48,133 nucleotides of DNA from a virus (IMGVR_UViG_3300043399_000060:1-48133); one strand, 5' to 3'; shown: positions 1 to 48,133, counted from the stretch's first letter. Made by a program: numbers and translations. Notes: a model not told the origin generated them from the letters alone.

Positions 1-132
1 AGTAGTTCTTGAGAACTTTGCAAGTTTTTTACCAATGTACTTCCTACCGTTGGTATTATTTGTAATAAGATATACAAAACCAATACAATCGGAAGGAAGT
101 TCATTTATCTGTTCGTTTTCGTAAAGCCACAT
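1..132 (-). CDS. GIY-YIG family endonuclease, N-terminal part (cut by window edge)
   Basis: The first 44 codons of a minus-strand gene that runs off the left edge; its ATG is at 132. Residues 18-35 hold the two halves of a GIY-YIG nuclease core: G-F-V-Y-L-I-T near residues 18-24 and K-Y-I-G-K-K near 31-36. Such nucleases cut DNA and in T4-like phages are often homing (Seg-type) enzymes, but stand-alone GIY-YIG proteins also occur as resident phage nucleases. The catalytic Arg/Glu region lies outside the window, so activity cannot be judged. It follows the small zinc-ribbon gene by about 40 bases. Confidence 0.75.
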   Translation of the reverse strand, partial: MWLYENEQINELPSDCIGFVYLITNNTNGRKYIGKKLAKFSRTT

Positions 133-172
133 TATGGATAATAGTCATAAAAGAACTATTTATCCAGTGATG

Positions 173-319
173 TTATTCTTCGTCGAACTCTTCTTCTTCA
201 TAAATGTCTGCAGAGCAGACTGGGCAGTAGACAATATCTTCCAGTCTGTGGTCATCACCTTTGACGATGATCTTACCACGCGCTTCACATTCTGTACATT
301 CAAAATGTCTTGTTGGCAT
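173..319 (-). CDS. Small zinc-ribbon protein (48 aa)
   Basis: A 48-residue ORF starting at ATG 319 with an AGGAAC ribosome site just upstream and a strongly acidic C-terminus (EEEEFDEE). It has two Cys-x2-Cys pairs (C-T-E-C near residue 8 and C-P-V-C near residue 32), the pattern of a one-zinc ribbon. Function unknown; small zinc ribbons in T4-like phages may bind nucleic acid or RNA polymerase, but nothing here decides that. It lies between the class II aldolase and the GIY-YIG gene in the same direction. Confidence 0.7.
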   Translation of the reverse strand: MPTRHFECTECEARGKIIVKGDDHRLEDIVYCPVCSADIYEEEEFDEE

Positions 320-338
320 TACTTGTTCCTATCTTTAC

Positions 339-965
339 TTAACAGTTTATCTTTCCAGAAGCTAGAACAATCTGACAAATATGTTCTAATCTTTCTATGT
401 GTTCAAACGCACGCCATGGGCTAGTGTCAATAGCAACTACTCCATGTCCCTTAATGCCAACGATATCATATGCAATATTTCCATATTCATCTAGTTCTAA
501 TTTCTCAAAACATTGATCAGCTAGTTCTTGACTGATTGGCGGCACGTCTCCTACATTTGGCGCAACCTTGGTGTAACGATTAAGTTCTGGGAATGCGCTG
601 CTGATAGTACTTAGGTCAATACCAGCATGCATGGCAGCAATACAATATGTTGGATGCACATGAACAACTACACGAACATCGTTACTGTGTTGACCCATAG
701 CTCTCTGCAAACCAAAGTGGAGAGGAATCTCTCCACTTGGTCTTAGGTTAGCGCTGATATCAGTGTAGCGTTCTTCTTGCCACAGCAAACCATGTATGCT
801 GATCTTCTTAAATTGATCAGGTTGCATGGTTTGCTTGCGGATACCACTTGGAGTGATATAGAAATGATCACGGTCATGATGGCGAATACTCACATTACCG
901 TCGCGGCTAGTAATCCAGTTGCGACGGTATGCTTCAACCATTGTATCACAAATAGTTTCTAACAT
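339..965 (-). CDS. Class II aldolase/adducin family protein
   Basis: A 208-aa protein of the zinc-dependent class II aldolase family (L-fuculose-phosphate aldolase / ribulose-phosphate epimerase-like fold). Visible signatures: the G-N-V-S phosphate-binding segment at residues 23-26, S-G-E at 77-79 with the candidate catalytic Glu79, the zinc pair H102-x-H104 in V-H-V-H-P, and the third zinc ligand His174 in G-H-G. Family members cleave or isomerise phosphorylated sugars. The start codon overlaps the nrdB stop (TAATG), so the two are translationally coupled, which puts a sugar-phosphate enzyme in the nucleotide-synthesis operon. Substrate cannot be told from sequence; a role in sugar or nucleotide supply is inference. 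Confidence 0.85.
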   Translation of the reverse strand: MLETICDTMVEAYRRNWITSRDGNVSIRHHDRDHFYITPSGIRKQTMQPDQFKKISIHGLLWQEERYTDISANLRPSGEIPLHFGLQRAMGQHSNDVRVVVHVHPTYCIAAMHAGIDLSTISSAFPELNRYTKVAPNVGDVPPISQELADQCFEKLELDEYGNIAYDIVGIKGHGVVAIDTSPWRAFEHIERLEHICQIVLASGKINC

Positions 966-1960
966 TAAGCAGCCTTACCCCAAACATCATCCCAAGTGCC
1001 AGACAATGCGCCCTTTGCGTAATCTGTTACACGGTTCTCAAAGAAGTTACCGTGTACTGGGGCATTAATCATCTCCTCAACCCAAGGTAGAGGATTCTTT
1101 TTTACTTTAAAGATACCCTTTAATCCCATAGTGATTAAACGGCGATCTGCAATATAACGGATATATTGTTTTACATCTGCCTTATCTAAGTTTCGCATAG
1201 ATCCGCCAGTTGTGATATAAGCCAAATCAATAAACTTGTCTTCTAGTTCAACCATACGTTCAGCAATACTATAGATACGTCCTTTGAGTTCATCGTTCCA
1301 GATTTCTGGATGTTCTTTGATATATGTCTTGAACAGCTTGATCATGTTCTCGGCATGCATTGTTTCATCAACAATAGACCAAGTGACAATCTGTCCCATA
1401 CCCTTCATCATACCATGACGTGGGAAGTTCAGTAACATGATGAAAGAAGAGAACAACTGCATACCTTCAGTAAAGGCAGAGAACACAGCAATGTGTGTGG
1501 CAGTATCAGTAACATTACCACTCTTAGAAGCGATCTCTAATACGTAGTCATGTTTGTCTCTCATCTCTTGGTATTCCAAGAACTGGCTGTAAGTCACTTC
1601 TGGTAGACCGAGTGTTTCAATCAAGTGAGAGTAAGCAGCAATGTGCAAGGCTTCACGAGCAGCAAAGCCCAATAGCATCATACGAACTTCAGGTTGCTTA
1701 AAATGTGGAAGATAGTTGTTAACATAACCACCAGCAACGTCGATGTCGCCTTGTGTGAAGAAACGGAAGATGTTTGTCAAAAACTCTTTTTCTTCTTTTG
1801 TTAATTTCTTTTTCCAATCTTTAACATCCTCAAGCATTGGCACTTCAGTGTGTAGCCAGTGTGCTTGTTCGTGTTTGAGCCATGCGTCATATGCCCATGG
1901 GTAGTTGAACGGTTTAAAGTACGTTCTTTCGTCTGTTAAGTTATGTTGTTTCTTTACCAT
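965..1960 (-). CDS. nrdB: Ribonucleotide reductase class Ia, small (beta) subunit
   Basis: A 331-aa NrdB that houses the diiron-tyrosyl radical used by NrdA to reduce ribonucleotides. All ligands are visible with E. coli spacing: D72, E103, H106, E165, E199 and H202, and the radical tyrosine Y110 seven residues after E103 (E-A-L-H-I-A-A-Y). The protein is complete and slightly shorter than E. coli NrdB (376 aa). It is co-directional with nrdA, separated by one small ORF, and shares TAATG-type overlaps with both neighbours. It should supply dNTPs for phage replication in the cytoplasm. Confidence 0.97.
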   Translation of the reverse strand: MVKKQHNLTDERTYFKPFNYPWAYDAWLKHEQAHWLHTEVPMLEDVKDWKKKLTKEEKEFLTNIFRFFTQGDIDVAGGYVNNYLPHFKQPEVRMMLLGFAAREALHIAAYSHLIETLGLPEVTYSQFLEYQEMRDKHDYVLEIASKSGNVTDTATHIAVFSAFTEGMQLFSSFIMLLNFPRHGMMKGMGQIVTWSIVDETMHAENMIKLFKTYIKEHPEIWNDELKGRIYSIAERMVELEDKFIDLAYITTGGSMRNLDKADVKQYIRYIADRRLITMGLKGIFKVKKNPLPWVEEMINAPVHGNFFENRVTDYAKGALSGTWDDVWGKAA

Positions 1961-2148
1961 TATTCGTTGTCCAGTATTAGTTCTATACGTCCTTCGTTTA
2001 TCACGACACCGCGAACTTCGCGATATCCATCATCAGTTAACACAATTACCTTTACAGGTTCTTTAGATTTTGGTAACTCACCGCTGTTCTTTGGAACAAG
2101 CGCCATCCAGTATTTTTGGATTTTATGACAGATATCGTATGCGTCCAT
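1960..2148 (-). CDS. Hypothetical protein between nrdA and nrdB (62 aa)
   Basis: A 62-aa ORF filling the space between nrdA and nrdB, with its stop overlapping the nrdB start by one base and its ATG two bases after the nrdA stop. The second half reads like a small beta-barrel strand pattern (VKVIVLTDDGYREVRGVVI). No catalytic motif and no recognised family. The tight coupling suggests it is expressed with the reductase, but a direct role in it is only a guess. Confidence 0.6.
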   Translation of the reverse strand: MDAYDICHKIQKYWMALVPKNSGELPKSKEPVKVIVLTDDGYREVRGVVINEGRIELILDNE

Positions 2149-2150
2149 GA

Positions 2151-3950
2151 TTACCCTTCACATGCCAAACATACAGACTCATCACCAGTCATAGCAGTCA
2201 AGTCAATTTCTTTAATCACTTCACGTTCGATGCGCTTGGAAACCTTGTCTGCTTTAGCGATCTTATCACTACGGCAATAGTACATAGTCTTTAACTTTAA
2301 CTTCCATGCCATAAAGTGTACAGCGTGGATATATTTGATATGACTATCAGGTCTAAAGAACACGTTCAAAGACTGCGCTTGGTCTATATGTACTTGCCTG
2401 TCTGCGGCATGTTGGACGACCCAACGCTGGTCAATTTCCATAGACGTCTTGAAAACATCTTTGTTCCAGTCGTCCATCCAATCCAAGTGCTGAACTGAAC
2501 CATCATTCGCAATAATCGAACGCCAAACTTCGTTGTACCATTCTTCATCATGTTTCTTAGCCTCTTCCTTAATAACGATATCGAGGAATCGGTTTTTATT
2601 TAGGTGAGAACCCGATAGAGTGTCTTGGCGATAAGCGTTGGCACGATAAGGTTCAATACTAGGAGAAGTATTCCCCATGAGAATGGAAGAAGAAGCATTG
2701 GGAGCAATAGCCATAAGATGACTAAAGCGATTGCCAGTACCAACTGCATCAGGAGCCTCACCTCGCTCGGCACCAAGTTCTTTATTCGCAACATCTAACT
2801 TACCTCTTACACTCGCGAAGATTTGTTTGTTCTTTCCAACTGCTAGGCTGGATTCCCATGGGATGCTGTTCTTTTGCAAGAAGGCATGCCAACCCAACGC
2901 ACCGATACCGATTGATCGTTCACGCATGGCGGAGAACTTTGCACGTTCGATTTGGGTAGGTGCATTATCAATAAAATGCTGAAGCACATTATCAAGCATT
3001 TCTGCAACATCACGAAGGAAAGTAGGATCGTTTTTCCACTCATCATAGTATTCAAGGTTCAATGAAGACAAGCAACAAACAGCGGTGCGCTTTTCGTTAG
3101 TTGGTAGAATGATTTCAGAACACAAGTTTGATTGATGAACACGCAGACCTTTTTCATACAACCACTGTGGTAGTCTACGGTTAGACTCATCAATAAAGTG
3201 AAGGTATGGTTCACCAGTTTGCATGCGCATTTCTAAGATACGCTGCCACAGTTCTTTGGCAGAAACTGTTTCACGAACTTCTTTAGAAGCTGGATCAACC
3301 AATTCCCAAGAATCGTCTGCTTCTGGATCGAGCATACAACGCTCGATAATTTCCATGAACGCATCTGGAATGTTAATACCGTGGTGAAGGTTCAAACAAC
3401 GCATGTTTTGATCACCAGTGGGCTTACGCATCTCTAAGAAGCTAATGATATCAGGGTGAGAGATATCTAGGTAAGCAGCATAACTACCGCGACGGGTACT
3501 GCCTTGTTTGTACGCCAGCGATGACGCATCGTAAGTCTTCAAGTGAGGCATAACACCTGTTGACTTGTCGCTGGCAGAGCGAATACCAAAACCGATACCA
3601 ACACCACCGCCCATCATAGACAACCAGCTTGTTTCGCTGTAGTTATCAACTAGACCTTCAGCTGTGTCTTCGATAAAGTTGAGGAAACATGAGATAGGTA
3701 AACCACGCTTGCTGCGACCGAATGAAAGGATAGGAGTAGAGTATGAAAGCCAATGCTTGCTGCTGTGTTCATACAAGCGTTGAGCGTGTTCTGGGTTGCT
3801 TCCAAACTTACTTGATACATATGCGAATCTTTCTTGAGGAGAGACTTCATCGTCTCTCATATAACTTTCTTTTAATCTAATCTTTCCTAGTTCATCAAAT
3901 AGACCATCGCGGGAATAGTCTACCTTGATGCCATGCACGACATCTTGCAT
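2151..3950 (-). CDS. nrdA: Ribonucleotide reductase class Ia, large (alpha) subunit, short form
   Basis: A 599-aa NrdA, catalytic subunit of ribonucleotide reductase. Active-site residues are present: C88 (S-C-F), the N275-L-C277-S-E279 finger loop with the thiyl Cys277, the partner cysteine at 292/293 (C-C-L-S-S), the radical-transfer pair Y557-Y558, and a C-terminal Cys pair C594-L-A-C597 for re-reduction. It is much shorter than E. coli NrdA (761 aa) because the N-terminal ATP-cone (overall activity site) is absent, so dATP feedback inhibition is probably lost. It follows thyX by 18 bases in the same operon. Confidence 0.96.
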   Translation of the reverse strand: MQDVVHGIKVDYSRDGLFDELGKIRLKESYMRDDEVSPQERFAYVSSKFGSNPEHAQRLYEHSSKHWLSYSTPILSFGRSKRGLPISCFLNFIEDTAEGLVDNYSETSWLSMMGGGVGIGFGIRSASDKSTGVMPHLKTYDASSLAYKQGSTRRGSYAAYLDISHPDIISFLEMRKPTGDQNMRCLNLHHGINIPDAFMEIIERCMLDPEADDSWELVDPASKEVRETVSAKELWQRILEMRMQTGEPYLHFIDESNRRLPQWLYEKGLRVHQSNLCSEIILPTNEKRTAVCCLSSLNLEYYDEWKNDPTFLRDVAEMLDNVLQHFIDNAPTQIERAKFSAMRERSIGIGALGWHAFLQKNSIPWESSLAVGKNKQIFASVRGKLDVANKELGAERGEAPDAVGTGNRFSHLMAIAPNASSSILMGNTSPSIEPYRANAYRQDTLSGSHLNKNRFLDIVIKEEAKKHDEEWYNEVWRSIIANDGSVQHLDWMDDWNKDVFKTSMEIDQRWVVQHAADRQVHIDQAQSLNVFFRPDSHIKYIHAVHFMAWKLKLKTMYYCRSDKIAKADKVSKRIEREVIKEIDLTAMTGDESVCLACEG

Positions 3951-3968
3951 ATTTTGTTGCCTCTTGTT

Positions 3969-4661
3969 TTAATTATTGTTGATAAAGTCAGTCGCCATTG
4001 GGAATGCTTCAGCGATTACTCGTGCACATTCACGCGCAACTTCCATATGTTCTTTTTGTGTACCATTACTAGAGCGCAGATCAATAAAGTGGATCCAGCT
4101 GCGGAGAGTACCATTCATGTATAAGCGAGAAACAGTCAGTCCTTCTGGCAGTACTGCTCGCGCTTGTTCTTTGGCGATGCCGTTTTCAATAGCCCACTTG
4201 TATTCTTTTTCAACTGCATAGAGAACACGCTTTTGTGCACGTTCCCATTCAATTGCCAAAAGACGTTGGGCTTCATCTGTTTGATCAAATTCTACGCTGT
4301 TCTGACGATTCTTGGTATCTTGAAATCTTGCTTCGCGAAGCACAAAGGCTTTACCGATTTCTTGTGTTGGGTCAGCATATCTTTGGCTGAACTCTTGGAA
4401 TGAGAAAGAACGATGACGTAAAATTTGTCTAGCGATATCACGAGTAGTTTCAATTTCAAGACAAGCACTAACCATCTCTAGAGGTGACCAGTGTTTGTGT
4501 TTGATCAAATATTTGATCAGCTTTTCTGCCGTTTCCATATTAAATTGGTTGGATGGATTTGACACTCGGGCACAAAACGCAATTAACTCTTGTGCGTCTA
4601 CCAATCCTTGGTCATACATCTCTCGCGAGGGCTTTGAATAACTAATCAACTTTACTTTCAT
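3969..4661 (-). CDS. thyX: Flavin-dependent thymidylate synthase ThyX
   Basis: A 230-aa ThyX, which makes dTMP from dUMP with methylene-THF, FAD and NADPH. The diagnostic ThyX motif RHRx7S is present (R82-H-R84 to S92), followed by Q-R-Y at 93-95. I chose the ATG at 4661, which overlaps the primase stop as ATGA and has GGAAG upstream, rather than the ATG at 4673, which has no ribosome site. It is a normal ThyX, with no sign of conversion to a hydroxymethylase, which matters for the modification cassette described elsewhere. Confidence 0.96.
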   Translation of the reverse strand: MKVKLISYSKPSREMYDQGLVDAQELIAFCARVSNPSNQFNMETAEKLIKYLIKHKHWSPLEMVSACLEIETTRDIARQILRHRSFSFQEFSQRYADPTQEIGKAFVLREARFQDTKNRQNSVEFDQTDEAQRLLAIEWERAQKRVLYAVEKEYKWAIENGIAKEQARAVLPEGLTVSRLYMNGTLRSWIHFIDLRSSNGTQKEHMEVARECARVIAEAFPMATDFINNN

Positions 4662-5677
4662 ATTTTCTTCCATGTACTAAATCTAAGGGTTGCTTCAATT
4701 CCTTGGTAGGTGTTTTTATTTATGGTATCCAAAATCTCTTCTGGAGTCATACCACCAAGAATCATCTCATTTATATCTTTTTGTTCAATTGTATCTGGAA
4801 ACATACAGACACTATAACCAAGTTTAATATATTTGTTTAACTGTTTAACGATATCTTTATTTCTGGGCTCATTGTCCATCACAATAGTTGCGTTAGTAAG
4901 AAGACTCCTAATAGTAGGGGTGTCAAAACTGGCTCCAGAAACGGCAATGGTGTTTGGTAAGAACAACGAATCAATTGGTCCTTCAACCACGTAGATCCGT
5001 TTACTATAGTCGATCCGATCAAGTCCATAAATTTTCTCCTGTTGTTCATCAATCTTGATGGCATAATACTTAGGCTCTTCATTTCCATACGCTCTAGCAG
5101 AATAAGCAAAACATTTACCTGCTGGAGTAAAGTAAGGAATGATCATCCTTGGATGGTCTTCTTTAATTGGCTCTTCAAATTTTGGGGTAACAGTGTTTGT
5201 GTACTTTTTAAATTTCGGTGCAAAGTACAGCAGATTCCAATGCTTCATCGGAATCTTTCTTGACAGAAGATACTTGACTGCTGGATGTGAACTATCCAGC
5301 TTATCTATACGCTTGAGCGATGATAGAATGTCGTCTTCTAGTAATTCTTCTTTTGGGGTTGGTAGCATGGGCGCTACCTCTTTGTGATCATTGTATCTTG
5401 TTGCACCACCTTTGTAGCGTTCCAAGACATACTCATCATAAAGTTGTGTGTCAACGTACTTGATTAAGTTACCAATGTTGGTACCATAACCACAGTTGTG
5501 ACATTTGACGAACAAGTCGGTTTTCTGGCGGTAGATGTAACCACGAGCCTTTAACTTGTTCTTTGAACTATCTCCGCAAACTGGACAAGAGTAGTTCCAG
5601 AGATACTGATCTTTTTGTTTGAAATTTCTTAGACGACTGCCTAAGATGTTTGCATATTTTGCATCAATGTATAACAT
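4658..5677 (-). CDS. 61: DNA primase, T4 gp61-like
   Basis: A 339-aa DnaG-type primase close to T4 gp61 (342 aa). It carries an N-terminal zinc-binding domain (C31-x2-C34 and C59-x2-C62) and a TOPRIM core (V-E-G-P-I-D around residues 231-236 with E232; D268-N-E270 as the acidic pair). It makes RNA primers for lagging-strand synthesis with helicase gp41, whose gene is 17 kb upstream in the transcription direction. A clear promoter sits 24 bases upstream (5701-5729), so gp61, ThyX, NrdA, NrdB and the aldolase probably form one early/middle transcript. Confidence 0.93.
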   Translation of the reverse strand: MLYIDAKYANILGSRLRNFKQKDQYLWNYSCPVCGDSSKNKLKARGYIYRQKTDLFVKCHNCGYGTNIGNLIKYVDTQLYDEYVLERYKGGATRYNDHKEVAPMLPTPKEELLEDDILSSLKRIDKLDSSHPAVKYLLSRKIPMKHWNLLYFAPKFKKYTNTVTPKFEEPIKEDHPRMIIPYFTPAGKCFAYSARAYGNEEPKYYAIKIDEQQEKIYGLDRIDYSKRIYVVEGPIDSLFLPNTIAVSGASFDTPTIRSLLTNATIVMDNEPRNKDIVKQLNKYIKLGYSVCMFPDTIEQKDINEMILGGMTPEEILDTINKNTYQGIEATLRFSTWKKI

Positions 5678-5700
5678 GACAACTCCACGTGTAGAGTCAT

Positions 5701-5729
5701 ATTATACATCATGTAATCTTGCAACACAA
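5701..5729 (-). promoter_or_regulatory. Sigma70-like promoter before the primase gene
   Basis: On the minus strand, TTGTGT (5729-5724), a 17-base spacer, and a perfect TATAAT (5706-5701) preceded by TG. It lies 24 bases upstream of the gp61 start codon. It belongs to the set of similar promoters in this window, although its -35 box deviates from the usual TTGNCT. Confidence 0.75.
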
Positions 5730-5731
5730 AT

Positions 5732-6088
5732 TTATTTGCCAACTACCTTAGAGAATAGTTCTAGGTGGCTAATTAAGTAACCAATAACAATTGCGCCACC
5801 AACAATCATCCAACGCCATCTTTCAAGAACATCAACACGTTCTGTTATTTTTTTGATGTCTTGTTTTATCTCGGTTTGGATTTGTTCATGTTGCGTCTTT
5901 GACGCTTCTGAATTTGCACCCATCTTATACTCAAGACGAACTTCCATCTGGTCAATCTTATCTAAGATTTCACGATTACCAGTTGTGATTCTAGAGTGCA
6001 CCTCTTTGACGTCGGCTTTAAGGTCTTTGACGTCGTCTTTGATACCTTCGACTTGTGCTTCCAATTTTGCGATTCTTTCTGTGTCCAT
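5732..6088 (-). CDS. Coiled-coil protein with a C-terminal membrane segment (118 aa)
   Basis: A 118-aa protein with a long heptad-rich coiled coil (about residues 3-85), then a single hydrophobic segment near residues 92-108 (W-M-I-V-G-G-A-I-V-I-G-Y). The start is taken as the ATG at 6088, overlapping the upstream stop as TGATG. The design resembles XhlA/hemolysin-type or other lysis-associated phage membrane proteins, and the gene directly follows the spanin pair, so a lysis role is plausible but not proven by motif. Confidence 0.65.
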   Translation of the reverse strand: MDTERIAKLEAQVEGIKDDVKDLKADVKEVHSRITTGNREILDKIDQMEVRLEYKMGANSEASKTQHEQIQTEIKQDIKKITERVDVLERWRWMIVGGAIVIGYLISHLELFSKVVGK

Positions 6089-6372
6089 CAATTTATATTC
6101 TCGTAAATGTGTTTCTGAACATTATACCATTCAATCCATGCGTCAGACTTTATAGCACACTCATAATATGTGGTATAGTTCAAAGTAACAGTTCGCGCCA
6201 CATCACTTAGCTTGGCGTCTTCTTGTAACTTTTGAAGGTTGGGGCATTTTTCTAGAGACATCTTTCCAGGTGGCTCAGGAAACTTAGATTTTACTGGCAC
6301 AACAGTCGTACATCCAGCAAGGATGAAAGACAGAAGTAATAGTGTTGCAACAAGTAGAGACGTAATTCTCAT
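6088..6372 (-). CDS. Outer-membrane spanin lipoprotein (o-spanin, Rz1-like)
   Basis: A 94-aa lipoprotein: hydrophobic signal peptide and a lipobox L-A-G-C with Cys at residue 21, so it should be lipidated and sent to the outer membrane. The mature part has two further cysteines and a Y/W-rich segment typical of T4-like Rz1-type proteins. It overlaps the i-spanin gene by four bases. Together they would fuse inner and outer membranes at the last step of lysis of a Gram-negative host. Confidence 0.75.
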   Translation of the reverse strand: MRITSLLVATLLLLSFILAGCTTVVPVKSKFPEPPGKMSLEKCPNLQKLQEDAKLSDVARTVTLNYTTYYECAIKSDAWIEWYNVQKHIYENIN

Positions 6373-6797
6373 TTCAATGCCTCTGCTGCGTCATTATGAA
6401 CTTTAACAAATTCTTTTGGAATTTTACACTGGTCATCATACTTAATCAATTCTTTATCAACATACTTAATAATGTCGTCACCACGAACTCTAACAACTTC
6501 TAGCTGTTTAACGACTTTTTCAACAATCTTAGTATTCTCTTTAGCAGACTCGGCTTCAGCCTTGGCTACTTTAGCTTCCATTTCTTTGACTCTTAGTTCC
6601 CACTTTTCTTGATTGGCAATACCACCTTCAATGTACAAACCAACAACCAACAAAACAGCAGATATAACCTGCAGCGGTAGCTTGTATGCTGATATCATTG
6701 GAACAAATGTCAACACCTTAGATGCCAACAGTCCACCGATTCCAGCAATCAGTACTAGGTGAAATACCCAAGTAGGTAAGAAATCAAGAATCCACAT
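6369..6797 (-). CDS. Inner-membrane spanin (i-spanin, Rz-like)
   Basis: A 142-aa protein with two N-terminal hydrophobic segments (about residues 10-27 and 38-58), then a periplasmic coiled coil (about residues 66-110) and a C-terminal Y-D-x-x-C-K-I-P-K-E-F region followed by V-H-N-D-A-A. This tail pattern is familiar from Rz-like proteins. Its partner, the lipoprotein at 6088-6372, overlaps its stop codon. No endolysin or holin is recognisable nearby, so these must lie elsewhere. Confidence 0.75.
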   Translation of the reverse strand: MWILDFLPTWVFHLVLIAGIGGLLASKVLTFVPMISAYKLPLQVISAVLLVVGLYIEGGIANQEKWELRVKEMEAKVAKAEAESAKENTKIVEKVVKQLEVVRVRGDDIIKYVDKELIKYDDQCKIPKEFVKVHNDAAEALK

Positions 6798-7296
6798 TTA
6801 ATGGCTTTCTTTTAAACAGTGACTTCTTATATTTATTAACATCAGTCTTTTTGATTGCTGCTTGATCTGTTGATGTGGCAGCGCCTGTGGCATTCACAGG
6901 AGTATCTTCAAAAAACTTTCTAACAGCTAATTCTTCTTCAACAAGAACAACATTGTTGTTAACGACTTCTAAGATTCTAATGTATCTGTCTTCCATCAAT
7001 GAAAGAGATCTGTCTTTTGTTTCGTAGTATTCTTTGACTAACCAAAGAGAAGCAACAATGCTTTTTAGTTTGCTTTCACCACCAACTTTGTTGATGATTT
7101 TCTTCATGTTGAAAACAAGACGATGTAAGTATGTGTACGCTTCTTTTTCTTCTGATGTAGAAAGTGAGCTAGTCTTTTTTAGGTTGTTGCCCTTTTCATC
7201 GACAATACCTAGCTTATACGCCTTAGTCTCCTTGAAAGGAGTTACTAGCATAGAAAGGATTCTATATGCGATAAGATTGTCTACTATTCTACTCAT
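6784..7296 (-). CDS. Conserved T4-like phage protein, function unknown (170 aa)
   Basis: A 170-aa soluble, helix-rich protein with an internal stretch Y-L-H-R-L-V-F-N-M-K-K-I around residues 55-66 and a basic C-terminal tail. It looks like a conserved protein of aquatic T4-like phages, but I cannot name a function. It overlaps the i-spanin gene by 14 bases and its own start overlaps the upstream stop by one base, so it is co-translated with the lysis genes. Confidence 0.6.
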   Translation of the reverse strand: MSRIVDNLIAYRILSMLVTPFKETKAYKLGIVDEKGNNLKKTSSLSTSEEKEAYTYLHRLVFNMKKIINKVGGESKLKSIVASLWLVKEYYETKDRSLSLMEDRYIRILEVVNNNVVLVEEELAVRKFFEDTPVNATGAATSTDQAAIKKTDVNKYKKSLFKRKPLNVDS

Positions 7297-7682
7297 TAAA
7301 TTTTCCTTAAGATGGAAATAACATTTTCATCTAATTTTATATCAGAAAGAACTATTCCATATTCTGGTAACGCTTCTGGCATTCTATCCAAGTACACCAA
7401 AAAGGTTACAAGAATATCCCAATTAGACTTATCTATTTTATAAAACAACATCTTGGTAGTTGTTGCTCCAAAAATATTGTACAGCACAATTATATGATTT
7501 AAGATTAGTCGCTCTCTTAATTCACCATTGGCTCTGTATCTAGAAATAAGTTTCTTGAGATAAAGAAATCGTTTAAGATCTTCTTCAAACTCTTCGAGTG
7601 AATGACATTGTGTGTTGTCATAGTGATGCATGGCGAACAATAAAAAATTGTTCTCATTTAGTTTTTCGTTTGTCATTCCCAT
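7296..7682 (-). CDS. Hypothetical protein, helical (128 aa)
   Basis: An unrecognised helix-rich protein. Start uncertain: ATG 7682 is used here; ATG 7676 and TTG 7691 are in frame, and none has a good ribosome site. A GGGGAG that could serve as one is locked in the 9-bp hairpin at 7695-7717 just upstream. The coding frame is closed at its end by the overlapping start of the next gene. No domain or motif is visible. Confidence 0.55.
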   Translation of the reverse strand: MGMTNEKLNENNFLLFAMHHYDNTQCHSLEEFEEDLKRFLYLKKLISRYRANGELRERLILNHIIVLYNIFGATTTKMLFYKIDKSNWDILVTFLVYLDRMPEALPEYGIVLSDIKLDENVISILRKI

Positions 7683-7694
7683 TACTATCAAAAT

Positions 7695-7717
7695 GAAGGG
7701 GAGTATATCTCCCCTTC
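7695..7717 (-). terminator. Strong hairpin (terminator or translation-control stem)
   Basis: A perfect 9-bp inverted repeat (GAAGGGGAG / CTCCCCTTC) with a 5-base loop, followed on the minus strand by ATTTTG. It lies after the small gene at 7732-8001, so it can act as its terminator. It also covers the only purine-rich stretch before the next start codon, so it may instead restrict translation of the downstream gene. Confidence 0.6.
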
Positions 7718-7725
7718 TACATAAT

Positions 7726-7733
7726 TATTTATT
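7726..7733 (-). promoter_or_regulatory. Possible T4-late-like promoter box (AATAAATA)
   Basis: The minus strand reads AATAAATA across the stop codon of the 89-aa gene, one base away from the T4 late consensus TATAAATA. The next gene starts about 44 bases further on, beyond a hairpin. In AT-rich sequence such boxes arise by chance, so this is tentative. Confidence 0.3.
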
Positions 7734-8001
7734 AAGCGTCTGCAACAGTGGAATCGTCACCTGATCCAGTATCGCCAGTCATAGAACCAGAAGCAACAAG
7801 CACTTCAGATTTGTGACGTGTAGTTCCTTGAGCATCAGTATAAGTTGTATACTTTACCCACCCTGGAGTGTTGATACCCTTGGCACGGTTTGCTGTTACT
7901 GCTGCTTCTGTAGCATCAACACCAAATGTTACTGCCTTTTCGTCAGTAGAAAGGTTTTTTGGCTTTCCAGCTGCTTCGTCTGTCATTGTCCATAGAGACA
8001 T
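7732..8001 (-). CDS. Small conserved phage protein, probably virion-related (89 aa)
   Basis: An 89-aa protein with a central G-W-V-K-Y-T-T-Y-T-D-A-Q-G-T-T-R-H-K segment (about residues 47-64) that I associate with small, abundant proteins of aquatic T4-like phages. It has no membrane segment or catalytic motif. It has a good ribosome site (AAAGGGG) and a late-like AT-rich box upstream, and is followed by a strong hairpin, so it may be an independent, highly expressed late unit. A structural role is inference. Confidence 0.55.
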   Translation of the reverse strand: MSLWTMTDEAAGKPKNLSTDEKAVTFGVDATEAAVTANRAKGINTPGWVKYTTYTDAQGTTRHKSEVLVASGSMTGDTGSGDDSTVADA

Positions 8002-8024
8002 AGTTTTCCCCTTTAAAAGATTTT

Positions 8025-8036
8025 TATTTATTTATT
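8025..8036 (-). promoter_or_regulatory. Possible late promoter (tandem AATAAATA)
   Basis: The minus strand carries overlapping AATAAATA boxes about 25-35 bases upstream of the start codon at 8001, a sensible position for a T4-type late promoter. The box overlaps the stop codon of the upstream gene. Match to TATAAATA is 7 of 8. Confidence 0.4.
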
Positions 8037-9878
8037 TGTTCTTGCACCAGACTTAGATCCAGCTGGACGTCCACGACCACGCTTTTCTGTCTTCTCGTGT
8101 TTTTCGCTTTCACCGCTTTCATCATCTGAGTCATTATATCTTGCTGTGGCTCTTACGCCAGTTCCAGTGTCAACGATATCATGGCGAGAACCACGACCTG
8201 TAACACGTTTTGGAAACTTCTTTTCATACTCTGGAGTACCTGGCCAAGCTTCTTCTAGGCTTTGCATAAAGTCAGAGAATGATAATTTTTCTTCAACACC
8301 AAAGTCTTCTTCTTCATTACGCAGCGCACGACCAATAGCTTTATTATGTGCTTGTGCAGTTTTGTGTTCTGGATCAGCGTCTGGAACTGAGTTCTTTAGC
8401 TTGTACTTTGCGCCACGAGAAGCGTCCATCATCTTACGCTTGATGGCGTTTTCTTTGTTACGTTCTTCGATCTGTTCAACTTCTTCTTTTAGATCGCTGT
8501 GTTTGATAGTAGTCTTTGGACCATCATTGGCAGAGTGTAAGTGAACATTATCACCATCACGCTTGGCAGTCCAGTGGCGACCAGTTTCATCTTTGAACTT
8601 GTGTTCTTGTTGATCCTTCAACGCATGGATAGCTTGGTGGTGTTCTGGGTGTAGCGGAATAGAGAAAGAAGAACCGTGGTGTACAGTCTTCATAGTACCC
8701 CAAGAATACTTTTTAGTTTCTACTGTTGCTTCAGTAATTTCTTGCTCTTCTTTACGCAACAATTTAAAATCATGCTTGTCTAGTTTGCCGTTCTTATTTT
8801 TGTCCAACTTGTGTTGGTCACCTTTAAGTTCTTCTTTGGCAAGTTTAGTTGCAGTTGCATACATAACAGACTTGGCATCAGCACCGTATCTGTCTTTAAA
8901 TGAGCTAAGATTTTTCTTCATACCTTTTACGATGTCCTCTCGTTTTTTCATTTGTTCATCAGACATCTCTTCTTTAACATTAGTTGGGTGTCCGTTAATT
9001 GGCTTTTTAGTAGCCTTGTATGCTTTGTGTTCTGGAGTACCTTTGATGTACTTACGATCTAGAGTTGGAGCAACTGGAGCATGTTGCTCTGTTGCGTATT
9101 CTTCGCGGTGAACAGTTGCACCTTTGATCTTACGTGCAACATTAGTAGCGTGAGATTGAGAACCAAAAGTCTTCCACTTTTTACCGTTGATGTGTACAGC
9201 GTGTGGGTGATCAGCTTGCTTGGCAGGTTTGTGGTCATCCCATCCTTCATCGTTGGCACCACCATCAAGATGATATGCAAGAGATTGACGCTTGCCCATA
9301 CCACTAACGCTAGACTTGTAGTCGCGAGTATATGCATCGTCACGACGACCATACGCTTCTTCTACAGTTTCTTCTTTAACAGGTTTACGCCATTCTTTAT
9401 TACCATGGTAACGATCAAGATGTTTCGCAAGAGATTCTTTATCGCTGGCAGAAGCCTTTTTATGGTAGTATGCTTTCTTTGCAGAATCTGCGCTATACAT
9501 TCTTGGGTTGCTTGCGATTTCACTTGGATCAAATGATTCATCAAGATCTAATTCTTCTGATACACCACGATAATGATTAAGAGCATCAGGGTGGTTATTC
9601 ATTTTAGATGCCTCAAGCGCACGTTTGTTCATTTTTCGCGCATAATCTTTTTGTGCTTGTGTAGAATCCTTAGATGAAAGATCTTTTAAATGTTTAACAG
9701 CAAGGCGTTTATATGTAGTAGCCACATCTAAGATTTCTTCTTTGACATCTTCTTTCTTGTCAGCGTCGAACATAATATGGCGTGCTTTATATTTCTTACC
9801 AGAAGCAGAAACCTTGTAGTCTGCAGACTCGACTTCGCCTTCTTGTATTTGTTGTACGATTTCTTTAAATGTTTTCAT
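8028..9878 (-). CDS. Large hydrophilic phage protein with an EF-hand-like loop (616 aa)
   Basis: A 616-aa, highly charged, low-hydrophobicity protein with repeated E/K-rich linkers (variants of K-E-E) and a very basic C-terminus (R-G-R-G-R-P-A-G-S, an AT-hook-like stretch near residue 600). Near residue 370 the segment D-K-N-K-N-G-K-L-D-K-H-D-F matches a calcium-binding EF-hand/dockerin loop. The N-terminus (M-K-T-F-K-E-I-V) matches a start shared by several proteins here (8028, 10807, 13833 and 15064 genes), perhaps a common targeting segment. A virion or head-core role is possible but unproven. Confidence 0.6.
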   Translation of the reverse strand: MKTFKEIVQQIQEGEVESADYKVSASGKKYKARHIMFDADKKEDVKEEILDVATTYKRLAVKHLKDLSSKDSTQAQKDYARKMNKRALEASKMNNHPDALNHYRGVSEELDLDESFDPSEIASNPRMYSADSAKKAYYHKKASASDKESLAKHLDRYHGNKEWRKPVKEETVEEAYGRRDDAYTRDYKSSVSGMGKRQSLAYHLDGGANDEGWDDHKPAKQADHPHAVHINGKKWKTFGSQSHATNVARKIKGATVHREEYATEQHAPVAPTLDRKYIKGTPEHKAYKATKKPINGHPTNVKEEMSDEQMKKREDIVKGMKKNLSSFKDRYGADAKSVMYATATKLAKEELKGDQHKLDKNKNGKLDKHDFKLLRKEEQEITEATVETKKYSWGTMKTVHHGSSFSIPLHPEHHQAIHALKDQQEHKFKDETGRHWTAKRDGDNVHLHSANDGPKTTIKHSDLKEEVEQIEERNKENAIKRKMMDASRGAKYKLKNSVPDADPEHKTAQAHNKAIGRALRNEEEDFGVEEKLSFSDFMQSLEEAWPGTPEYEKKFPKRVTGRGSRHDIVDTGTGVRATARYNDSDDESGESEKHEKTEKRGRGRPAGSKSGARTNK

Positions 9879-9879
9879 T

Positions 9880-10320
9880 TTAATCCTTTAAACTGGAGCG
9901 AAGCATCCACTTGTGTTTTTTATGTGAATCTAATCTAGCTGCAGCATAATCTGCTATACTATGCTCATTCGCTGCTGTTGCTGTGGTGAATAATTTATTT
10001 AGGTTATTAAGCACTTCTTCGTTTGCAAGAGACAGCTTCAATAACATAGTAGAAACCGATTGAGGTTCCTCATCATCTTCTGGTATAGACTTGTATGTAT
10101 ACATCTCAGAAATACTACGTGGAGCATACTCGTCTAAGATTCTTAGGTATTCTGCTGTCTTGTCGATAGAGCCATAGACATCAGAGTATATCTCGGCAAA
10201 GAAATCATGATACTGTGAAAAGTTAATACCTTCAACATTCCAGTGATAAGAGTGTGCTTTAAAGTACATGACAAACTGATTTGCCAGTAGTGTTTTTAGC
10301 GCTAGTTTCAATTCGTCCAT
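9880..10320 (-). CDS. dps: Dps-like ferritin (DNA protection during starvation family)
   Basis: A 146-aa four-helix ferritin-like protein. The Dps ferroxidase ligands are present with exact family spacing: H26 (in H-W-N-V), H38, D53 and E57, matching H31/H43/D58/E62 of E. coli-type numbering. Dps proteins assemble into 12-mers, oxidise iron with peroxide and shield DNA. Slightly shorter than cellular Dps (about 160 aa) with no basic N-terminal tail. It sits between virion-type genes, so it may protect DNA during infection or be packaged; that is inference. An AhpC/AhpD pair lies elsewhere in the window. Confidence 0.85.
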   Translation of the reverse strand: MDELKLALKTLLANQFVMYFKAHSYHWNVEGINFSQYHDFFAEIYSDVYGSIDKTAEYLRILDEYAPRSISEMYTYKSIPEDDEEPQSVSTMLLKLSLANEEVLNNLNKLFTTATAANEHSIADYAAARLDSHKKHKWMLRSSLKD

Positions 10321-10321
10321 A

Positions 10322-10807
10322 TTAACTTCCTACAGCGTTGACATTATCGTAAACAGAGAACTCTGGAGTTTCAACTTTAGACTTCCAGCCCATTTTACGC
10401 AACTTCAAAATACAATGACCTGGACCATCAAAGATCAATCTAAAGTCTTTATCAGCATAAATTCTATCTGCAAACGCATTGTGGTCAAAATCATAATATC
10501 CAGCATTAATTAGATAATAATGATTGTGCATTAAACCAGTACCGCCGTTAACGATACGAGTAACATCAAGTTGTTTATCTTTTTTAAGACCCCACCATAT
10601 TCCAGTGATATAAACGTGAGATCCAGTATACTGAGCAAAGTGTCCGTCTGTTTCTGGAGAATCTCCAGCACCTGCCACATATACTTGTGTTGGTGTTGTT
10701 AGTACAGTACTTAGGCTAAGATCAACTGTTTGTCCAGCGGCTTCAGTTGTGTAAATTTTAAGTACAGCTTCGGTTTCTGTATTTTTAAGAATGTGTATAT
10801 TGGCCAT
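10322..10807 (-). CDS. Conserved phage protein, probably virion-associated (161 aa)
   Basis: A beta-rich 161-aa protein beginning M-A-N-I-H-I-L-K-N-T, with a G-L-M-H-N-H-Y-Y-L-I-N-A-G-Y-Y-D-F-D-H core. The start is set at ATG 10807, overlapping the upstream stop as TAATG, rather than the GTG at 10819. I think close relatives occur in other aquatic T4-like phages as structural or hypothetical proteins. No enzymatic motif is visible. Confidence 0.6.
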   Translation of the reverse strand: MANIHILKNTETEAVLKIYTTEAAGQTVDLSLSTVLTTPTQVYVAGAGDSPETDGHFAQYTGSHVYITGIWWGLKKDKQLDVTRIVNGGTGLMHNHYYLINAGYYDFDHNAFADRIYADKDFRLIFDGPGHCILKLRKMGWKSKVETPEFSVYDNVNAVGS

Positions 10808-11442
10808 TAACAATTCCACTTTCTAAGCGCCAAGGCTTTACGAGTTGGACGACCCTTTTCGTCTTTCATTGGACCTTCCATACCGCTCATGCGAGCACAG
10901 AAAGACTTGCGACGTTTTGCCGCTTTGCTATCTGGGTTTAATTTAGAAGGTGGAGTTGTGACTGGAGCCTTTAGATTAGCGCCTTTGGCATTATATGCAT
11001 CACGACCCTTTTGTGTTAAGCCACCAGTAGAACTTTTATGACCCTTGGCATCAACTGCATACTCCAACAATTCTTGATCAGAAACTTCTTCTAGAGTTTC
11101 CCAGATAGCTTCTACGTCTAAGTTGTGTTCTTGTGCTAGTTCTTCAACAGCTTGCTCGATCAAATCAAACTGTTGTTCAACTTCTTCTTTTTTCAATTTG
11201 TCTTGAATCTTTTTATAGCGTTGGAAGTTAGCATCTTTATCCGCATCAGTTTTACCAAACTTTCCAGCATCCATCTTTTGATCAATCTCACGATTGGCAT
11301 ATCCTGGAACAACCTTGCGTAGAGTCTGCTGTAAGCCTTCTTTGATACATGAACCTTCAGCGCATGGAGCAGTTCCAGGTTTACGTTTGTATCCTTTCCA
11401 GCAATCACATTTTTCTTCTAGGAATTGATTGAAACTTAGCAT
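10807..11442 (-). CDS. Phage protein with DUF6321-like C-terminal domain (211 aa)
   Basis: The N-terminus carries a Cys-containing C-W-K-G-Y-K motif (residues 14-19) frequent in virion-region proteins of T4-like phages. The C-terminal 40 residues (A-K-R-R-K-S-F-C-A-R-M-S-G-M ... R-P-T-R-K-A-L-A-L-R-K-W-N-C) match the small basic domain I know as DUF6321. The middle is an acidic helical linker. Function unknown; the basic Cys-bearing tail suggests nucleic-acid or zinc binding. It overlaps the next gene by TAATG. Confidence 0.65.
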   Translation of the reverse strand: MLSFNQFLEEKCDCWKGYKRKPGTAPCAEGSCIKEGLQQTLRKVVPGYANREIDQKMDAGKFGKTDADKDANFQRYKKIQDKLKKEEVEQQFDLIEQAVEELAQEHNLDVEAIWETLEEVSDQELLEYAVDAKGHKSSTGGLTQKGRDAYNAKGANLKAPVTTPPSKLNPDSKAAKRRKSFCARMSGMEGPMKDEKGRPTRKALALRKWNC

Positions 11443-11443
11443 A

Positions 11444-13792
11444 TTAGTTAGCCTTTGTGAATGTGTCGTGAGACAATCTTGATTTTTCTAGTTGGCGAAT
11501 TCTTGGAACAAGTTTCATTGCAACTCTTCCAATGATAGCCTTACGGTTCTGTAGCATTCGCTCAATGCGTTCTTTTTCACCAACAGAAAGAGAAGACATA
11601 TCTCTACCACGAAGGATACGCTTCTTCATAGTTTTGATAGCTAATCTACGAGCACGTTTGTTGATAGTAGAATTATTAGAGTGACGACGTAAGGCTAGCT
11701 GTGCTGCACGTTCGCGTTTAGCTTCAGTCTTGCGCATACGGAATTTAGCTTTCATTCGCTCAATGCGTGAAAGAACTTCTAAGATAGCCTGTTCGTTAAC
11801 AGAGAATTCCAATTCTTCACCGCTGTCTGGATCGATAACTGCAAGTTCGTCTTCTTCATAATCATTGACAATATCATCGTCTGTGATTAGATTCAACAAC
11901 TCGTCAATCTCATTTTCTGGAACGTCTTGTTCAGGTTGTCCAGCAGTAGAAATTTCTATCTTTTGGTTTTCGTAAGCAGCGTCACAAGATGTTTCTTCCA
12001 TTAGTTGAGCGTAGTGAGCCCAGCTGTTTTCTTCTGCTAGTTTAGATCTGTTGAGATTTTCAATTTCTTTCTTGACCTTTAGTGTATCATTACCATATTT
12101 TCTATGGTGATTGTGTACAGCTGTTAGGTAAGCCAAACGCTTTTTGGCTGCTGGCTTGTCAGACAATAGAGAGCCTTTGTCCATTTGTTGGATTTTCTTC
12201 CAATCGTCTGTTTGGCTTTCGCTCATATGTTTGATCTTCATCTTGCGAACAGTATCGCTTTGACCATGAGAAACTGAGTGACCAAGTTTTTTCTTATCAG
12301 CTGGAGACATAATATCACCTGCTAGATTAGAGTTGCTGCTAGTGTCAACTTTAGCAACAGTTGCTTCTTTTAGTTTATTAGGTTTTAAGGTAGCGTCGTA
12401 GTCAATACCAACTTCAGTAGCCAACACTAACATCTTGTCTAAGATTGCAAGAGCTTCTGCATTCAGCGCTTTGGTTTTAACTTTACGTAGAGCATTGTTG
12501 ACCAATGACTCTGGATTAGAAGAAGACTCAGCAGTTTCAATGCCGAGAATAGTAGCGATCATTCTCGCGACTTTAATCTTGTCTGTAGATTTCAAAGTCT
12601 TGTCTGTTAGTCCTTCGTTCATCTCGTCCTTACCTTTTTCTTTGTAATTAGTTAAGAAGCCTTCAATCTCATGGCGGTGCATGTGCCAGTAATCTTCGTG
12701 ATGCATAAACTCACCGACTCTGTCTAGAGATTCTTTAGCTTTCTCGTGGTAGTTATTCCAGTCTTGTACTTCTTGTTGTGTTAGTTCTTCACCCTTTAAG
12801 TGGCGGTCATTGATAGCCATATAAGCATCAGTGCTCTTTAGAGCATTTAGAACAGCAACAGGATCTTTTTCGCCAGATCTAGCGATTGTGTCTTGGAATG
12901 CCTTCGACGCTGACTCTGCTTGGTCGAAGTTTTTAGTTGTATATCCCTTGAATGTGATTTGCTTTTTAGCATAACCAGTAGAGACATCTTCTTTTATTTG
13001 GTTTTCTGAAAGTGTAACATCTTGGATCCACTTACGAGAAACATCGCCATTAGAATTGGCAAGGACAAGGTAATTGCTACCTCTGTCTAAAATTTCATAG
13101 CGTTGGTTGTTAGACTCAACAAACTGTCCGATGTGATAGATTTGACCTTTGTGATATTTTTCTCTTAGAGAATCTACATCGAACTTGACATTTTCTTTTA
13201 TCGCTTCAAGACCCATACCAGAACGAATATCGTTCATTAGTCTCTTGCCATCAATGTCACGCATTGATGAAGGCAGACCAGTCTTGAATGTGGCGTAGTC
13301 GCCTTTAGAAGCCAATGAACGCATTTTAGTGGCAGACATGCCAGAAGCATCATCGGCATCTGGGTCTCGTTCACCAGCAGAAACTACTTGAATTGTATCA
13401 AAGTGGAATTCAGATCCATTGTACTTGTTCAGTAGTTTCTCGTACTCTGGAATACGGTCACTGCCAGCAACCATAATCAGATTCTTGTACTTTTTGTTTA
13501 GTTCTTTTGCAGCTTCGATGAATGTTCTAACTTGAGCGTTGGCTGCAACAAAGTGTGTGCGTGGAAACATAAGGTTCAAATAGTGAACCTTTTTATCTAC
13601 TGGTAATGGATTCTTTTTAGCGTCTTGAGACTTTGACGCATAGATCGCATGGTCGGCACCACGCTGTGTGGCTAGTTTCTTAACTGCCTTGACTAGAAGT
13701 TCGTGTCCTGTAGTTGGTGGATTGAATCTACCAAAGGCGAACACAACTGATTTTGACGGTAATTCTTTTATTAATTGTCTGTAGTTTTTCAT
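11444..13792 (-). CDS. Cytidylyltransferase-like domain fused to a long hydrophilic tail (782 aa)
   Basis: Residues 15-190 form a nucleotidyltransferase of the HxGH superfamily: F-G-R-F-N-P-P-T-T-G-H-E near residues 20-31, D-R-I-P in the middle, and S-A-T-K-M-R near 150-155 as the S-x-T-x-x-R phosphate loop. Such domains join a nucleotide to a phosphorylated small molecule (NMN, pantetheine, glycerol-phosphate). The remaining 590 residues are hydrophilic with a strongly acidic stretch then a basic Arg/Lys-rich C-terminus, a fusion known in T4-like phages. An exact T4-late-like box TATAAATA lies upstream. Substrate unknown. Confidence 0.75.
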   Translation of the reverse strand: MKNYRQLIKELPSKSVVFAFGRFNPPTTGHELLVKAVKKLATQRGADHAIYASKSQDAKKNPLPVDKKVHYLNLMFPRTHFVAANAQVRTFIEAAKELNKKYKNLIMVAGSDRIPEYEKLLNKYNGSEFHFDTIQVVSAGERDPDADDASGMSATKMRSLASKGDYATFKTGLPSSMRDIDGKRLMNDIRSGMGLEAIKENVKFDVDSLREKYHKGQIYHIGQFVESNNQRYEILDRGSNYLVLANSNGDVSRKWIQDVTLSENQIKEDVSTGYAKKQITFKGYTTKNFDQAESASKAFQDTIARSGEKDPVAVLNALKSTDAYMAINDRHLKGEELTQQEVQDWNNYHEKAKESLDRVGEFMHHEDYWHMHRHEIEGFLTNYKEKGKDEMNEGLTDKTLKSTDKIKVARMIATILGIETAESSSNPESLVNNALRKVKTKALNAEALAILDKMLVLATEVGIDYDATLKPNKLKEATVAKVDTSSNSNLAGDIMSPADKKKLGHSVSHGQSDTVRKMKIKHMSESQTDDWKKIQQMDKGSLLSDKPAAKKRLAYLTAVHNHHRKYGNDTLKVKKEIENLNRSKLAEENSWAHYAQLMEETSCDAAYENQKIEISTAGQPEQDVPENEIDELLNLITDDDIVNDYEEDELAVIDPDSGEELEFSVNEQAILEVLSRIERMKAKFRMRKTEAKRERAAQLALRRHSNNSTINKRARRLAIKTMKKRILRGRDMSSLSVGEKERIERMLQNRKAIIGRVAMKLVPRIRQLEKSRLSHDTFTKAN

Positions 13793-13820
13793 CGTTTTCC
13801 ATCTATAAAGTAATTATATC

Positions 13821-13828
13821 TATTTATA
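13821..13828 (-). promoter_or_regulatory. T4-type late promoter box TATAAATA
   Basis: An exact match to the T4 late promoter consensus on the minus strand, 28-36 bases upstream of the ATG at 13792 and inside one of the few non-coding gaps of this region (13793-13832). It would direct gp55/gp33-type late transcription of the 782-aa gene and those after it. Confidence 0.55.
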
Positions 13829-13832
13829 ATTC

Positions 13833-15062
13833 TTATCTCTGCCAACCTTTAATAACGTCTGGAGAGAAGTTAGCTTTACTGAATTCTAAACGATCTACAA
13901 TCTTAACAGCGCCACCAGTTAGGTGATCAATGGCAACAAAGCCTTCGACTCCAGTAACCCTAAAGCCACTTGATGTCTTTAAGAATGTGGATATATGACC
14001 AGCTTCGTTCATCTTAGAGATTATTAGCTGTTTGGCATCAGCTATTAAAGTTGACAATTGGAAGATTTCTGCGATTCTTCTTTGGTCATGGTCTGCAAAG
14101 AACTTGACGATACGCTGGCGCTTTTCTTCGGCTGCAGCCTTACCCTTTTCAGTCTTCTTTGAGTCAATGTCTTTTTGATAGCGAGCATGGATCCAGTCGT
14201 ATAAACCTTTTACATGGGCACGGGTATCAGTTATTCTTTGACCTGCACGAACTTTGGTATTGTTGTATGTATTGATCAACATATTCAACTCGTCATCAGC
14301 AGCCATCTTGTTTAGGGCGACTGTGTCTATAACACTAAACAATTTACCAGCGTTGGAAAGAATAGCAGTTACCTTGGCAGTTTCTTGCTTGGTGAATGTT
14401 GCTGTACCAGAGTAGTCTTTGTAAGTGGCATCGTCCATCCAGATTGTTGATACTTGATTGAACTTTGAGGCTATGTCTTTACCAAACGCAGCAGTCATAG
14501 TTTCAAACGAAGTGCCAGTGTACGTTGTGTGCCATACCACACCAATCTTTGCAGATCTTATCTTTCTACCCAACTCTGACTCAAAAGGCACAGCGTACAA
14601 AATAGTGTTTGGGTGGAATGTAATATACTTCTCACCGTCAATAGTTTCAACCTTTGTATCATCAGTGAACATCAAGTCACCTTGATAAACACCAGACTTG
14701 ATACCAAGTTTTGAAAACTCAGCCAGAGCCACCTTTAATTTAGCAGCTAGGTCGCCACTTGTGTCGGCATCAATCTCTGCTGCAGTCTTGTAGACCTTTG
14801 GCTCTTTGTTAAAGACACCCTTTTTGGCAATAAAGAATTTACCGTCGCGTGGATCAATACCAGCAAACACTGCAGGTGCACCGTCCCACTTGACAGTTGC
14901 TGTAATCTTAGAAGCTGAATTACCAGCCAACATGTCTCTTAGATTTCTAAGAAAGTTAATGGCTTGACGTGTGCCATTAACTCCACCATCGAAGACCAAG
15001 TCCTCGATGTGTGTCATGTGTGTATTCTTTTGCTCTAGAACAAATGTCTTTAAAGTTTTCAT
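13833..15062 (-). CDS. Nucleotidyltransferase/ligase-like protein with KxDG motif (409 aa)
   Basis: A 409-aa protein with features of the covalent nucleotidyltransferase (DNA/RNA ligase, capping enzyme) fold: K58-W-D-G-A-P as motif I with candidate nucleotide-accepting Lys58, K-K-G-V-F-N near residues 80-85, and Y126-Q-G-D-L-M-F resembling the acidic motif IIIa/IV strand. I believe relatives are filed under a domain of unknown function (DUF6267-type) in T4-like phages. If active it could be an RNA or DNA ligase distinct from the gp30-like ligase at 30323. The N-terminus shares the M-K-T-L-K-x-F pattern of nearby virion-region proteins. Confidence 0.6.
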   Translation of the reverse strand: MKTLKTFVLEQKNTHMTHIEDLVFDGGVNGTRQAINFLRNLRDMLAGNSASKITATVKWDGAPAVFAGIDPRDGKFFIAKKGVFNKEPKVYKTAAEIDADTSGDLAAKLKVALAEFSKLGIKSGVYQGDLMFTDDTKVETIDGEKYITFHPNTILYAVPFESELGRKIRSAKIGVVWHTTYTGTSFETMTAAFGKDIASKFNQVSTIWMDDATYKDYSGTATFTKQETAKVTAILSNAGKLFSVIDTVALNKMAADDELNMLINTYNNTKVRAGQRITDTRAHVKGLYDWIHARYQKDIDSKKTEKGKAAAEEKRQRIVKFFADHDQRRIAEIFQLSTLIADAKQLIISKMNEAGHISTFLKTSSGFRVTGVEGFVAIDHLTGGAVKIVDRLEFSKANFSPDVIKGWQR

Positions 15063-15063
15063 A

Positions 15064-16278
15064 TTACTTTAGACCAAATGTACCAACAACGCCTCTGTGT
15101 GGTCCAGAAGAACCTTTCATTGTCATAGTTGCAACACGAGAAATCTTACCAGTTTCTTTGTGAGTGCCACGGATAACAGCAGAGATACCTTGGTGAACAA
15201 CGTGAAGATTCTCGTAGTTCTTTAGGTGTTCACTGGCAATGCTGTCTGAAGGTTTAACAACTGCTTTAGAAGAACCATCGCTTTGCACGTGGCTGTGAGC
15301 AACTGTGTGCGGAATGTGAGTTGGAGCAGAAACGTGATCTGTTACAAGTTTACGTAATTCTTGATCAGATTTAGTACCGATTGCTTCTGCGAACTTTTTA
15401 GCCACTGCTTGTTTACCAACTAGGGCAGAAGCCTCAGCTTGAGAAGCACGAGTTGCTGAGTGTTGAGCAAAATGCTCTTTGTCTTTTGCTTGATCATGAG
15501 CGTTGACAAACATCTCTAGGTGCTTGTGTAAGTTCTTTTCTTTGGCAGATAGTTTTCTGTCTGTGGCAACCAAACCAGTTAAACGAGCATGCTCGGCACG
15601 AGCCTTGTCAATACCCATCTTGTCAACTTTCCACTGAGCGTGGCGGTCTTCGGCAGAACCATGATACCCAATAGTTTCCATATTGGCATGGTGGTTTTTC
15701 ATCAACCCGTTAAGTGTACCAGATGATAGTCCAGCAGTTTTCTCTAGAGAGTCAAGACCTGGATTGCGATAGTTTGGTTCTTTGTTAGTACCGTACTTTG
15801 CAGAAACACCGTGATGACCAACAACCTTGCCATCTTTATGTAGCGTCATGATCAAGTCAGCGTTAGAGTTAACGTCCTTGATGCCAGTAGTCTTTTCGTG
15901 GTCGCCAGCCTTTGTTGCTTTATCTGGGTTTGATGTCCAGTGCACATTACCAACATTAACACCATTACCAAGATGACCTTCTTTGGTCAAGTGCTTTAGC
16001 AACGCTTTGGCAGTATCTTTTGAGTGGGAATCGATCTCATTATAAGCAGCATCACCAATCTTCTTTTTAAGACGGTCATGTACTTGTTGTGGAGTACCAG
16101 CGTGGTCTTCGTTCTCAGACTCAGAACGGTGGTGTTCTGGTAGAGTGCCAGCTGGGTGTAAGTGTTTTGCAAGCAGTAGTTCGTGCAGCTTGCCTTTGTC
16201 GTCAGAAGAAACAGAACTGCTTAAAGCAGCTTCTTTGAGAACTATTTTTTCTGTTAAGAAATTCTTTAATCGTAGCAT
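15064..16278 (-). CDS. Phage protein with possible PD-(D/E)xK nuclease-like core (404 aa)
   Basis: A 404-aa His- and Ala-rich protein. The ATG at 16278 is used because AAAGGA precedes it; the longer frame upstream would start inside the promoter. Residues K30-L-H-E33-L-L, D141-L-I-M and S159-A-K161-Y-G are arranged as in PD-(D/E)xK nucleases (E ... D ... x-x-K), which is suggestive only. The rest is helical and lacks known motifs. The N-terminus M-L-R-L-K-N-F-L-T-E is of the type shared by proteins in this region. Confidence 0.5.
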   Translation of the reverse strand: MLRLKNFLTEKIVLKEAALSSSVSSDDKGKLHELLLAKHLHPAGTLPEHHRSESENEDHAGTPQQVHDRLKKKIGDAAYNEIDSHSKDTAKALLKHLTKEGHLGNGVNVGNVHWTSNPDKATKAGDHEKTTGIKDVNSNADLIMTLHKDGKVVGHHGVSAKYGTNKEPNYRNPGLDSLEKTAGLSSGTLNGLMKNHHANMETIGYHGSAEDRHAQWKVDKMGIDKARAEHARLTGLVATDRKLSAKEKNLHKHLEMFVNAHDQAKDKEHFAQHSATRASQAEASALVGKQAVAKKFAEAIGTKSDQELRKLVTDHVSAPTHIPHTVAHSHVQSDGSSKAVVKPSDSIASEHLKNYENLHVVHQGISAVIRGTHKETGKISRVATMTMKGSSGPHRGVVGTFGLK

Positions 16279-16305
16279 ATCAATCCTTTTGAATTCAGTG
16301 TTGAA

Positions 16306-16333
16306 ATTATACATTAGATTGTACAAAAGTCAA
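16306..16333 (-). promoter_or_regulatory. Sigma70-like promoter
   Basis: Minus strand TTGACT (16333-16328), 16-base spacer, TATAAT (16311-16306) preceded by TG, 28 bases before the start codon at 16278. A CTAAATA box, similar to a degenerate late promoter, lies just upstream (16353-16347). It begins a new unit after the metalloprotease-like gene. Confidence 0.75.
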
Positions 16334-16356
16334 CAGATAACTGAATTATTTAGGAC

Positions 16357-17049
16357 TCATGCTAAATTGGTATACTTTCTATCCCACTTGTAGATCTGCT
16401 GATACAGCTTGGGTATGGCAGCATTATTTCTGTGGTCGTAGTTGAAAGTCTTTAGGATGTACTTTAGAGTAGTAGAACCTCTGGTTGTACCAGAAGCCAG
16501 TAAGTCTGTTAGAACAGCCTTGGGTCTGTTTACCTTAAAGTCCAGATAGACACAGTGGGCGTATGCTTGTATCTCGTCAAACTCTGATAGGTATCTACGT
16601 TCGGAATCTATCTTGTCCTTACCAACACGCTTGTAAGGAACTACATAATCACTACATTCATCGTATCTTCTATCATACTGCATAAAGTGTATGATCTCGT
16701 GCATTAGTGTTTGGATCAACTTGAACTTAAAACGATCCCAAGTTTCTTGGTTGAATATGAATTCGTTGAAGTGTTTGGTATGAATGTTTAACAGTATCTG
16801 TCGTTTTTCTGGATCGTACTCGCCACTGACAGCAATGTAACTTTTATAGACTTTAGCCTTTGATGGCTCTTTTAAAAAGTCTAGTCTGGTTCTCCACTTT
16901 CTAAAATAAAATGAGAGACCTGCTGCATCGTTTCGATACAGATCAAGGTCTCTCCAAACTTTAGATGGGATTAGTCTAGCCCTAAAAGGTCTTTCCTTGA
17001 AGTTCAACAACTTCATCCAATCGTAATTAGCTGTTTCTAGGAATTTCAT
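16357..17049 (-). CDS. Putative zinc metalloprotease with HExxH motif (230 aa)
   Basis: A 230-aa protein with H117-E-I-I-H121 in a helix followed by F-M-Q-Y-D, and a downstream E159-I-Q-A-Y-A-H that can supply the third zinc ligand, as in gluzincin or SprT-like peptidases. There is no signal peptide, so it would act in the cytoplasm or in assembly. Many basic residues lie throughout. It is the last gene of the modification operon by position (21 bases after the kinase), but no link to DNA modification is evident; a role in processing phage or host proteins is inference. Confidence 0.6.
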   Translation of the reverse strand: MKFLETANYDWMKLLNFKERPFRARLIPSKVWRDLDLYRNDAAGLSFYFRKWRTRLDFLKEPSKAKVYKSYIAVSGEYDPEKRQILLNIHTKHFNEFIFNQETWDRFKFKLIQTLMHEIIHFMQYDRRYDECSDYVVPYKRVGKDKIDSERRYLSEFDEIQAYAHCVYLDFKVNRPKAVLTDLLASGTTRGSTTLKYILKTFNYDHRNNAAIPKLYQQIYKWDRKYTNLA

Positions 17050-17070
17050 AACACCTAGAAAGGTCTTGCA

Positions 17071-17676
17071 TTACCTAATAGAATTCTCCAAGAAGGCAAG
17101 AACTTTCGCTTGTTCCTCTAAGTTAGTGTTGTTAAACTCAGTAATATAGGACATCAGTTCAAAATTTGATAGCAAGTTACTATATTTAGTTTCTCTGCCT
17201 CTTAGGAATTGTTCGGACTGGTCTGAGCCACGATCCTTGTAGCGTTGCTCCAGTAGTTCTTTTGGAGCCTTGAGATACACAACAATCAACTCAGTATTTG
17301 GCAAGTTCATACAGAACTCCAAGAAAGATTGATTGAAGACTCGGTCACCTTCGAACAGGATGTTACAGTTGTTAGAAGCGATCCACTCTTGTAGTGGTGG
17401 TTGTACTGCCATGGACAAGCGATCTGTACCAGCAAATGTTTCACCCTCATCGTACTTACCAAGGATGTACAAGTCATGCTCTTTATTATAGAGAGCAGAC
17501 ACTAACTTAGCAGGTTCAGTACCGATAAATTCTTTACCTTCCATGAACTTACGGAATAGCGTAGTCTTGCCTGTACCTGGACTTCCACCAACGGCAATGA
17601 TCTTTCTAGTCTTGACTTCGTTCTTGATCAGCTTAACTTCGATTCGATCTGAAATACCAAATTTATCAATTAACAT
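17071..17676 (-). CDS. P-loop nucleotide kinase, candidate hydroxymethyl-base DNA kinase (201 aa)
   Basis: A 201-aa P-loop protein: Walker A G-G-S-P-G-T-G-K-T-T at residues 30-39, an I-L-F-E-G-D-R strand near 102-108 and a lid-like R-Y-K-D-R-G segment near 154. The fold is that of small-molecule/deoxynucleotide kinases. In thymidine-hypermodifying phages a P-loop kinase phosphorylates 5-hydroxymethyl-dU in DNA (5-HMUDK), creating the leaving group for amino-acid attachment. Here it overlaps the radical SAM gene by 7 bases in a cassette with a TET/JBP-like oxygenase and an amino acid:DNA transferase-like protein, which is why I favour that role. Sequence alone also fits an ordinary nucleotide kinase. 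Confidence 0.65.
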   Translation of the reverse strand: MLIDKFGISDRIEVKLIKNEVKTRKIIAVGGSPGTGKTTLFRKFMEGKEFIGTEPAKLVSALYNKEHDLYILGKYDEGETFAGTDRLSMAVQPPLQEWIASNNCNILFEGDRVFNQSFLEFCMNLPNTELIVVYLKAPKELLEQRYKDRGSDQSEQFLRGRETKYSNLLSNFELMSYITEFNNTNLEEQAKVLAFLENSIR

Positions 17677-19100
17677 CTTACACCTATCATTCTCTTGTAT
17701 TGTTGGAGTTTCATCTTGTTGATGGACGAAACATTGTATTTAGACTCTAGTTCATTATATCTCAACTTTAAGATTTCGTCAATCTTAATTCCTAGATTTG
17801 CAACTGTCATGATTTGAAATTCTGAAACTTTGTTCATTGGTTCTCTTGCATGATTGATCGCATTGGCGTATCTTGAGACAATATTATAATCTAACCGTTG
17901 GCTCTCAAGAGTCCAGAAATTATTGTCCTCAATCTTATATCCGTAGATTTCTGGATTCAAACTAAACTCAGAGCCATAGTCACCTTTGTTCTTTTTAAAC
18001 AACACCAGTGGATAGACTCCAATATCATCAACTGGATTATCTTTTTCCAAAATCCACTTATTAGTCTCTTCGAAATATTCTACAGTGTCATAAGGCAATC
18101 CATAGATCAAACCAATACCTATGTTTACTTTACCATTCCACTTTTCTTTCAACCAATACAAACGGTCTTTGACTTTGTTCGGCGCTAGACTTTTACCAAT
18201 GGCAATACCACTTTGTTTGTTAAACGTCTCAACTCCAAAGAAGTTTCCTACCAATCCAGCTTCTTGTAGCAAGTCAGCTTGATGTGGGTATTTGTTCAAC
18301 AAGTCTAGTCTAAGGTAACAAGAAAAGTTAATCTTGAATGGCAGAGACGTGAACAGTTTGTGTATTGCTTCAATCTTGTCGTTGTCATCATTGAAGGTAT
18401 CATCTGTTATGTAGTAGTTGGTACATCCAGTTGCTTCCCAAGTTTTTATCAAGTCATCTCTGACTTCTTCAATGTCTCTTAAGTAAGTGCCTTTCTTTTT
18501 ACCAATCAAAGAATACCCACAGAATTTACATTTGAAGATACATCCCCGTGCCAACTCTAGCGGCAGAGACTCTCCATCAAGAATAGAAAAGTCTTTTCTC
18601 CACCAATGAGTCTTGATGTTATCCATCTTTGGCTCTGGGAATTGTTTGGAATCAAAAACCTTTGGTTGCTGTAAGCCATCTGCCACACCCTTTGTATATT
18701 CAATGATAGCATCGTCTGCATATCCTAGGATGTATGTATCAATGCGATCATCAGAAGCCCACAAGGATCTAACACCACCGTAGATCAACTGAACATTAAA
18801 CTGCTTGATGTATTGAAATAGTTTGTCTACATCTGCTGGTGTCATATGTGGGAATAGCGTTTGGTCTCCCCAGAAAAAGGTAGAAGAAAAACCAACCCAT
18901 AATGTATTGTCACTGATGTGAACACTCAATGCTTGTATAATTTCATCAACAGTAAAGTATTGAGTAAAGTCAATAACTCTAGATGTATAACCAGCGTTTT
19001 CAAGAGCAGACGCTATTCTGTAAGAACCCAAGTTTCTTTGGATCTGAGAATAGGTTTCTGGAGACGTTGGTCCAGCAGCAATAATAATGCAATCAATCAT
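17670..19100 (-). CDS. Radical SAM enzyme with B12-binding-like N-terminal domain (476 aa)
   Basis: The C187-x3-C191-x2-C194 motif (G-C-I-F-K-C-K-F-C) binds the 4Fe-4S cluster that cleaves S-adenosylmethionine. The N-terminal ~140 residues look like a Rossmann-type cobalamin-binding domain, but the usual D-x-H-x-x-G cobalamin motif is not evident. Radical SAM enzymes do methylations, isomerisations and ring chemistry; in phages such as M6 and ViI a radical SAM protein isomerises or rearranges the amino-acid adduct on 5-hydroxymethyl-dU. Start and stop overlap both neighbours (TAATG at 19100), consistent with a dedicated tailoring step in the cassette. Confidence 0.85.
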   Translation of the reverse strand: MIDCIIIAAGPTSPETYSQIQRNLGSYRIASALENAGYTSRVIDFTQYFTVDEIIQALSVHISDNTLWVGFSSTFFWGDQTLFPHMTPADVDKLFQYIKQFNVQLIYGGVRSLWASDDRIDTYILGYADDAIIEYTKGVADGLQQPKVFDSKQFPEPKMDNIKTHWWRKDFSILDGESLPLELARGCIFKCKFCGYSLIGKKKGTYLRDIEEVRDDLIKTWEATGCTNYYITDDTFNDDNDKIEAIHKLFTSLPFKINFSCYLRLDLLNKYPHQADLLQEAGLVGNFFGVETFNKQSGIAIGKSLAPNKVKDRLYWLKEKWNGKVNIGIGLIYGLPYDTVEYFEETNKWILEKDNPVDDIGVYPLVLFKKNKGDYGSEFSLNPEIYGYKIEDNNFWTLESQRLDYNIVSRYANAINHAREPMNKVSEFQIMTVANLGIKIDEILKLRYNELESKYNVSSINKMKLQQYKRMIGVRC

Positions 19101-20119
19101 TAAAAGAATTCTTCTAAACCAACTTGAACAGGTTTCTCATCATCAAACAACCAATCTAGATTTTCCATCTTGCCACTACGCAAGAACAGTGGAAACTTTT
19201 CTTTGTCAATACCACGCTTGGAATCTAGACGTAAGTCAATAGTTTCATTACGGGCTTGCCACATAACATTCCAATCAATACCGTGCCAACCGTCGCCTTC
19301 GCATTTGATAATCTCTTCAGCTTGGCGATCAAGGTAGTAACCAAGATAACGCCCATGATTTTCTCTAAAGATTTTCTTAAAAGAACACAGGCACGTTTCC
19401 ATGGTAAAGAAATCAATTTGCTCTGTTAGCTCTGGGAATCTTCTTCGCGTTTCTTCCAGAATGTCTCTGGCTTGTACTTCAAGAGATCCATACTCGCTTC
19501 CAGTGAGTTTTCTATCATAATCGTCATCCTTGCCAAGGGCAAGTAGTAATCCATTACGATGAGAACGGGAACCATCATAATCGTCCAACATGAGAGAAGT
19601 AGGAGTAACAAGCACACCAGCAGTATGTTTAAGGTGCTGAAGATAAAACCAAGTGCTGTAACGCCCAAACTTATGCAAGCTGTTTTTAAGTACTGACCAC
19701 AACGCATCAAAGTTTTGCGTCTCATTATCTCCGTAGTACGATTCGAGTGTTTCACGTTGATCTTTCTTTCCAATAAACTTTTGATACGATTCGAACATGG
19801 CAGGCAAGTGACCTTTGTTCCACTTTGTATCAGTTTGATATCTTAATCGCTTGTAGTTAGCAGTATTCCACTGCTCCATTCTATCAACAGTAGCCAACTC
19901 AAAGTCAGGAAACTCATTCATTAGAATCCAAGCTGTTGGTAGATAGTATGTGTTACCATATAACCAACACAACCACAATCGTTGTTCATCGTTGTGTTCG
20001 TATCGCTTGTTCATGTAGTTGGTAGCCCAAACAGCTGGATCGCAGTCGTCATACTTTAACGACCATGCATACCAACGAATAAAGGCTTCACGTCGATTTT
20101 GTTTTAATCTATAATCCAT
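19100..20119 (-). CDS. Amino acid:DNA transferase-like (aGPT-PPlase superfamily) protein (339 aa)
   Basis: A 339-aa, Trp/Tyr-rich protein. The block F-G-R-Y-S-T-W ... D-G-S-R-S-H-R-N-G-L plus F-T-M-E-T-C-L-C and W-x-x-R-N-E resembles a family I know as the amino acid:DNA transferases (ADDT; formerly alpha-glutamyl/putrescinyl thymine pyrophosphorylase, related to HhH glycosylases), which displace an activated group on hydroxymethyl-uracil in DNA with an amino acid. I recognise the pattern from memory and could not align it, so the family call is moderate. The last residues are G-L-E-E-F-F, like the C-terminus of gp43. Overlaps the next gene by TAATG. Confidence 0.65.
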   Translation of the reverse strand: MDYRLKQNRREAFIRWYAWSLKYDDCDPAVWATNYMNKRYEHNDEQRLWLCWLYGNTYYLPTAWILMNEFPDFELATVDRMEQWNTANYKRLRYQTDTKWNKGHLPAMFESYQKFIGKKDQRETLESYYGDNETQNFDALWSVLKNSLHKFGRYSTWFYLQHLKHTAGVLVTPTSLMLDDYDGSRSHRNGLLLALGKDDDYDRKLTGSEYGSLEVQARDILEETRRRFPELTEQIDFFTMETCLCSFKKIFRENHGRYLGYYLDRQAEEIIKCEGDGWHGIDWNVMWQARNETIDLRLDSKRGIDKEKFPLFLRSGKMENLDWLFDDEKPVQVGLEEFF

Positions 20120-20760
20120 TATTTTAAAAAGTCTTCAAGAGATGGCTGATCCATCAGTGCATCTCGTAGCCATGCTTTACCAACTATATCAATAGCAGCT
20201 TGAGTCTTTGCTTTCTTTTTGTCACCCCAAGTATAAGACTCTAGACCTTCGCGACGGAATTGTTCACGAGCCTTTTGTGGGGGTAAGGCTTGTAGTGGAT
20301 TTACGATGGCGTTGTCTCTGTAAGCAATTTGCTCGTCACGTGTAGCGAATAGTGGTTGGTCACTGCGGAGTGAACCTGTTGGATCAACTGCCCAGAAGAC
20401 CAAACCATTGCGTATGTGCCAGCTGACAGAGGTTGGTGTGCAAGAGATTTTAAGTCGTTGGACTTTTCGTTCTTCAACTGCATATTTGATCCAAGAGTCC
20501 CAGCACTTTGACGCATATCCTTTTCCTTCTTTACCTTCAACTGTAACGATTTCATACAGGTTTGCATAGCCATCTCGATTGAATGTGGCAAAGATTAAAG
20601 AGACAACTTCACCGTTGTCTTCGAATGCCATTGGCAGATTCTTTTCATAATTATGAAAGCGAGTCCATAATGAATGTGCAGCCGATAAGAACTTGGTGTT
20701 CTTACCAGCTGGACTTGAATCAATAATTTGTTGAACTTTAGTTGAGTTAATGAATATCAT
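20119..20760 (-). CDS. GNAT-family acetyltransferase (213 aa)
   Basis: A 213-aa protein with a GNAT fold: the acetyl-CoA pyrophosphate-binding motif A is E-G-K-E-G-K-G-Y-A around residues 75-83, preceded by a Y-E-I-V-T-V strand. In hypermodified phage DNA systems GNATs acetylate amino-acid adducts on the base. After the GNAT core there is a C-terminal extension of about 80 residues ending P-S-L-E-D-F-L-K, which resembles the gp43 C-terminal clamp-binding peptide. It overlaps the amidotransferase gene by 14 bases. Confidence 0.75.
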   Translation of the reverse strand: MIFINSTKVQQIIDSSPAGKNTKFLSAAHSLWTRFHNYEKNLPMAFEDNGEVVSLIFATFNRDGYANLYEIVTVEGKEGKGYASKCWDSWIKYAVEERKVQRLKISCTPTSVSWHIRNGLVFWAVDPTGSLRSDQPLFATRDEQIAYRDNAIVNPLQALPPQKAREQFRREGLESYTWGDKKKAKTQAAIDIVGKAWLRDALMDQPSLEDFLK

Positions 20761-21457
20761 GTTGATAATCTACAGCGCTTTTAATAGAGACTGCGCTCAA
20801 TTCCATTTTCAAGTCGCCATCAAGTTTAATGTATGTATTCATTGGAACTTCCATAGTTGGAAGAAACAATCCAGCACGTTGCGGAATATCGGCAGTAGAA
20901 GTAATTATACTACCATTAGTCATTGTAGTCAAATATAATGGTCGTTTGCCATTACGGTAAACAGTTACCTCTTTGGTAGATGCAATAAGTTGGCAAACAG
21001 CCATGGACATATTACTGAACTCTTCTAGTGGACTTTTTGCGTGTAGCACCAATTCACTGTCGTTCTTTGTTTCAGTTTTATAACCGTACAACTCTTGCCA
21101 CTTTTCTGGCAGTTCTTGGGTAATAACACCATTGTGAACAATAGCAACATTATCGTTACCCAACGGTTGATTATATTCCAAGTCGCTAGTTGAATAACGG
21201 CAGTGTCCAATCATATACAAGTTTCCATCTTCATTCAAGAATGATTTGAAGTTGTCATTGTGCATATGTTTCTCAACGAATTGATCAGCTGGGATCGCTT
21301 CTTTGATTGTAACAAGGTTACCTTTATTCCAAGCAGGAATAAAAGAAATACCAGTGGCGTGCAAACCACGAATCTTTGATTCAACGAATACACGCTTTAA
21401 GGATTCAAAATCCTTCAGAGAAGGATTCTGTATAACTGCTCCGATAACGGCACACAT
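20747..21457 (-). CDS. Stand-alone class II glutamine amidotransferase (Ntn hydrolase)
   Basis: A 236-aa class II glutamine amidotransferase (PurF/AsnB/GlmS glutaminase type) with no synthetase domain. Cys2 directly after Met1 is the catalytic N-terminal nucleophile; H-C-R-Y-S-T near residues 80-85, H-N-G (about 108-110) and N-D-S-E (near 135) are the glutamine-binding residues. It releases ammonia from glutamine for transfer to a partner. Its place between the GNAT and the TET/JBP-like gene, with overlaps on both sides, suggests it amidates an intermediate on DNA, but no ATP-dependent amide-forming domain is seen in the cassette. Confidence 0.85.
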   Translation of the reverse strand: MCAVIGAVIQNPSLKDFESLKRVFVESKIRGLHATGISFIPAWNKGNLVTIKEAIPADQFVEKHMHNDNFKSFLNEDGNLYMIGHCRYSTSDLEYNQPLGNDNVAIVHNGVITQELPEKWQELYGYKTETKNDSELVLHAKSPLEEFSNMSMAVCQLIASTKEVTVYRNGKRPLYLTTMTNGSIITSTADIPQRAGLFLPTMEVPMNTYIKLDGDLKMELSAVSIKSAVDYQHDIH

Positions 21458-22851
21458 TAGAAGAAACTTTCAAGTGAATTAGATTTATCTGACTCTGGGT
21501 GATACTTCAACAACACTTCTGCGCCAAGTTTTTTCTCGCAGTAGTCATACCACTCTTGACTTTCCCACATACCAGCAGAAACACCATTCCAAAGATGACG
21601 CTCAGAGCCGTCTTCGTTTCGGTGCCCTGCATGCTCTTTGTTCAAACGACGAGATTCAACAAACTCATAACGGCAGTCTTCATACTCTTTTGAACCAAGT
21701 TCAAGCATCTTTTCACGGAAATAACAAACCAGTGAAATACGTTCGGCTTCTTCATCCAACAATTCAATTGGAGTGTTACCGTGCATAACTTCGTGGTTGT
21801 TGATCAACAGCAAGTCGCCTGGACGTACATTGACAGCAACGCGATACTCTGGAGCAATTAGATAACCACCCTTGTAATTGCCGTTGTTAGAAAGAACCAA
21901 CAAGTTAGAAAGACCACTGTTCAAGTCACCTGCATCAAAGTGTGCTGCAGTACGGAATGTTTTGTTAACAGTGATTGTAGTGAATGGAGTTTCTGGAACC
22001 AAGAATTGTGGATCAAGTTTCTTGGCAGCTTCCATTTGATTACTGTAACGCCATGGCATCAACTCCTTAAAACCTTTGGCAAGAGTCTGTAGGAATGGGA
22101 ATGCCATCTCAAACTTCTCACGATTCTTTTCAGTATAAGAAGTTGCGCGACCGTAAGGGATACGTGGATAACGATCAAACCAACCAGCAATACCAGAGAA
22201 CACACCGTTGGCATAAGTTGTTTGACAAACATATTTCTGTACAACTCGCTTGGCTTCGGCGCGTTGTTCATCCAAACTCAATTTACGAGTACGCTCAACC
22301 CAATCATCGAAAGTGAAATTGTCCTTTTTAACAGCCTGAATACTCCAAACATTGTTCTTATTAGAAGGCTGTTCTTTCTTGTTGGCGTGTTGACGCTTTA
22401 GTTCTTCGATCGGGTCTTCACCAAAGATGTTGGCTTTGGGATTAGAAAAGTAATCAATCACATCGTACTCATACTCAGTGACCCACTCTCTGTTACCCAA
22501 CTTGTCTTTTCTTGGACCAGCTGCGATGCCACGGTTTTGAGTCTCAACAGCTGCTTCACGTAGACCAACATATGCAGCCAGCTGTTCTTCTTTTGAGAAG
22601 AAGTTCTTACGGAACTTAAATGCAATACGCATTTCATCCGTACCTTTAGGGCAGCTGGAGCAGTCTTTGTCTGTGTCGCAAGATGCTTGTTGAGCAATGT
22701 CGCAGTTCACTGGCATGTAAACGTCGGCATCATAATCAACTAGAATATCGTAATGTGATTCGTCTACAAACTGACCCAGAAGATGAGAACAGTCGTGCTT
22801 TTTATCAGCCACGATAATTTTAACATTTCTACCTTCATCTATTATACTCAT
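21457..22851 (-). CDS. TET/JBP-family 2OG-Fe(II) dioxygenase (464 aa), predicted DNA base hydroxylase
   Basis: The double-stranded beta-helix core spans about residues 285-385: iron ligands H304-x-D306 (A-A-H-F-D-A-G-D), distal His357 in M-H-G-N-T-P, and the 2-oxoglutarate arginine R371 in E-R-I-S-L-V-C-Y-F. The last two blocks closely mirror TET2 (L-H-A-T-T-P and R-I-S-L-V-F-Y) and JBP. Such enzymes hydroxylate the methyl group of thymine (JBP) or 5-methylcytosine (TET) in DNA. The N-terminus has a Cys cluster (C50, C58, C64, C67) that may bind zinc. The C-terminal peptide S-L-E-S-F-F resembles that of gp43. A strong ribosome site (AAGGAG) marks it as the first gene of the cassette, 11 bases after gp41. 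Confidence 0.85.
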   Translation of the reverse strand: MSIIDEGRNVKIIVADKKHDCSHLLGQFVDESHYDILVDYDADVYMPVNCDIAQQASCDTDKDCSSCPKGTDEMRIAFKFRKNFFSKEEQLAAYVGLREAAVETQNRGIAAGPRKDKLGNREWVTEYEYDVIDYFSNPKANIFGEDPIEELKRQHANKKEQPSNKNNVWSIQAVKKDNFTFDDWVERTRKLSLDEQRAEAKRVVQKYVCQTTYANGVFSGIAGWFDRYPRIPYGRATSYTEKNREKFEMAFPFLQTLAKGFKELMPWRYSNQMEAAKKLDPQFLVPETPFTTITVNKTFRTAAHFDAGDLNSGLSNLLVLSNNGNYKGGYLIAPEYRVAVNVRPGDLLLINNHEVMHGNTPIELLDEEAERISLVCYFREKMLELGSKEYEDCRYEFVESRRLNKEHAGHRNEDGSERHLWNGVSAGMWESQEWYDYCEKKLGAEVLLKYHPESDKSNSLESFF

Positions 22852-22862
22852 TTATCTTCTCC

Positions 22863-24260
22863 TTAAAACTTGAAACTGTCGTAATTGTCTTCTCTATGTA
22901 TTCGTTTACCAAAAGAGCTTTTATCAAAAACAGGTCCATCATCTTTTTCCTGTCCAGAATCTGACAATCCTTGTTGTGCAGATTCTTCAACATCATATAA
23001 CTTCATCTTGGAACGATCGATACCAACTACGAATCGTTTATAGAAGCTAGGGTCATTATAACGGTTCTTCAATTGCTTGACGATAATCTGATTCAAGGCT
23101 TCTAACTCTTCGTTTGATACCAACGCAAACATAAAGTCGGCAGTGGCAGGTAGACCAAACGATTCAGATGTATCTTCAAGACCTGGATCTGAATTGGAAT
23201 AACCAGAACGAGTAGTTTGTGTAGCCGAGAGAATCGGAACATTATACTCAACAGCTAATCCACGTAGTTCTTCTGCAATGCTCTTGATATATGTATAAGA
23301 GTTTACAGAACCACCTTGCTTCATACGCTGAGACGCACAAATGTTCAAGTAGTCAATCATAATAATATCAGGGGCGAAATCTCGTTTGAGTTTCAGTTCT
23401 TCCAACAGCGCTCTAAAGTGACCAGCATGAGCACTTGCAGTTGGATATTCTTTGATGATCAGTTTACCTTTGGTCTTGTTGGCAATCTTTTGAAGACGAT
23501 TATCAAAGATGTCTTTATCAACAACCTTCAATTCATCCATTGTCAAGTTCAACAAGTTGGCATCGATACGTTCAGCGATACGTTCTTCAGCCATTTCCAT
23601 AGTGATGTAAAGCACATTACGTCCTTGTGTCAAACAGCCAGCAGCCACGTGACACATGAACAATGATTTACCAACACCAGTACCAGCCAGTGCAATGTTT
23701 AGAGTTTTCTTGGACAGACCACCTTTAGTGATCTTGTTGAACATCTCTAAGTCAAAGGCAATCTTTTCTTCAACGCGATGGTAGTAATCAAAACGTGCAT
23801 CGTGATCTCCCAAGTAATCGTGACCAACGTGACTGTCAAAACAAACAGACAACGCTTCTGAAAGGATACTTGGGATAGCGTCTTGTGTGTGTTGCTTGTC
23901 TCTACCGTCAATAATTTTGATTGAATCAACAATCGCGTTATAGACAGCTTTGTCTTTACAAAACTTTTCTGTGTTAGTGACTAACCAATCACTGTTGATT
24001 GGAGCTTGTGCTAATCCATCAATTACTTCGTTAATCTCAACCAACTCTTTGTCAATAAGATCAGTACGGTTACTGACCTCAATGGACAAGATTTCTTTGG
24101 TTGCTGGTTTATTATACTTGTTAAAGAATTCGATAATCTCTGAAATGATCACCGACTCTTTTCTGTCGGCAAAGTAACTCTTCTTAAGGAATGGAATTAC
24201 TTTGCGACAGTACTGTTCATCATAAATTAAATTTGCTAGAATCGTCTGTTCAATTCTCAT
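22863..24260 (-). CDS. 41: Replicative DNA helicase, T4 gp41-like
   Basis: A 465-aa DnaB/RecA-fold helicase close in size to T4 gp41 (475 aa). Walker A G-T-G-V-G-K-S is at residues 193-199 and the Walker B strand M-I-D-Y-L-N near 300. The N-terminus (M-R-I-E-Q-T-I-L-A-N-L-I-Y-D) matches the T4 protein, so the ATG at 24260 is preferred over the GTG at 24269. It unwinds DNA ahead of the fork as a hexamer with primase gp61. It is followed at once by the TET/JBP-like gene, linking replication and the modification cassette in one transcript. Confidence 0.93.
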   Translation of the reverse strand: MRIEQTILANLIYDEQYCRKVIPFLKKSYFADRKESVIISEIIEFFNKYNKPATKEILSIEVSNRTDLIDKELVEINEVIDGLAQAPINSDWLVTNTEKFCKDKAVYNAIVDSIKIIDGRDKQHTQDAIPSILSEALSVCFDSHVGHDYLGDHDARFDYYHRVEEKIAFDLEMFNKITKGGLSKKTLNIALAGTGVGKSLFMCHVAAGCLTQGRNVLYITMEMAEERIAERIDANLLNLTMDELKVVDKDIFDNRLQKIANKTKGKLIIKEYPTASAHAGHFRALLEELKLKRDFAPDIIMIDYLNICASQRMKQGGSVNSYTYIKSIAEELRGLAVEYNVPILSATQTTRSGYSNSDPGLEDTSESFGLPATADFMFALVSNEELEALNQIIVKQLKNRYNDPSFYKRFVVGIDRSKMKLYDVEESAQQGLSDSGQEKDDGPVFDKSSFGKRIHREDNYDSFKF

Positions 24261-24552
24261 CAATACCACCAGTATATGAAATACTATTATTCTGTAATTC
24301 TTCGAGAATAATAAATTTCAGTAGTTCACCGATGTACATTTCAAATTCTTCGGTCTTATAAGTGACGCCAGCATCTTCATGTACATCATACTCAAAGTTC
24401 ATCTTGCAAGTGTCATCAACACCATCGTTGATTTCCTCAAATGAAACTTTCCCATAAGAGAAAATTATACCTGAGAATGGACCAGAGGTCAACTTAACTG
24501 CCTCTACTCCACTCTTGCGAGACTCTACAACAATGTAAGGTTTGTCACTCAT
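24250..24552 (-). CDS. Conserved small protein between uvsX and gp41 genes (100 aa)
   Basis: A 100-aa acidic, beta-rich protein (pattern F-S-G-I-I-F-S-Y-G-K-V-S-F) located between uvsX and the helicase gene, overlapping both. T4-like phages of aquatic hosts often have a small conserved ORF at this spot, so it is likely a genuine replication/recombination accessory factor. No known motif, and it does not look like UvsY. Confidence 0.65.
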   Translation of the reverse strand: MSDKPYIVVESRKSGVEAVKLTSGPFSGIIFSYGKVSFEEINDGVDDTCKMNFEYDVHEDAGVTYKTEEFEMYIGELLKFIILEELQNNSISYTGGIDEN

Positions 24553-25615
24553 CGAATTCTAGGTTTTCTAATGCTTTGTCAAGGTCTTCGCTTTGTACCA
24601 TATCGACTGTACCGATAGAGTATTTGTCCTTCACAAAATCATAGAAAGACTTTTGCTGCAAAATAGGTAGCCAGAAGTCTTTGGTATCTGTATCCTTGAT
24701 ACGATACTTCTTGTCTTCAATGACACCAGTTTCTAAATCTACCTTTGAATACCAACCATTGCTAGGCTTGACAACATGTCCTGACTCGAGTGCAAGATCA
24801 AGTAGACCGCTCCACTTGCTAATGCCACCGTCAAAAGATACGGAAACAGGGATCTTAGATTTTTCTTTAACATGACGAGATTTTTCAACGTTGATAATAA
24901 AGTTGTAACCTACAACTTCAGTGCCTTCTTTTTCTTGCTGGCGACCAAGGATATAAATGTTATCAGCAGAGTAGTATGAACCAGTACCACCACCAACAAT
25001 GTCTTTAGGATACAAACCAATTTCTTTGTAGGTGTGGTTAACAACTACCATTGGAATGTCTTTAAGCGTCAAGTGTGGAGTGATCATTCGGAACAATGAC
25101 TTCAACTGCTTGGCACGACTCATGTCTGCAACAGACTTACCATCTAGGGCGTCTTCAACTTCTTTCTTAGAAGCCAAGTTACCAATAGAGTCAATGATAA
25201 TGATAATGTGTTCACCACGTTCGATGTTTTGCAGCTGCTGCATGCAGTCAAACTTCAATTGTTCAATGTCGGTGATAGGAACATGAACAACTCTTTTAGT
25301 ATTAATCCCAAAAGCATCAAAGTAAGACTGAGGAGTACCAAACTCAGAATCATAAAAGAGAACAACAGCATCGTCATATTTGTCCTGATAGGCTTTTGCC
25401 ATTAGCAAAGAGAATGCAGTCTTAAAGTGCTTTGATGGACCAGCCCACATAGTAAGACCTGGAGTTAGACCACCATCAAGGCGACCAGCCAGAGCGACGT
25501 TAATTACTGGGATTGAAGTAGGAATCATATCCTTCTTCTTAAAGAACTTGGAATCCGATAGGATAGAAGTATCTTTGATTGTAGAATTCTTTCGGATTTT
25601 ATCTAGAATACTCAT
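24545..25615 (-). CDS. uvsX: UvsX, RecA-like recombinase
   Basis: A 356-aa strand-exchange protein. The Walker A is the T4-specific variant G-P-S-K-H-F-K-T (residues 59-66), where UvsX has G-P-S-K-S-F-K-S; Walker B is I-I-I-I-I-D near 137-142. UvsX forms filaments on single-stranded DNA for recombination-dependent replication and repair. The C-terminus is acidic as in T4 UvsX. It lies directly after the thioredoxin gene (TAATG-type overlap). Confidence 0.95.
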   Translation of the reverse strand: MSILDKIRKNSTIKDTSILSDSKFFKKKDMIPTSIPVINVALAGRLDGGLTPGLTMWAGPSKHFKTAFSLLMAKAYQDKYDDAVVLFYDSEFGTPQSYFDAFGINTKRVVHVPITDIEQLKFDCMQQLQNIERGEHIIIIIDSIGNLASKKEVEDALDGKSVADMSRAKQLKSLFRMITPHLTLKDIPMVVVNHTYKEIGLYPKDIVGGGTGSYYSADNIYILGRQQEKEGTEVVGYNFIINVEKSRHVKEKSKIPVSVSFDGGISKWSGLLDLALESGHVVKPSNGWYSKVDLETGVIEDKKYRIKDTDTKDFWLPILQQKSFYDFVKDKYSIGTVDMVQSEDLDKALENLEFDE

Positions 25616-25869
25616 TATTCACCTTTAATGAAAGTCAGTAGAGCTTGTTCGTTCATATATCCAGAACGAGAGCGAATAGTTGTACCAGTGTCATCAACGA
25701 TAACTACCATTGGTACACCGCGAACATTATATTGTTTGGCGACTTCCATGTTCTGGTCGATGTCAATGTCTTCGATTGTGATATCAATCTTGTCGCCAGC
25801 TTCTTGAATGACACGTGACAGCATCTTGCAAGGTTGGCACCATTCGGCGTAAAATTTTAACATTTTCAT
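25615..25869 (-). CDS. Small thioredoxin/glutaredoxin-like protein (84 aa)
   Basis: An 84-aa thioredoxin fold with the redox motif W-C-Q-P-C-K at residues 10-15 and cis-proline R-G-V-P-M near 52-56. It is the size of T4-type thioredoxins (NrdC, 87 aa), and it could serve as electron donor to the phage NrdAB or the peroxiredoxin. The start at 25869 has a good ribosome site (AGGAGAAAA) and a promoter just upstream (25893-25921). Confidence 0.88.
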   Translation of the reverse strand: MKMLKFYAEWCQPCKMLSRVIQEAGDKIDITIEDIDIDQNMEVAKQYNVRGVPMVVIVDDTGTTIRSRSGYMNEQALLTFIKGE

Positions 25870-25892
25870 ATATTTTCTCCTAGTATTTTAGT

Positions 25893-25921
25893 ATTATACA
25901 GTATATTTTATTGTAAGGCAA
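25893..25921 (-). promoter_or_regulatory. Sigma70-like promoter before thioredoxin/uvsX/gp41
   Basis: Minus strand TTGCCT (25921-25916), 17-base spacer, TATAAT (25898-25893) preceded by TG. It begins a transcript that probably covers thioredoxin, UvsX, gp41 and then the modification cassette. It lies directly against the stop codon of the upstream oxygenase-like gene. Confidence 0.8.
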
Positions 25922-26467
25922 TTATGTTTTCTTAGAACGTGGCACATCAAACACGAATGTAACTCTGACATTATCACCAATGTTCTTTGCACCGTGTGGT
26001 AATTTATTGTTAAACCAAAGCAAAGTTCCAGGCTCTACTGTAACAGATTCATCTCCCACAGTGTATATGTATCTTCCTTGAATTGAAAGATGATAGCGAT
26101 CCTTTGTTCGGTAATAATCACCGATGTCAATGTGTGTTCCAACTACACCACCAACTGGCAGTGATAAGAAACCACATCGACTGACTTTCTTGAAGTGTCG
26201 TTTGACGAAACCAATAACTTCAGTATGATGTTTGATTGCTGGAGTTGGTATGCACAATTCGGTGTCTCCAACATAGTCATCTATGTTTTCGATACCACCC
26301 ATAATTAACTGCAACACACCAGCTTGAACATCTGGGAATCCATACGTAAGCATGGACTTGACGCCATCAACTCGCGTTTGAATTCCCCAGTCTTCTGGAT
26401 GTTGCTCCAACTGTGCCAAAATCTTTGACACATTGAGCCCAGTTTTGATTATCTTAATGTTATCCAA
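25922..26467 (-). CDS. 2OG-Fe(II) oxygenase-like protein, Asp/Asn beta-hydroxylase type (181 aa)
   Basis: A 181-aa double-stranded beta-helix protein: T-H-I-D-I-G-D gives the H-x-D pair, Y-H-L-S-I-Q-G-R follows, and L-P-H-G-A-K-N carries the distal His, as in aspartyl/asparaginyl beta-hydroxylases and cyanophage 2OG-Fe(II) oxygenases. The substrate is unknown; protein or small-molecule hydroxylation is likeliest. The start is uncertain: I use TTG 26467, overlapping the gp43 stop and preceded by GGAAG; another TTG is at 26509. It is distinct from the TET/JBP-like enzyme at 21457. Confidence 0.7.
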   Translation of the reverse strand: MDNIKIIKTGLNVSKILAQLEQHPEDWGIQTRVDGVKSMLTYGFPDVQAGVLQLIMGGIENIDDYVGDTELCIPTPAIKHHTEVIGFVKRHFKKVSRCGFLSLPVGGVVGTHIDIGDYYRTKDRYHLSIQGRYIYTVGDESVTVEPGTLLWFNNKLPHGAKNIGDNVRVTFVFDVPRSKKT

Positions 26468-28946
26468 AGAAATCTTCCAGTGAACTTTCTTCTTGCGTCT
26501 TCCAACCAATTGGTTCGATTACGTTTTGAAGAGCATCTAAAAACACCTTTTCAAATTGAAGGTCATAGTCTATGTATGATTCCAAATTAAACTCTTTCGG
26601 CAACTCACTGGTGAATGCGATAACGTCTTCTTGGAATGGATTGGGTTTTCTGACATAAACAAACTTGATCTTGTCACCATCACGAATGGCTTGGTACTTG
26701 TTATCAATACCAAAACGCTTGCAGTAGTGGTTGAACAGTAAGGCACCACGAACGTGGATTGGCGTACCCTTAGTGTAGATTGGAGAACCAGCGTACTGTT
26801 TCATACCATTAACACCACGAGGGAATGCAATCTCCTGAACAGGCAGCTTATTGAACACTTCCCTAAAGTCATTAACATACTTATGTAGTTTCTTTTCGTC
26901 ACCTTCTAGAATAACATTGATAGAGTCTTTTAACTTATCACGAATAACAGCTGGCGTTGAAGACTTGACCATCTCAAGACCCATAACTTTGATCTTGGGT
27001 TTTGCGTATTGAACACCTTCAGAGTTGTGCACGTTTAGAACATAACGCTTTTTGGCAGTCCAGATACCTTTGTCGGCTAGAACTTCGCGCTTCATAACCA
27101 TCTTCTGGCTATATGCGTTCATGTACTTTGCCAACTCTTGATAACCGTCATCAATGAACGGCTGAAGAACTTCTTCGCAAACTTTGTCCATGAACTTAAT
27201 CTTGGCATTGGTGTCTTTACCCTCACAAACCTTTTCGACTAGATTCTCTAGTGTCAAGTAGATTGAGTCAGTGTCGATCGCAACAACGTAATCCTTACCA
27301 TCAGTCTTCATAGTCTTGTTCATGAATGCGTTTAGCTTGTTAGCCATCCAACGAATAGACAATTGACCTGAAGTTGTAATACCTTCAGCCATACGAATAT
27401 CAAAGTAACGGAAATACTGATTACCCATGGCACCGTAAGCAGAGTTAAGAGCAATCTTCATAGCCATCTGCAAGTTATTCAATCGTGAGATGTCTTTCAA
27501 CAAGTGCTTTTTAGTCTTGTCTTTTTCATACTCTTGTTGAACACCAAGCATCTGCTTCTTGAACTTGGAACGATCCTTGTACATCTTTTCCATCAACTCA
27601 GGCATGAAACCCTTGATGTCTTTACGATAGCACCAGCCGTTTGCAGTTAAAGCCAAATCACGACGATGTGCATAGCTAGTATCAACTTCTTGGTTCAGCA
27701 GCTTTTCTACCGTGACTGGAATCTTCTCATGAGTCAAAGTCTCTGGTGAGATATTGTACTGCATAATCAAGTGAGGATAAAGTGAGTTCAAGTCAAAGGA
27801 TGCCATCCACTTGTGCAAACCAATCAACGGATCTTTAACGAATGCGCCTTCGAATTGAGAGTCTTTGCCAGAATAAGACTTGGCTGGAATAACAATACGC
27901 TTTGTTCGCAAATGGTTATAGATGATAGAATCCCACATACGAACTTGAGAGTAAACATCTTCTGGATTGATCTTGGCATTGTAAGCCATAGTCAAGTGCA
28001 GTTCGATCAGACGCATCTTGTCTTCCATGCGGTCAACCAATTCAACGTCGTGGATGTTATATTCAACAAACTGTTGCCAGTGGTTGGTGTAAAACTCTCG
28101 GAATGTATCTCCTGGGTTTTCTTTCTTCTTGTCGCCTAATTCTTGCTCAGCGATGTAGTCCAGTCGATAAGACTCTTGCTTGGAGTATGTATACTTTTTA
28201 TACAACTCAAGATAATCAAGTTGACTAATACCAGTGATGTCGTAGTGGATCTCTTCGTTACCTTTGATGAATGTCTTACGCTCATTCACCATACCCCAAG
28301 GGCTAATTTTATTGGCAAAGGTATCACCAAGTTCACGGGCAATACGACGAACCAAATATGGCACGTCAAAGAAGTCAGTATTCCAACCAGTAATAATGTC
28401 TGGATAGTTTTGTTGCCACCAGATCATAAACTCTTTAAGCAAGTGTTGCTCATCGCGACAGTTGATATAAACTACATCATCGCGATTGTGAACGAATGCA
28501 CCAATACCAAAAGTGATGATGCGTTTAGAGATTAGATCTTTGATCGTGATCAACAACACTTCTTCATTGGCTGTGCGAATGTCTGGGAATCCAGACTCAG
28601 TCTTGGTTTCAATGTCAATGGTAAATACCTTGAGCAATTCCATATCCCAATTGACATCACCTTCATAGGTGTCACTGATATATTGATATGCGTAGTTGGT
28701 ATTACCAAACACTGAAAAGCCTTGGACGCCATCATAACGCTTGACAAAATCTCGCGTTTCTCTGATCGATCCAGGCTTTACTTCATCTACGTAGATACCT
28801 TCAAGAGTTTTCCAATTAGATTGACTCTTGGAGGTAACGTAGAGTGTTGGGTAAAAGTCTACTTTACGATTGTATGCTCTACCTTTATCATAGCCTCGAA
28901 CGAAAATCTTATCGCCGATGGCATATACTGATGTGTAAAATTCCAT
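26460..28946 (-). CDS. 43: DNA polymerase, family B, T4 gp43-like
   Basis: A complete 828-aa replicative polymerase. Proofreading exonuclease motifs: D111-I-E113, N189-T-D191 and Y296-x3-D300. Polymerase motifs: A at D385-x2-S-L-Y-P, B at K497-x6-Y504-G, and C at D558-T-D560-S. T4 gp43 is 898 aa. The C-terminus ends S-S-L-E-D-F-F-G, the position of the clamp-binding peptide in T4/RB69 polymerase. It lies in the T4-conserved order downstream of regA/62/44/45, though separated from them by the ligase and small genes. Confidence 0.97.
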   Translation of the reverse strand: MEFYTSVYAIGDKIFVRGYDKGRAYNRKVDFYPTLYVTSKSQSNWKTLEGIYVDEVKPGSIRETRDFVKRYDGVQGFSVFGNTNYAYQYISDTYEGDVNWDMELLKVFTIDIETKTESGFPDIRTANEEVLLITIKDLISKRIITFGIGAFVHNRDDVVYINCRDEQHLLKEFMIWWQQNYPDIITGWNTDFFDVPYLVRRIARELGDTFANKISPWGMVNERKTFIKGNEEIHYDITGISQLDYLELYKKYTYSKQESYRLDYIAEQELGDKKKENPGDTFREFYTNHWQQFVEYNIHDVELVDRMEDKMRLIELHLTMAYNAKINPEDVYSQVRMWDSIIYNHLRTKRIVIPAKSYSGKDSQFEGAFVKDPLIGLHKWMASFDLNSLYPHLIMQYNISPETLTHEKIPVTVEKLLNQEVDTSYAHRRDLALTANGWCYRKDIKGFMPELMEKMYKDRSKFKKQMLGVQQEYEKDKTKKHLLKDISRLNNLQMAMKIALNSAYGAMGNQYFRYFDIRMAEGITTSGQLSIRWMANKLNAFMNKTMKTDGKDYVVAIDTDSIYLTLENLVEKVCEGKDTNAKIKFMDKVCEEVLQPFIDDGYQELAKYMNAYSQKMVMKREVLADKGIWTAKKRYVLNVHNSEGVQYAKPKIKVMGLEMVKSSTPAVIRDKLKDSINVILEGDEKKLHKYVNDFREVFNKLPVQEIAFPRGVNGMKQYAGSPIYTKGTPIHVRGALLFNHYCKRFGIDNKYQAIRDGDKIKFVYVRKPNPFQEDVIAFTSELPKEFNLESYIDYDLQFEKVFLDALQNVIEPIGWKTQEESSLEDFFG

Positions 28947-29365
28947 TAGTTAGTTTTCTCTGCTAAATCTTTATAACCTGCCCAGCTTGGATGAATTCCA
29001 TCAGGTTGTATTCTTTTAATTGGTAACACAGTGTCACCGAAATTCTTGGCAATAATTTGAACCCAATCTTGTAAGATCTTGATATCTACATTGCTGGCTT
29101 TTAAATTGCCTGCTGGTAAAATCCAGAACACACGCTTGCCTTCTGCACGCTGTCGAATAGTTAGTAGTTCTTTAAATGTATGAACACCGCTGTGATCATT
29201 CGATCCAAGACTGATAATAACTGTCTCAGCTGGTTGCATTTTGTGGGCATAGTTTTTATTAAACTGCCAAGTGTTAATACCACCCTTGCCAACTAGAACA
29301 CATTCAGGGCGTTGCTGCTGCAATCCAACGGCAATACTATCACCAACGATTAGACAATCAATCAT
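28946..29365 (-). CDS. SGNH/GDSL-type hydrolase (139 aa)
   Basis: A 139-aa SGNH hydrolase: G-D-S-I-A near residues 8-12 holds the nucleophilic Ser, S-L-G-S-N-D-H supplies the block III Asn, and D-G-I-H-P-S contains the Asp-His of block V. The family hydrolyses ester or acetyl bonds. The ATG at 29365 is chosen because it overlaps the upstream stop (ATGA) and follows GGAAAG; there is an in-frame ATG further upstream at 29407. There is no signal peptide, so it acts in the cell or virion; target unknown. Confidence 0.8.
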   Translation of the reverse strand: MIDCLIVGDSIAVGLQQQRPECVLVGKGGINTWQFNKNYAHKMQPAETVIISLGSNDHSGVHTFKELLTIRQRAEGKRVFWILPAGNLKASNVDIKILQDWVQIIAKNFGDTVLPIKRIQPDGIHPSWAGYKDLAEKTN

Positions 29366-29934
29366 ACTTGCTTTCCATATAACAACATCATAACATCCAG
29401 AGCACAATCGTGTACTGGGTGATGTTTGATGACATTATGTCGCGCAAATTCAGGATGCTCTACGCTGCAATATCCATTAGTAGAACCGTACATGATATCC
29501 ACTGCAGTTCTAATATCTCGCCACTGAGCATAACCAGTTATCTCTTGCATACCACATTTGGTTGAAAGAGAATCAATGGCAAGTTGATCCAATGAACCGC
29601 GAGCCCACATAGTTTGTTTGTGGGCATTCGGGAACTTGTTCATATAGTTATGTAGTTCAGTGATAGCTTCTTCTGCAGTTAGATCAAAGGCACTTGGATC
29701 CAAAGAAACTTTTCTAACATACTCATGTTGATTTTGCCACCACTCTAGAGTTGATAGAGTTACAGTTCTACCCAAACGCTGTACTTGATCCTTAGATTTT
29801 AGCTTAACGAAACACGCTCCGTCAAGTAATTGTTGATAAGTTGGTTGTTGCTCTGGGTCAAAATGAATCAATGCTGCCGATAAAACGACAGCATTAGATT
29901 CGACACCCAGCGTTTCTACGTCGAAGATAAACAT
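29362..29934 (-). CDS. dexA: 3'-5' exonuclease, DEDDh family (DexA-like)
   Basis: A 190-aa exonuclease: F-I-F-D-V-E-T (D5, E7) is Exo I, an acidic residue in S-L-D-Q-L near 114 is Exo II, and H-D-C-A-L-D near 177-182 is the DEDDh Exo III. Size and order agree with T4 DexA (227 aa) and RNase T-like enzymes that trim single-stranded DNA or RNA. The gene starts one base after the stop of the zinc-finger gene and overlaps the SGNH hydrolase by 4 bases. Confidence 0.8.
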   Translation of the reverse strand: MFIFDVETLGVESNAVVLSAALIHFDPEQQPTYQQLLDGACFVKLKSKDQVQRLGRTVTLSTLEWWQNQHEYVRKVSLDPSAFDLTAEEAITELHNYMNKFPNAHKQTMWARGSLDQLAIDSLSTKCGMQEITGYAQWRDIRTAVDIMYGSTNGYCSVEHPEFARHNVIKHHPVHDCALDVMMLLYGKQV

Positions 29935-30326
29935 TAACTATTCTTTCTGTTTTGGTATTCTTGTTCGTGTTCATCACACAAAGTTCTAACCCATCCACCA
30001 CTGCGACGCGAACCAAGGTTTCCGCATGTTTCGCATGTGCGTGCCGCCCAAGATTCTGCCATTGAAACTAATCCATCGATGTAATCGTCTCCACCTTGGT
30101 AATAAAAACGAAGTCCACCAAACTTTTCTTTGATCTGTTCTACAACAACTTGTGTGACAGAACCTTCTTTAGTTTTATTGCGCCAATCAATGTGTGTTTG
30201 AATATGTGAACACAGCACTTGAATAATAGGCAACCATCCATCACCAACAGCAACACCACCGTATTGCCGAGCAAACATCTTAGGATAAGTTTCCTCTAGA
30301 TGTTTCTGGAATTCTTCATTTGTCAT
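29934..30326 (-). CDS. Conserved protein with a C-terminal zinc finger (130 aa)
   Basis: A 130-aa protein; the last 40 residues contain C-E-T-C-G ... C-D-E-H, a probable zinc-binding site, following a central region with G-D-G-W-L-P-I-I and Q-I-K-E-K-F-G-G-L-R-F-Y. This arrangement recurs in phages and bacteria as an uncharacterised protein. It lies between ligase and exonuclease genes. DNA metabolism is a contextual guess. Confidence 0.6.
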   Translation of the reverse strand: MTNEEFQKHLEETYPKMFARQYGGVAVGDGWLPIIQVLCSHIQTHIDWRNKTKEGSVTQVVVEQIKEKFGGLRFYYQGGDDYIDGLVSMAESWAARTCETCGNLGSRRSGGWVRTLCDEHEQEYQNRKNS

Positions 30327-31606
30327 TTAATATCTCCACTGGCATCAGCCACTTCTTTGTCATCACGAATCTCTAGAACGATAGGCAAGAAAAGAGATTC
30401 TTCACCAGCCTTGTTTTTGATACGCATGTTATACTTAATAGCAGCAATTTTACCGATAATTTCTGCACCTTGTTTACGTTGGTCATCGTTAAAACCAGAG
30501 CCAACAGAAACCTTAATCACACCATCAGAAGACTCGCATTTGATAGCGCCAAGCAGACCAGCATACTTGCCAGTGCCTTCTTCGATGCCAACAATCTTTA
30601 GATCGCACTCTAGTTCACCCTTGAATTTAATCTGAGTTTTTGAACGCTTGTCTTCCCAGATACCATTCATGTCTTTGAGGATGATACCTTCTTCACCACG
30701 CTGCAGCATTTCTTCGAACAGAGCCTTTGCAGTTTCGTAGTTATCCACTTCCCAACTCTTGACCAAAGAAACTTTCTTAGGCATTTTAATGGCTTGTAGA
30801 GTTTCGAAACGATCCTTATACTTGCTAGTGCCTTTACCGACAATAAAGTCTTCATATGGAATCACATCCCAGATGGTAGCTTGGACTTTACTAGCTTCAT
30901 CAGCTTTAATCGTACCTTTGTTGGCTTTGTTTAGAATACCATTACCAGTTTGGCGATCAAGAATAACGCCATTATCGCGAACAAGCAATTCGCCGTCAAA
31001 CACAACATTCTCATTATCAGCTAGGGTGATAAACTCTTTTTCTAAATTACCAAGCAGTTGAATCTCTTTACCATTACGACTACGGAATTCGCACTTACCA
31101 TCCTTTACGATGGCGTTGAATCGCATCCCGTCCATTTTGAGTTGGACGTAAGCTGGGAACTTTACTTTGTCCACCAACTTTTGCTCGAACGGGCTGCACA
31201 ACATTACTGGATATTCTAGCACCAAACCAGTCCACACTGCGTTTGCGGTTGATACTTGTACCCCACATTTTAAATCCTTTTGAATAATACGCTCAATAAC
31301 CTTTGCATCATCGGCTGACACAACTTCTAGAATAGCAGTTAGACGATCTATAGCTGCATTGCCAGTAACAACACGACCAGACAAGTCACCAAGCGAAGGC
31401 AACATCGACTGCAGCGATGCAGCATGTGCTGTGGTGTTGGGGGTGTACTTTGGAATCTTACGCTGATAGAATTGCGTGAATGGATCTAGAGCCAGACGAA
31501 CCACTTCACGAAGAACTGCATTGTCTTTATTAAGATTCAGCTGCTCGATTTTAAAATTACGAGAAGAGTTGGCAGCAAGTTCATCAAAAAAGACATTCAG
31601 ATTCAT
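30323..31606 (-). CDS. 30: ATP-dependent DNA ligase, T4 gp30-like
   Basis: A 427-aa DNA ligase: motif I K157-M-D-G-M-R forms the lysyl-AMP, F-D-G-E-L near 200-205 is motif III, E-E-G-I-I-L-K near 318 is motif IV, and Q-I-K-F-K is motif V. Similar to T4 gp30 (487 aa) with a shorter N-terminal DNA-binding domain and a C-terminal OB domain. It seals Okazaki fragments; the gene is placed a few genes upstream of polymerase gp43. Confidence 0.93.
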   Translation of the reverse strand: MNLNVFFDELAANSSRNFKIEQLNLNKDNAVLREVVRLALDPFTQFYQRKIPKYTPNTTAHAASLQSMLPSLGDLSGRVVTGNAAIDRLTAILEVVSADDAKVIERIIQKDLKCGVQVSTANAVWTGLVLEYPVMLCSPFEQKLVDKVKFPAYVQLKMDGMRFNAIVKDGKCEFRSRNGKEIQLLGNLEKEFITLADNENVVFDGELLVRDNGVILDRQTGNGILNKANKGTIKADEASKVQATIWDVIPYEDFIVGKGTSKYKDRFETLQAIKMPKKVSLVKSWEVDNYETAKALFEEMLQRGEEGIILKDMNGIWEDKRSKTQIKFKGELECDLKIVGIEEGTGKYAGLLGAIKCESSDGVIKVSVGSGFNDDQRKQGAEIIGKIAAIKYNMRIKNKAGEESLFLPIVLEIRDDKEVADASGDIK

Positions 31607-31785
31607 TTCAATTCCTTAAATTTACGGTAACGTGTGTCAAAGCCGATTGGTTTTTTAAACTTAGTTACCTTCTTTGTGTTGACATTATAGAATGCCACCA
31701 TCTTGCTTTTGTCGTCAGTTAGGTAGTAGATGTGATTGGTTACATCACCAACCCAGTCACTGGTAACTTCTTGGAAGGCTTTCAT
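31603..31785 (-). CDS. Hypothetical small basic protein (60 aa)
   Basis: A 60-aa Lys/Tyr-rich ORF overlapping the ligase start by four bases (ATGA) and overlapping the gene before it in the same way. It appears to be a beta-hairpin-rich protein. No family was recognised, but the double overlap makes it a credible gene. Confidence 0.55.
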   Translation of the reverse strand: MKAFQEVTSDWVGDVTNHIYYLTDDKSKMVAFYNVNTKKVTKFKKPIGFDTRYRKFKELK

Positions 31786-31994
31786 AGCGAGCGTGAAGGA
31801 TAGCCAACAGCAAAGCCACTGGTGCCAATTTGGAAACTGCGAGAGGCTTTAGAACTCATTTTCTGAGTGGTGCGACGACGAGACTTTTTGGCTTTGACCA
31901 CTTCAATCTGACCGCCACGAGCAAGGAATTGCTGTACAGCTTCAGATGTTTCTTCACGAACTTGTGATTTGGTTTTGTAGATAGTTGCTTGCAT
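31782..31994 (-). CDS. Hypothetical small basic protein (70 aa)
   Basis: A 70-aa basic protein with a K-K-S-R-R-R-T-T stretch near residue 37. Start at ATG 31994, with GAGGA upstream, rather than the upstream TTG. The strongly basic centre suggests nucleic-acid binding, but no domain can be named. Confidence 0.5.
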   Translation of the reverse strand: MQATIYKTKSQVREETSEAVQQFLARGGQIEVVKAKKSRRRTTQKMSSKASRSFQIGTSGFAVGYPSRSL

Positions 31995-32013
31995 GATATA
32001 GTCCTCTTTCAAA

Positions 32014-32214
32014 TTAAAGAAAGTCGTAAGAAGTTTCGCTGCCAGCTTTACCGAAAGACATCGCAGCGGTGACCTTCTCAGTCAGATAAAAGAAAACGTC
32101 CGTGGCAATCTTGGAATCAATAGTCTCCAGAAACAGAGTACCATTGAAGAAGTAAGCAGGGATAGAAGTGACTTCACCAACCACAGACAGAACACGATCT
32201 TCGAAACTCATCAT
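32014..32214 (-). CDS. Hypothetical protein (66 aa)
   Basis: A 66-aa ORF, first after promoter 32247-32275, with ribosome site GAAGG before ATG 32214. It is a small mixed alpha/beta protein with no recognised domain. As the first gene after a strong promoter it is likely expressed early, together with the two small genes that follow and the ligase. Confidence 0.55.
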   Translation of the reverse strand: MMSFEDRVLSVVGEVTSIPAYFFNGTLFLETIDSKIATDVFFYLTEKVTAAMSFGKAGSETSYDFL

Positions 32215-32246
32215 AATTTACCTTCTTTCTCAATCACAATAGAGTT

Positions 32247-32275
32247 ATTATACAGCAGGTGACCATAAAAGACAA
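32247..32275 (-). promoter_or_regulatory. Sigma70-like promoter before the ligase/polymerase unit
   Basis: Minus strand TTGTCT (32275-32270), 17-base spacer, TATAAT (32252-32247) with TG before it. It probably drives the long unit from the 66-aa gene through ligase, exonuclease and polymerase. The gap 32215-32377 also holds the terminator at 32335-32356, a second GC-rich hairpin (about 32291-32309) and a repeat shared with the gap near 43100. Confidence 0.8.
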
Positions 32276-32334
32276 CAAAAAGTTGCAATGACCCCACAGA
32301 TTTGAGGGGCTTGTAAGTTGTTGATTTATAAAGC

Positions 32335-32356
32335 AAAAACCCTCCTATCGGAGGGT
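32335..32356 (-). terminator. Rho-independent terminator
   Basis: A 7-bp perfect stem (ACCCTCC / GGAGGGT) with a four-base loop, followed on the minus strand by a TTTTT run. It ends the transcript of the Sm-like gene at 32378 and precedes the next promoter by about 60 bases. Confidence 0.85.
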
Positions 32357-32357
32357 C

Positions 32358-32381
32358 TAAAAAGTAATACCTAAGTGTTAC
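32358..32381 (-). repeat. Intergenic repeat, copy 1
   Basis: Reads on the minus strand GTAACACTTAGG then TATTACTTTTTA, covering the end of the 99-aa gene and the start of its terminator. A second copy with a few differences lies at 43121-43143 in the same position, directly after a stop codon and before a hairpin and a promoter of the same kind. Confidence 0.55.
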
Positions 32382-32677
32382 ATTTTTGGCATTGCGCCAG
32401 CAGGGACGATCTGAATACCAGAACCGAATACACGGTTATATTCATTTACCATCTTTTGATCAGGTTCAGCCTCTGATGCGATAGCTGATTTATATAATTT
32501 AACATTACCACTGGCGTATGGCATATATGGGGCAATACCAACACCCATTTGTCCATTCGATGTTTGTTGAATTACAATATTCGCTGGGTTCTTTAATTCA
32601 ATATAGTCACTATAATGATTAAAAATCTCAGAAATTAGTTCTTCACCGTTGATCAATTTAAATACTTTAACGCTCAT
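32378..32677 (-). CDS. Sm/Lsm-like phage protein (99 aa)
   Basis: A 99-aa protein whose N-terminal half (K-V-F-K-L-I-N-G-E-E-L-I-S-E-I, then Y-I-E-L-K-N-P-A) resembles the Sm1 segment of Lsm/Hfq-type RNA-binding folds. I associate closely similar proteins with aquatic T4-like phages. If Sm-like it may form rings that bind RNA, but no experimental link is known to me. It is preceded by a small gene and followed by a terminator. Confidence 0.55.
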   Translation of the reverse strand: MSVKVFKLINGEELISEIFNHYSDYIELKNPANIVIQQTSNGQMGVGIAPYMPYASGNVKLYKSAIASEAEPDQKMVNEYNRVFGSGIQIVPAGAMPKM

Positions 32678-32679
32678 AA

Positions 32680-32883
32680 TTATTCCTCTATAACAAGATT
32701 CTCAATAAAATCTACAGCTTGGTGTTGATCAAAGAAAAATCTAAGATGTATTTTCTCCATATCAAAACCATGCATAGCCATAACTAATATCTGTTTGTTT
32801 TTATAAACAGATACTTTTAAAACCCAGTTACCTCTTCGCACAGTAACAAAGGAAATTAAATTGGGGGATAGTTTTGCTCTCAT
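32680..32883 (-). CDS. Hypothetical protein (67 aa)
   Basis: A 67-aa protein of likely beta-beta-alpha make-up, ending in an acidic helix (A-V-D-F-I-E-N-L-V-I-E-E). The start lies within a palindromic stretch CATACCT...AGGTATG (32881-32901) together with a degenerate CTAAATA box; the ribosome site AGG is unusually close. No family recognised. Confidence 0.45.
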   Translation of the reverse strand: MRAKLSPNLISFVTVRRGNWVLKVSVYKNKQILVMAMHGFDMEKIHLRFFFDQHQAVDFIENLVIEE

Positions 32884-32892
32884 ACCTAGTAT

Positions 32893-33450
32893 TTAGGTAT
32901 GACGTCTCCAGTAAAAATCAAATACTCTAAAATTGTTTTTAAAGTACATATCATATAAAGCCACTCGATCCATATAAACATCTTTTGCTATTGTAGATGG
33001 AGTTGCTGGCTCAATATTAACTCTGGCATCTGACTCACCATATTCACTGACAACTACCATAGAGTTTTTCTTGGCGATGTGGCGCATGGCTTGATTCTCA
33101 GTTAGACAATGCATAAACACATGAGTAATACCACGTGTTCTCAACCATGTTACTGCACGATCAAACATGTGTTGAGCCAATCCTTGTCCTCTATAATCCT
33201 TATCAACAGAACATCCCAATTCAGCTTCGTTATTAACGATAGCAACGTGGCAAGCAGCCACAAGATGTCCGTCTATATGATCTATACCAAACCACTTTGA
33301 GTCAGTATTGAAAGAGTTTTCAATATATGATTTGATGTAATCGTCGGAGACTCCACCACCGAATCTAAGTCGACGGTCTTCTCCTTCTAAACTGGTCAAG
33401 TGAACAACCAGCTTTGTCTTATCTAACAGCGATAATTTTCTTGGTACCAT
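32893..33450 (-). CDS. GNAT-family acetyltransferase (185 aa)
   Basis: A 185-aa GNAT: the acetyl-CoA-binding motif D-Y-R-G-Q-G-L-A is near residues 88-95, followed by a helix and by the V-F-M-H-C-L-T-E-N-Q-A strand-helix typical of the family. Substrate unknown. It starts just after the Hsp20 terminator (33455-33476) with no obvious promoter or ribosome site, so read-through may be needed. It is not part of the modification cassette and lacks the C-terminal peptide found there. Confidence 0.8.
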   Translation of the reverse strand: MVPRKLSLLDKTKLVVHLTSLEGEDRRLRFGGGVSDDYIKSYIENSFNTDSKWFGIDHIDGHLVAACHVAIVNNEAELGCSVDKDYRGQGLAQHMFDRAVTWLRTRGITHVFMHCLTENQAMRHIAKKNSMVVVSEYGESDARVNIEPATPSTIAKDVYMDRVALYDMYFKNNFRVFDFYWRRHT

Positions 33451-33454
33451 GATT

Positions 33455-33476
33455 AAAAAGGGGCATAAGCCCCTTT
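33455..33476 (-). terminator. Rho-independent terminator after hsp20
   Basis: An 8-bp perfect stem (AAAGGGGC / GCCCCTTT) with a 4-base loop and a TTTTT run on the minus strand, two bases after the Hsp20 stop codon. Placed between Hsp20 and the GNAT gene. Confidence 0.85.
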
Positions 33477-33478
33477 AA

Positions 33479-33955
33479 TTACTCTTGTAAAAGAGACTTG
33501 TCGTCTTTAGCCTTTACTGGCACTTTCTTTGGCTTAGATGCTTCTGGAATAAGACGCTCAAGAGCGATCTTAAGCATGCCATTGAAAAGTTCAGCGTCTT
33601 TGACTTCAACTTGATCATTTAGCGCAAAAGTGCGAGTGAATGCACGTGCTGCAATACCCTTGAATAAAAAGTCTTCAGATTCGTCTGCTTTTACATTACC
33701 CTTAACAACTAGCTTACCACCGTCAATCTCGATGTCAATCTCGTTCTGACCAAAGCCAGCGACTGCCATCTCAATTACGTAATGAGTATCATCAACCTTA
33801 CGGATGTTGTATGGAGGATAGTTTGGGATATTCTTAGTAACGTCGTCGTGCAATTTTTGCATTTTCGAGAATTGCTCATCGAAACCGACGAAGAACTTGT
33901 CAAAGTCCTTGAACACGTCTTGACTAAAGAATGATGGAATGAATGATTTGCTCAT
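33479..33955 (-). CDS. Small heat-shock protein, Hsp20 family
   Basis: A 158-aa alpha-crystallin-domain chaperone: the domain covers about residues 45-135, with Y-V-I-E-M-A-V-A-G-F, I-E-I-D-G-G-K-L-V-V-K-G and the C-terminal G-M-L-K-I-A-L-E-R motif, ending in I-P-E / V-P-V tail motifs. Hsp20 genes are frequent in aquatic T4-like phages and may help capsid or scaffold folding. The ribosome site (AGGAG) is strong. It is preceded by 210 non-coding, structured bases and followed by a terminator. Confidence 0.92.
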   Translation of the reverse strand: MSKSFIPSFFSQDVFKDFDKFFVGFDEQFSKMQKLHDDVTKNIPNYPPYNIRKVDDTHYVIEMAVAGFGQNEIDIEIDGGKLVVKGNVKADESEDFLFKGIAARAFTRTFALNDQVEVKDAELFNGMLKIALERLIPEASKPKKVPVKAKDDKSLLQE

Positions 33956-34165
33956 ATGTTTTCTCCTATTAAGCGAGGTTATAAAATTACCACCCGAAGC
34001 GTGGTAGTGCTGGTTACTTTATCCAGCGGCAATTAACGAATGCCAGTGAAATCTCTCGGACGCCATTGACCGTAGCATCAACGTTCCCAAGGTAGTGGGA
34101 CAAAATAGTATGCGTTTTAACTTATGGCGTAGGGCGCATCCCCTGCCACTTCCCATCCCTGAGAA
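33956..34165 (-). ncRNA. Structured non-coding leader of hsp20 or small RNA candidate
   Basis: A 210-base gap, unusually GC-richer and longer than other gaps. It holds at least three inverted repeats: TACCAC...GTGGTA (33988-34006, then ATTTTAT on the minus strand, terminator-like), GCTGG...CCAGC (34009-34027), and GTTCCCA...TGGGAC (34083-34101). No ORF, no tRNA pattern and no clear promoter. It could be an untranslated leader, a processed small RNA or a regulatory region of Hsp20. Confidence 0.35.
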
Positions 34166-34333
34166 TTATTCTGTTTGTGCAGCAGCTGCTTGTTCAGCAC
34201 GCAACTGATCAATCTGTGCATCACCTTGTTGCTTGATCTTCAAGATAAGAGCAACAACTTCATCAAATGGGTGCTTGCCCAATACGCGAAGAATAGTATT
34301 TACGTCAGATGGATTCAATTCAAGTTTAATCAT
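34166..34333 (-). CDS. Small acidic-helical protein after regA (55 aa)
   Basis: A 55-aa ORF overlapping the regA stop by four bases (ATGA at 34333). The sequence is one long amphipathic helix at the C-terminal half with an Ala/Gln-rich tail (A-E-Q-A-A-A-A-Q-T-E). Function unknown; it is translated together with RegA. Confidence 0.65.
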   Translation of the reverse strand: MIKLELNPSDVNTILRVLGKHPFDEVVALILKIKQQGDAQIDQLRAEQAAAAQTE

Positions 34334-34749
34334 TTTGTTTTCTTTCCTATGTTATATTTAGCTACCAATTCCCATTGATCCTTTTCTTTGTAAGAAACGA
34401 CCTTAATTTGAGACAAAGATGCTTTTTGTTCAGACTTCTTAGTATCTAGGATCTTCAATAAATCCCAATCTTGAAGCAATGAAGCAATAGCATTTCTACG
34501 CTCTACATCACCTTGGGTAATGTTCGATTCTTTACCGTCCAATGCAAATAGTTCTTTGAAATGTACGATAAAGTATCTGCCTTGCTTGTGTAAGATATGG
34601 CAAGACTGATATAATTTATTCTCTTTTCTGGAAGCGATACCAATTCTGGTAAGAGTTTCGCGGACTTTTAGGAAGTTGTCTGGTTCTGGCAGACTCACCT
34701 CAAGCATGGACTCAGGAGTCCAATCGTAGTAAACCATCTCGATAGTCAT
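34330..34749 (-). CDS. regA: RegA, translational repressor
   Basis: A 139-aa homologue of T4 RegA (122 aa), which binds the start region of early mRNAs and represses their translation. The conserved core F-L-K-V-R-E-T-L-T-R-I-G-I-A, the Y-Q-S-C-H-I-L segment and Y-F-I-V-H-F-K-E match T4 closely. It has an N-terminal extension of about 16 residues relative to T4. Start overlaps the gp62 stop (one base), the same gene order as T4. Confidence 0.95.
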   Translation of the reverse strand: MTIEMVYYDWTPESMLEVSLPEPDNFLKVRETLTRIGIASRKENKLYQSCHILHKQGRYFIVHFKELFALDGKESNITQGDVERRNAIASLLQDWDLLKILDTKKSEQKASLSQIKVVSYKEKDQWELVAKYNIGKKTK

Positions 34750-35126
34750 TATTTTCCACCTTTATATAATTTTTCTTTTATCATAGTAAGTTGTTCATCT
34801 GAAAGGACAGTTAGTGCCTCTTTCGCCTTTTCGTCAGAGTACTTAAAGTACTCTTTAACTAAGAGCATGGATTCTGAGCTGGCATCTTTTTTAGCCCACT
34901 TACTAAATCGCTTGCGCTTAGGTATAGTATTTAGGAAAAAGAAAAACTGCCAGTCCTTATCGATGAAGCTGAGACGGTTCATCTCATTAGCATACATGAC
35001 GGTGTCTGGAAAATATGATAATCCTCGGTTTACAATATAAGGTAAGTAGTCCTTTGAAGCTGTTGGGTCTTCGAATAAATTTCTTTTGTTATCACAAATC
35101 GCATTAATAAAGTCAAAAGGTGTCAT
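34749..35126 (-). CDS. 62: Clamp loader small subunit, T4 gp62-like
   Basis: A 125-aa protein in the T4 gp62 position, with D-W-Q-F-F-F-F-L-N-T-I-P-K-R-K-R-F near residues 58-74, resembling the central gp62 region. It is shorter than T4 gp62 (187 aa), as in other aquatic T4-like phages. With gp44 it loads clamp gp45 on DNA. Confidence 0.85.
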   Translation of the reverse strand: MTPFDFINAICDNKRNLFEDPTASKDYLPYIVNRGLSYFPDTVMYANEMNRLSFIDKDWQFFFFLNTIPKRKRFSKWAKKDASSESMLLVKEYFKYSDEKAKEALTVLSDEQLTMIKEKLYKGGK

Positions 35127-35296
35127 TCGTTAAGTACCCAATTCTCTGCTGCGTCTTCAGCTTTGTCTAGACTGTGATATGTTTCGTACAATTCTTCACC
35201 AGAAACAGTGTCAGTGAATACTACTTGGTAGTCACCAGTGATGATTGACTCAACTGTTGCTATTCTTGTTCCTTGTTGATATGTGCTAATTTCCAT
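35123..35296 (-). CDS. Hypothetical protein between gp44 and gp62 genes (57 aa)
   Basis: A 57-aa acidic ORF starting at ATG 35296 directly after the upstream stop and overlapping the gp62 start (ATGA). It looks like a two-stranded sheet plus helix (Y-H-S-L-D-K-A-E-D-A-A-E-N-W). No known family. Confidence 0.6.
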   Translation of the reverse strand: MEISTYQQGTRIATVESIITGDYQVVFTDTVSGEELYETYHSLDKAEDAAENWVLNE

Positions 35297-35620
35297 TTAA
35301 ATAAATCCTACTTCTTTTAAGTTTTCTGATGTTGCATTGAATTTCTTGTTAGGGAATCTCTTTGCAAGTTCTTTTTCTAACTCGTCACGAGTCATGCCTT
35401 GACCCATAAACTCATCATTTTCAGAATTAAATACATACAGGGCTTCGCCATGTTTTTCGATTTTAATCGGAATGGTGTTTTCTTTGATAGTATTTACCAT
35501 ATCTGTTTCAAGGGCATCTAGCATAGATGACACAACTTTCTTAGCATAACGCTCACGTTGCACCCACCCAAAAACAAAACCCAAAACAAACGCGATAGCA
35601 AAAGCAATAACGAGTTCCAT
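35297..35620 (-). CDS. Membrane-anchored small protein (107 aa)
   Basis: A 107-aa protein with one N-terminal hydrophobic segment (residues 2-19, rich in A, F, V, G) followed by R-E-R-Y and a soluble domain, topology suggesting an inner-membrane anchor with cytoplasmic domain. It sits inside the clamp-loader operon, where a membrane protein is unexpected; it may be a phage-specific host-interaction protein. Unrecognised family. Confidence 0.6.
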   Translation of the reverse strand: MELVIAFAIAFVLGFVFGWVQRERYAKKVVSSMLDALETDMVNTIKENTIPIKIEKHGEALYVFNSENDEFMGQGMTRDELEKELAKRFPNKKFNATSENLKEVGFI

Positions 35621-35629
35621 ATATGTATC

Positions 35630-36583
35630 TCACTTAAATTTACAGTTAGCCATGATCTCAGTAAGAGCAGCCATGATATTCAATTCTTGATCAGCCACGA
35701 ACGCTGCCTTGTATTGATAGTCAGCCAAGATAAGAACCATCTGTGGAATGCTAGGCGGTTCCATGTAAGTAGTAGATGTATCATAAAACTGACGGAAAAG
35801 ACCAGTAATATCAGCATCTGAATTCTTGGCAACCCAAGAACGAACTTCAGTAAAGTTCTTTTCTTTCAAGAATCCAATCAGAGTCTTGTAAGACTCTTCT
35901 GACATATTGATAAGAATACCAGAATCAATCTTACCCGCCACAGAGTATTTCTGTAGTTCATTCAGGATTCGGCGATAGTCAGGAAAGTGTTTGGTAGTTA
36001 GCTCAGCAACAGACTTTGGATCAAACTCAATACCTTCTTGCTTCAAGATTTTAGTTGCGCGCTTAAAGAAAGTAGCAGCAATCTCTTGCTTGTCTTTGTT
36101 CTCAATCTTAAAATCTACGTTGGCGCAACGTGAGCGCAGTGGCTCAATGATTTTATTCTTGAAGTTACATGTAAAGATAAAGCGACAGTTAGCAGAGAAT
36201 TCTTCCATGAAAGAACGCAGTGCAGGTTGAACAGAATCTGATGTCATATAATCAGCTTCGTCAATAATAACAACCTTCTTGGCATCAGTCAAAGAAACAG
36301 TCGAAGCAAATGCCGTGATTGTAGTTCTAAGAGTATCAATCTTACGACCCTCATCAGAACCGTTGATCATCAGATACTCTGCACCAATTTCATTACACAA
36401 GGCTTTAGCCACAGTTGTCTTACCAACACCAGCTGTTCCAGAAAACAAAAAGTGTGGAAGTTCACCCTGAGCAATATATTCCCTGAATGTCTTTTTCAGA
36501 GACTCTGGTAGAACACAATCATCAATTTTCTGTGGGCGATACTTTTCAACCCACAGAAATTGTTCTTCACGGCTATCAATCAT
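35630..36583 (-). CDS. 44: Clamp loader ATPase subunit, T4 gp44-like
   Basis: A 317-aa AAA+ ATPase (T4 gp44 is 319 aa). Walker A G-T-A-G-V-G-K-T-T at residues 49-57, Walker B I-I-D-E-A-D near 107-112 and the S-R-C arginine-finger motif near 149-151 are present. It opens gp45 and loads it on primer-template DNA with gp62. Confidence 0.96.
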   Translation of the reverse strand: MIDSREEQFLWVEKYRPQKIDDCVLPESLKKTFREYIAQGELPHFLFSGTAGVGKTTVAKALCNEIGAEYLMINGSDEGRKIDTLRTTITAFASTVSLTDAKKVVIIDEADYMTSDSVQPALRSFMEEFSANCRFIFTCNFKNKIIEPLRSRCANVDFKIENKDKQEIAATFFKRATKILKQEGIEFDPKSVAELTTKHFPDYRRILNELQKYSVAGKIDSGILINMSEESYKTLIGFLKEKNFTEVRSWVAKNSDADITGLFRQFYDTSTTYMEPPSIPQMVLILADYQYKAAFVADQELNIMAALTEIMANCKFK

Positions 36584-36596
36584 TATAAAAACTCCA

Positions 36597-38072
36597 TCAT
36601 TTATTAAATTTCACGTAATAGTTGTTTTGTTCCAACAACACTTTGTGTTCGATGTAAATACCAGTCTCAACATTGCTTAGGTATTCTTGGTACTTTCGAA
36701 TCTGTTCATCAATTATACCTGAACCATATGAATCAATCAAGTCTTTTTTGATTGCTTCGCGGTCAAACATCTCAAGACCATTCATGACTTGAGCCCAATT
36801 TGGTGCATTGAACATATGATATTCATCAGAGAATGTATGCTGCGTTGGTAGAGATTTCTTGAATGTCTCCAAGTGTTGTTCTACAAAATCAGTCTTGGTC
36901 ATCATCGTTGGTAATGCACGCCAGAATGCAGTGTCATTACGTTTTGTCATATAATGCAATTGAACAAAATCAACAATATTGTCAAAACAAGATTCAAACT
37001 TCTTGTTGTACTCTTCTGCAACAGACCTGTCGTATTTCCATCTGTTGAGAGACCTTGCAATACCAAATGCTTGCAAAATCGAATTGCCAATACTAGAAGC
37101 CTCTAGTGGTTCTACAAATGAAGAAGATAAACCAACAGAAACACAATTATTGATCCAGCTGCGATCAACGCGACCAGCTTCAAATTTAATGTCTTTGGCG
37201 ATAACAACTTCTTCATCGTACACTGATTGGATTTCTTTATAAGCCCCATCAGAATCAATAAACTCATCACAGAACACATATCCGTTACCGTATCTACCTT
37301 GCGTTGAAATTCTCCAATTCCAACCAGAAGACAATGCTCTTGATAATGTATATGGCTTTAGATCACTAACATCGCTAGTTGGAAAAGCCAAAGCATGGTT
37401 CATTGGAAGATATTTCTTATATGAAACAAACTTAGCTCCAAGTTTACTGGAGATAACTCTCTTAAATCCACTGCTGTCAATAAACAAATCAGCATGATGC
37501 TTTTCACCATTCTCATCGAGTAGATAATCAACATCACCGTTTTCTTTTAAAGACACATCAACAACAGTAGTCTTTTTAAATGTGATTCCACGCTCTGAAC
37601 AAACATCATGTAAAAACGTATTGAGCTTGTTTGTGTTGAAGTGATATTGATTAACTGACTTTAATCCGCTGCCATAGTGAATAAGATTTGTATCAACAAT
37701 AACATCTTCAGTCTTGATATTAGATGCGATTAAAGATCTAACGAATGGAAGAGAGTGTGCATACTCGCCACTATATTCTGAGAAGAAAGGTTCAGCTAAA
37801 GAGTGAAAATAACTCTTGCCATCACCATTCCAATTCTCAAACTTAATACCTTTTTTAAGGGCAGCGTCAGTATTTCTAACCAATCGATGAATGTTAATGT
37901 CGCAGTATTCAACGAATGTTTTCCAGTGTTCTGTAGAACCTTCACCGACACCAATAATACCAACAGCATCAGACTCTAGAACCTGAATTTTATATGCAGG
38001 ATTAGTTCTCTGCAGGATGATGGCAGTCACCAATCCTGCAGTACCAGCACCAAGGATGGTTATACTTTTCAT
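36597..38072 (-). CDS. Flavin-dependent halogenase (tryptophan halogenase family)
   Basis: A complete 491-aa flavin-dependent halogenase: FAD-binding G-A-G-T-A-G at residues 8-13, G-V-G-E-G-S-T near 41-47, the candidate catalytic Lys73 in the L-K-K-G-I-K-F-E-N-W segment, and the G250-W-N-W-R-I-S halogenase signature with Ser in place of the usual Pro. The family makes HOCl/HOBr-type species at Lys to halogenate aromatics. The phage enzyme VirX1 of cyanophage Syn10 is related in kind. It lies between gp44 and gp45, in the replication operon, with one-base overlap to gp45. Substrate unknown. Confidence 0.88.
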   Translation of the reverse strand: MKSITILGAGTAGLVTAIILQRTNPAYKIQVLESDAVGIIGVGEGSTEHWKTFVEYCDINIHRLVRNTDAALKKGIKFENWNGDGKSYFHSLAEPFFSEYSGEYAHSLPFVRSLIASNIKTEDVIVDTNLIHYGSGLKSVNQYHFNTNKLNTFLHDVCSERGITFKKTTVVDVSLKENGDVDYLLDENGEKHHADLFIDSSGFKRVISSKLGAKFVSYKKYLPMNHALAFPTSDVSDLKPYTLSRALSSGWNWRISTQGRYGNGYVFCDEFIDSDGAYKEIQSVYDEEVVIAKDIKFEAGRVDRSWINNCVSVGLSSSFVEPLEASSIGNSILQAFGIARSLNRWKYDRSVAEEYNKKFESCFDNIVDFVQLHYMTKRNDTAFWRALPTMMTKTDFVEQHLETFKKSLPTQHTFSDEYHMFNAPNWAQVMNGLEMFDREAIKKDLIDSYGSGIIDEQIRKYQEYLSNVETGIYIEHKVLLEQNNYYVKFNK

Positions 38073-38728
38073 CAGAAGTCGAATGTAGAATCAGATTCAA
38101 CAGCAACGTAATACACTAGATCACCAGCAGACTTGAAACGAGAGATTTTCTTGCTGGAAATACTAACAGTATATTCGCCTGGAAGCATCTTAAGGTTTTC
38201 AACTTTCAAATTGACTTTGAAAGACTTGTCTGTGGATCCAACTGGCTCGCTGAAAGAGTTACCAGTTGCATTCTTTTTATCGCCAACTACAGCAGTAATA
38301 GTAGTACCGTCACCAACAATAGAAACGTCGGATGCACGAAGAACTGAAGCAGTCTTGTGAATCATGTTCAACATGGCAGCAGTCATTGTGAACTCGATGT
38401 CAGCATTCGGGAATGTGATAGACTTTTGCGGAGCAGTCAAGACAGTTGCATCAGCTGCAAAGTATTTGATGCTCATGTTACCTTGCTTGATAGTGACATA
38501 CTTTGCATCAAAGTCCAATTCAGGATCTTCGAACAATGACATGGCACCAAGGAATTCGTTCAGATCGTAGATACCAAAGTCTGGGAATGTCTCAGAAACA
38601 ACAGCGTCTGCCATCACGTTCTTTTGAGCAGAGATTGTTGCCAGTTTATTACCTTGCTTCAACAGAAGGTTTCCATTGATGCCTGCAAAGTTCTTAAACA
38701 GGGCAAGGGTTTCTTTTGATAGTTTCAT
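38072..38728 (-). CDS. 45: Sliding clamp, T4 gp45-like
   Basis: A 218-aa clamp (T4 gp45 is 228 aa) with two repeated beta-alpha-beta halves. It forms a trimeric ring that tethers gp43 and, in late transcription, gp33/gp55 to DNA. The first gene after promoter 38761-38789, starting an operon gp45-halogenase-gp44-gp62-RegA. In this phage it could also be a platform for the modification enzymes whose C-termini resemble that of gp43. Confidence 0.93.
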   Translation of the reverse strand: MKLSKETLALFKNFAGINGNLLLKQGNKLATISAQKNVMADAVVSETFPDFGIYDLNEFLGAMSLFEDPELDFDAKYVTIKQGNMSIKYFAADATVLTAPQKSITFPNADIEFTMTAAMLNMIHKTASVLRASDVSIVGDGTTITAVVGDKKNATGNSFSEPVGSTDKSFKVNLKVENLKMLPGEYTVSISSKKISRFKSAGDLVYYVAVESDSTFDF

Positions 38729-38760
38729 TATTTCTCCTAAAATATATTACTATATATAAA

Positions 38761-38789
38761 ATTATACATCAAAAGGCTCTTCGAGCCAA
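38761..38789 (-). promoter_or_regulatory. Sigma70-like promoter of the clamp operon
   Basis: Minus strand TTGGCT (38789-38784), 17-base spacer, TATAAT (38766-38761) preceded by TG, 32 bases before the gp45 start. Unusually its -35 box and spacer lie within the terminator hairpin of the upstream AhpD gene. Confidence 0.8.
38771..38787 (-). terminator. Rho-independent terminator overlapping a promoter
   Basis: A compact hairpin GGCTC-TTC-GAGCC with four T after it on the minus strand, ending the AhpC/AhpD transcript. It shares bases with the -35 region of the gp45 promoter, so a folded transcript end and the new start are physically coupled. Confidence 0.7.
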
Positions 38790-38801
38790 ATTTATTTTTG
38801 C

Positions 38802-39308
38802 TCAACTATTCAATACTTTGGCGCAAGAATTGATAACTGCAGCAATTCGACCAATATCACGGAGTTGTTCAACAGTGTAACCTTCTTGCTTCAAAGTCTC
38901 GTAGTGAGCCTTAACGCAAAAGTGACACTTACCAACGATACTTGCAGCCAGAGAGAATGCTTCGAAGTTAGACTTTGTAGTGCCACCATGAGAGGCAATA
39001 GCGTTCATGCGCAGTTGAGCAGGTAAGCCAGACAATGACGGATCATCAGCCATCTCAACATACGGATACCATACGTTGTTCTGAGCCATAATACTTGCGG
39101 CGGTCATAGCGGAGTCTGCATAAACTGGACTATCAGCCAACAACACAGACAATAATTTACCGTTACCAGTTGCAGCTAATGCTGCTACGGCACAACCCAT
39201 AGCAACATCAGCATCCAATGTGCTACGCAAAAGGACAGCGTCCAAGTTTAACTTGGTGTCCTTTGCGTATTCTGGCAACGCTTCTTTAACAGAATCGTTG
39301 AATGCCAT
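38802..39308 (-). CDS. ahpD: AhpD-type alkylhydroperoxidase
   Basis: A 168-aa all-helical AhpD/carboxymuconolactone decarboxylase-family protein. The redox centre C128-H-F-C131 with H135 and E116 matches the arrangement of Mycobacterium AhpD (C130, C133, H137, E118) almost residue by residue. It re-reduces AhpC and has weak peroxidase activity of its own. It starts on the last base of the ahpC stop, and a terminator follows. Confidence 0.9.
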   Translation of the reverse strand: MAFNDSVKEALPEYAKDTKLNLDAVLLRSTLDADVAMGCAVAALAATGNGKLLSVLLADSPVYADSAMTAASIMAQNNVWYPYVEMADDPSLSGLPAQLRMNAIASHGGTTKSNFEAFSLAASIVGKCHFCVKAHYETLKQEGYTVEQLRDIGRIAAVINSCAKVLNS

Positions 39309-39847
39309 TACAGTGTCTCCCCGCCGATAGTACGGTTACATGCACACAACTCACCAGTTTGCAATGCGTCAAGAATACGCAGAGTTTCTTCTGGGCTACG
39401 ACCAACGTCCAAGTTGTTCACAGTAACGTGTTGGATAACGTTCTCTGGGTCAACAATGAAAGTTGCGCGTAGTGCTGCACCTGCAGGTGCATAGAATACA
39501 CCTAGTTGTTCAACAAGACTCAACTCACCACGCTGTGTATCAGCAAACTGTGTGTGGATGATTTTCTTCAAGTCAGGGTGTGCATTTTGCCATGCTGACT
39601 TACAGAACTCGTTATCAGTAGAGCCAGTTAGCAATACTGCGTCGCGATCATTGAAGTCGCGTGTCAACTTATCGTATGCTACGATTTCAGTTGGACAAAC
39701 AAAGGTGAAGTCTTTAGGATAGAACACGATGACTTTCCACTTACCTTCAAAAGACTTGTCTGTAATTGTGAAGTATGGATCAGCTGGTTGTCCAGGCTTA
39801 ACACCTGTTACTGCGAACGATGTTAGTTTATCACCGATTGTTTTCAT
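39308..39847 (-). CDS. ahpC: Peroxiredoxin AhpC (2-Cys)
   Basis: A 179-aa peroxiredoxin: F-V-C51-P-T-E is the peroxidatic Cys site and C168-A-C170 near the C-terminus supplies resolving cysteines, as in the mycobacterial-type AhpC paired with AhpD. It reduces H2O2 and organic peroxides. Promoter at 39877-39905 lies 30 bases upstream. AhpC/AhpD pairs are cell-type defence genes rarely seen in phages, so they were probably acquired from a bacterium. Confidence 0.92.
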   Translation of the reverse strand: MKTIGDKLTSFAVTGVKPGQPADPYFTITDKSFEGKWKVIVFYPKDFTFVCPTEIVAYDKLTRDFNDRDAVLLTGSTDNEFCKSAWQNAHPDLKKIIHTQFADTQRGELSLVEQLGVFYAPAGAALRATFIVDPENVIQHVTVNNLDVGRSPEETLRILDALQTGELCACNRTIGGETL

Positions 39848-39876
39848 TTTTAATTTTCCCTTTTAAATTGTATAGA

Positions 39877-39905
39877 AGTATAACTCTGAGTTTCTTTCAA
39901 GGCAA
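39877..39905 (-). promoter_or_regulatory. Sigma70-like promoter of ahpCD
   Basis: Minus strand TTGCCT (39905-39900), 17-base spacer, TATACT (39882-39877). It precedes the AhpC start at 39847 and, with the terminator at 38771, would give the pair its own short transcript. Confidence 0.75.
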
Positions 39906-39910
39906 ATTAT

Positions 39911-40444
39911 TTACCAATCAGAACTTGGACCAGAGTCAGAACTTGATGAGTAAGAACTCGATGAATCAGAACTTGAACTCCAAGATGATTTTGGGCTAGA
40001 TGTATCAGAATCGCCCCAGCCATATGATGATTCGTTTGTTTTGACACTAACAGATCCAGTGTCTTCATTTTTAGTAACAACACCAGAAATACTATCAGTA
40101 TTAGAATGCATCAAGGTATTGATAACAGCTGCAGTCATCATACCATCCATAAAACCATCATCGTGAGATTTAACAGATTGTGTTGGTGATGGAGCATAAG
40201 AAACAGTTGTTTCTTTTCCACGAGGTGGAACAGCGCGAGTATTAACTGCAGCTGCAGCCTTCATTTTAGCTTGAAAGTTTTTACGAGACTGACGAGCAAT
40301 TTCGATTTCTCGAAGACGCTCTTGCTCAGCTTGTTCTTCTTTAAACTTTTTACGTCGTTGATTGATTCGGAGTTGAGCACGAATCGCCAGAATGGCTAAA
40401 GCCACCCCAGCAATCGCCACAGCAATTACTAGGATGTCGTCCAT
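39911..40444 (-). CDS. Membrane-anchored Ser-rich protein (177 aa)
   Basis: An N-terminal hydrophobic segment (residues 4-23), a basic-acidic helical region of about 50 residues, a middle G-F-M-D-G-M-M-T-A-A-V-I-N-T segment, and a final 30 residues almost all Ser with Asp, Trp and Tyr. Low-complexity tail and single anchor suggest a membrane protein, with C-terminus cytoplasmic or periplasmic undecided. Overlaps the SPFH gene stop by one base. Function unknown. Confidence 0.55.
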   Translation of the reverse strand: MDDILVIAVAIAGVALAILAIRAQLRINQRRKKFKEEQAEQERLREIEIARQSRKNFQAKMKAAAAVNTRAVPPRGKETTVSYAPSPTQSVKSHDDGFMDGMMTAAVINTLMHSNTDSISGVVTKNEDTGSVSVKTNESSYGWGDSDTSSPKSSWSSSSDSSSSYSSSSDSGPSSDW

Positions 40445-41241
40445 TATTTACCTACAACAACTTGACCACGGAAGTCGAATGGAATAACAACAGTGTTTAC
40501 TTTACCGTTCTTAATACCTTCGGCGATATCAGCTTGAGCCTTTGCTTGCATATAAGCAATTGACTGAGCACCTTGATTAGCCAATGCTTGCATACGACGA
40601 GCCTCAGCTTCAGCAGTCTTTACTTCAACTTCTTTTTGCTTGAATTCATTCTTTGAACGAACCAGCGCGTTGGCAGATTCAACAACGCTGTCAGCAGGCA
40701 CTACGTTACGCACAAGAACCTGAGTGATAGTAATGCTACCATCCAACTTTTCGTCAGTCAATGTCTTTTGAATTTGTTCTTTGATAGACAATTCCATTGC
40801 TTGACGAGCATCAGCCATTTCCAACGCTTCGTATTTACGCGCTTCTTTGTAGATAGCATTACGTGCAGCATTGTGGATATAGTTAAACATCAAGTAAGTA
40901 TCGCCATCGTGTTTAACGTGGAATGCCTTTGACTTGGTATTATAAAGTTCAGCAACTTGAGACTGGTTCAAGCTGTAGATAACGATGGCATCAAAGTCTT
41001 TCATTGTGCTGTTATCTTTGGCAATTGGAGTCATGTCGTCCAATTTCACGTTAACATCTTTGACGGGGAATGTCAGAACATCACCAACCAAGACTTGATT
41101 GAAAGAACCTGGAAGCAATTCCTCATTCTTAACTTGCTTATCAAAACCAACTCGCAAACCAACTTCACCAGTTTCAATACGGGTGCAACCAGTCAGCAAG
41201 ACAGCGCCAGCCAAAATAGCCATAGAGACAAGACGTTTCAT
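40444..41241 (-). CDS. SPFH/prohibitin-domain lipoprotein
   Basis: A 265-aa protein with a lipoprotein signal (L-L-T-G-C, Cys19) and a prohibitin/SPFH-like domain over about residues 22-200, followed by a coiled coil rich in Ala/Glu (F-K-Q-K-E-V-E-V-K-T-A-E-A-E-A-R). SPFH proteins scaffold membrane microdomains and proteases, as HflC/HflK do. A phage version is known in some T4-like phages but its role is unknown. Two small membrane ORFs precede it and a Ser-rich membrane protein follows. Confidence 0.75.
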   Translation of the reverse strand: MKRLVSMAILAGAVLLTGCTRIETGEVGLRVGFDKQVKNEELLPGSFNQVLVGDVLTFPVKDVNVKLDDMTPIAKDNSTMKDFDAIVIYSLNQSQVAELYNTKSKAFHVKHDGDTYLMFNYIHNAARNAIYKEARKYEALEMADARQAMELSIKEQIQKTLTDEKLDGSITITQVLVRNVVPADSVVESANALVRSKNEFKQKEVEVKTAEAEARRMQALANQGAQSIAYMQAKAQADIAEGIKNGKVNTVVIPFDFRGQVVVGK

Positions 41242-41242
41242 A

Positions 41243-41329
41243 TTAAATAAATCCTTTTACCATTAGAAAGAAACACACAACAAAACCAAGAACAAAATAC
41301 AATGGGCGGAGCCAGACATCATTAATCAT
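41243..41329 (-). CDS. 28-aa single-span membrane micro-protein
   Basis: A 28-aa ORF with ATG 41329 and an AAGGTG ribosome site; almost the whole peptide is one hydrophobic span (L-Y-F-V-L-G-F-V-V-C-F-F-L-M-V). It lies between a 58-aa two-span protein and the SPFH lipoprotein, with only a few bases between them. The ribosome site and spacing support a real gene; function unknown. Confidence 0.5.
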   Translation of the reverse strand: MINDVWLRPLYFVLGFVVCFFLMVKGFI

Positions 41330-41337
41330 AATTCACC

Positions 41338-41514
41338 TTAGAAAGTTAGGACAATTGCAGTCAAACAAGCCAGAGCAATAAACGCAGTCATGAAACTGTA
41401 GAATACTGCTTTGATCAGATCAAATTTTGCAGCAGGAGAAATGTGCCAGAAGTAACTAAGACCAAAGAACACCACACCCCACACTGCAAGGAATACCATA
41501 ATAGCACGAATCAT
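41338..41514 (-). CDS. Small two-span membrane protein (58 aa)
   Basis: ATG 41514 overlaps the upstream stop (ATGA). Two hydrophobic segments (about residues 4-22 and 36-57) flank a short polar loop with W-H-I-S-P. It is typical of small phage inner-membrane proteins; a link to SPFH or membrane takeover is conjecture. Confidence 0.6.
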   Translation of the reverse strand: MIRAIMVFLAVWGVVFFGLSYFWHISPAAKFDLIKAVFYSFMTAFIALACLTAIVLTF

Positions 41515-41807
41515 TTTTTAATTCTTTCTAAGAATTCTTGAGAGAGTTTATTATGTTGTTCAACCGAACAATAAAGAATCCACTCACAAGGAACTTTTAC
41601 ATTATCTTTATCCAATAAGAAATAACCAACAAGGGTATAAGGAATACCTTCATCTATATTTCTTTCGATCGAAAAGACATCTAAGTTATCCCAATTGATA
41701 ACAAAGTTACATGAAGCAAGATCAGCCTCGCGTAGATTGTCATTTTCTAATTTCAAAGACTTAATAGTCTCTCGGGCTTCACGTAGTTCGCTAAACACGT
41801 TCAACAT
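41511..41807 (-). CDS. Hypothetical protein (98 aa)
   Basis: A 98-aa protein whose first 25 residues form a coiled-coil-like helix (L-R-E-A-R-E-T-I-K-S-L-K-L-E-N), followed by beta-strands. No known domain. It overlaps the stop of the diphosphohydrolase-like gene by one base, so is co-translated with it. Confidence 0.55.
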   Translation of the reverse strand: MLNVFSELREARETIKSLKLENDNLREADLASCNFVINWDNLDVFSIERNIDEGIPYTLVGYFLLDKDNVKVPCEWILYCSVEQHNKLSQEFLERIKK

Positions 41808-42130
41808 TATACATCCTTTGAATACTTTACATCATGCTCATACAAGAAAGCCAAGCAACACATAGCATGAGCCAAGTGGTGGATACCAGACTCTGGGTCT
41901 AGCGTTTCTCCCATTTTCCAAGCCCACACATGACGCTCAAGCGCAGCAAAGTAACGTCGTTTGGAATCAGGAACCAACTGCCAATTATCAGGCGCATATT
42001 TTTGAGCACCAAAGGTCAAAACTTTGACCATCTCTGCTTGTGCAAGAGGTGGAATCAGATCATAGCGAAGTTTATCACCATCAAACTTACGACCATCGGG
42101 TGTAGCTTCTTTTTGCTTTTTAGTAACCAT
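41807..42130 (-). CDS. dATP/dGTP diphosphohydrolase N-terminal-like protein (107 aa)
   Basis: A 107-aa all-helical protein with K-F-D-G-D-K-L-R-Y-D-L-I-P-P-L-A followed by V-L-T-F-G-A-Q-K-Y-A-P-D-N-W, the characteristic segment of the phage family I know as dGTP_diPhyd_N (dATP/dGTP diphosphohydrolase, N-terminal). H-L-A-H-A near residue 88 may contribute metal binding. The family is poorly characterised; nucleotide pool trimming is a family-based guess. Confidence 0.65.
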   Translation of the reverse strand: MVTKKQKEATPDGRKFDGDKLRYDLIPPLAQAEMVKVLTFGAQKYAPDNWQLVPDSKRRYFAALERHVWAWKMGETLDPESGIHHLAHAMCCLAFLYEHDVKYSKDV

Positions 42131-42150
42131 ACTATCTCCAGTGTATCAAC

Positions 42151-42175
42151 TATGGGCACTCATAGAATGCCCATA
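42151..42175 (-). repeat. Inverted repeat between two small genes
   Basis: An 8-bp perfect stem TATGGGCA / TGCCCATA with a 9-base loop in the 50-base gap 42131-42180. No T-run follows on the minus strand, so it is a weak terminator or an operator/processing site rather than a classical terminator. Confidence 0.5.
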
Positions 42176-42180
42176 AGCAA

Positions 42181-42441
42181 TTAGCCGCGAGTGAAAATGG
42201 TAGCACCAGCAACATGATTTGCGATTGCAATCATACGCTTGCTTGGTTTACCGATACGGTACTTAGTTGTTTCTGTGCCATCGGACAGAGTAGCTTTGTT
42301 GCTATAGATGCAATGACCTTGCATGCGCAATTGATGAATTGCATCATGTGGGTTCTTCAAACCAAAAGAGCCAGCGATCTGGCGAGCAGTGACTGTAGCA
42401 CCATTTTTAAGATGATTCAATAGCTTTGCTTGTTTAGACAT
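42181..42441 (-). CDS. Winged-helix DNA-binding protein (86 aa)
   Basis: A small basic protein: L-K-N-G-A-T-V-T-A-R-Q-I-A-G-S-F-G-L-K-N-P-H (residues 11-32) forms a helix-turn-helix as in the HTH_39-type winged-helix domain, followed by a wing with G-T-E-T-T-K-Y-R-I. It probably regulates transcription of phage or host genes. It sits between two hairpins. Confidence 0.7.
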   Translation of the reverse strand: MSKQAKLLNHLKNGATVTARQIAGSFGLKNPHDAIHQLRMQGHCIYSNKATLSDGTETTKYRIGKPSKRMIAIANHVAGATIFTRG

Positions 42442-42461
42442 AATATCTCCATACCATCAAC

Positions 42462-42501
42462 AAAAAGAGGACGTAAGAGAGATGGTGTATCCCTTACGCC
42501 C
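42462..42501 (-). terminator. Rho-independent terminator
   Basis: On the minus strand GGGCGTAAG pairs with CTTACGTCC (one G-U), extended by GGGA/TCTC, then CTCTTTTTG. It ends the transcript of the Lys/Ala-rich protein gene (42507-43007). Confidence 0.75.
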
Positions 42502-42506
42502 TGTAA

Positions 42507-43007
42507 TTAAATTTCGATGCCGTTTTCGCGGAGGATCTGATTGAAGTCCTCTGTGTCGTCATCGTACGCATCAGATTCAGCGATGACACTTTGTAGGCGT
42601 GAAGTGTCCATAGTAGAATCTTTTTCTACTTTCTTCGCAGCCTTGGGTGCGACAGCTTTAGTCTTGGTCTTAGCCACAGTAGTCTTAGCGACTTTGGCAA
42701 CTTTAGCTTTAGCAGCCTTAACAGGATTCTGCTTGGCATCAAGTTCAAGATTGAATGCCTTCATTTCCTCTGCAGTGGGAACTGGCAGTTGGTACACACC
42801 ACGCTCAACTTTGTTCTTGTTGAACAACCAGTTGGGGTAACCAATCTTCTCACCCTTAACACCATTGCGTTGTTCGCGCAAGATGTAATAGATGGAAGCA
42901 CACTCTTTGAGTGTAATTTGTGGGTCTTTCTTGTATTGTGGTTTTTCTGCAAGAACAGCCACAACAAAGCGTTTCTGGGAAAGAGTCAGGTTTGCAAATT
43001 TCAACAT
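42507..43007 (-). CDS. Protein with Lys/Ala-rich linker, unknown function (166 aa)
   Basis: A 166-aa protein: a folded N-terminal 85 residues (L-T-L-S-Q-K-R-F-V-V-A-V ... G-Y-P-N-W-L-F), then an extended K-V-A-K-V-A-K linker rich in Lys and Ala like histone H1 tails, and an acidic C-terminal helix. Start at ATG 43007 with AAAGGA. The linker suggests DNA contact, but no family is recognised. It is a single-gene unit between a promoter and a terminator, so likely well expressed. Confidence 0.6.
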   Translation of the reverse strand: MLKFANLTLSQKRFVVAVLAEKPQYKKDPQITLKECASIYYILREQRNGVKGEKIGYPNWLFNKNKVERGVYQLPVPTAEEMKAFNLELDAKQNPVKAAKAKVAKVAKTTVAKTKTKAVAPKAAKKVEKDSTMDTSRLQSVIAESDAYDDDTEDFNQILRENGIEI

Positions 43008-43054
43008 AATATATCCTTTCAAGATTACAAAACATTACCGAAGTAACAGATGTT

Positions 43055-43083
43055 ATTATACAGGAACTAACAATAAAAGGCAA
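43055..43083 (-). promoter_or_regulatory. Sigma70-like promoter
   Basis: Minus strand TTGCCT (43083-43078), 17-base spacer, TATAAT (43060-43055) with TG. It precedes the Lys/Ala-rich protein gene. The bases TTG[C/T]CTTTTAT and TGTATAATAAC match the promoter at 32247-32275 beyond the core boxes. Confidence 0.8.
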
Positions 43084-43093
43084 GTCTTTTTTG

Positions 43094-43122
43094 TAATAAC
43101 CCTACAGCCCGTGGGGTTATTA
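43094..43122 (-). repeat. Perfect inverted repeat after cobS
   Basis: A 9-bp stem (TAATAACCC / GGGTTATTA) with an 11-base GC-rich loop between the CobS-like gene and the next promoter. There is no T-run in the minus direction, so it may be a rho-dependent stop, a protective 3' hairpin or an operator. Confidence 0.55.
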
Positions 43123-43143
43123 AAAGTAAACCTAAAGTGTTAC
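43121..43143 (-). repeat. Intergenic repeat, copy 2
   Basis: Minus strand GTAACACTTTAGG then TTTACTTTTA, directly after the CobS stop codon. It matches copy 1 at 32358-32381 apart from small indels and substitutions. Confidence 0.55.
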
Positions 43144-43144
43144 T

Positions 43145-44269
43145 TTAGAAGGGGATTTCCTCTTCATAAGGCTGGGGAACTACTTTTTGGGGCTTGACAG
43201 GCTCTGGTTCAGGAGAAGCCACTTTGTCGTACAAGTCGATAAATGCAGTCCTAGTCGAAGCATCAAAACGATTGCAGCACAGCTGTACGGCTTTTTCGCG
43301 ATTCTTAAAGATTGCAAAGGCTCGAACAATGTGAATCATACGACGAGTTGTAATAGTCTCATCGCAACCACCATCAGCAAAAGTTCTACGAATAGCTTCA
43401 GCCCACTTGACTAGAGTTTCAGCAAATTCTTCATCAACACAAGAGTATGTATCCATCAGATTTTTAATAATCTTAACTTCAATCTTTGCGTTGGGATAGT
43501 CTTGATCAAAGGTAACAGCAAAACGCTCAAGGAACGCTTCGTTCAGAATGTTAGTACCAATGTAACGACCATCATCACTGCCTTTACCTTTTGTGTTGGC
43601 AGTGGCGATAATGTTAAATCCCTGAGCAGGAACAATCATCTCATTTTTAAGTTTGAAGTAGTATGGCTTGCCTTCAAGAATAGGCTGCAAGCACAACAGG
43701 GTGTTAGCAGCGCCAGCATCAATTTCATCCAACAGCAGAGTACAACCTGTGCGCATGGCGATTAACACTGGACCTTCGACAATTTCAACATTACCTTCTT
43801 GAAGAGTCTTGGAACCAATAAGTTGTTCTTCGTCAGTCATCATGTTAAGGTTAACACGAATCAATGGCTTTTTATGCTTGGCACAGATTTGTTCAACCAT
43901 TGTTGACTTACCATTACCAGTTGGACCAGAGATATAAGTTGGGTAGAAGATACCTTCTTTGATAATAGACTCAATATCTGAGTAGTTACCAAATGGTACA
44001 AAGTTAGGATCTTTAACAGGAATCAAAGAATTGGATTCTTGAACAACTTCTTTCGTTGGGGTTTGAGCAGCTTGTTTCTTGGCAACAGAATATGAGCCAC
44101 GACCAACTTTTTCAGTCATGAGCCAAACAGGATACTTGCTAGTGCCAAGATCACTCATAACTTCCAACAGTTGCTGTCTGGTAACAACACCATCTACAGA
44201 AACTGCAGGGAACATCTCATACATTCGGTTCTCAAAAGAACTACGAAACTCAGAATCAATTTTAGCCAT
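43145..44269 (-). CDS. cobS: CobS/MoxR-like AAA+ ATPase
   Basis: A 374-aa AAA+ ATPase of the CobS type frequent in aquatic T4-like phages. Walker A G-P-T-G-N-G-K-S-T at residues 115-123, Walker B L-L-L-D-E-I-D at 178-184 and a sensor region I-A-T-A-N-T-K-G are visible. Cellular CobS works with VWA protein CobT in cobaltochelatase; here the partner with a VWA domain is encoded immediately upstream (44321-46555) and no chelatase subunit is seen, so a MoxR-VWA chaperone/remodelling role is more likely than B12 synthesis. Confidence 0.88.
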   Translation of the reverse strand: MAKIDSEFRSSFENRMYEMFPAVSVDGVVTRQQLLEVMSDLGTSKYPVWLMTEKVGRGSYSVAKKQAAQTPTKEVVQESNSLIPVKDPNFVPFGNYSDIESIIKEGIFYPTYISGPTGNGKSTMVEQICAKHKKPLIRVNLNMMTDEEQLIGSKTLQEGNVEIVEGPVLIAMRTGCTLLLDEIDAGAANTLLCLQPILEGKPYYFKLKNEMIVPAQGFNIIATANTKGKGSDDGRYIGTNILNEAFLERFAVTFDQDYPNAKIEVKIIKNLMDTYSCVDEEFAETLVKWAEAIRRTFADGGCDETITTRRMIHIVRAFAIFKNREKAVQLCCNRFDASTRTAFIDLYDKVASPEPEPVKPQKVVPQPYEEEIPF

Positions 44270-44295
44270 AATAAATCACTCCATTCACTAACATA

Positions 44296-44324
44296 ATTAT
44301 ACTGTAGTTATTGTTGCAAGTCAA
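44296..44324 (-). promoter_or_regulatory. Sigma70-like promoter of cobS
   Basis: Minus strand TTGACT (44324-44319), 17-base spacer, TATAAT (44301-44296), 27 bases before the CobS start. The -35 box overlaps the last codons of the upstream VWA gene. Confidence 0.8.
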
Positions 44325-46555
44325 GCAACATATCCAATGAATCGGTTCAACAAGACACGACTTGTTTTCTTGACATTTAGATAATTACTAAACTTTCTAG
44401 AGATAGCAGAAGCACTCATATTTGAAGTGGCTTCAAGTTCACCGTCATCAATCTTAGTTGAAGATTGTGGAATCAAGAACAAGTCATCTCTGCCAGTGCC
44501 ACTAATAGAAGCAAAACCATCATTCTTAAAATCTTTTCTCCAGTCTTCAATCAACGCTTCGTAGTCGCCCCTGAAGTCTGGAATGTTACAACGAATAACA
44601 CTTCTAAGGTCTCGCAGTGAGTTCTTGGAAATATAAAAACCAACAACTGTAACACCGTAACGATCTTTAATCATACGAAGGATGACTTCGGTTTGCTTGG
44701 AAGAATCTGAACTAAACTCATAAGTCTTTTGTGTTTGTTCATCACGGATAAAATGCTTTTGTGTTATTCTCTTATACTGACCATTGATATACTCATTCGA
44801 GTAAGAGTGTAAACCTGCACGAGAACCAACATATGGACCAATAGAACCACCTTCACCATCGGTCAGTGTGATGAAAGTCATCTTTTCAATATTGTTGTTC
44901 TTGATGTAAGTGCCAAGGTTGTTGTAAACCCAAACAAGAGCCTGATTCAATGGAGTTGCGCCAAGGTCATAACCTTCATTCAAAAAGAATTTTGGATCAA
45001 GTGTGCGTTTAGCCATAGTGTTAAATTCACTGGATGTCATTTTATCAGAGAACAATTCCAGCAACCTAAAGTTATCATTGGTCTTTAGAGTATCTCTGTC
45101 CTTGCTAACAGATGGAGATGGAGATTTATATCCATAACGATCTATTGTCTTCAAGTGATATTGAGATGTGAAAGCCAAAACTCGGTATGGAATCTGAACC
45201 TTTGAACAGAACATAGCCAAGTTAATAACTTGTTGTAGTGTTTCTGTGATAACATTAGACATGGAACCAGACCAGTCCAACAAGAAAATCATACCATGAT
45301 TTTTACCAGTGGGCAACACAGTCACACGTTTGAACAAGTCATCATTTAGTTTATACGACCAGATTTTACGCATGTCCAACGAACCAACTTTAGAAGTTTG
45401 TGCACGCTTGTACATCTGAGCAGACTTACGCATATCAAATTCTTTGACAAGGTAATTCACAGTGCGCACAGATTCACTTTTGAATTTCTCAAAGTCTGCA
45501 TCAATTTCCTTTTGACGTGTGACCATCTGTTGATACCAACTATTACGGTATGGCATATCGTCAATAGTCCAAGTCTTTTTAATCTCGTTCAATATAGTCT
45601 TGTAAGAGATAACAGGATCTTCTTGGTAATGTGTATCGTATTTCCAGTAGAAATAATGAGTGCTGTCATCAGCCAAACTTTCCAGTTGCTGACTAAATGC
45701 CTTGTCTGTTAGAGACTCAAGTTCATCTTCAGATGTATCTTGGTTTGCTTCAGCAGGGGTTTCAGTCTCTTCTTGTTCACCGCTTGGTTTACCATTTGGT
45801 TGTTGCTGATCGTCAGAGTCTTGCTCTGTGTCAGAGTCATCCGAATCATTAGAAGCAGGGGCTTCATCTTCTTGATCATCTTCTTCTTGATCTTCTGAAT
45901 AACCAAATGTCTGGCTTGGATCATCTTGGTCATCTTCTTCTTCTTGATCTTCAGGAATAGATGACTTAGAAGAGTTTTGCTGGCGCTGTTCTTTTTGTTG
46001 CTTGATCTGATCTTTTGAAAACTCATAAATTTCATGAGCCAGTTCAATGACTTCTTCAACAGTCTCACATCGTTCAGCACGATCTACGAACTCACGCTCA
46101 ATAGAATTGAACTTAACACCACAATCAAAACCAGCTTTGTAGTACATGTTGATTTTGTCAATCAACAAAAGTTTGTCAAATGATTGGACTTGTTTAACCT
46201 TAAAAAAGTCACGATCGTTAAGTTGTTTGTAACCAGCACTCATGCGTTTACGCAGACCTGGATACTTACGTTTGATTAGTTTTTCAATGCGCACGTCCTC
46301 CAGCACATTAAGGTATGTCATAATGCGAGGATTCTTTTCGATGGGTTCGATGTACTTTTCGCCTGTGTAAAGAGCGTGACCAACTTCGTGAGCGATCAAC
46401 ATGTCTTCAATCTCTGGCGTCATGTCTTTCCAAAGTGGCAAAGTTAACACACGTGATCTGATATCAAAAGATGCAGTACGTGTTGTGGCGCGAACAACAG
46501 TTAGGTTTTCTGTTGCAAGAAGTTTAGCGGATAGGTCTGATGTTGCAGTGTGCAT
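44321..46555 (-). CDS. Metallopeptidase-VWA fusion protein (CobT-like, 744 aa)
   Basis: A 744-aa protein. Near the N-terminus H56-E-V-G-H60 is a zinc-peptidase HExxH motif, with N83-V-L-E86-D-V-R giving a probable third ligand. A very acidic linker (about residues 200-285) follows, then a C-terminal VWA domain with complete MIDAS D427-W-S429-G-S431 and a L-T-D near 580-590. CobT-type proteins also have an acidic linker and VWA, but the HExxH domain adds a peptidase. The ATG at 46555 has a GGAG site; the GTG at 46585 falls in the promoter -10 box. Pairs with CobS-like ATPase. Confidence 0.8.
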   Translation of the reverse strand: MHTATSDLSAKLLATENLTVVRATTRTASFDIRSRVLTLPLWKDMTPEIEDMLIAHEVGHALYTGEKYIEPIEKNPRIMTYLNVLEDVRIEKLIKRKYPGLRKRMSAGYKQLNDRDFFKVKQVQSFDKLLLIDKINMYYKAGFDCGVKFNSIEREFVDRAERCETVEEVIELAHEIYEFSKDQIKQQKEQRQQNSSKSSIPEDQEEEDDQDDPSQTFGYSEDQEEDDQEDEAPASNDSDDSDTEQDSDDQQQPNGKPSGEQEETETPAEANQDTSEDELESLTDKAFSQQLESLADDSTHYFYWKYDTHYQEDPVISYKTILNEIKKTWTIDDMPYRNSWYQQMVTRQKEIDADFEKFKSESVRTVNYLVKEFDMRKSAQMYKRAQTSKVGSLDMRKIWSYKLNDDLFKRVTVLPTGKNHGMIFLLDWSGSMSNVITETLQQVINLAMFCSKVQIPYRVLAFTSQYHLKTIDRYGYKSPSPSVSKDRDTLKTNDNFRLLELFSDKMTSSEFNTMAKRTLDPKFFLNEGYDLGATPLNQALVWVYNNLGTYIKNNNIEKMTFITLTDGEGGSIGPYVGSRAGLHSYSNEYINGQYKRITQKHFIRDEQTQKTYEFSSDSSKQTEVILRMIKDRYGVTVVGFYISKNSLRDLRSVIRCNIPDFRGDYEALIEDWRKDFKNDGFASISGTGRDDLFLIPQSSTKIDDGELEATSNMSASAISRKFSNYLNVKKTSRVLLNRFIGYVA

Positions 46556-46573
46556 AATGTATCTCCAGATAGA

Positions 46574-46602
46574 ATTATACACCAAAACCGTATAAAAGAC
46601 AA
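46574..46602 (-). promoter_or_regulatory. Sigma70-like promoter of the metallopeptidase-VWA gene
   Basis: Minus strand TTGTCT (46602-46597), 17-base spacer, TATAAT (46579-46574) preceded by TG. The spacer begins TTTTAT as in the promoters at 32247 and 43055. Confidence 0.8.
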
Positions 46603-46605
46603 CAC

Positions 46606-46635
46606 CAATAAAAAACCCTGTCAGAGACAGGGTTT
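46606..46635 (-). terminator. Rho-independent terminator after gp46
   Basis: A 9-bp perfect stem (AACCCTGTC / GACAGGGTT) with a 3-base loop and a TTTTTT run on the minus strand, just after the gp46 stop codon. The next promoter begins within a few bases. Confidence 0.9.
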
Positions 46636-46639
46636 GCGG

Positions 46640-48133
46640 TTAGTTAGTTGCAATAACTGAAAAGTCGTTTCGTTTTTCAAACTTGATCACACTTCTAAAC
46701 TTATCGAACAACTGGTCGCCTTTGTGAGAGATAACAAAGACATTCGAGTGTTCTCCAAGAGTATTCATTAGATTCAAGAAGTAATCAGTACCAGCTGTGT
46801 CCAAACTTGAATCAAAAATCTCGTCTAATAGCAACAAGTTTGTGTTCACTGAGTTTTTCATCTTGGCGATCTGTCGCCATGTAAACAAGATTGATAAGTC
46901 GATACGCATCTTTTCACCTTCAGAGAAACTTGCATATGTAAACTCATCGCGGTGACGAGACTTGACAATCTCATTAAAGTTCTCATCAAGCTCAAAGTGG
47001 ATGTAAGCATCCATGGCATTCAGATACTTGTTAATCAACTTGTTCATAACTGGCAAGTATTCACGAATGATAGCAGTTTTGATACCAGTGTCTTTTAACA
47101 ACAAGTTTGCTACTTCTTCAAGGTTACGGTGTTCTTGTAGAGTAGTTTTCTGCTTGATCAATTCCATGGCAGCACTTGCCAATTCTTTCAGCTTACGCTT
47201 TTCTTCATCAACATTGGCTGTGTCCATAGTCGATTCTTCGACTTCAGCTTGAAGAGTCTTGTTCAATTTGTTCAACATAGAGATGTTGGCGTTCAGCGTT
47301 GAAAGTTTGATATTTAAATCAGTGATCTCTTTTAGAACAGTGTTCATGTCTGACAAGTCGTTATTCAACTTGGTAAAGATATCTTCTAAATCAGACAATC
47401 TCTTGTTCTCAAATTCAATCTTGGCGTTTAGTTCTTGAACAATGGTTTCTTTATGATCGTGCGGAATGCCTTGTGAGCAGGACGGGCATACGCTGTTCTC
47501 ATCAAAGAATTCGGCATGATGTTTGTGTTGCTCGACGATGGAAAGTAGTTTATTTTTAAACCCCTTTGCCTTTTCAATGTCACTATCAACCTTACTCTTG
47601 TTAGCAGTTTGTAGTTGGAGTGAGGTAATCTCAGCAAGTGTCTCAGCCACCGCTGTTTCGCTTCGCTGTATTTCTGAGTTATTAGCTTCGATCTTAGATA
47701 GTAGAGATCCAATAGCTTCTGACTTGGCGTTTGTAAGAGTTTTAATGAGTAACGATTGTCCATCAACCTTAGTCTTCGCAGTTGCAATCTCCCCTTCAAT
47801 CCTCTTGATAGTGTCACGTGTTTCATTGGCTTTTTCTTTCAACAACTGATTCATAGTCGAGAAGATACGAATATCAAGAATGTCTTCAATAACTTCTCGG
47901 CGTTGACTTGGAGACAACTGCATGAATGGAACAAATGAAGCTGAACCCAAGATAACAACCTGTGTGAAGGTTTTGTAGTTCAACTTTAAAATCTGTTGCT
48001 CAAGAACTTTTTGGTAGTCTTTGGCAGCAGCATCTTGGTTCATTAAAACACTATCAACCCAAATTTCAAATTTGTTGGGTTTGATACCACGAATAACTTT
48101 GTACTTCTTGGCACCAATACTGAATTGAACTTC
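46640..48133 (-). CDS. 46: Recombination endonuclease subunit, T4 gp46-like (5' end cut off)
   Basis: A Rad50/SbcC-type ATPase that runs in from the right window edge: the frame is open to base 48133, and an internal ATG at 48043 is not the true start. The upstream codons match the N-terminal gp46 domain after the Walker A loop. Visible: long coiled coils interrupted by a zinc hook C-P-S-C (near 47485), an S-F-S-E-G-E-K signature and a D-E-I-F Walker B near the C-terminus. With gp47 it resects DNA ends for recombination-dependent replication. A terminator follows. Confidence 0.93.
   Translation of the reverse strand, partial: EVQFSIGAKKYKVIRGIKPNKFEIWVDSVLMNQDAAAKDYQKVLEQQILKLNYKTFTQVVILGSASFVPFMQLSPSQRREVIEDILDIRIFSTMNQLLKEKANETRDTIKRIEGEIATAKTKVDGQSLLIKTLTNAKSEAIGSLLSKIEANNSEIQRSETAVAETLAEITSLQLQTANKSKVDSDIEKAKGFKNKLLSIVEQHKHHAEFFDENSVCPSCSQGIPHDHKETIVQELNAKIEFENKRLSDLEDIFTKLNNDLSDMNTVLKEITDLNIKLSTLNANISMLNKLNKTLQAEVEESTMDTANVDEEKRKLKELASAAMELIKQKTTLQEHRNLEEVANLLLKDTGIKTAIIREYLPVMNKLINKYLNAMDAYIHFELDENFNEIVKSRHRDEFTYASFSEGEKMRIDLSILFTWRQIAKMKNSVNTNLLLLDEIFDSSLDTAGTDYFLNLMNTLGEHSNVFVISHKGDQLFDKFRSVIKFEKRNDFSVIATN

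Follow-up and report, generated by a model that had tools for sequence, protein, structure and literature searches.

A CobST-like phage gene pair that keeps a predicted zincin site: a possible remodeller-protease of the T4-like replication block

The window, that is, the whole stretch of viral DNA analysed here (IMGVR_UViG_3300043399_000060, 48,133 nucleotides), is a 48-kb fragment, and between positions 43145 and 46555 it had been predicted to carry a CobS-like AAA+ ATPase next to a protein combining an HExxH motif with a VWA domain. Both open reading frames were found there, on the minus strand, as are all the features given with coordinates below. The CobT-like HExxH-VWA protein (44321..46555) comprises 744 residues counted from an ATG, and it matches PHROG 459, labelled 'peptidase', with an E-value of 1e-190 over residues 10-744, which is to say over its full length. 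A larger frame of 754 residues, beginning at a TTG at 46585, was proposed by the ORF tool; the ATG at 46555 appears to be the better choice, because the relatives start at the same point. The gene for the CobS-like, MoxR-type AAA+ ATPase (43145..44269; 374 residues) adjoins the 3' side of this gene after a gap of 51 bases, and its product is a full-length match to PHROG 249, labelled 'porphyrin biosynthesis' (E 1.7e-102). In Pfam it matches AAA_5 and CbbQ_C, the CbbQ-type C-terminus, and a sequence search of the PDB retrieved CobS with an E-value of 4.5e-24. The surroundings are those of a T4-like replication block. Upstream lies an SbcC/gp46-like recombination endonuclease subunit (46640..48133; phrog_77, E 2.5e-132), which runs off the window, and downstream are a gp45-like sliding clamp (38072..38728; phrog_223), a gp44-like clamp loader (35630..36583; phrog_168), a further clamp-loader gene and UvsX. 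Genes for DNA polymerase, helicase, primase, DNA ligase and ribonucleotide reductase complete the set.

The elements that had been proposed for the 744-residue protein, namely H56-E-V-G-H, E86, an acidic linker and a complete MIDAS VWA domain, were all confirmed. The N-terminal, zincin-like domain spans residues 1-197 (45965..46555), as delimited by an AlphaFold2 model and its PDB fold matches, and contains the HEVGH motif (H56-H60; 46376..46390) and an NVLEDVRIE motif (residues 83-91; 46283..46309) whose E86 is the candidate third zinc ligand. It is followed by an acidic, low-complexity linker (about residues 198-274; 45734..45964), where pLDDT falls below 50. The VWA domain (about residues 418-700; 44456..45304) is defined by the PDB fold matches of the full-length model, all of them proteins with VWA domains, among which is NorD in NorQD. 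Its MIDAS residues are D427, S429 and S431 of the DxSxS motif (D427-S431; 45263..45277), T534 (44954..44956) and D566 (44858..44860).

Among 84 relatives no variation was seen at H56, E57, H60, N83, E86, D87 and R89, nor at any of the five MIDAS residues, and both groups were again invariant in a 53-sequence alignment in which identity falls to 30%. When 17 very diverged members from phages, IncC and IncHI2 plasmids and ICE-like elements were compared, the best-conserved positions were essentially HExxH and NxxEDxRIE: the H, E and H of the first motif were invariant in N-terminal domains that otherwise share little, and the position of E86 was occupied by Glu in 15 of the 17 and by Asp in the other two. 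Judged from these alignments, conservation of this kind in the zincin and MIDAS motifs is not a product of chance. The AAA+ protein is similarly constrained, since G115, G118, G120 and K121 of its Walker A motif (G115-K121; 43907..43927) are invariant in 24 CobS-like proteins, as are further residues (Walker B E182, sensor-1 N225, Arg finger R249, R309), the names of these motifs being our own assignment. The sequence motifs of a MoxR AAA+/VWA system are present in the pair: Walker A and B, sensor 1, an Arg finger and a MIDAS VWA domain. Neither Pfam nor NCBIfam assigned any domain to the VWA protein, for which a PDB sequence search gave matches at noise level only. DUF2201 (PF13203), a bacterial HExxH-VWA family that was the first suspicion, has no Pfam match in the window protein and is nearly absent among 58 sampled genomes.

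Because VWA domains dominated the fold matches of the full-length model, the N-terminal domain was modelled separately. AlphaFold2 on residues 1-200 alone yielded a model with a pLDDT of 90.9 and a pTM of 0.85, with a small set of strands, in which the HExxH motif falls within a helix (47-63) and E86 within a later one (76-97). A fold of residues 1-180 that sets the HExxH residues apart was thus not seen; in this confident backbone model the motif and E86 occupy successive helices. The seven top-ranked PDB fold matches of the domain are all zincins, the nearest being the minigluzincins jannalysin, abylysin and selecase, together with the plasmid zincin ArdC, of the ArdC/IrrE type. These matches have probabilities of 0.89-0.99 and E-values of about 0.1-0.25, which are not significant by themselves, and for this reason the assignment relies on the agreement of motif, topology and rank. 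On that basis, sequence and model support the view that the HExxH domain is a small zincin with an intact peptidase site. Its suggested placement in family M48 was not borne out: no Pfam peptidase family was matched, and the nearest folds are those just named. The list of 50 PDB fold matches includes no CobT chain, the library searched being one that may lack the recent CobT entries, and when the domain was compared with predicted viral structures, it matched proteins named CobT in other phages, as well as proteins of the haloarchaeal viruses HHTV-2 and HCTV-2.

The original prediction had regarded CobS as often standing alone in aquatic T4-like phages, and its pairing as unusual. A survey of 50,697 phage records, of which 463 contain relatives of the VWA protein and 842 relatives of the CobS-like protein, indicates the opposite for cyanophages: the records with VWA relatives are as many as those with CobS-like relatives in each group (365 Synechococcus, 61 'Cyanophage' and 24 Prochlorococcus). 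Since these counts are equal, cyanophages carry the pair, not CobS alone, and the pair is a core feature of theirs. Their copies, annotated as 'peptidase' and as 'CobS' or 'porphyrin biosynthesis', share about 30-38% identity with the window proteins; they show the same full-length matches to PHROG 459 and PHROG 249, the same order and the same position between gp46 and the clamp genes, so that sequence divergence is all that separates the T4-like cyanophage pair from that of the window. Previous work had listed cobS among the cyanophage core genes (PMC3037559) and had described it as occurring in almost every myo-cyanophage, with roughly one copy to a genome (PMC9983427). CobS-like genes of Staphylococcus and Listeria were excluded as members of the same system, because no HExxH-VWA partner was found beside them.

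The gene neighbourhood was counted in IMG/VR loci with room on the relevant side, divided into window-like and cyanophage-like sets. The CobS gene immediately follows the VWA gene in 72/72 window-like loci and in 65/67 cyanophage-like ones, gp46 lies upstream in 58/58 and 48/50, respectively, and gp45 plus gp44 are present in 50/50 window-like loci. In all window-like loci long enough to show them, gp46 thus lies on one side of the pair and the gp45/gp44 clamp genes on the other. Comparable company is kept elsewhere: in phage DLP6 the pair adjoins UvsX and a primase-helicase, in phage OC it adjoins gp46/47-type endonuclease genes, and in plasmids and one ICE-like element it recurs beside SSB/Bet/Exo. 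The ICE-like element presents the gene run SSB-RecT-YqaJ-CobS-DUF3150-HExxH/VWA, and the same set of genes is found on IncC plasmids. Scanning IMG/VR with the phage proteins from Stenotrophomonas and Ochrobactrum gave no matches.

These contexts bear on two explanations of what the pair does. In the first, the MoxR-vWA pair would assemble parts of the virion while the peptidase processes structural proteins, as suggested for jumbo phages; the same work (PMC7824862) cites as precedent an archaeal virus whose tail assembly involves a MoxR-vWA system. In the related loci with room, however, the pair is fixed in the replication/recombination block and not among structural genes, and it is also carried by conjugative plasmids and by an ICE-like element, none of which forms a virion; a role in virion assembly is therefore unlikely. 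The second explanation is a protease for counter-defence or host takeover that dismantles a host defence or nucleoid complex, by analogy with the zincin ArdC, which acts against restriction and whose fold is among the best matches. That the pair occurs in phages, plasmids and ICE-like elements from a wide range of hosts would fit such a role; PADLOC, however, matched no defence model to the VWA protein, and its only matches to CobS were weak ATPase overlaps. A gene that belongs to the core of almost every cyanomyovirus (PMC9983427) also speaks for a function more basic than patchy counter-defence, so this explanation is likewise given a low probability.

A connection to the chromosomal CobT was provided by the proteins of SSU5-type phage-plasmids. 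These match Pfam CobT (E 2e-37) and CobT_C (E 2.5e-112), unlike the window protein, for which neither these two families nor the NCBIfam CobT equivalog gave a match, and they carry HEVAH and NALEDVFIE motifs that align with HEVGH and NVLEDVRIE. A whole-length profile comparison between the window family and the SSU5 type is colinear (E 2e-8), and it holds when the comparison is confined to the N-terminal part (E 1.6e-9; 0.06 for the reversed control). The SSU5 type aligns in turn with chromosomal CobT over its full length (E 1e-23), placing HEVAH opposite SMALR and EDVFIE opposite EQARVEA, and by the N-terminal parts alone with an E-value of 0.0034 (reversed 0.25). Between the window family and chromosomal CobT, the full-length profile comparison gives E 4e-6, while the direct comparison of the N-terminal parts gave E 0.35, which is not significant, and the link was therefore kept as a transitive one through the SSU5 type. 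From these alignments, the HExxH domain looks like the counterpart of the CobT N-terminal region and not like an added module. This leaves standing two parts of the idea of a MoxR-VWA system with a built-in peptidase, that is, the MoxR-VWA pair itself and the zincin site, intact by its invariant motifs and by the model, and goes against a third, the acquisition of the peptidase by fusion.

If the two regions correspond, the site is absent on the chromosomal side. No HExxH string occurs in the first 250 residues of 78 of 80 Rhizobiales CobT proteins (the other two were not inspected), and none of 37 further canonical chromosomal CobT proteins, from other Pseudomonadota, has HExxH at the aligned site. 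Stray HExxH strings elsewhere in the reading frame were noticed in one of these 37 and in one CobT-like protein. In most members from phages and conjugative elements (phages, IncC, IncHI2 and ICE-like elements) the motif is intact, and the HExxH copies retrieved from genomes adjoin SSB-RecT-YqaJ-CobS-DUF3150 plus TraH, DUF3150 plus TraI, a primase gene, or DUF3150 plus a CobS-like gene. On a CobS tree, which is unrooted and has long branches, the intact/lost label changes twice, compared with a shuffled mean of 15.7, the second loss being that of the Stenotrophomonas phage ANB28. In evolutionary terms the phage pair is CobST-like, with a CobT-like subunit that has retained a zincin site missing from chromosomal CobT. 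It is likely that the N-terminal domain of CobT is a decayed zincin; this falls short of proof, because the N-terminal parts by themselves align weakly (the E-values of 0.0034 and 0.35 given above).

The loss of the site in some members raises the alternative that the AAA+/VWA remodeller is the working unit and that the zincin domain is structural or serves only in auto-processing, binding metal but cleaving no other protein. The pair does persist, with a decayed site, in phage ANB28 and on an Acinetobacter plasmid, and chromosomal CobT works without HExxH; the catalytic E57 is nonetheless invariant elsewhere, as are the ligands, which makes this alternative quite improbable.

The resemblance to CobST also raises the question of whether the pair takes part in cobalamin synthesis. 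It has been proposed that viral CobST, in haloarchaeal tailed viruses and in cyanophages, joins the host CobN and raises the output of cobalamin, for instance for ribonucleotide reduction, the HExxH being a relic and the 'peptidase' label a mistake (PMC8651126). The CobS-like sequence of the AAA+ protein, the Pfam CobT and CobT_C matches of the SSU5-type relatives and the presence of a CobN/Mg-chelatase-family protein in cyanobacteria, as seen in Synechococcus elongatus, which served as a control for the CobN profile search, would be in keeping with this proposal. The AAA+ protein, however, scores 84.3 bits against TIGR01650, the NCBIfam CobS equivalog, below the cut-off of 558.55, and the CobT equivalog is without a match. 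Moreover, the zincin residues are invariant in very diverged members, with no decay, and chromosomal CobT, which serves CobN, is without them. CobN itself gave no match in the window, in agreement with the earlier remark that no chelatase subunit is near, and none in 15 related phage records, so that a cobN-like gene elsewhere, named beforehand as evidence to the contrary, was not encountered in either; nor was CobN found, as a control, in E. coli, the host of SSU5-type and IncHI2 members of the pair. Finally, the window phage has its own genes for both the large and the small subunit of a ribonucleotide reductase of the NrdA/NrdB kind, a type of enzyme that does not require B12. Most likely, therefore, the phage pair is not a chelatase, and a part in cobalamin synthesis is to be regarded as very unlikely. 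Even chromosomal CobT can lack such a partner: in 20 of the 84 genomes sampled, which are of unverified completeness, no CobN-family match accompanied it, and the same held for the Caulobacter vibrioides control. A literature search on the expression timing of the cyanophage 'peptidase' and on B12 synthesis in SAR11 yielded nothing usable.

The preferred reading, to which a probability of about 0.5 is assigned, takes the pair for a remodeller-protease that is driven by ATP and acts during the replication or recombination of phage DNA. In the model that we infer, the CobS-like AAA+ protein would form a hexameric ring of the MoxR type, on which the VWA-peptidase would dock through its MIDAS metal site, as is thought for CobT on CobS and NorD on NorQ. 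ATP hydrolysis would then pull a target protein complex apart, and the zincin domain, attached through the flexible acidic linker, would cut the target or mature the machine itself. The target, of phage or host origin, would most likely be a protein on replicating or recombining DNA, because the pair lies between gp46 and the clamp and clamp-loader genes in T4-like phages, and next to genes for replication or recombination on several plasmids and ICE-like elements, a context that indicates timing and operon rather than substrate.

Several known systems share this architecture in part. NorQ/NorD and CbbQ/CbbO likewise combine an AAA+ ring with a VWA partner, and the VWA domain of NorD is among the fold matches, as mentioned; to our knowledge these pairs have no zincin domain, and their substrates differ. 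The aerobic cobaltochelatase (PDB 9ujv, 9uka) similarly joins an AAA+ protein of CobS-like sequence to a VWA partner with an acidic linker, yet its CobT has no HExxH, it works with CobN, and the chromosomal gene order is CobS followed by CobT. In group 2.2 jumbo phages, a MoxR AAA+/vWA pair whose vWA member has a metallopeptidase at its N-terminus has been described, and virion assembly with proteolysis was proposed for it (PMC7824862); its domain plan and neighbouring ATPase are the same, the likeness resting on description, not on sequence. The peptidase reading of the pair is thus already published, and its appearance in the original prediction is a rediscovery. As for the viral cobST reading (PMC8651126), it includes the cyanophage pair, as well as haloarchaeal viruses whose HHTV-2 and HCTV-2 proteins the zincin model matches by predicted fold, and the label that it rejects concerns a site found to be invariant here. 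What is new is the connection between these two published readings, together with the evidence that CobT is probably the version with a decayed site.

Taken jointly, the data can be accommodated by a broader notion, which is advanced tentatively and may well prove wrong: that CobT is a decayed ATP-dependent metalloprotease, that phages, conjugative plasmids and ICEs carry CobST of the ancestral type, catalytically intact, as a replication/recombination kit, and that chromosomal CobST, often without CobN, also has a role other than that of a chelatase. Few cyanophage core genes are as widespread as this pair, whose cobS half is commonly interpreted as an auxiliary metabolic gene for vitamin B12. 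If the pair is instead a remodeller-protease of the replication block, many inferences on viral B12 metabolism in the ocean would fall away, the role of cyanophage cobS would become testable with single catalytic mutants, and the N-terminal domain of CobT would gain an origin.

On IncC, IncHI2 and ICE-like elements, the HExxH-VWA gene is adjoined by a DUF3150 gene, with CobS lying one to several genes away from these two neighbours, as observed in the related loci L205 (5170-6297), L208 (2283-3731), L211 (2516-3793) and L329 (6006-6956; coordinates within each locus). The DUF3150 protein is thus a possible third component, together with CobS and the HExxH-VWA protein. The CobS-like genes of Staphylococcus and Listeria appear to have no HExxH-VWA partner; the large gene near that of the Staphylococcus phage (L005, 1033-3081) encodes a PcfJ-like rather than a HExxH-VWA protein.

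In the CobT-like proteins of phage ANB28 (L009, 2658-4643) and of an Acinetobacter plasmid (L206, 1415-3337), HExxH is replaced by REVST and QEVAK, respectively, despite retention of the later E-x-A/V-R-x-E part. These proteins represent a second loss of the HExxH site.

Elsewhere in the window, a tryptophan-halogenase-like gene (36597-38072; Pfam, 1e-98) adjoins the sliding clamp and was found in 13 of the 50 related loci with room for neighbouring genes, and an SPFH/Band-7 lipoprotein (40444-41241; Pfam, 8.5e-17) in 14 of them. At 20747-22851, a protein weakly matching queuine tRNA-ribosyltransferase (phrog_6059), adjoined by a glutamine-amidotransferase-like gene, possibly marks a base modification cluster, acting on DNA or tRNA.

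Among the 299 genomes sampled, 20 of the 84 from Pseudomonadota with a strong chromosomal CobT lacked a CobN-family (PF02514) match, and none was found in the Caulobacter vibrioides control either. These cases raise the possibility of a second function for chromosomal CobST.
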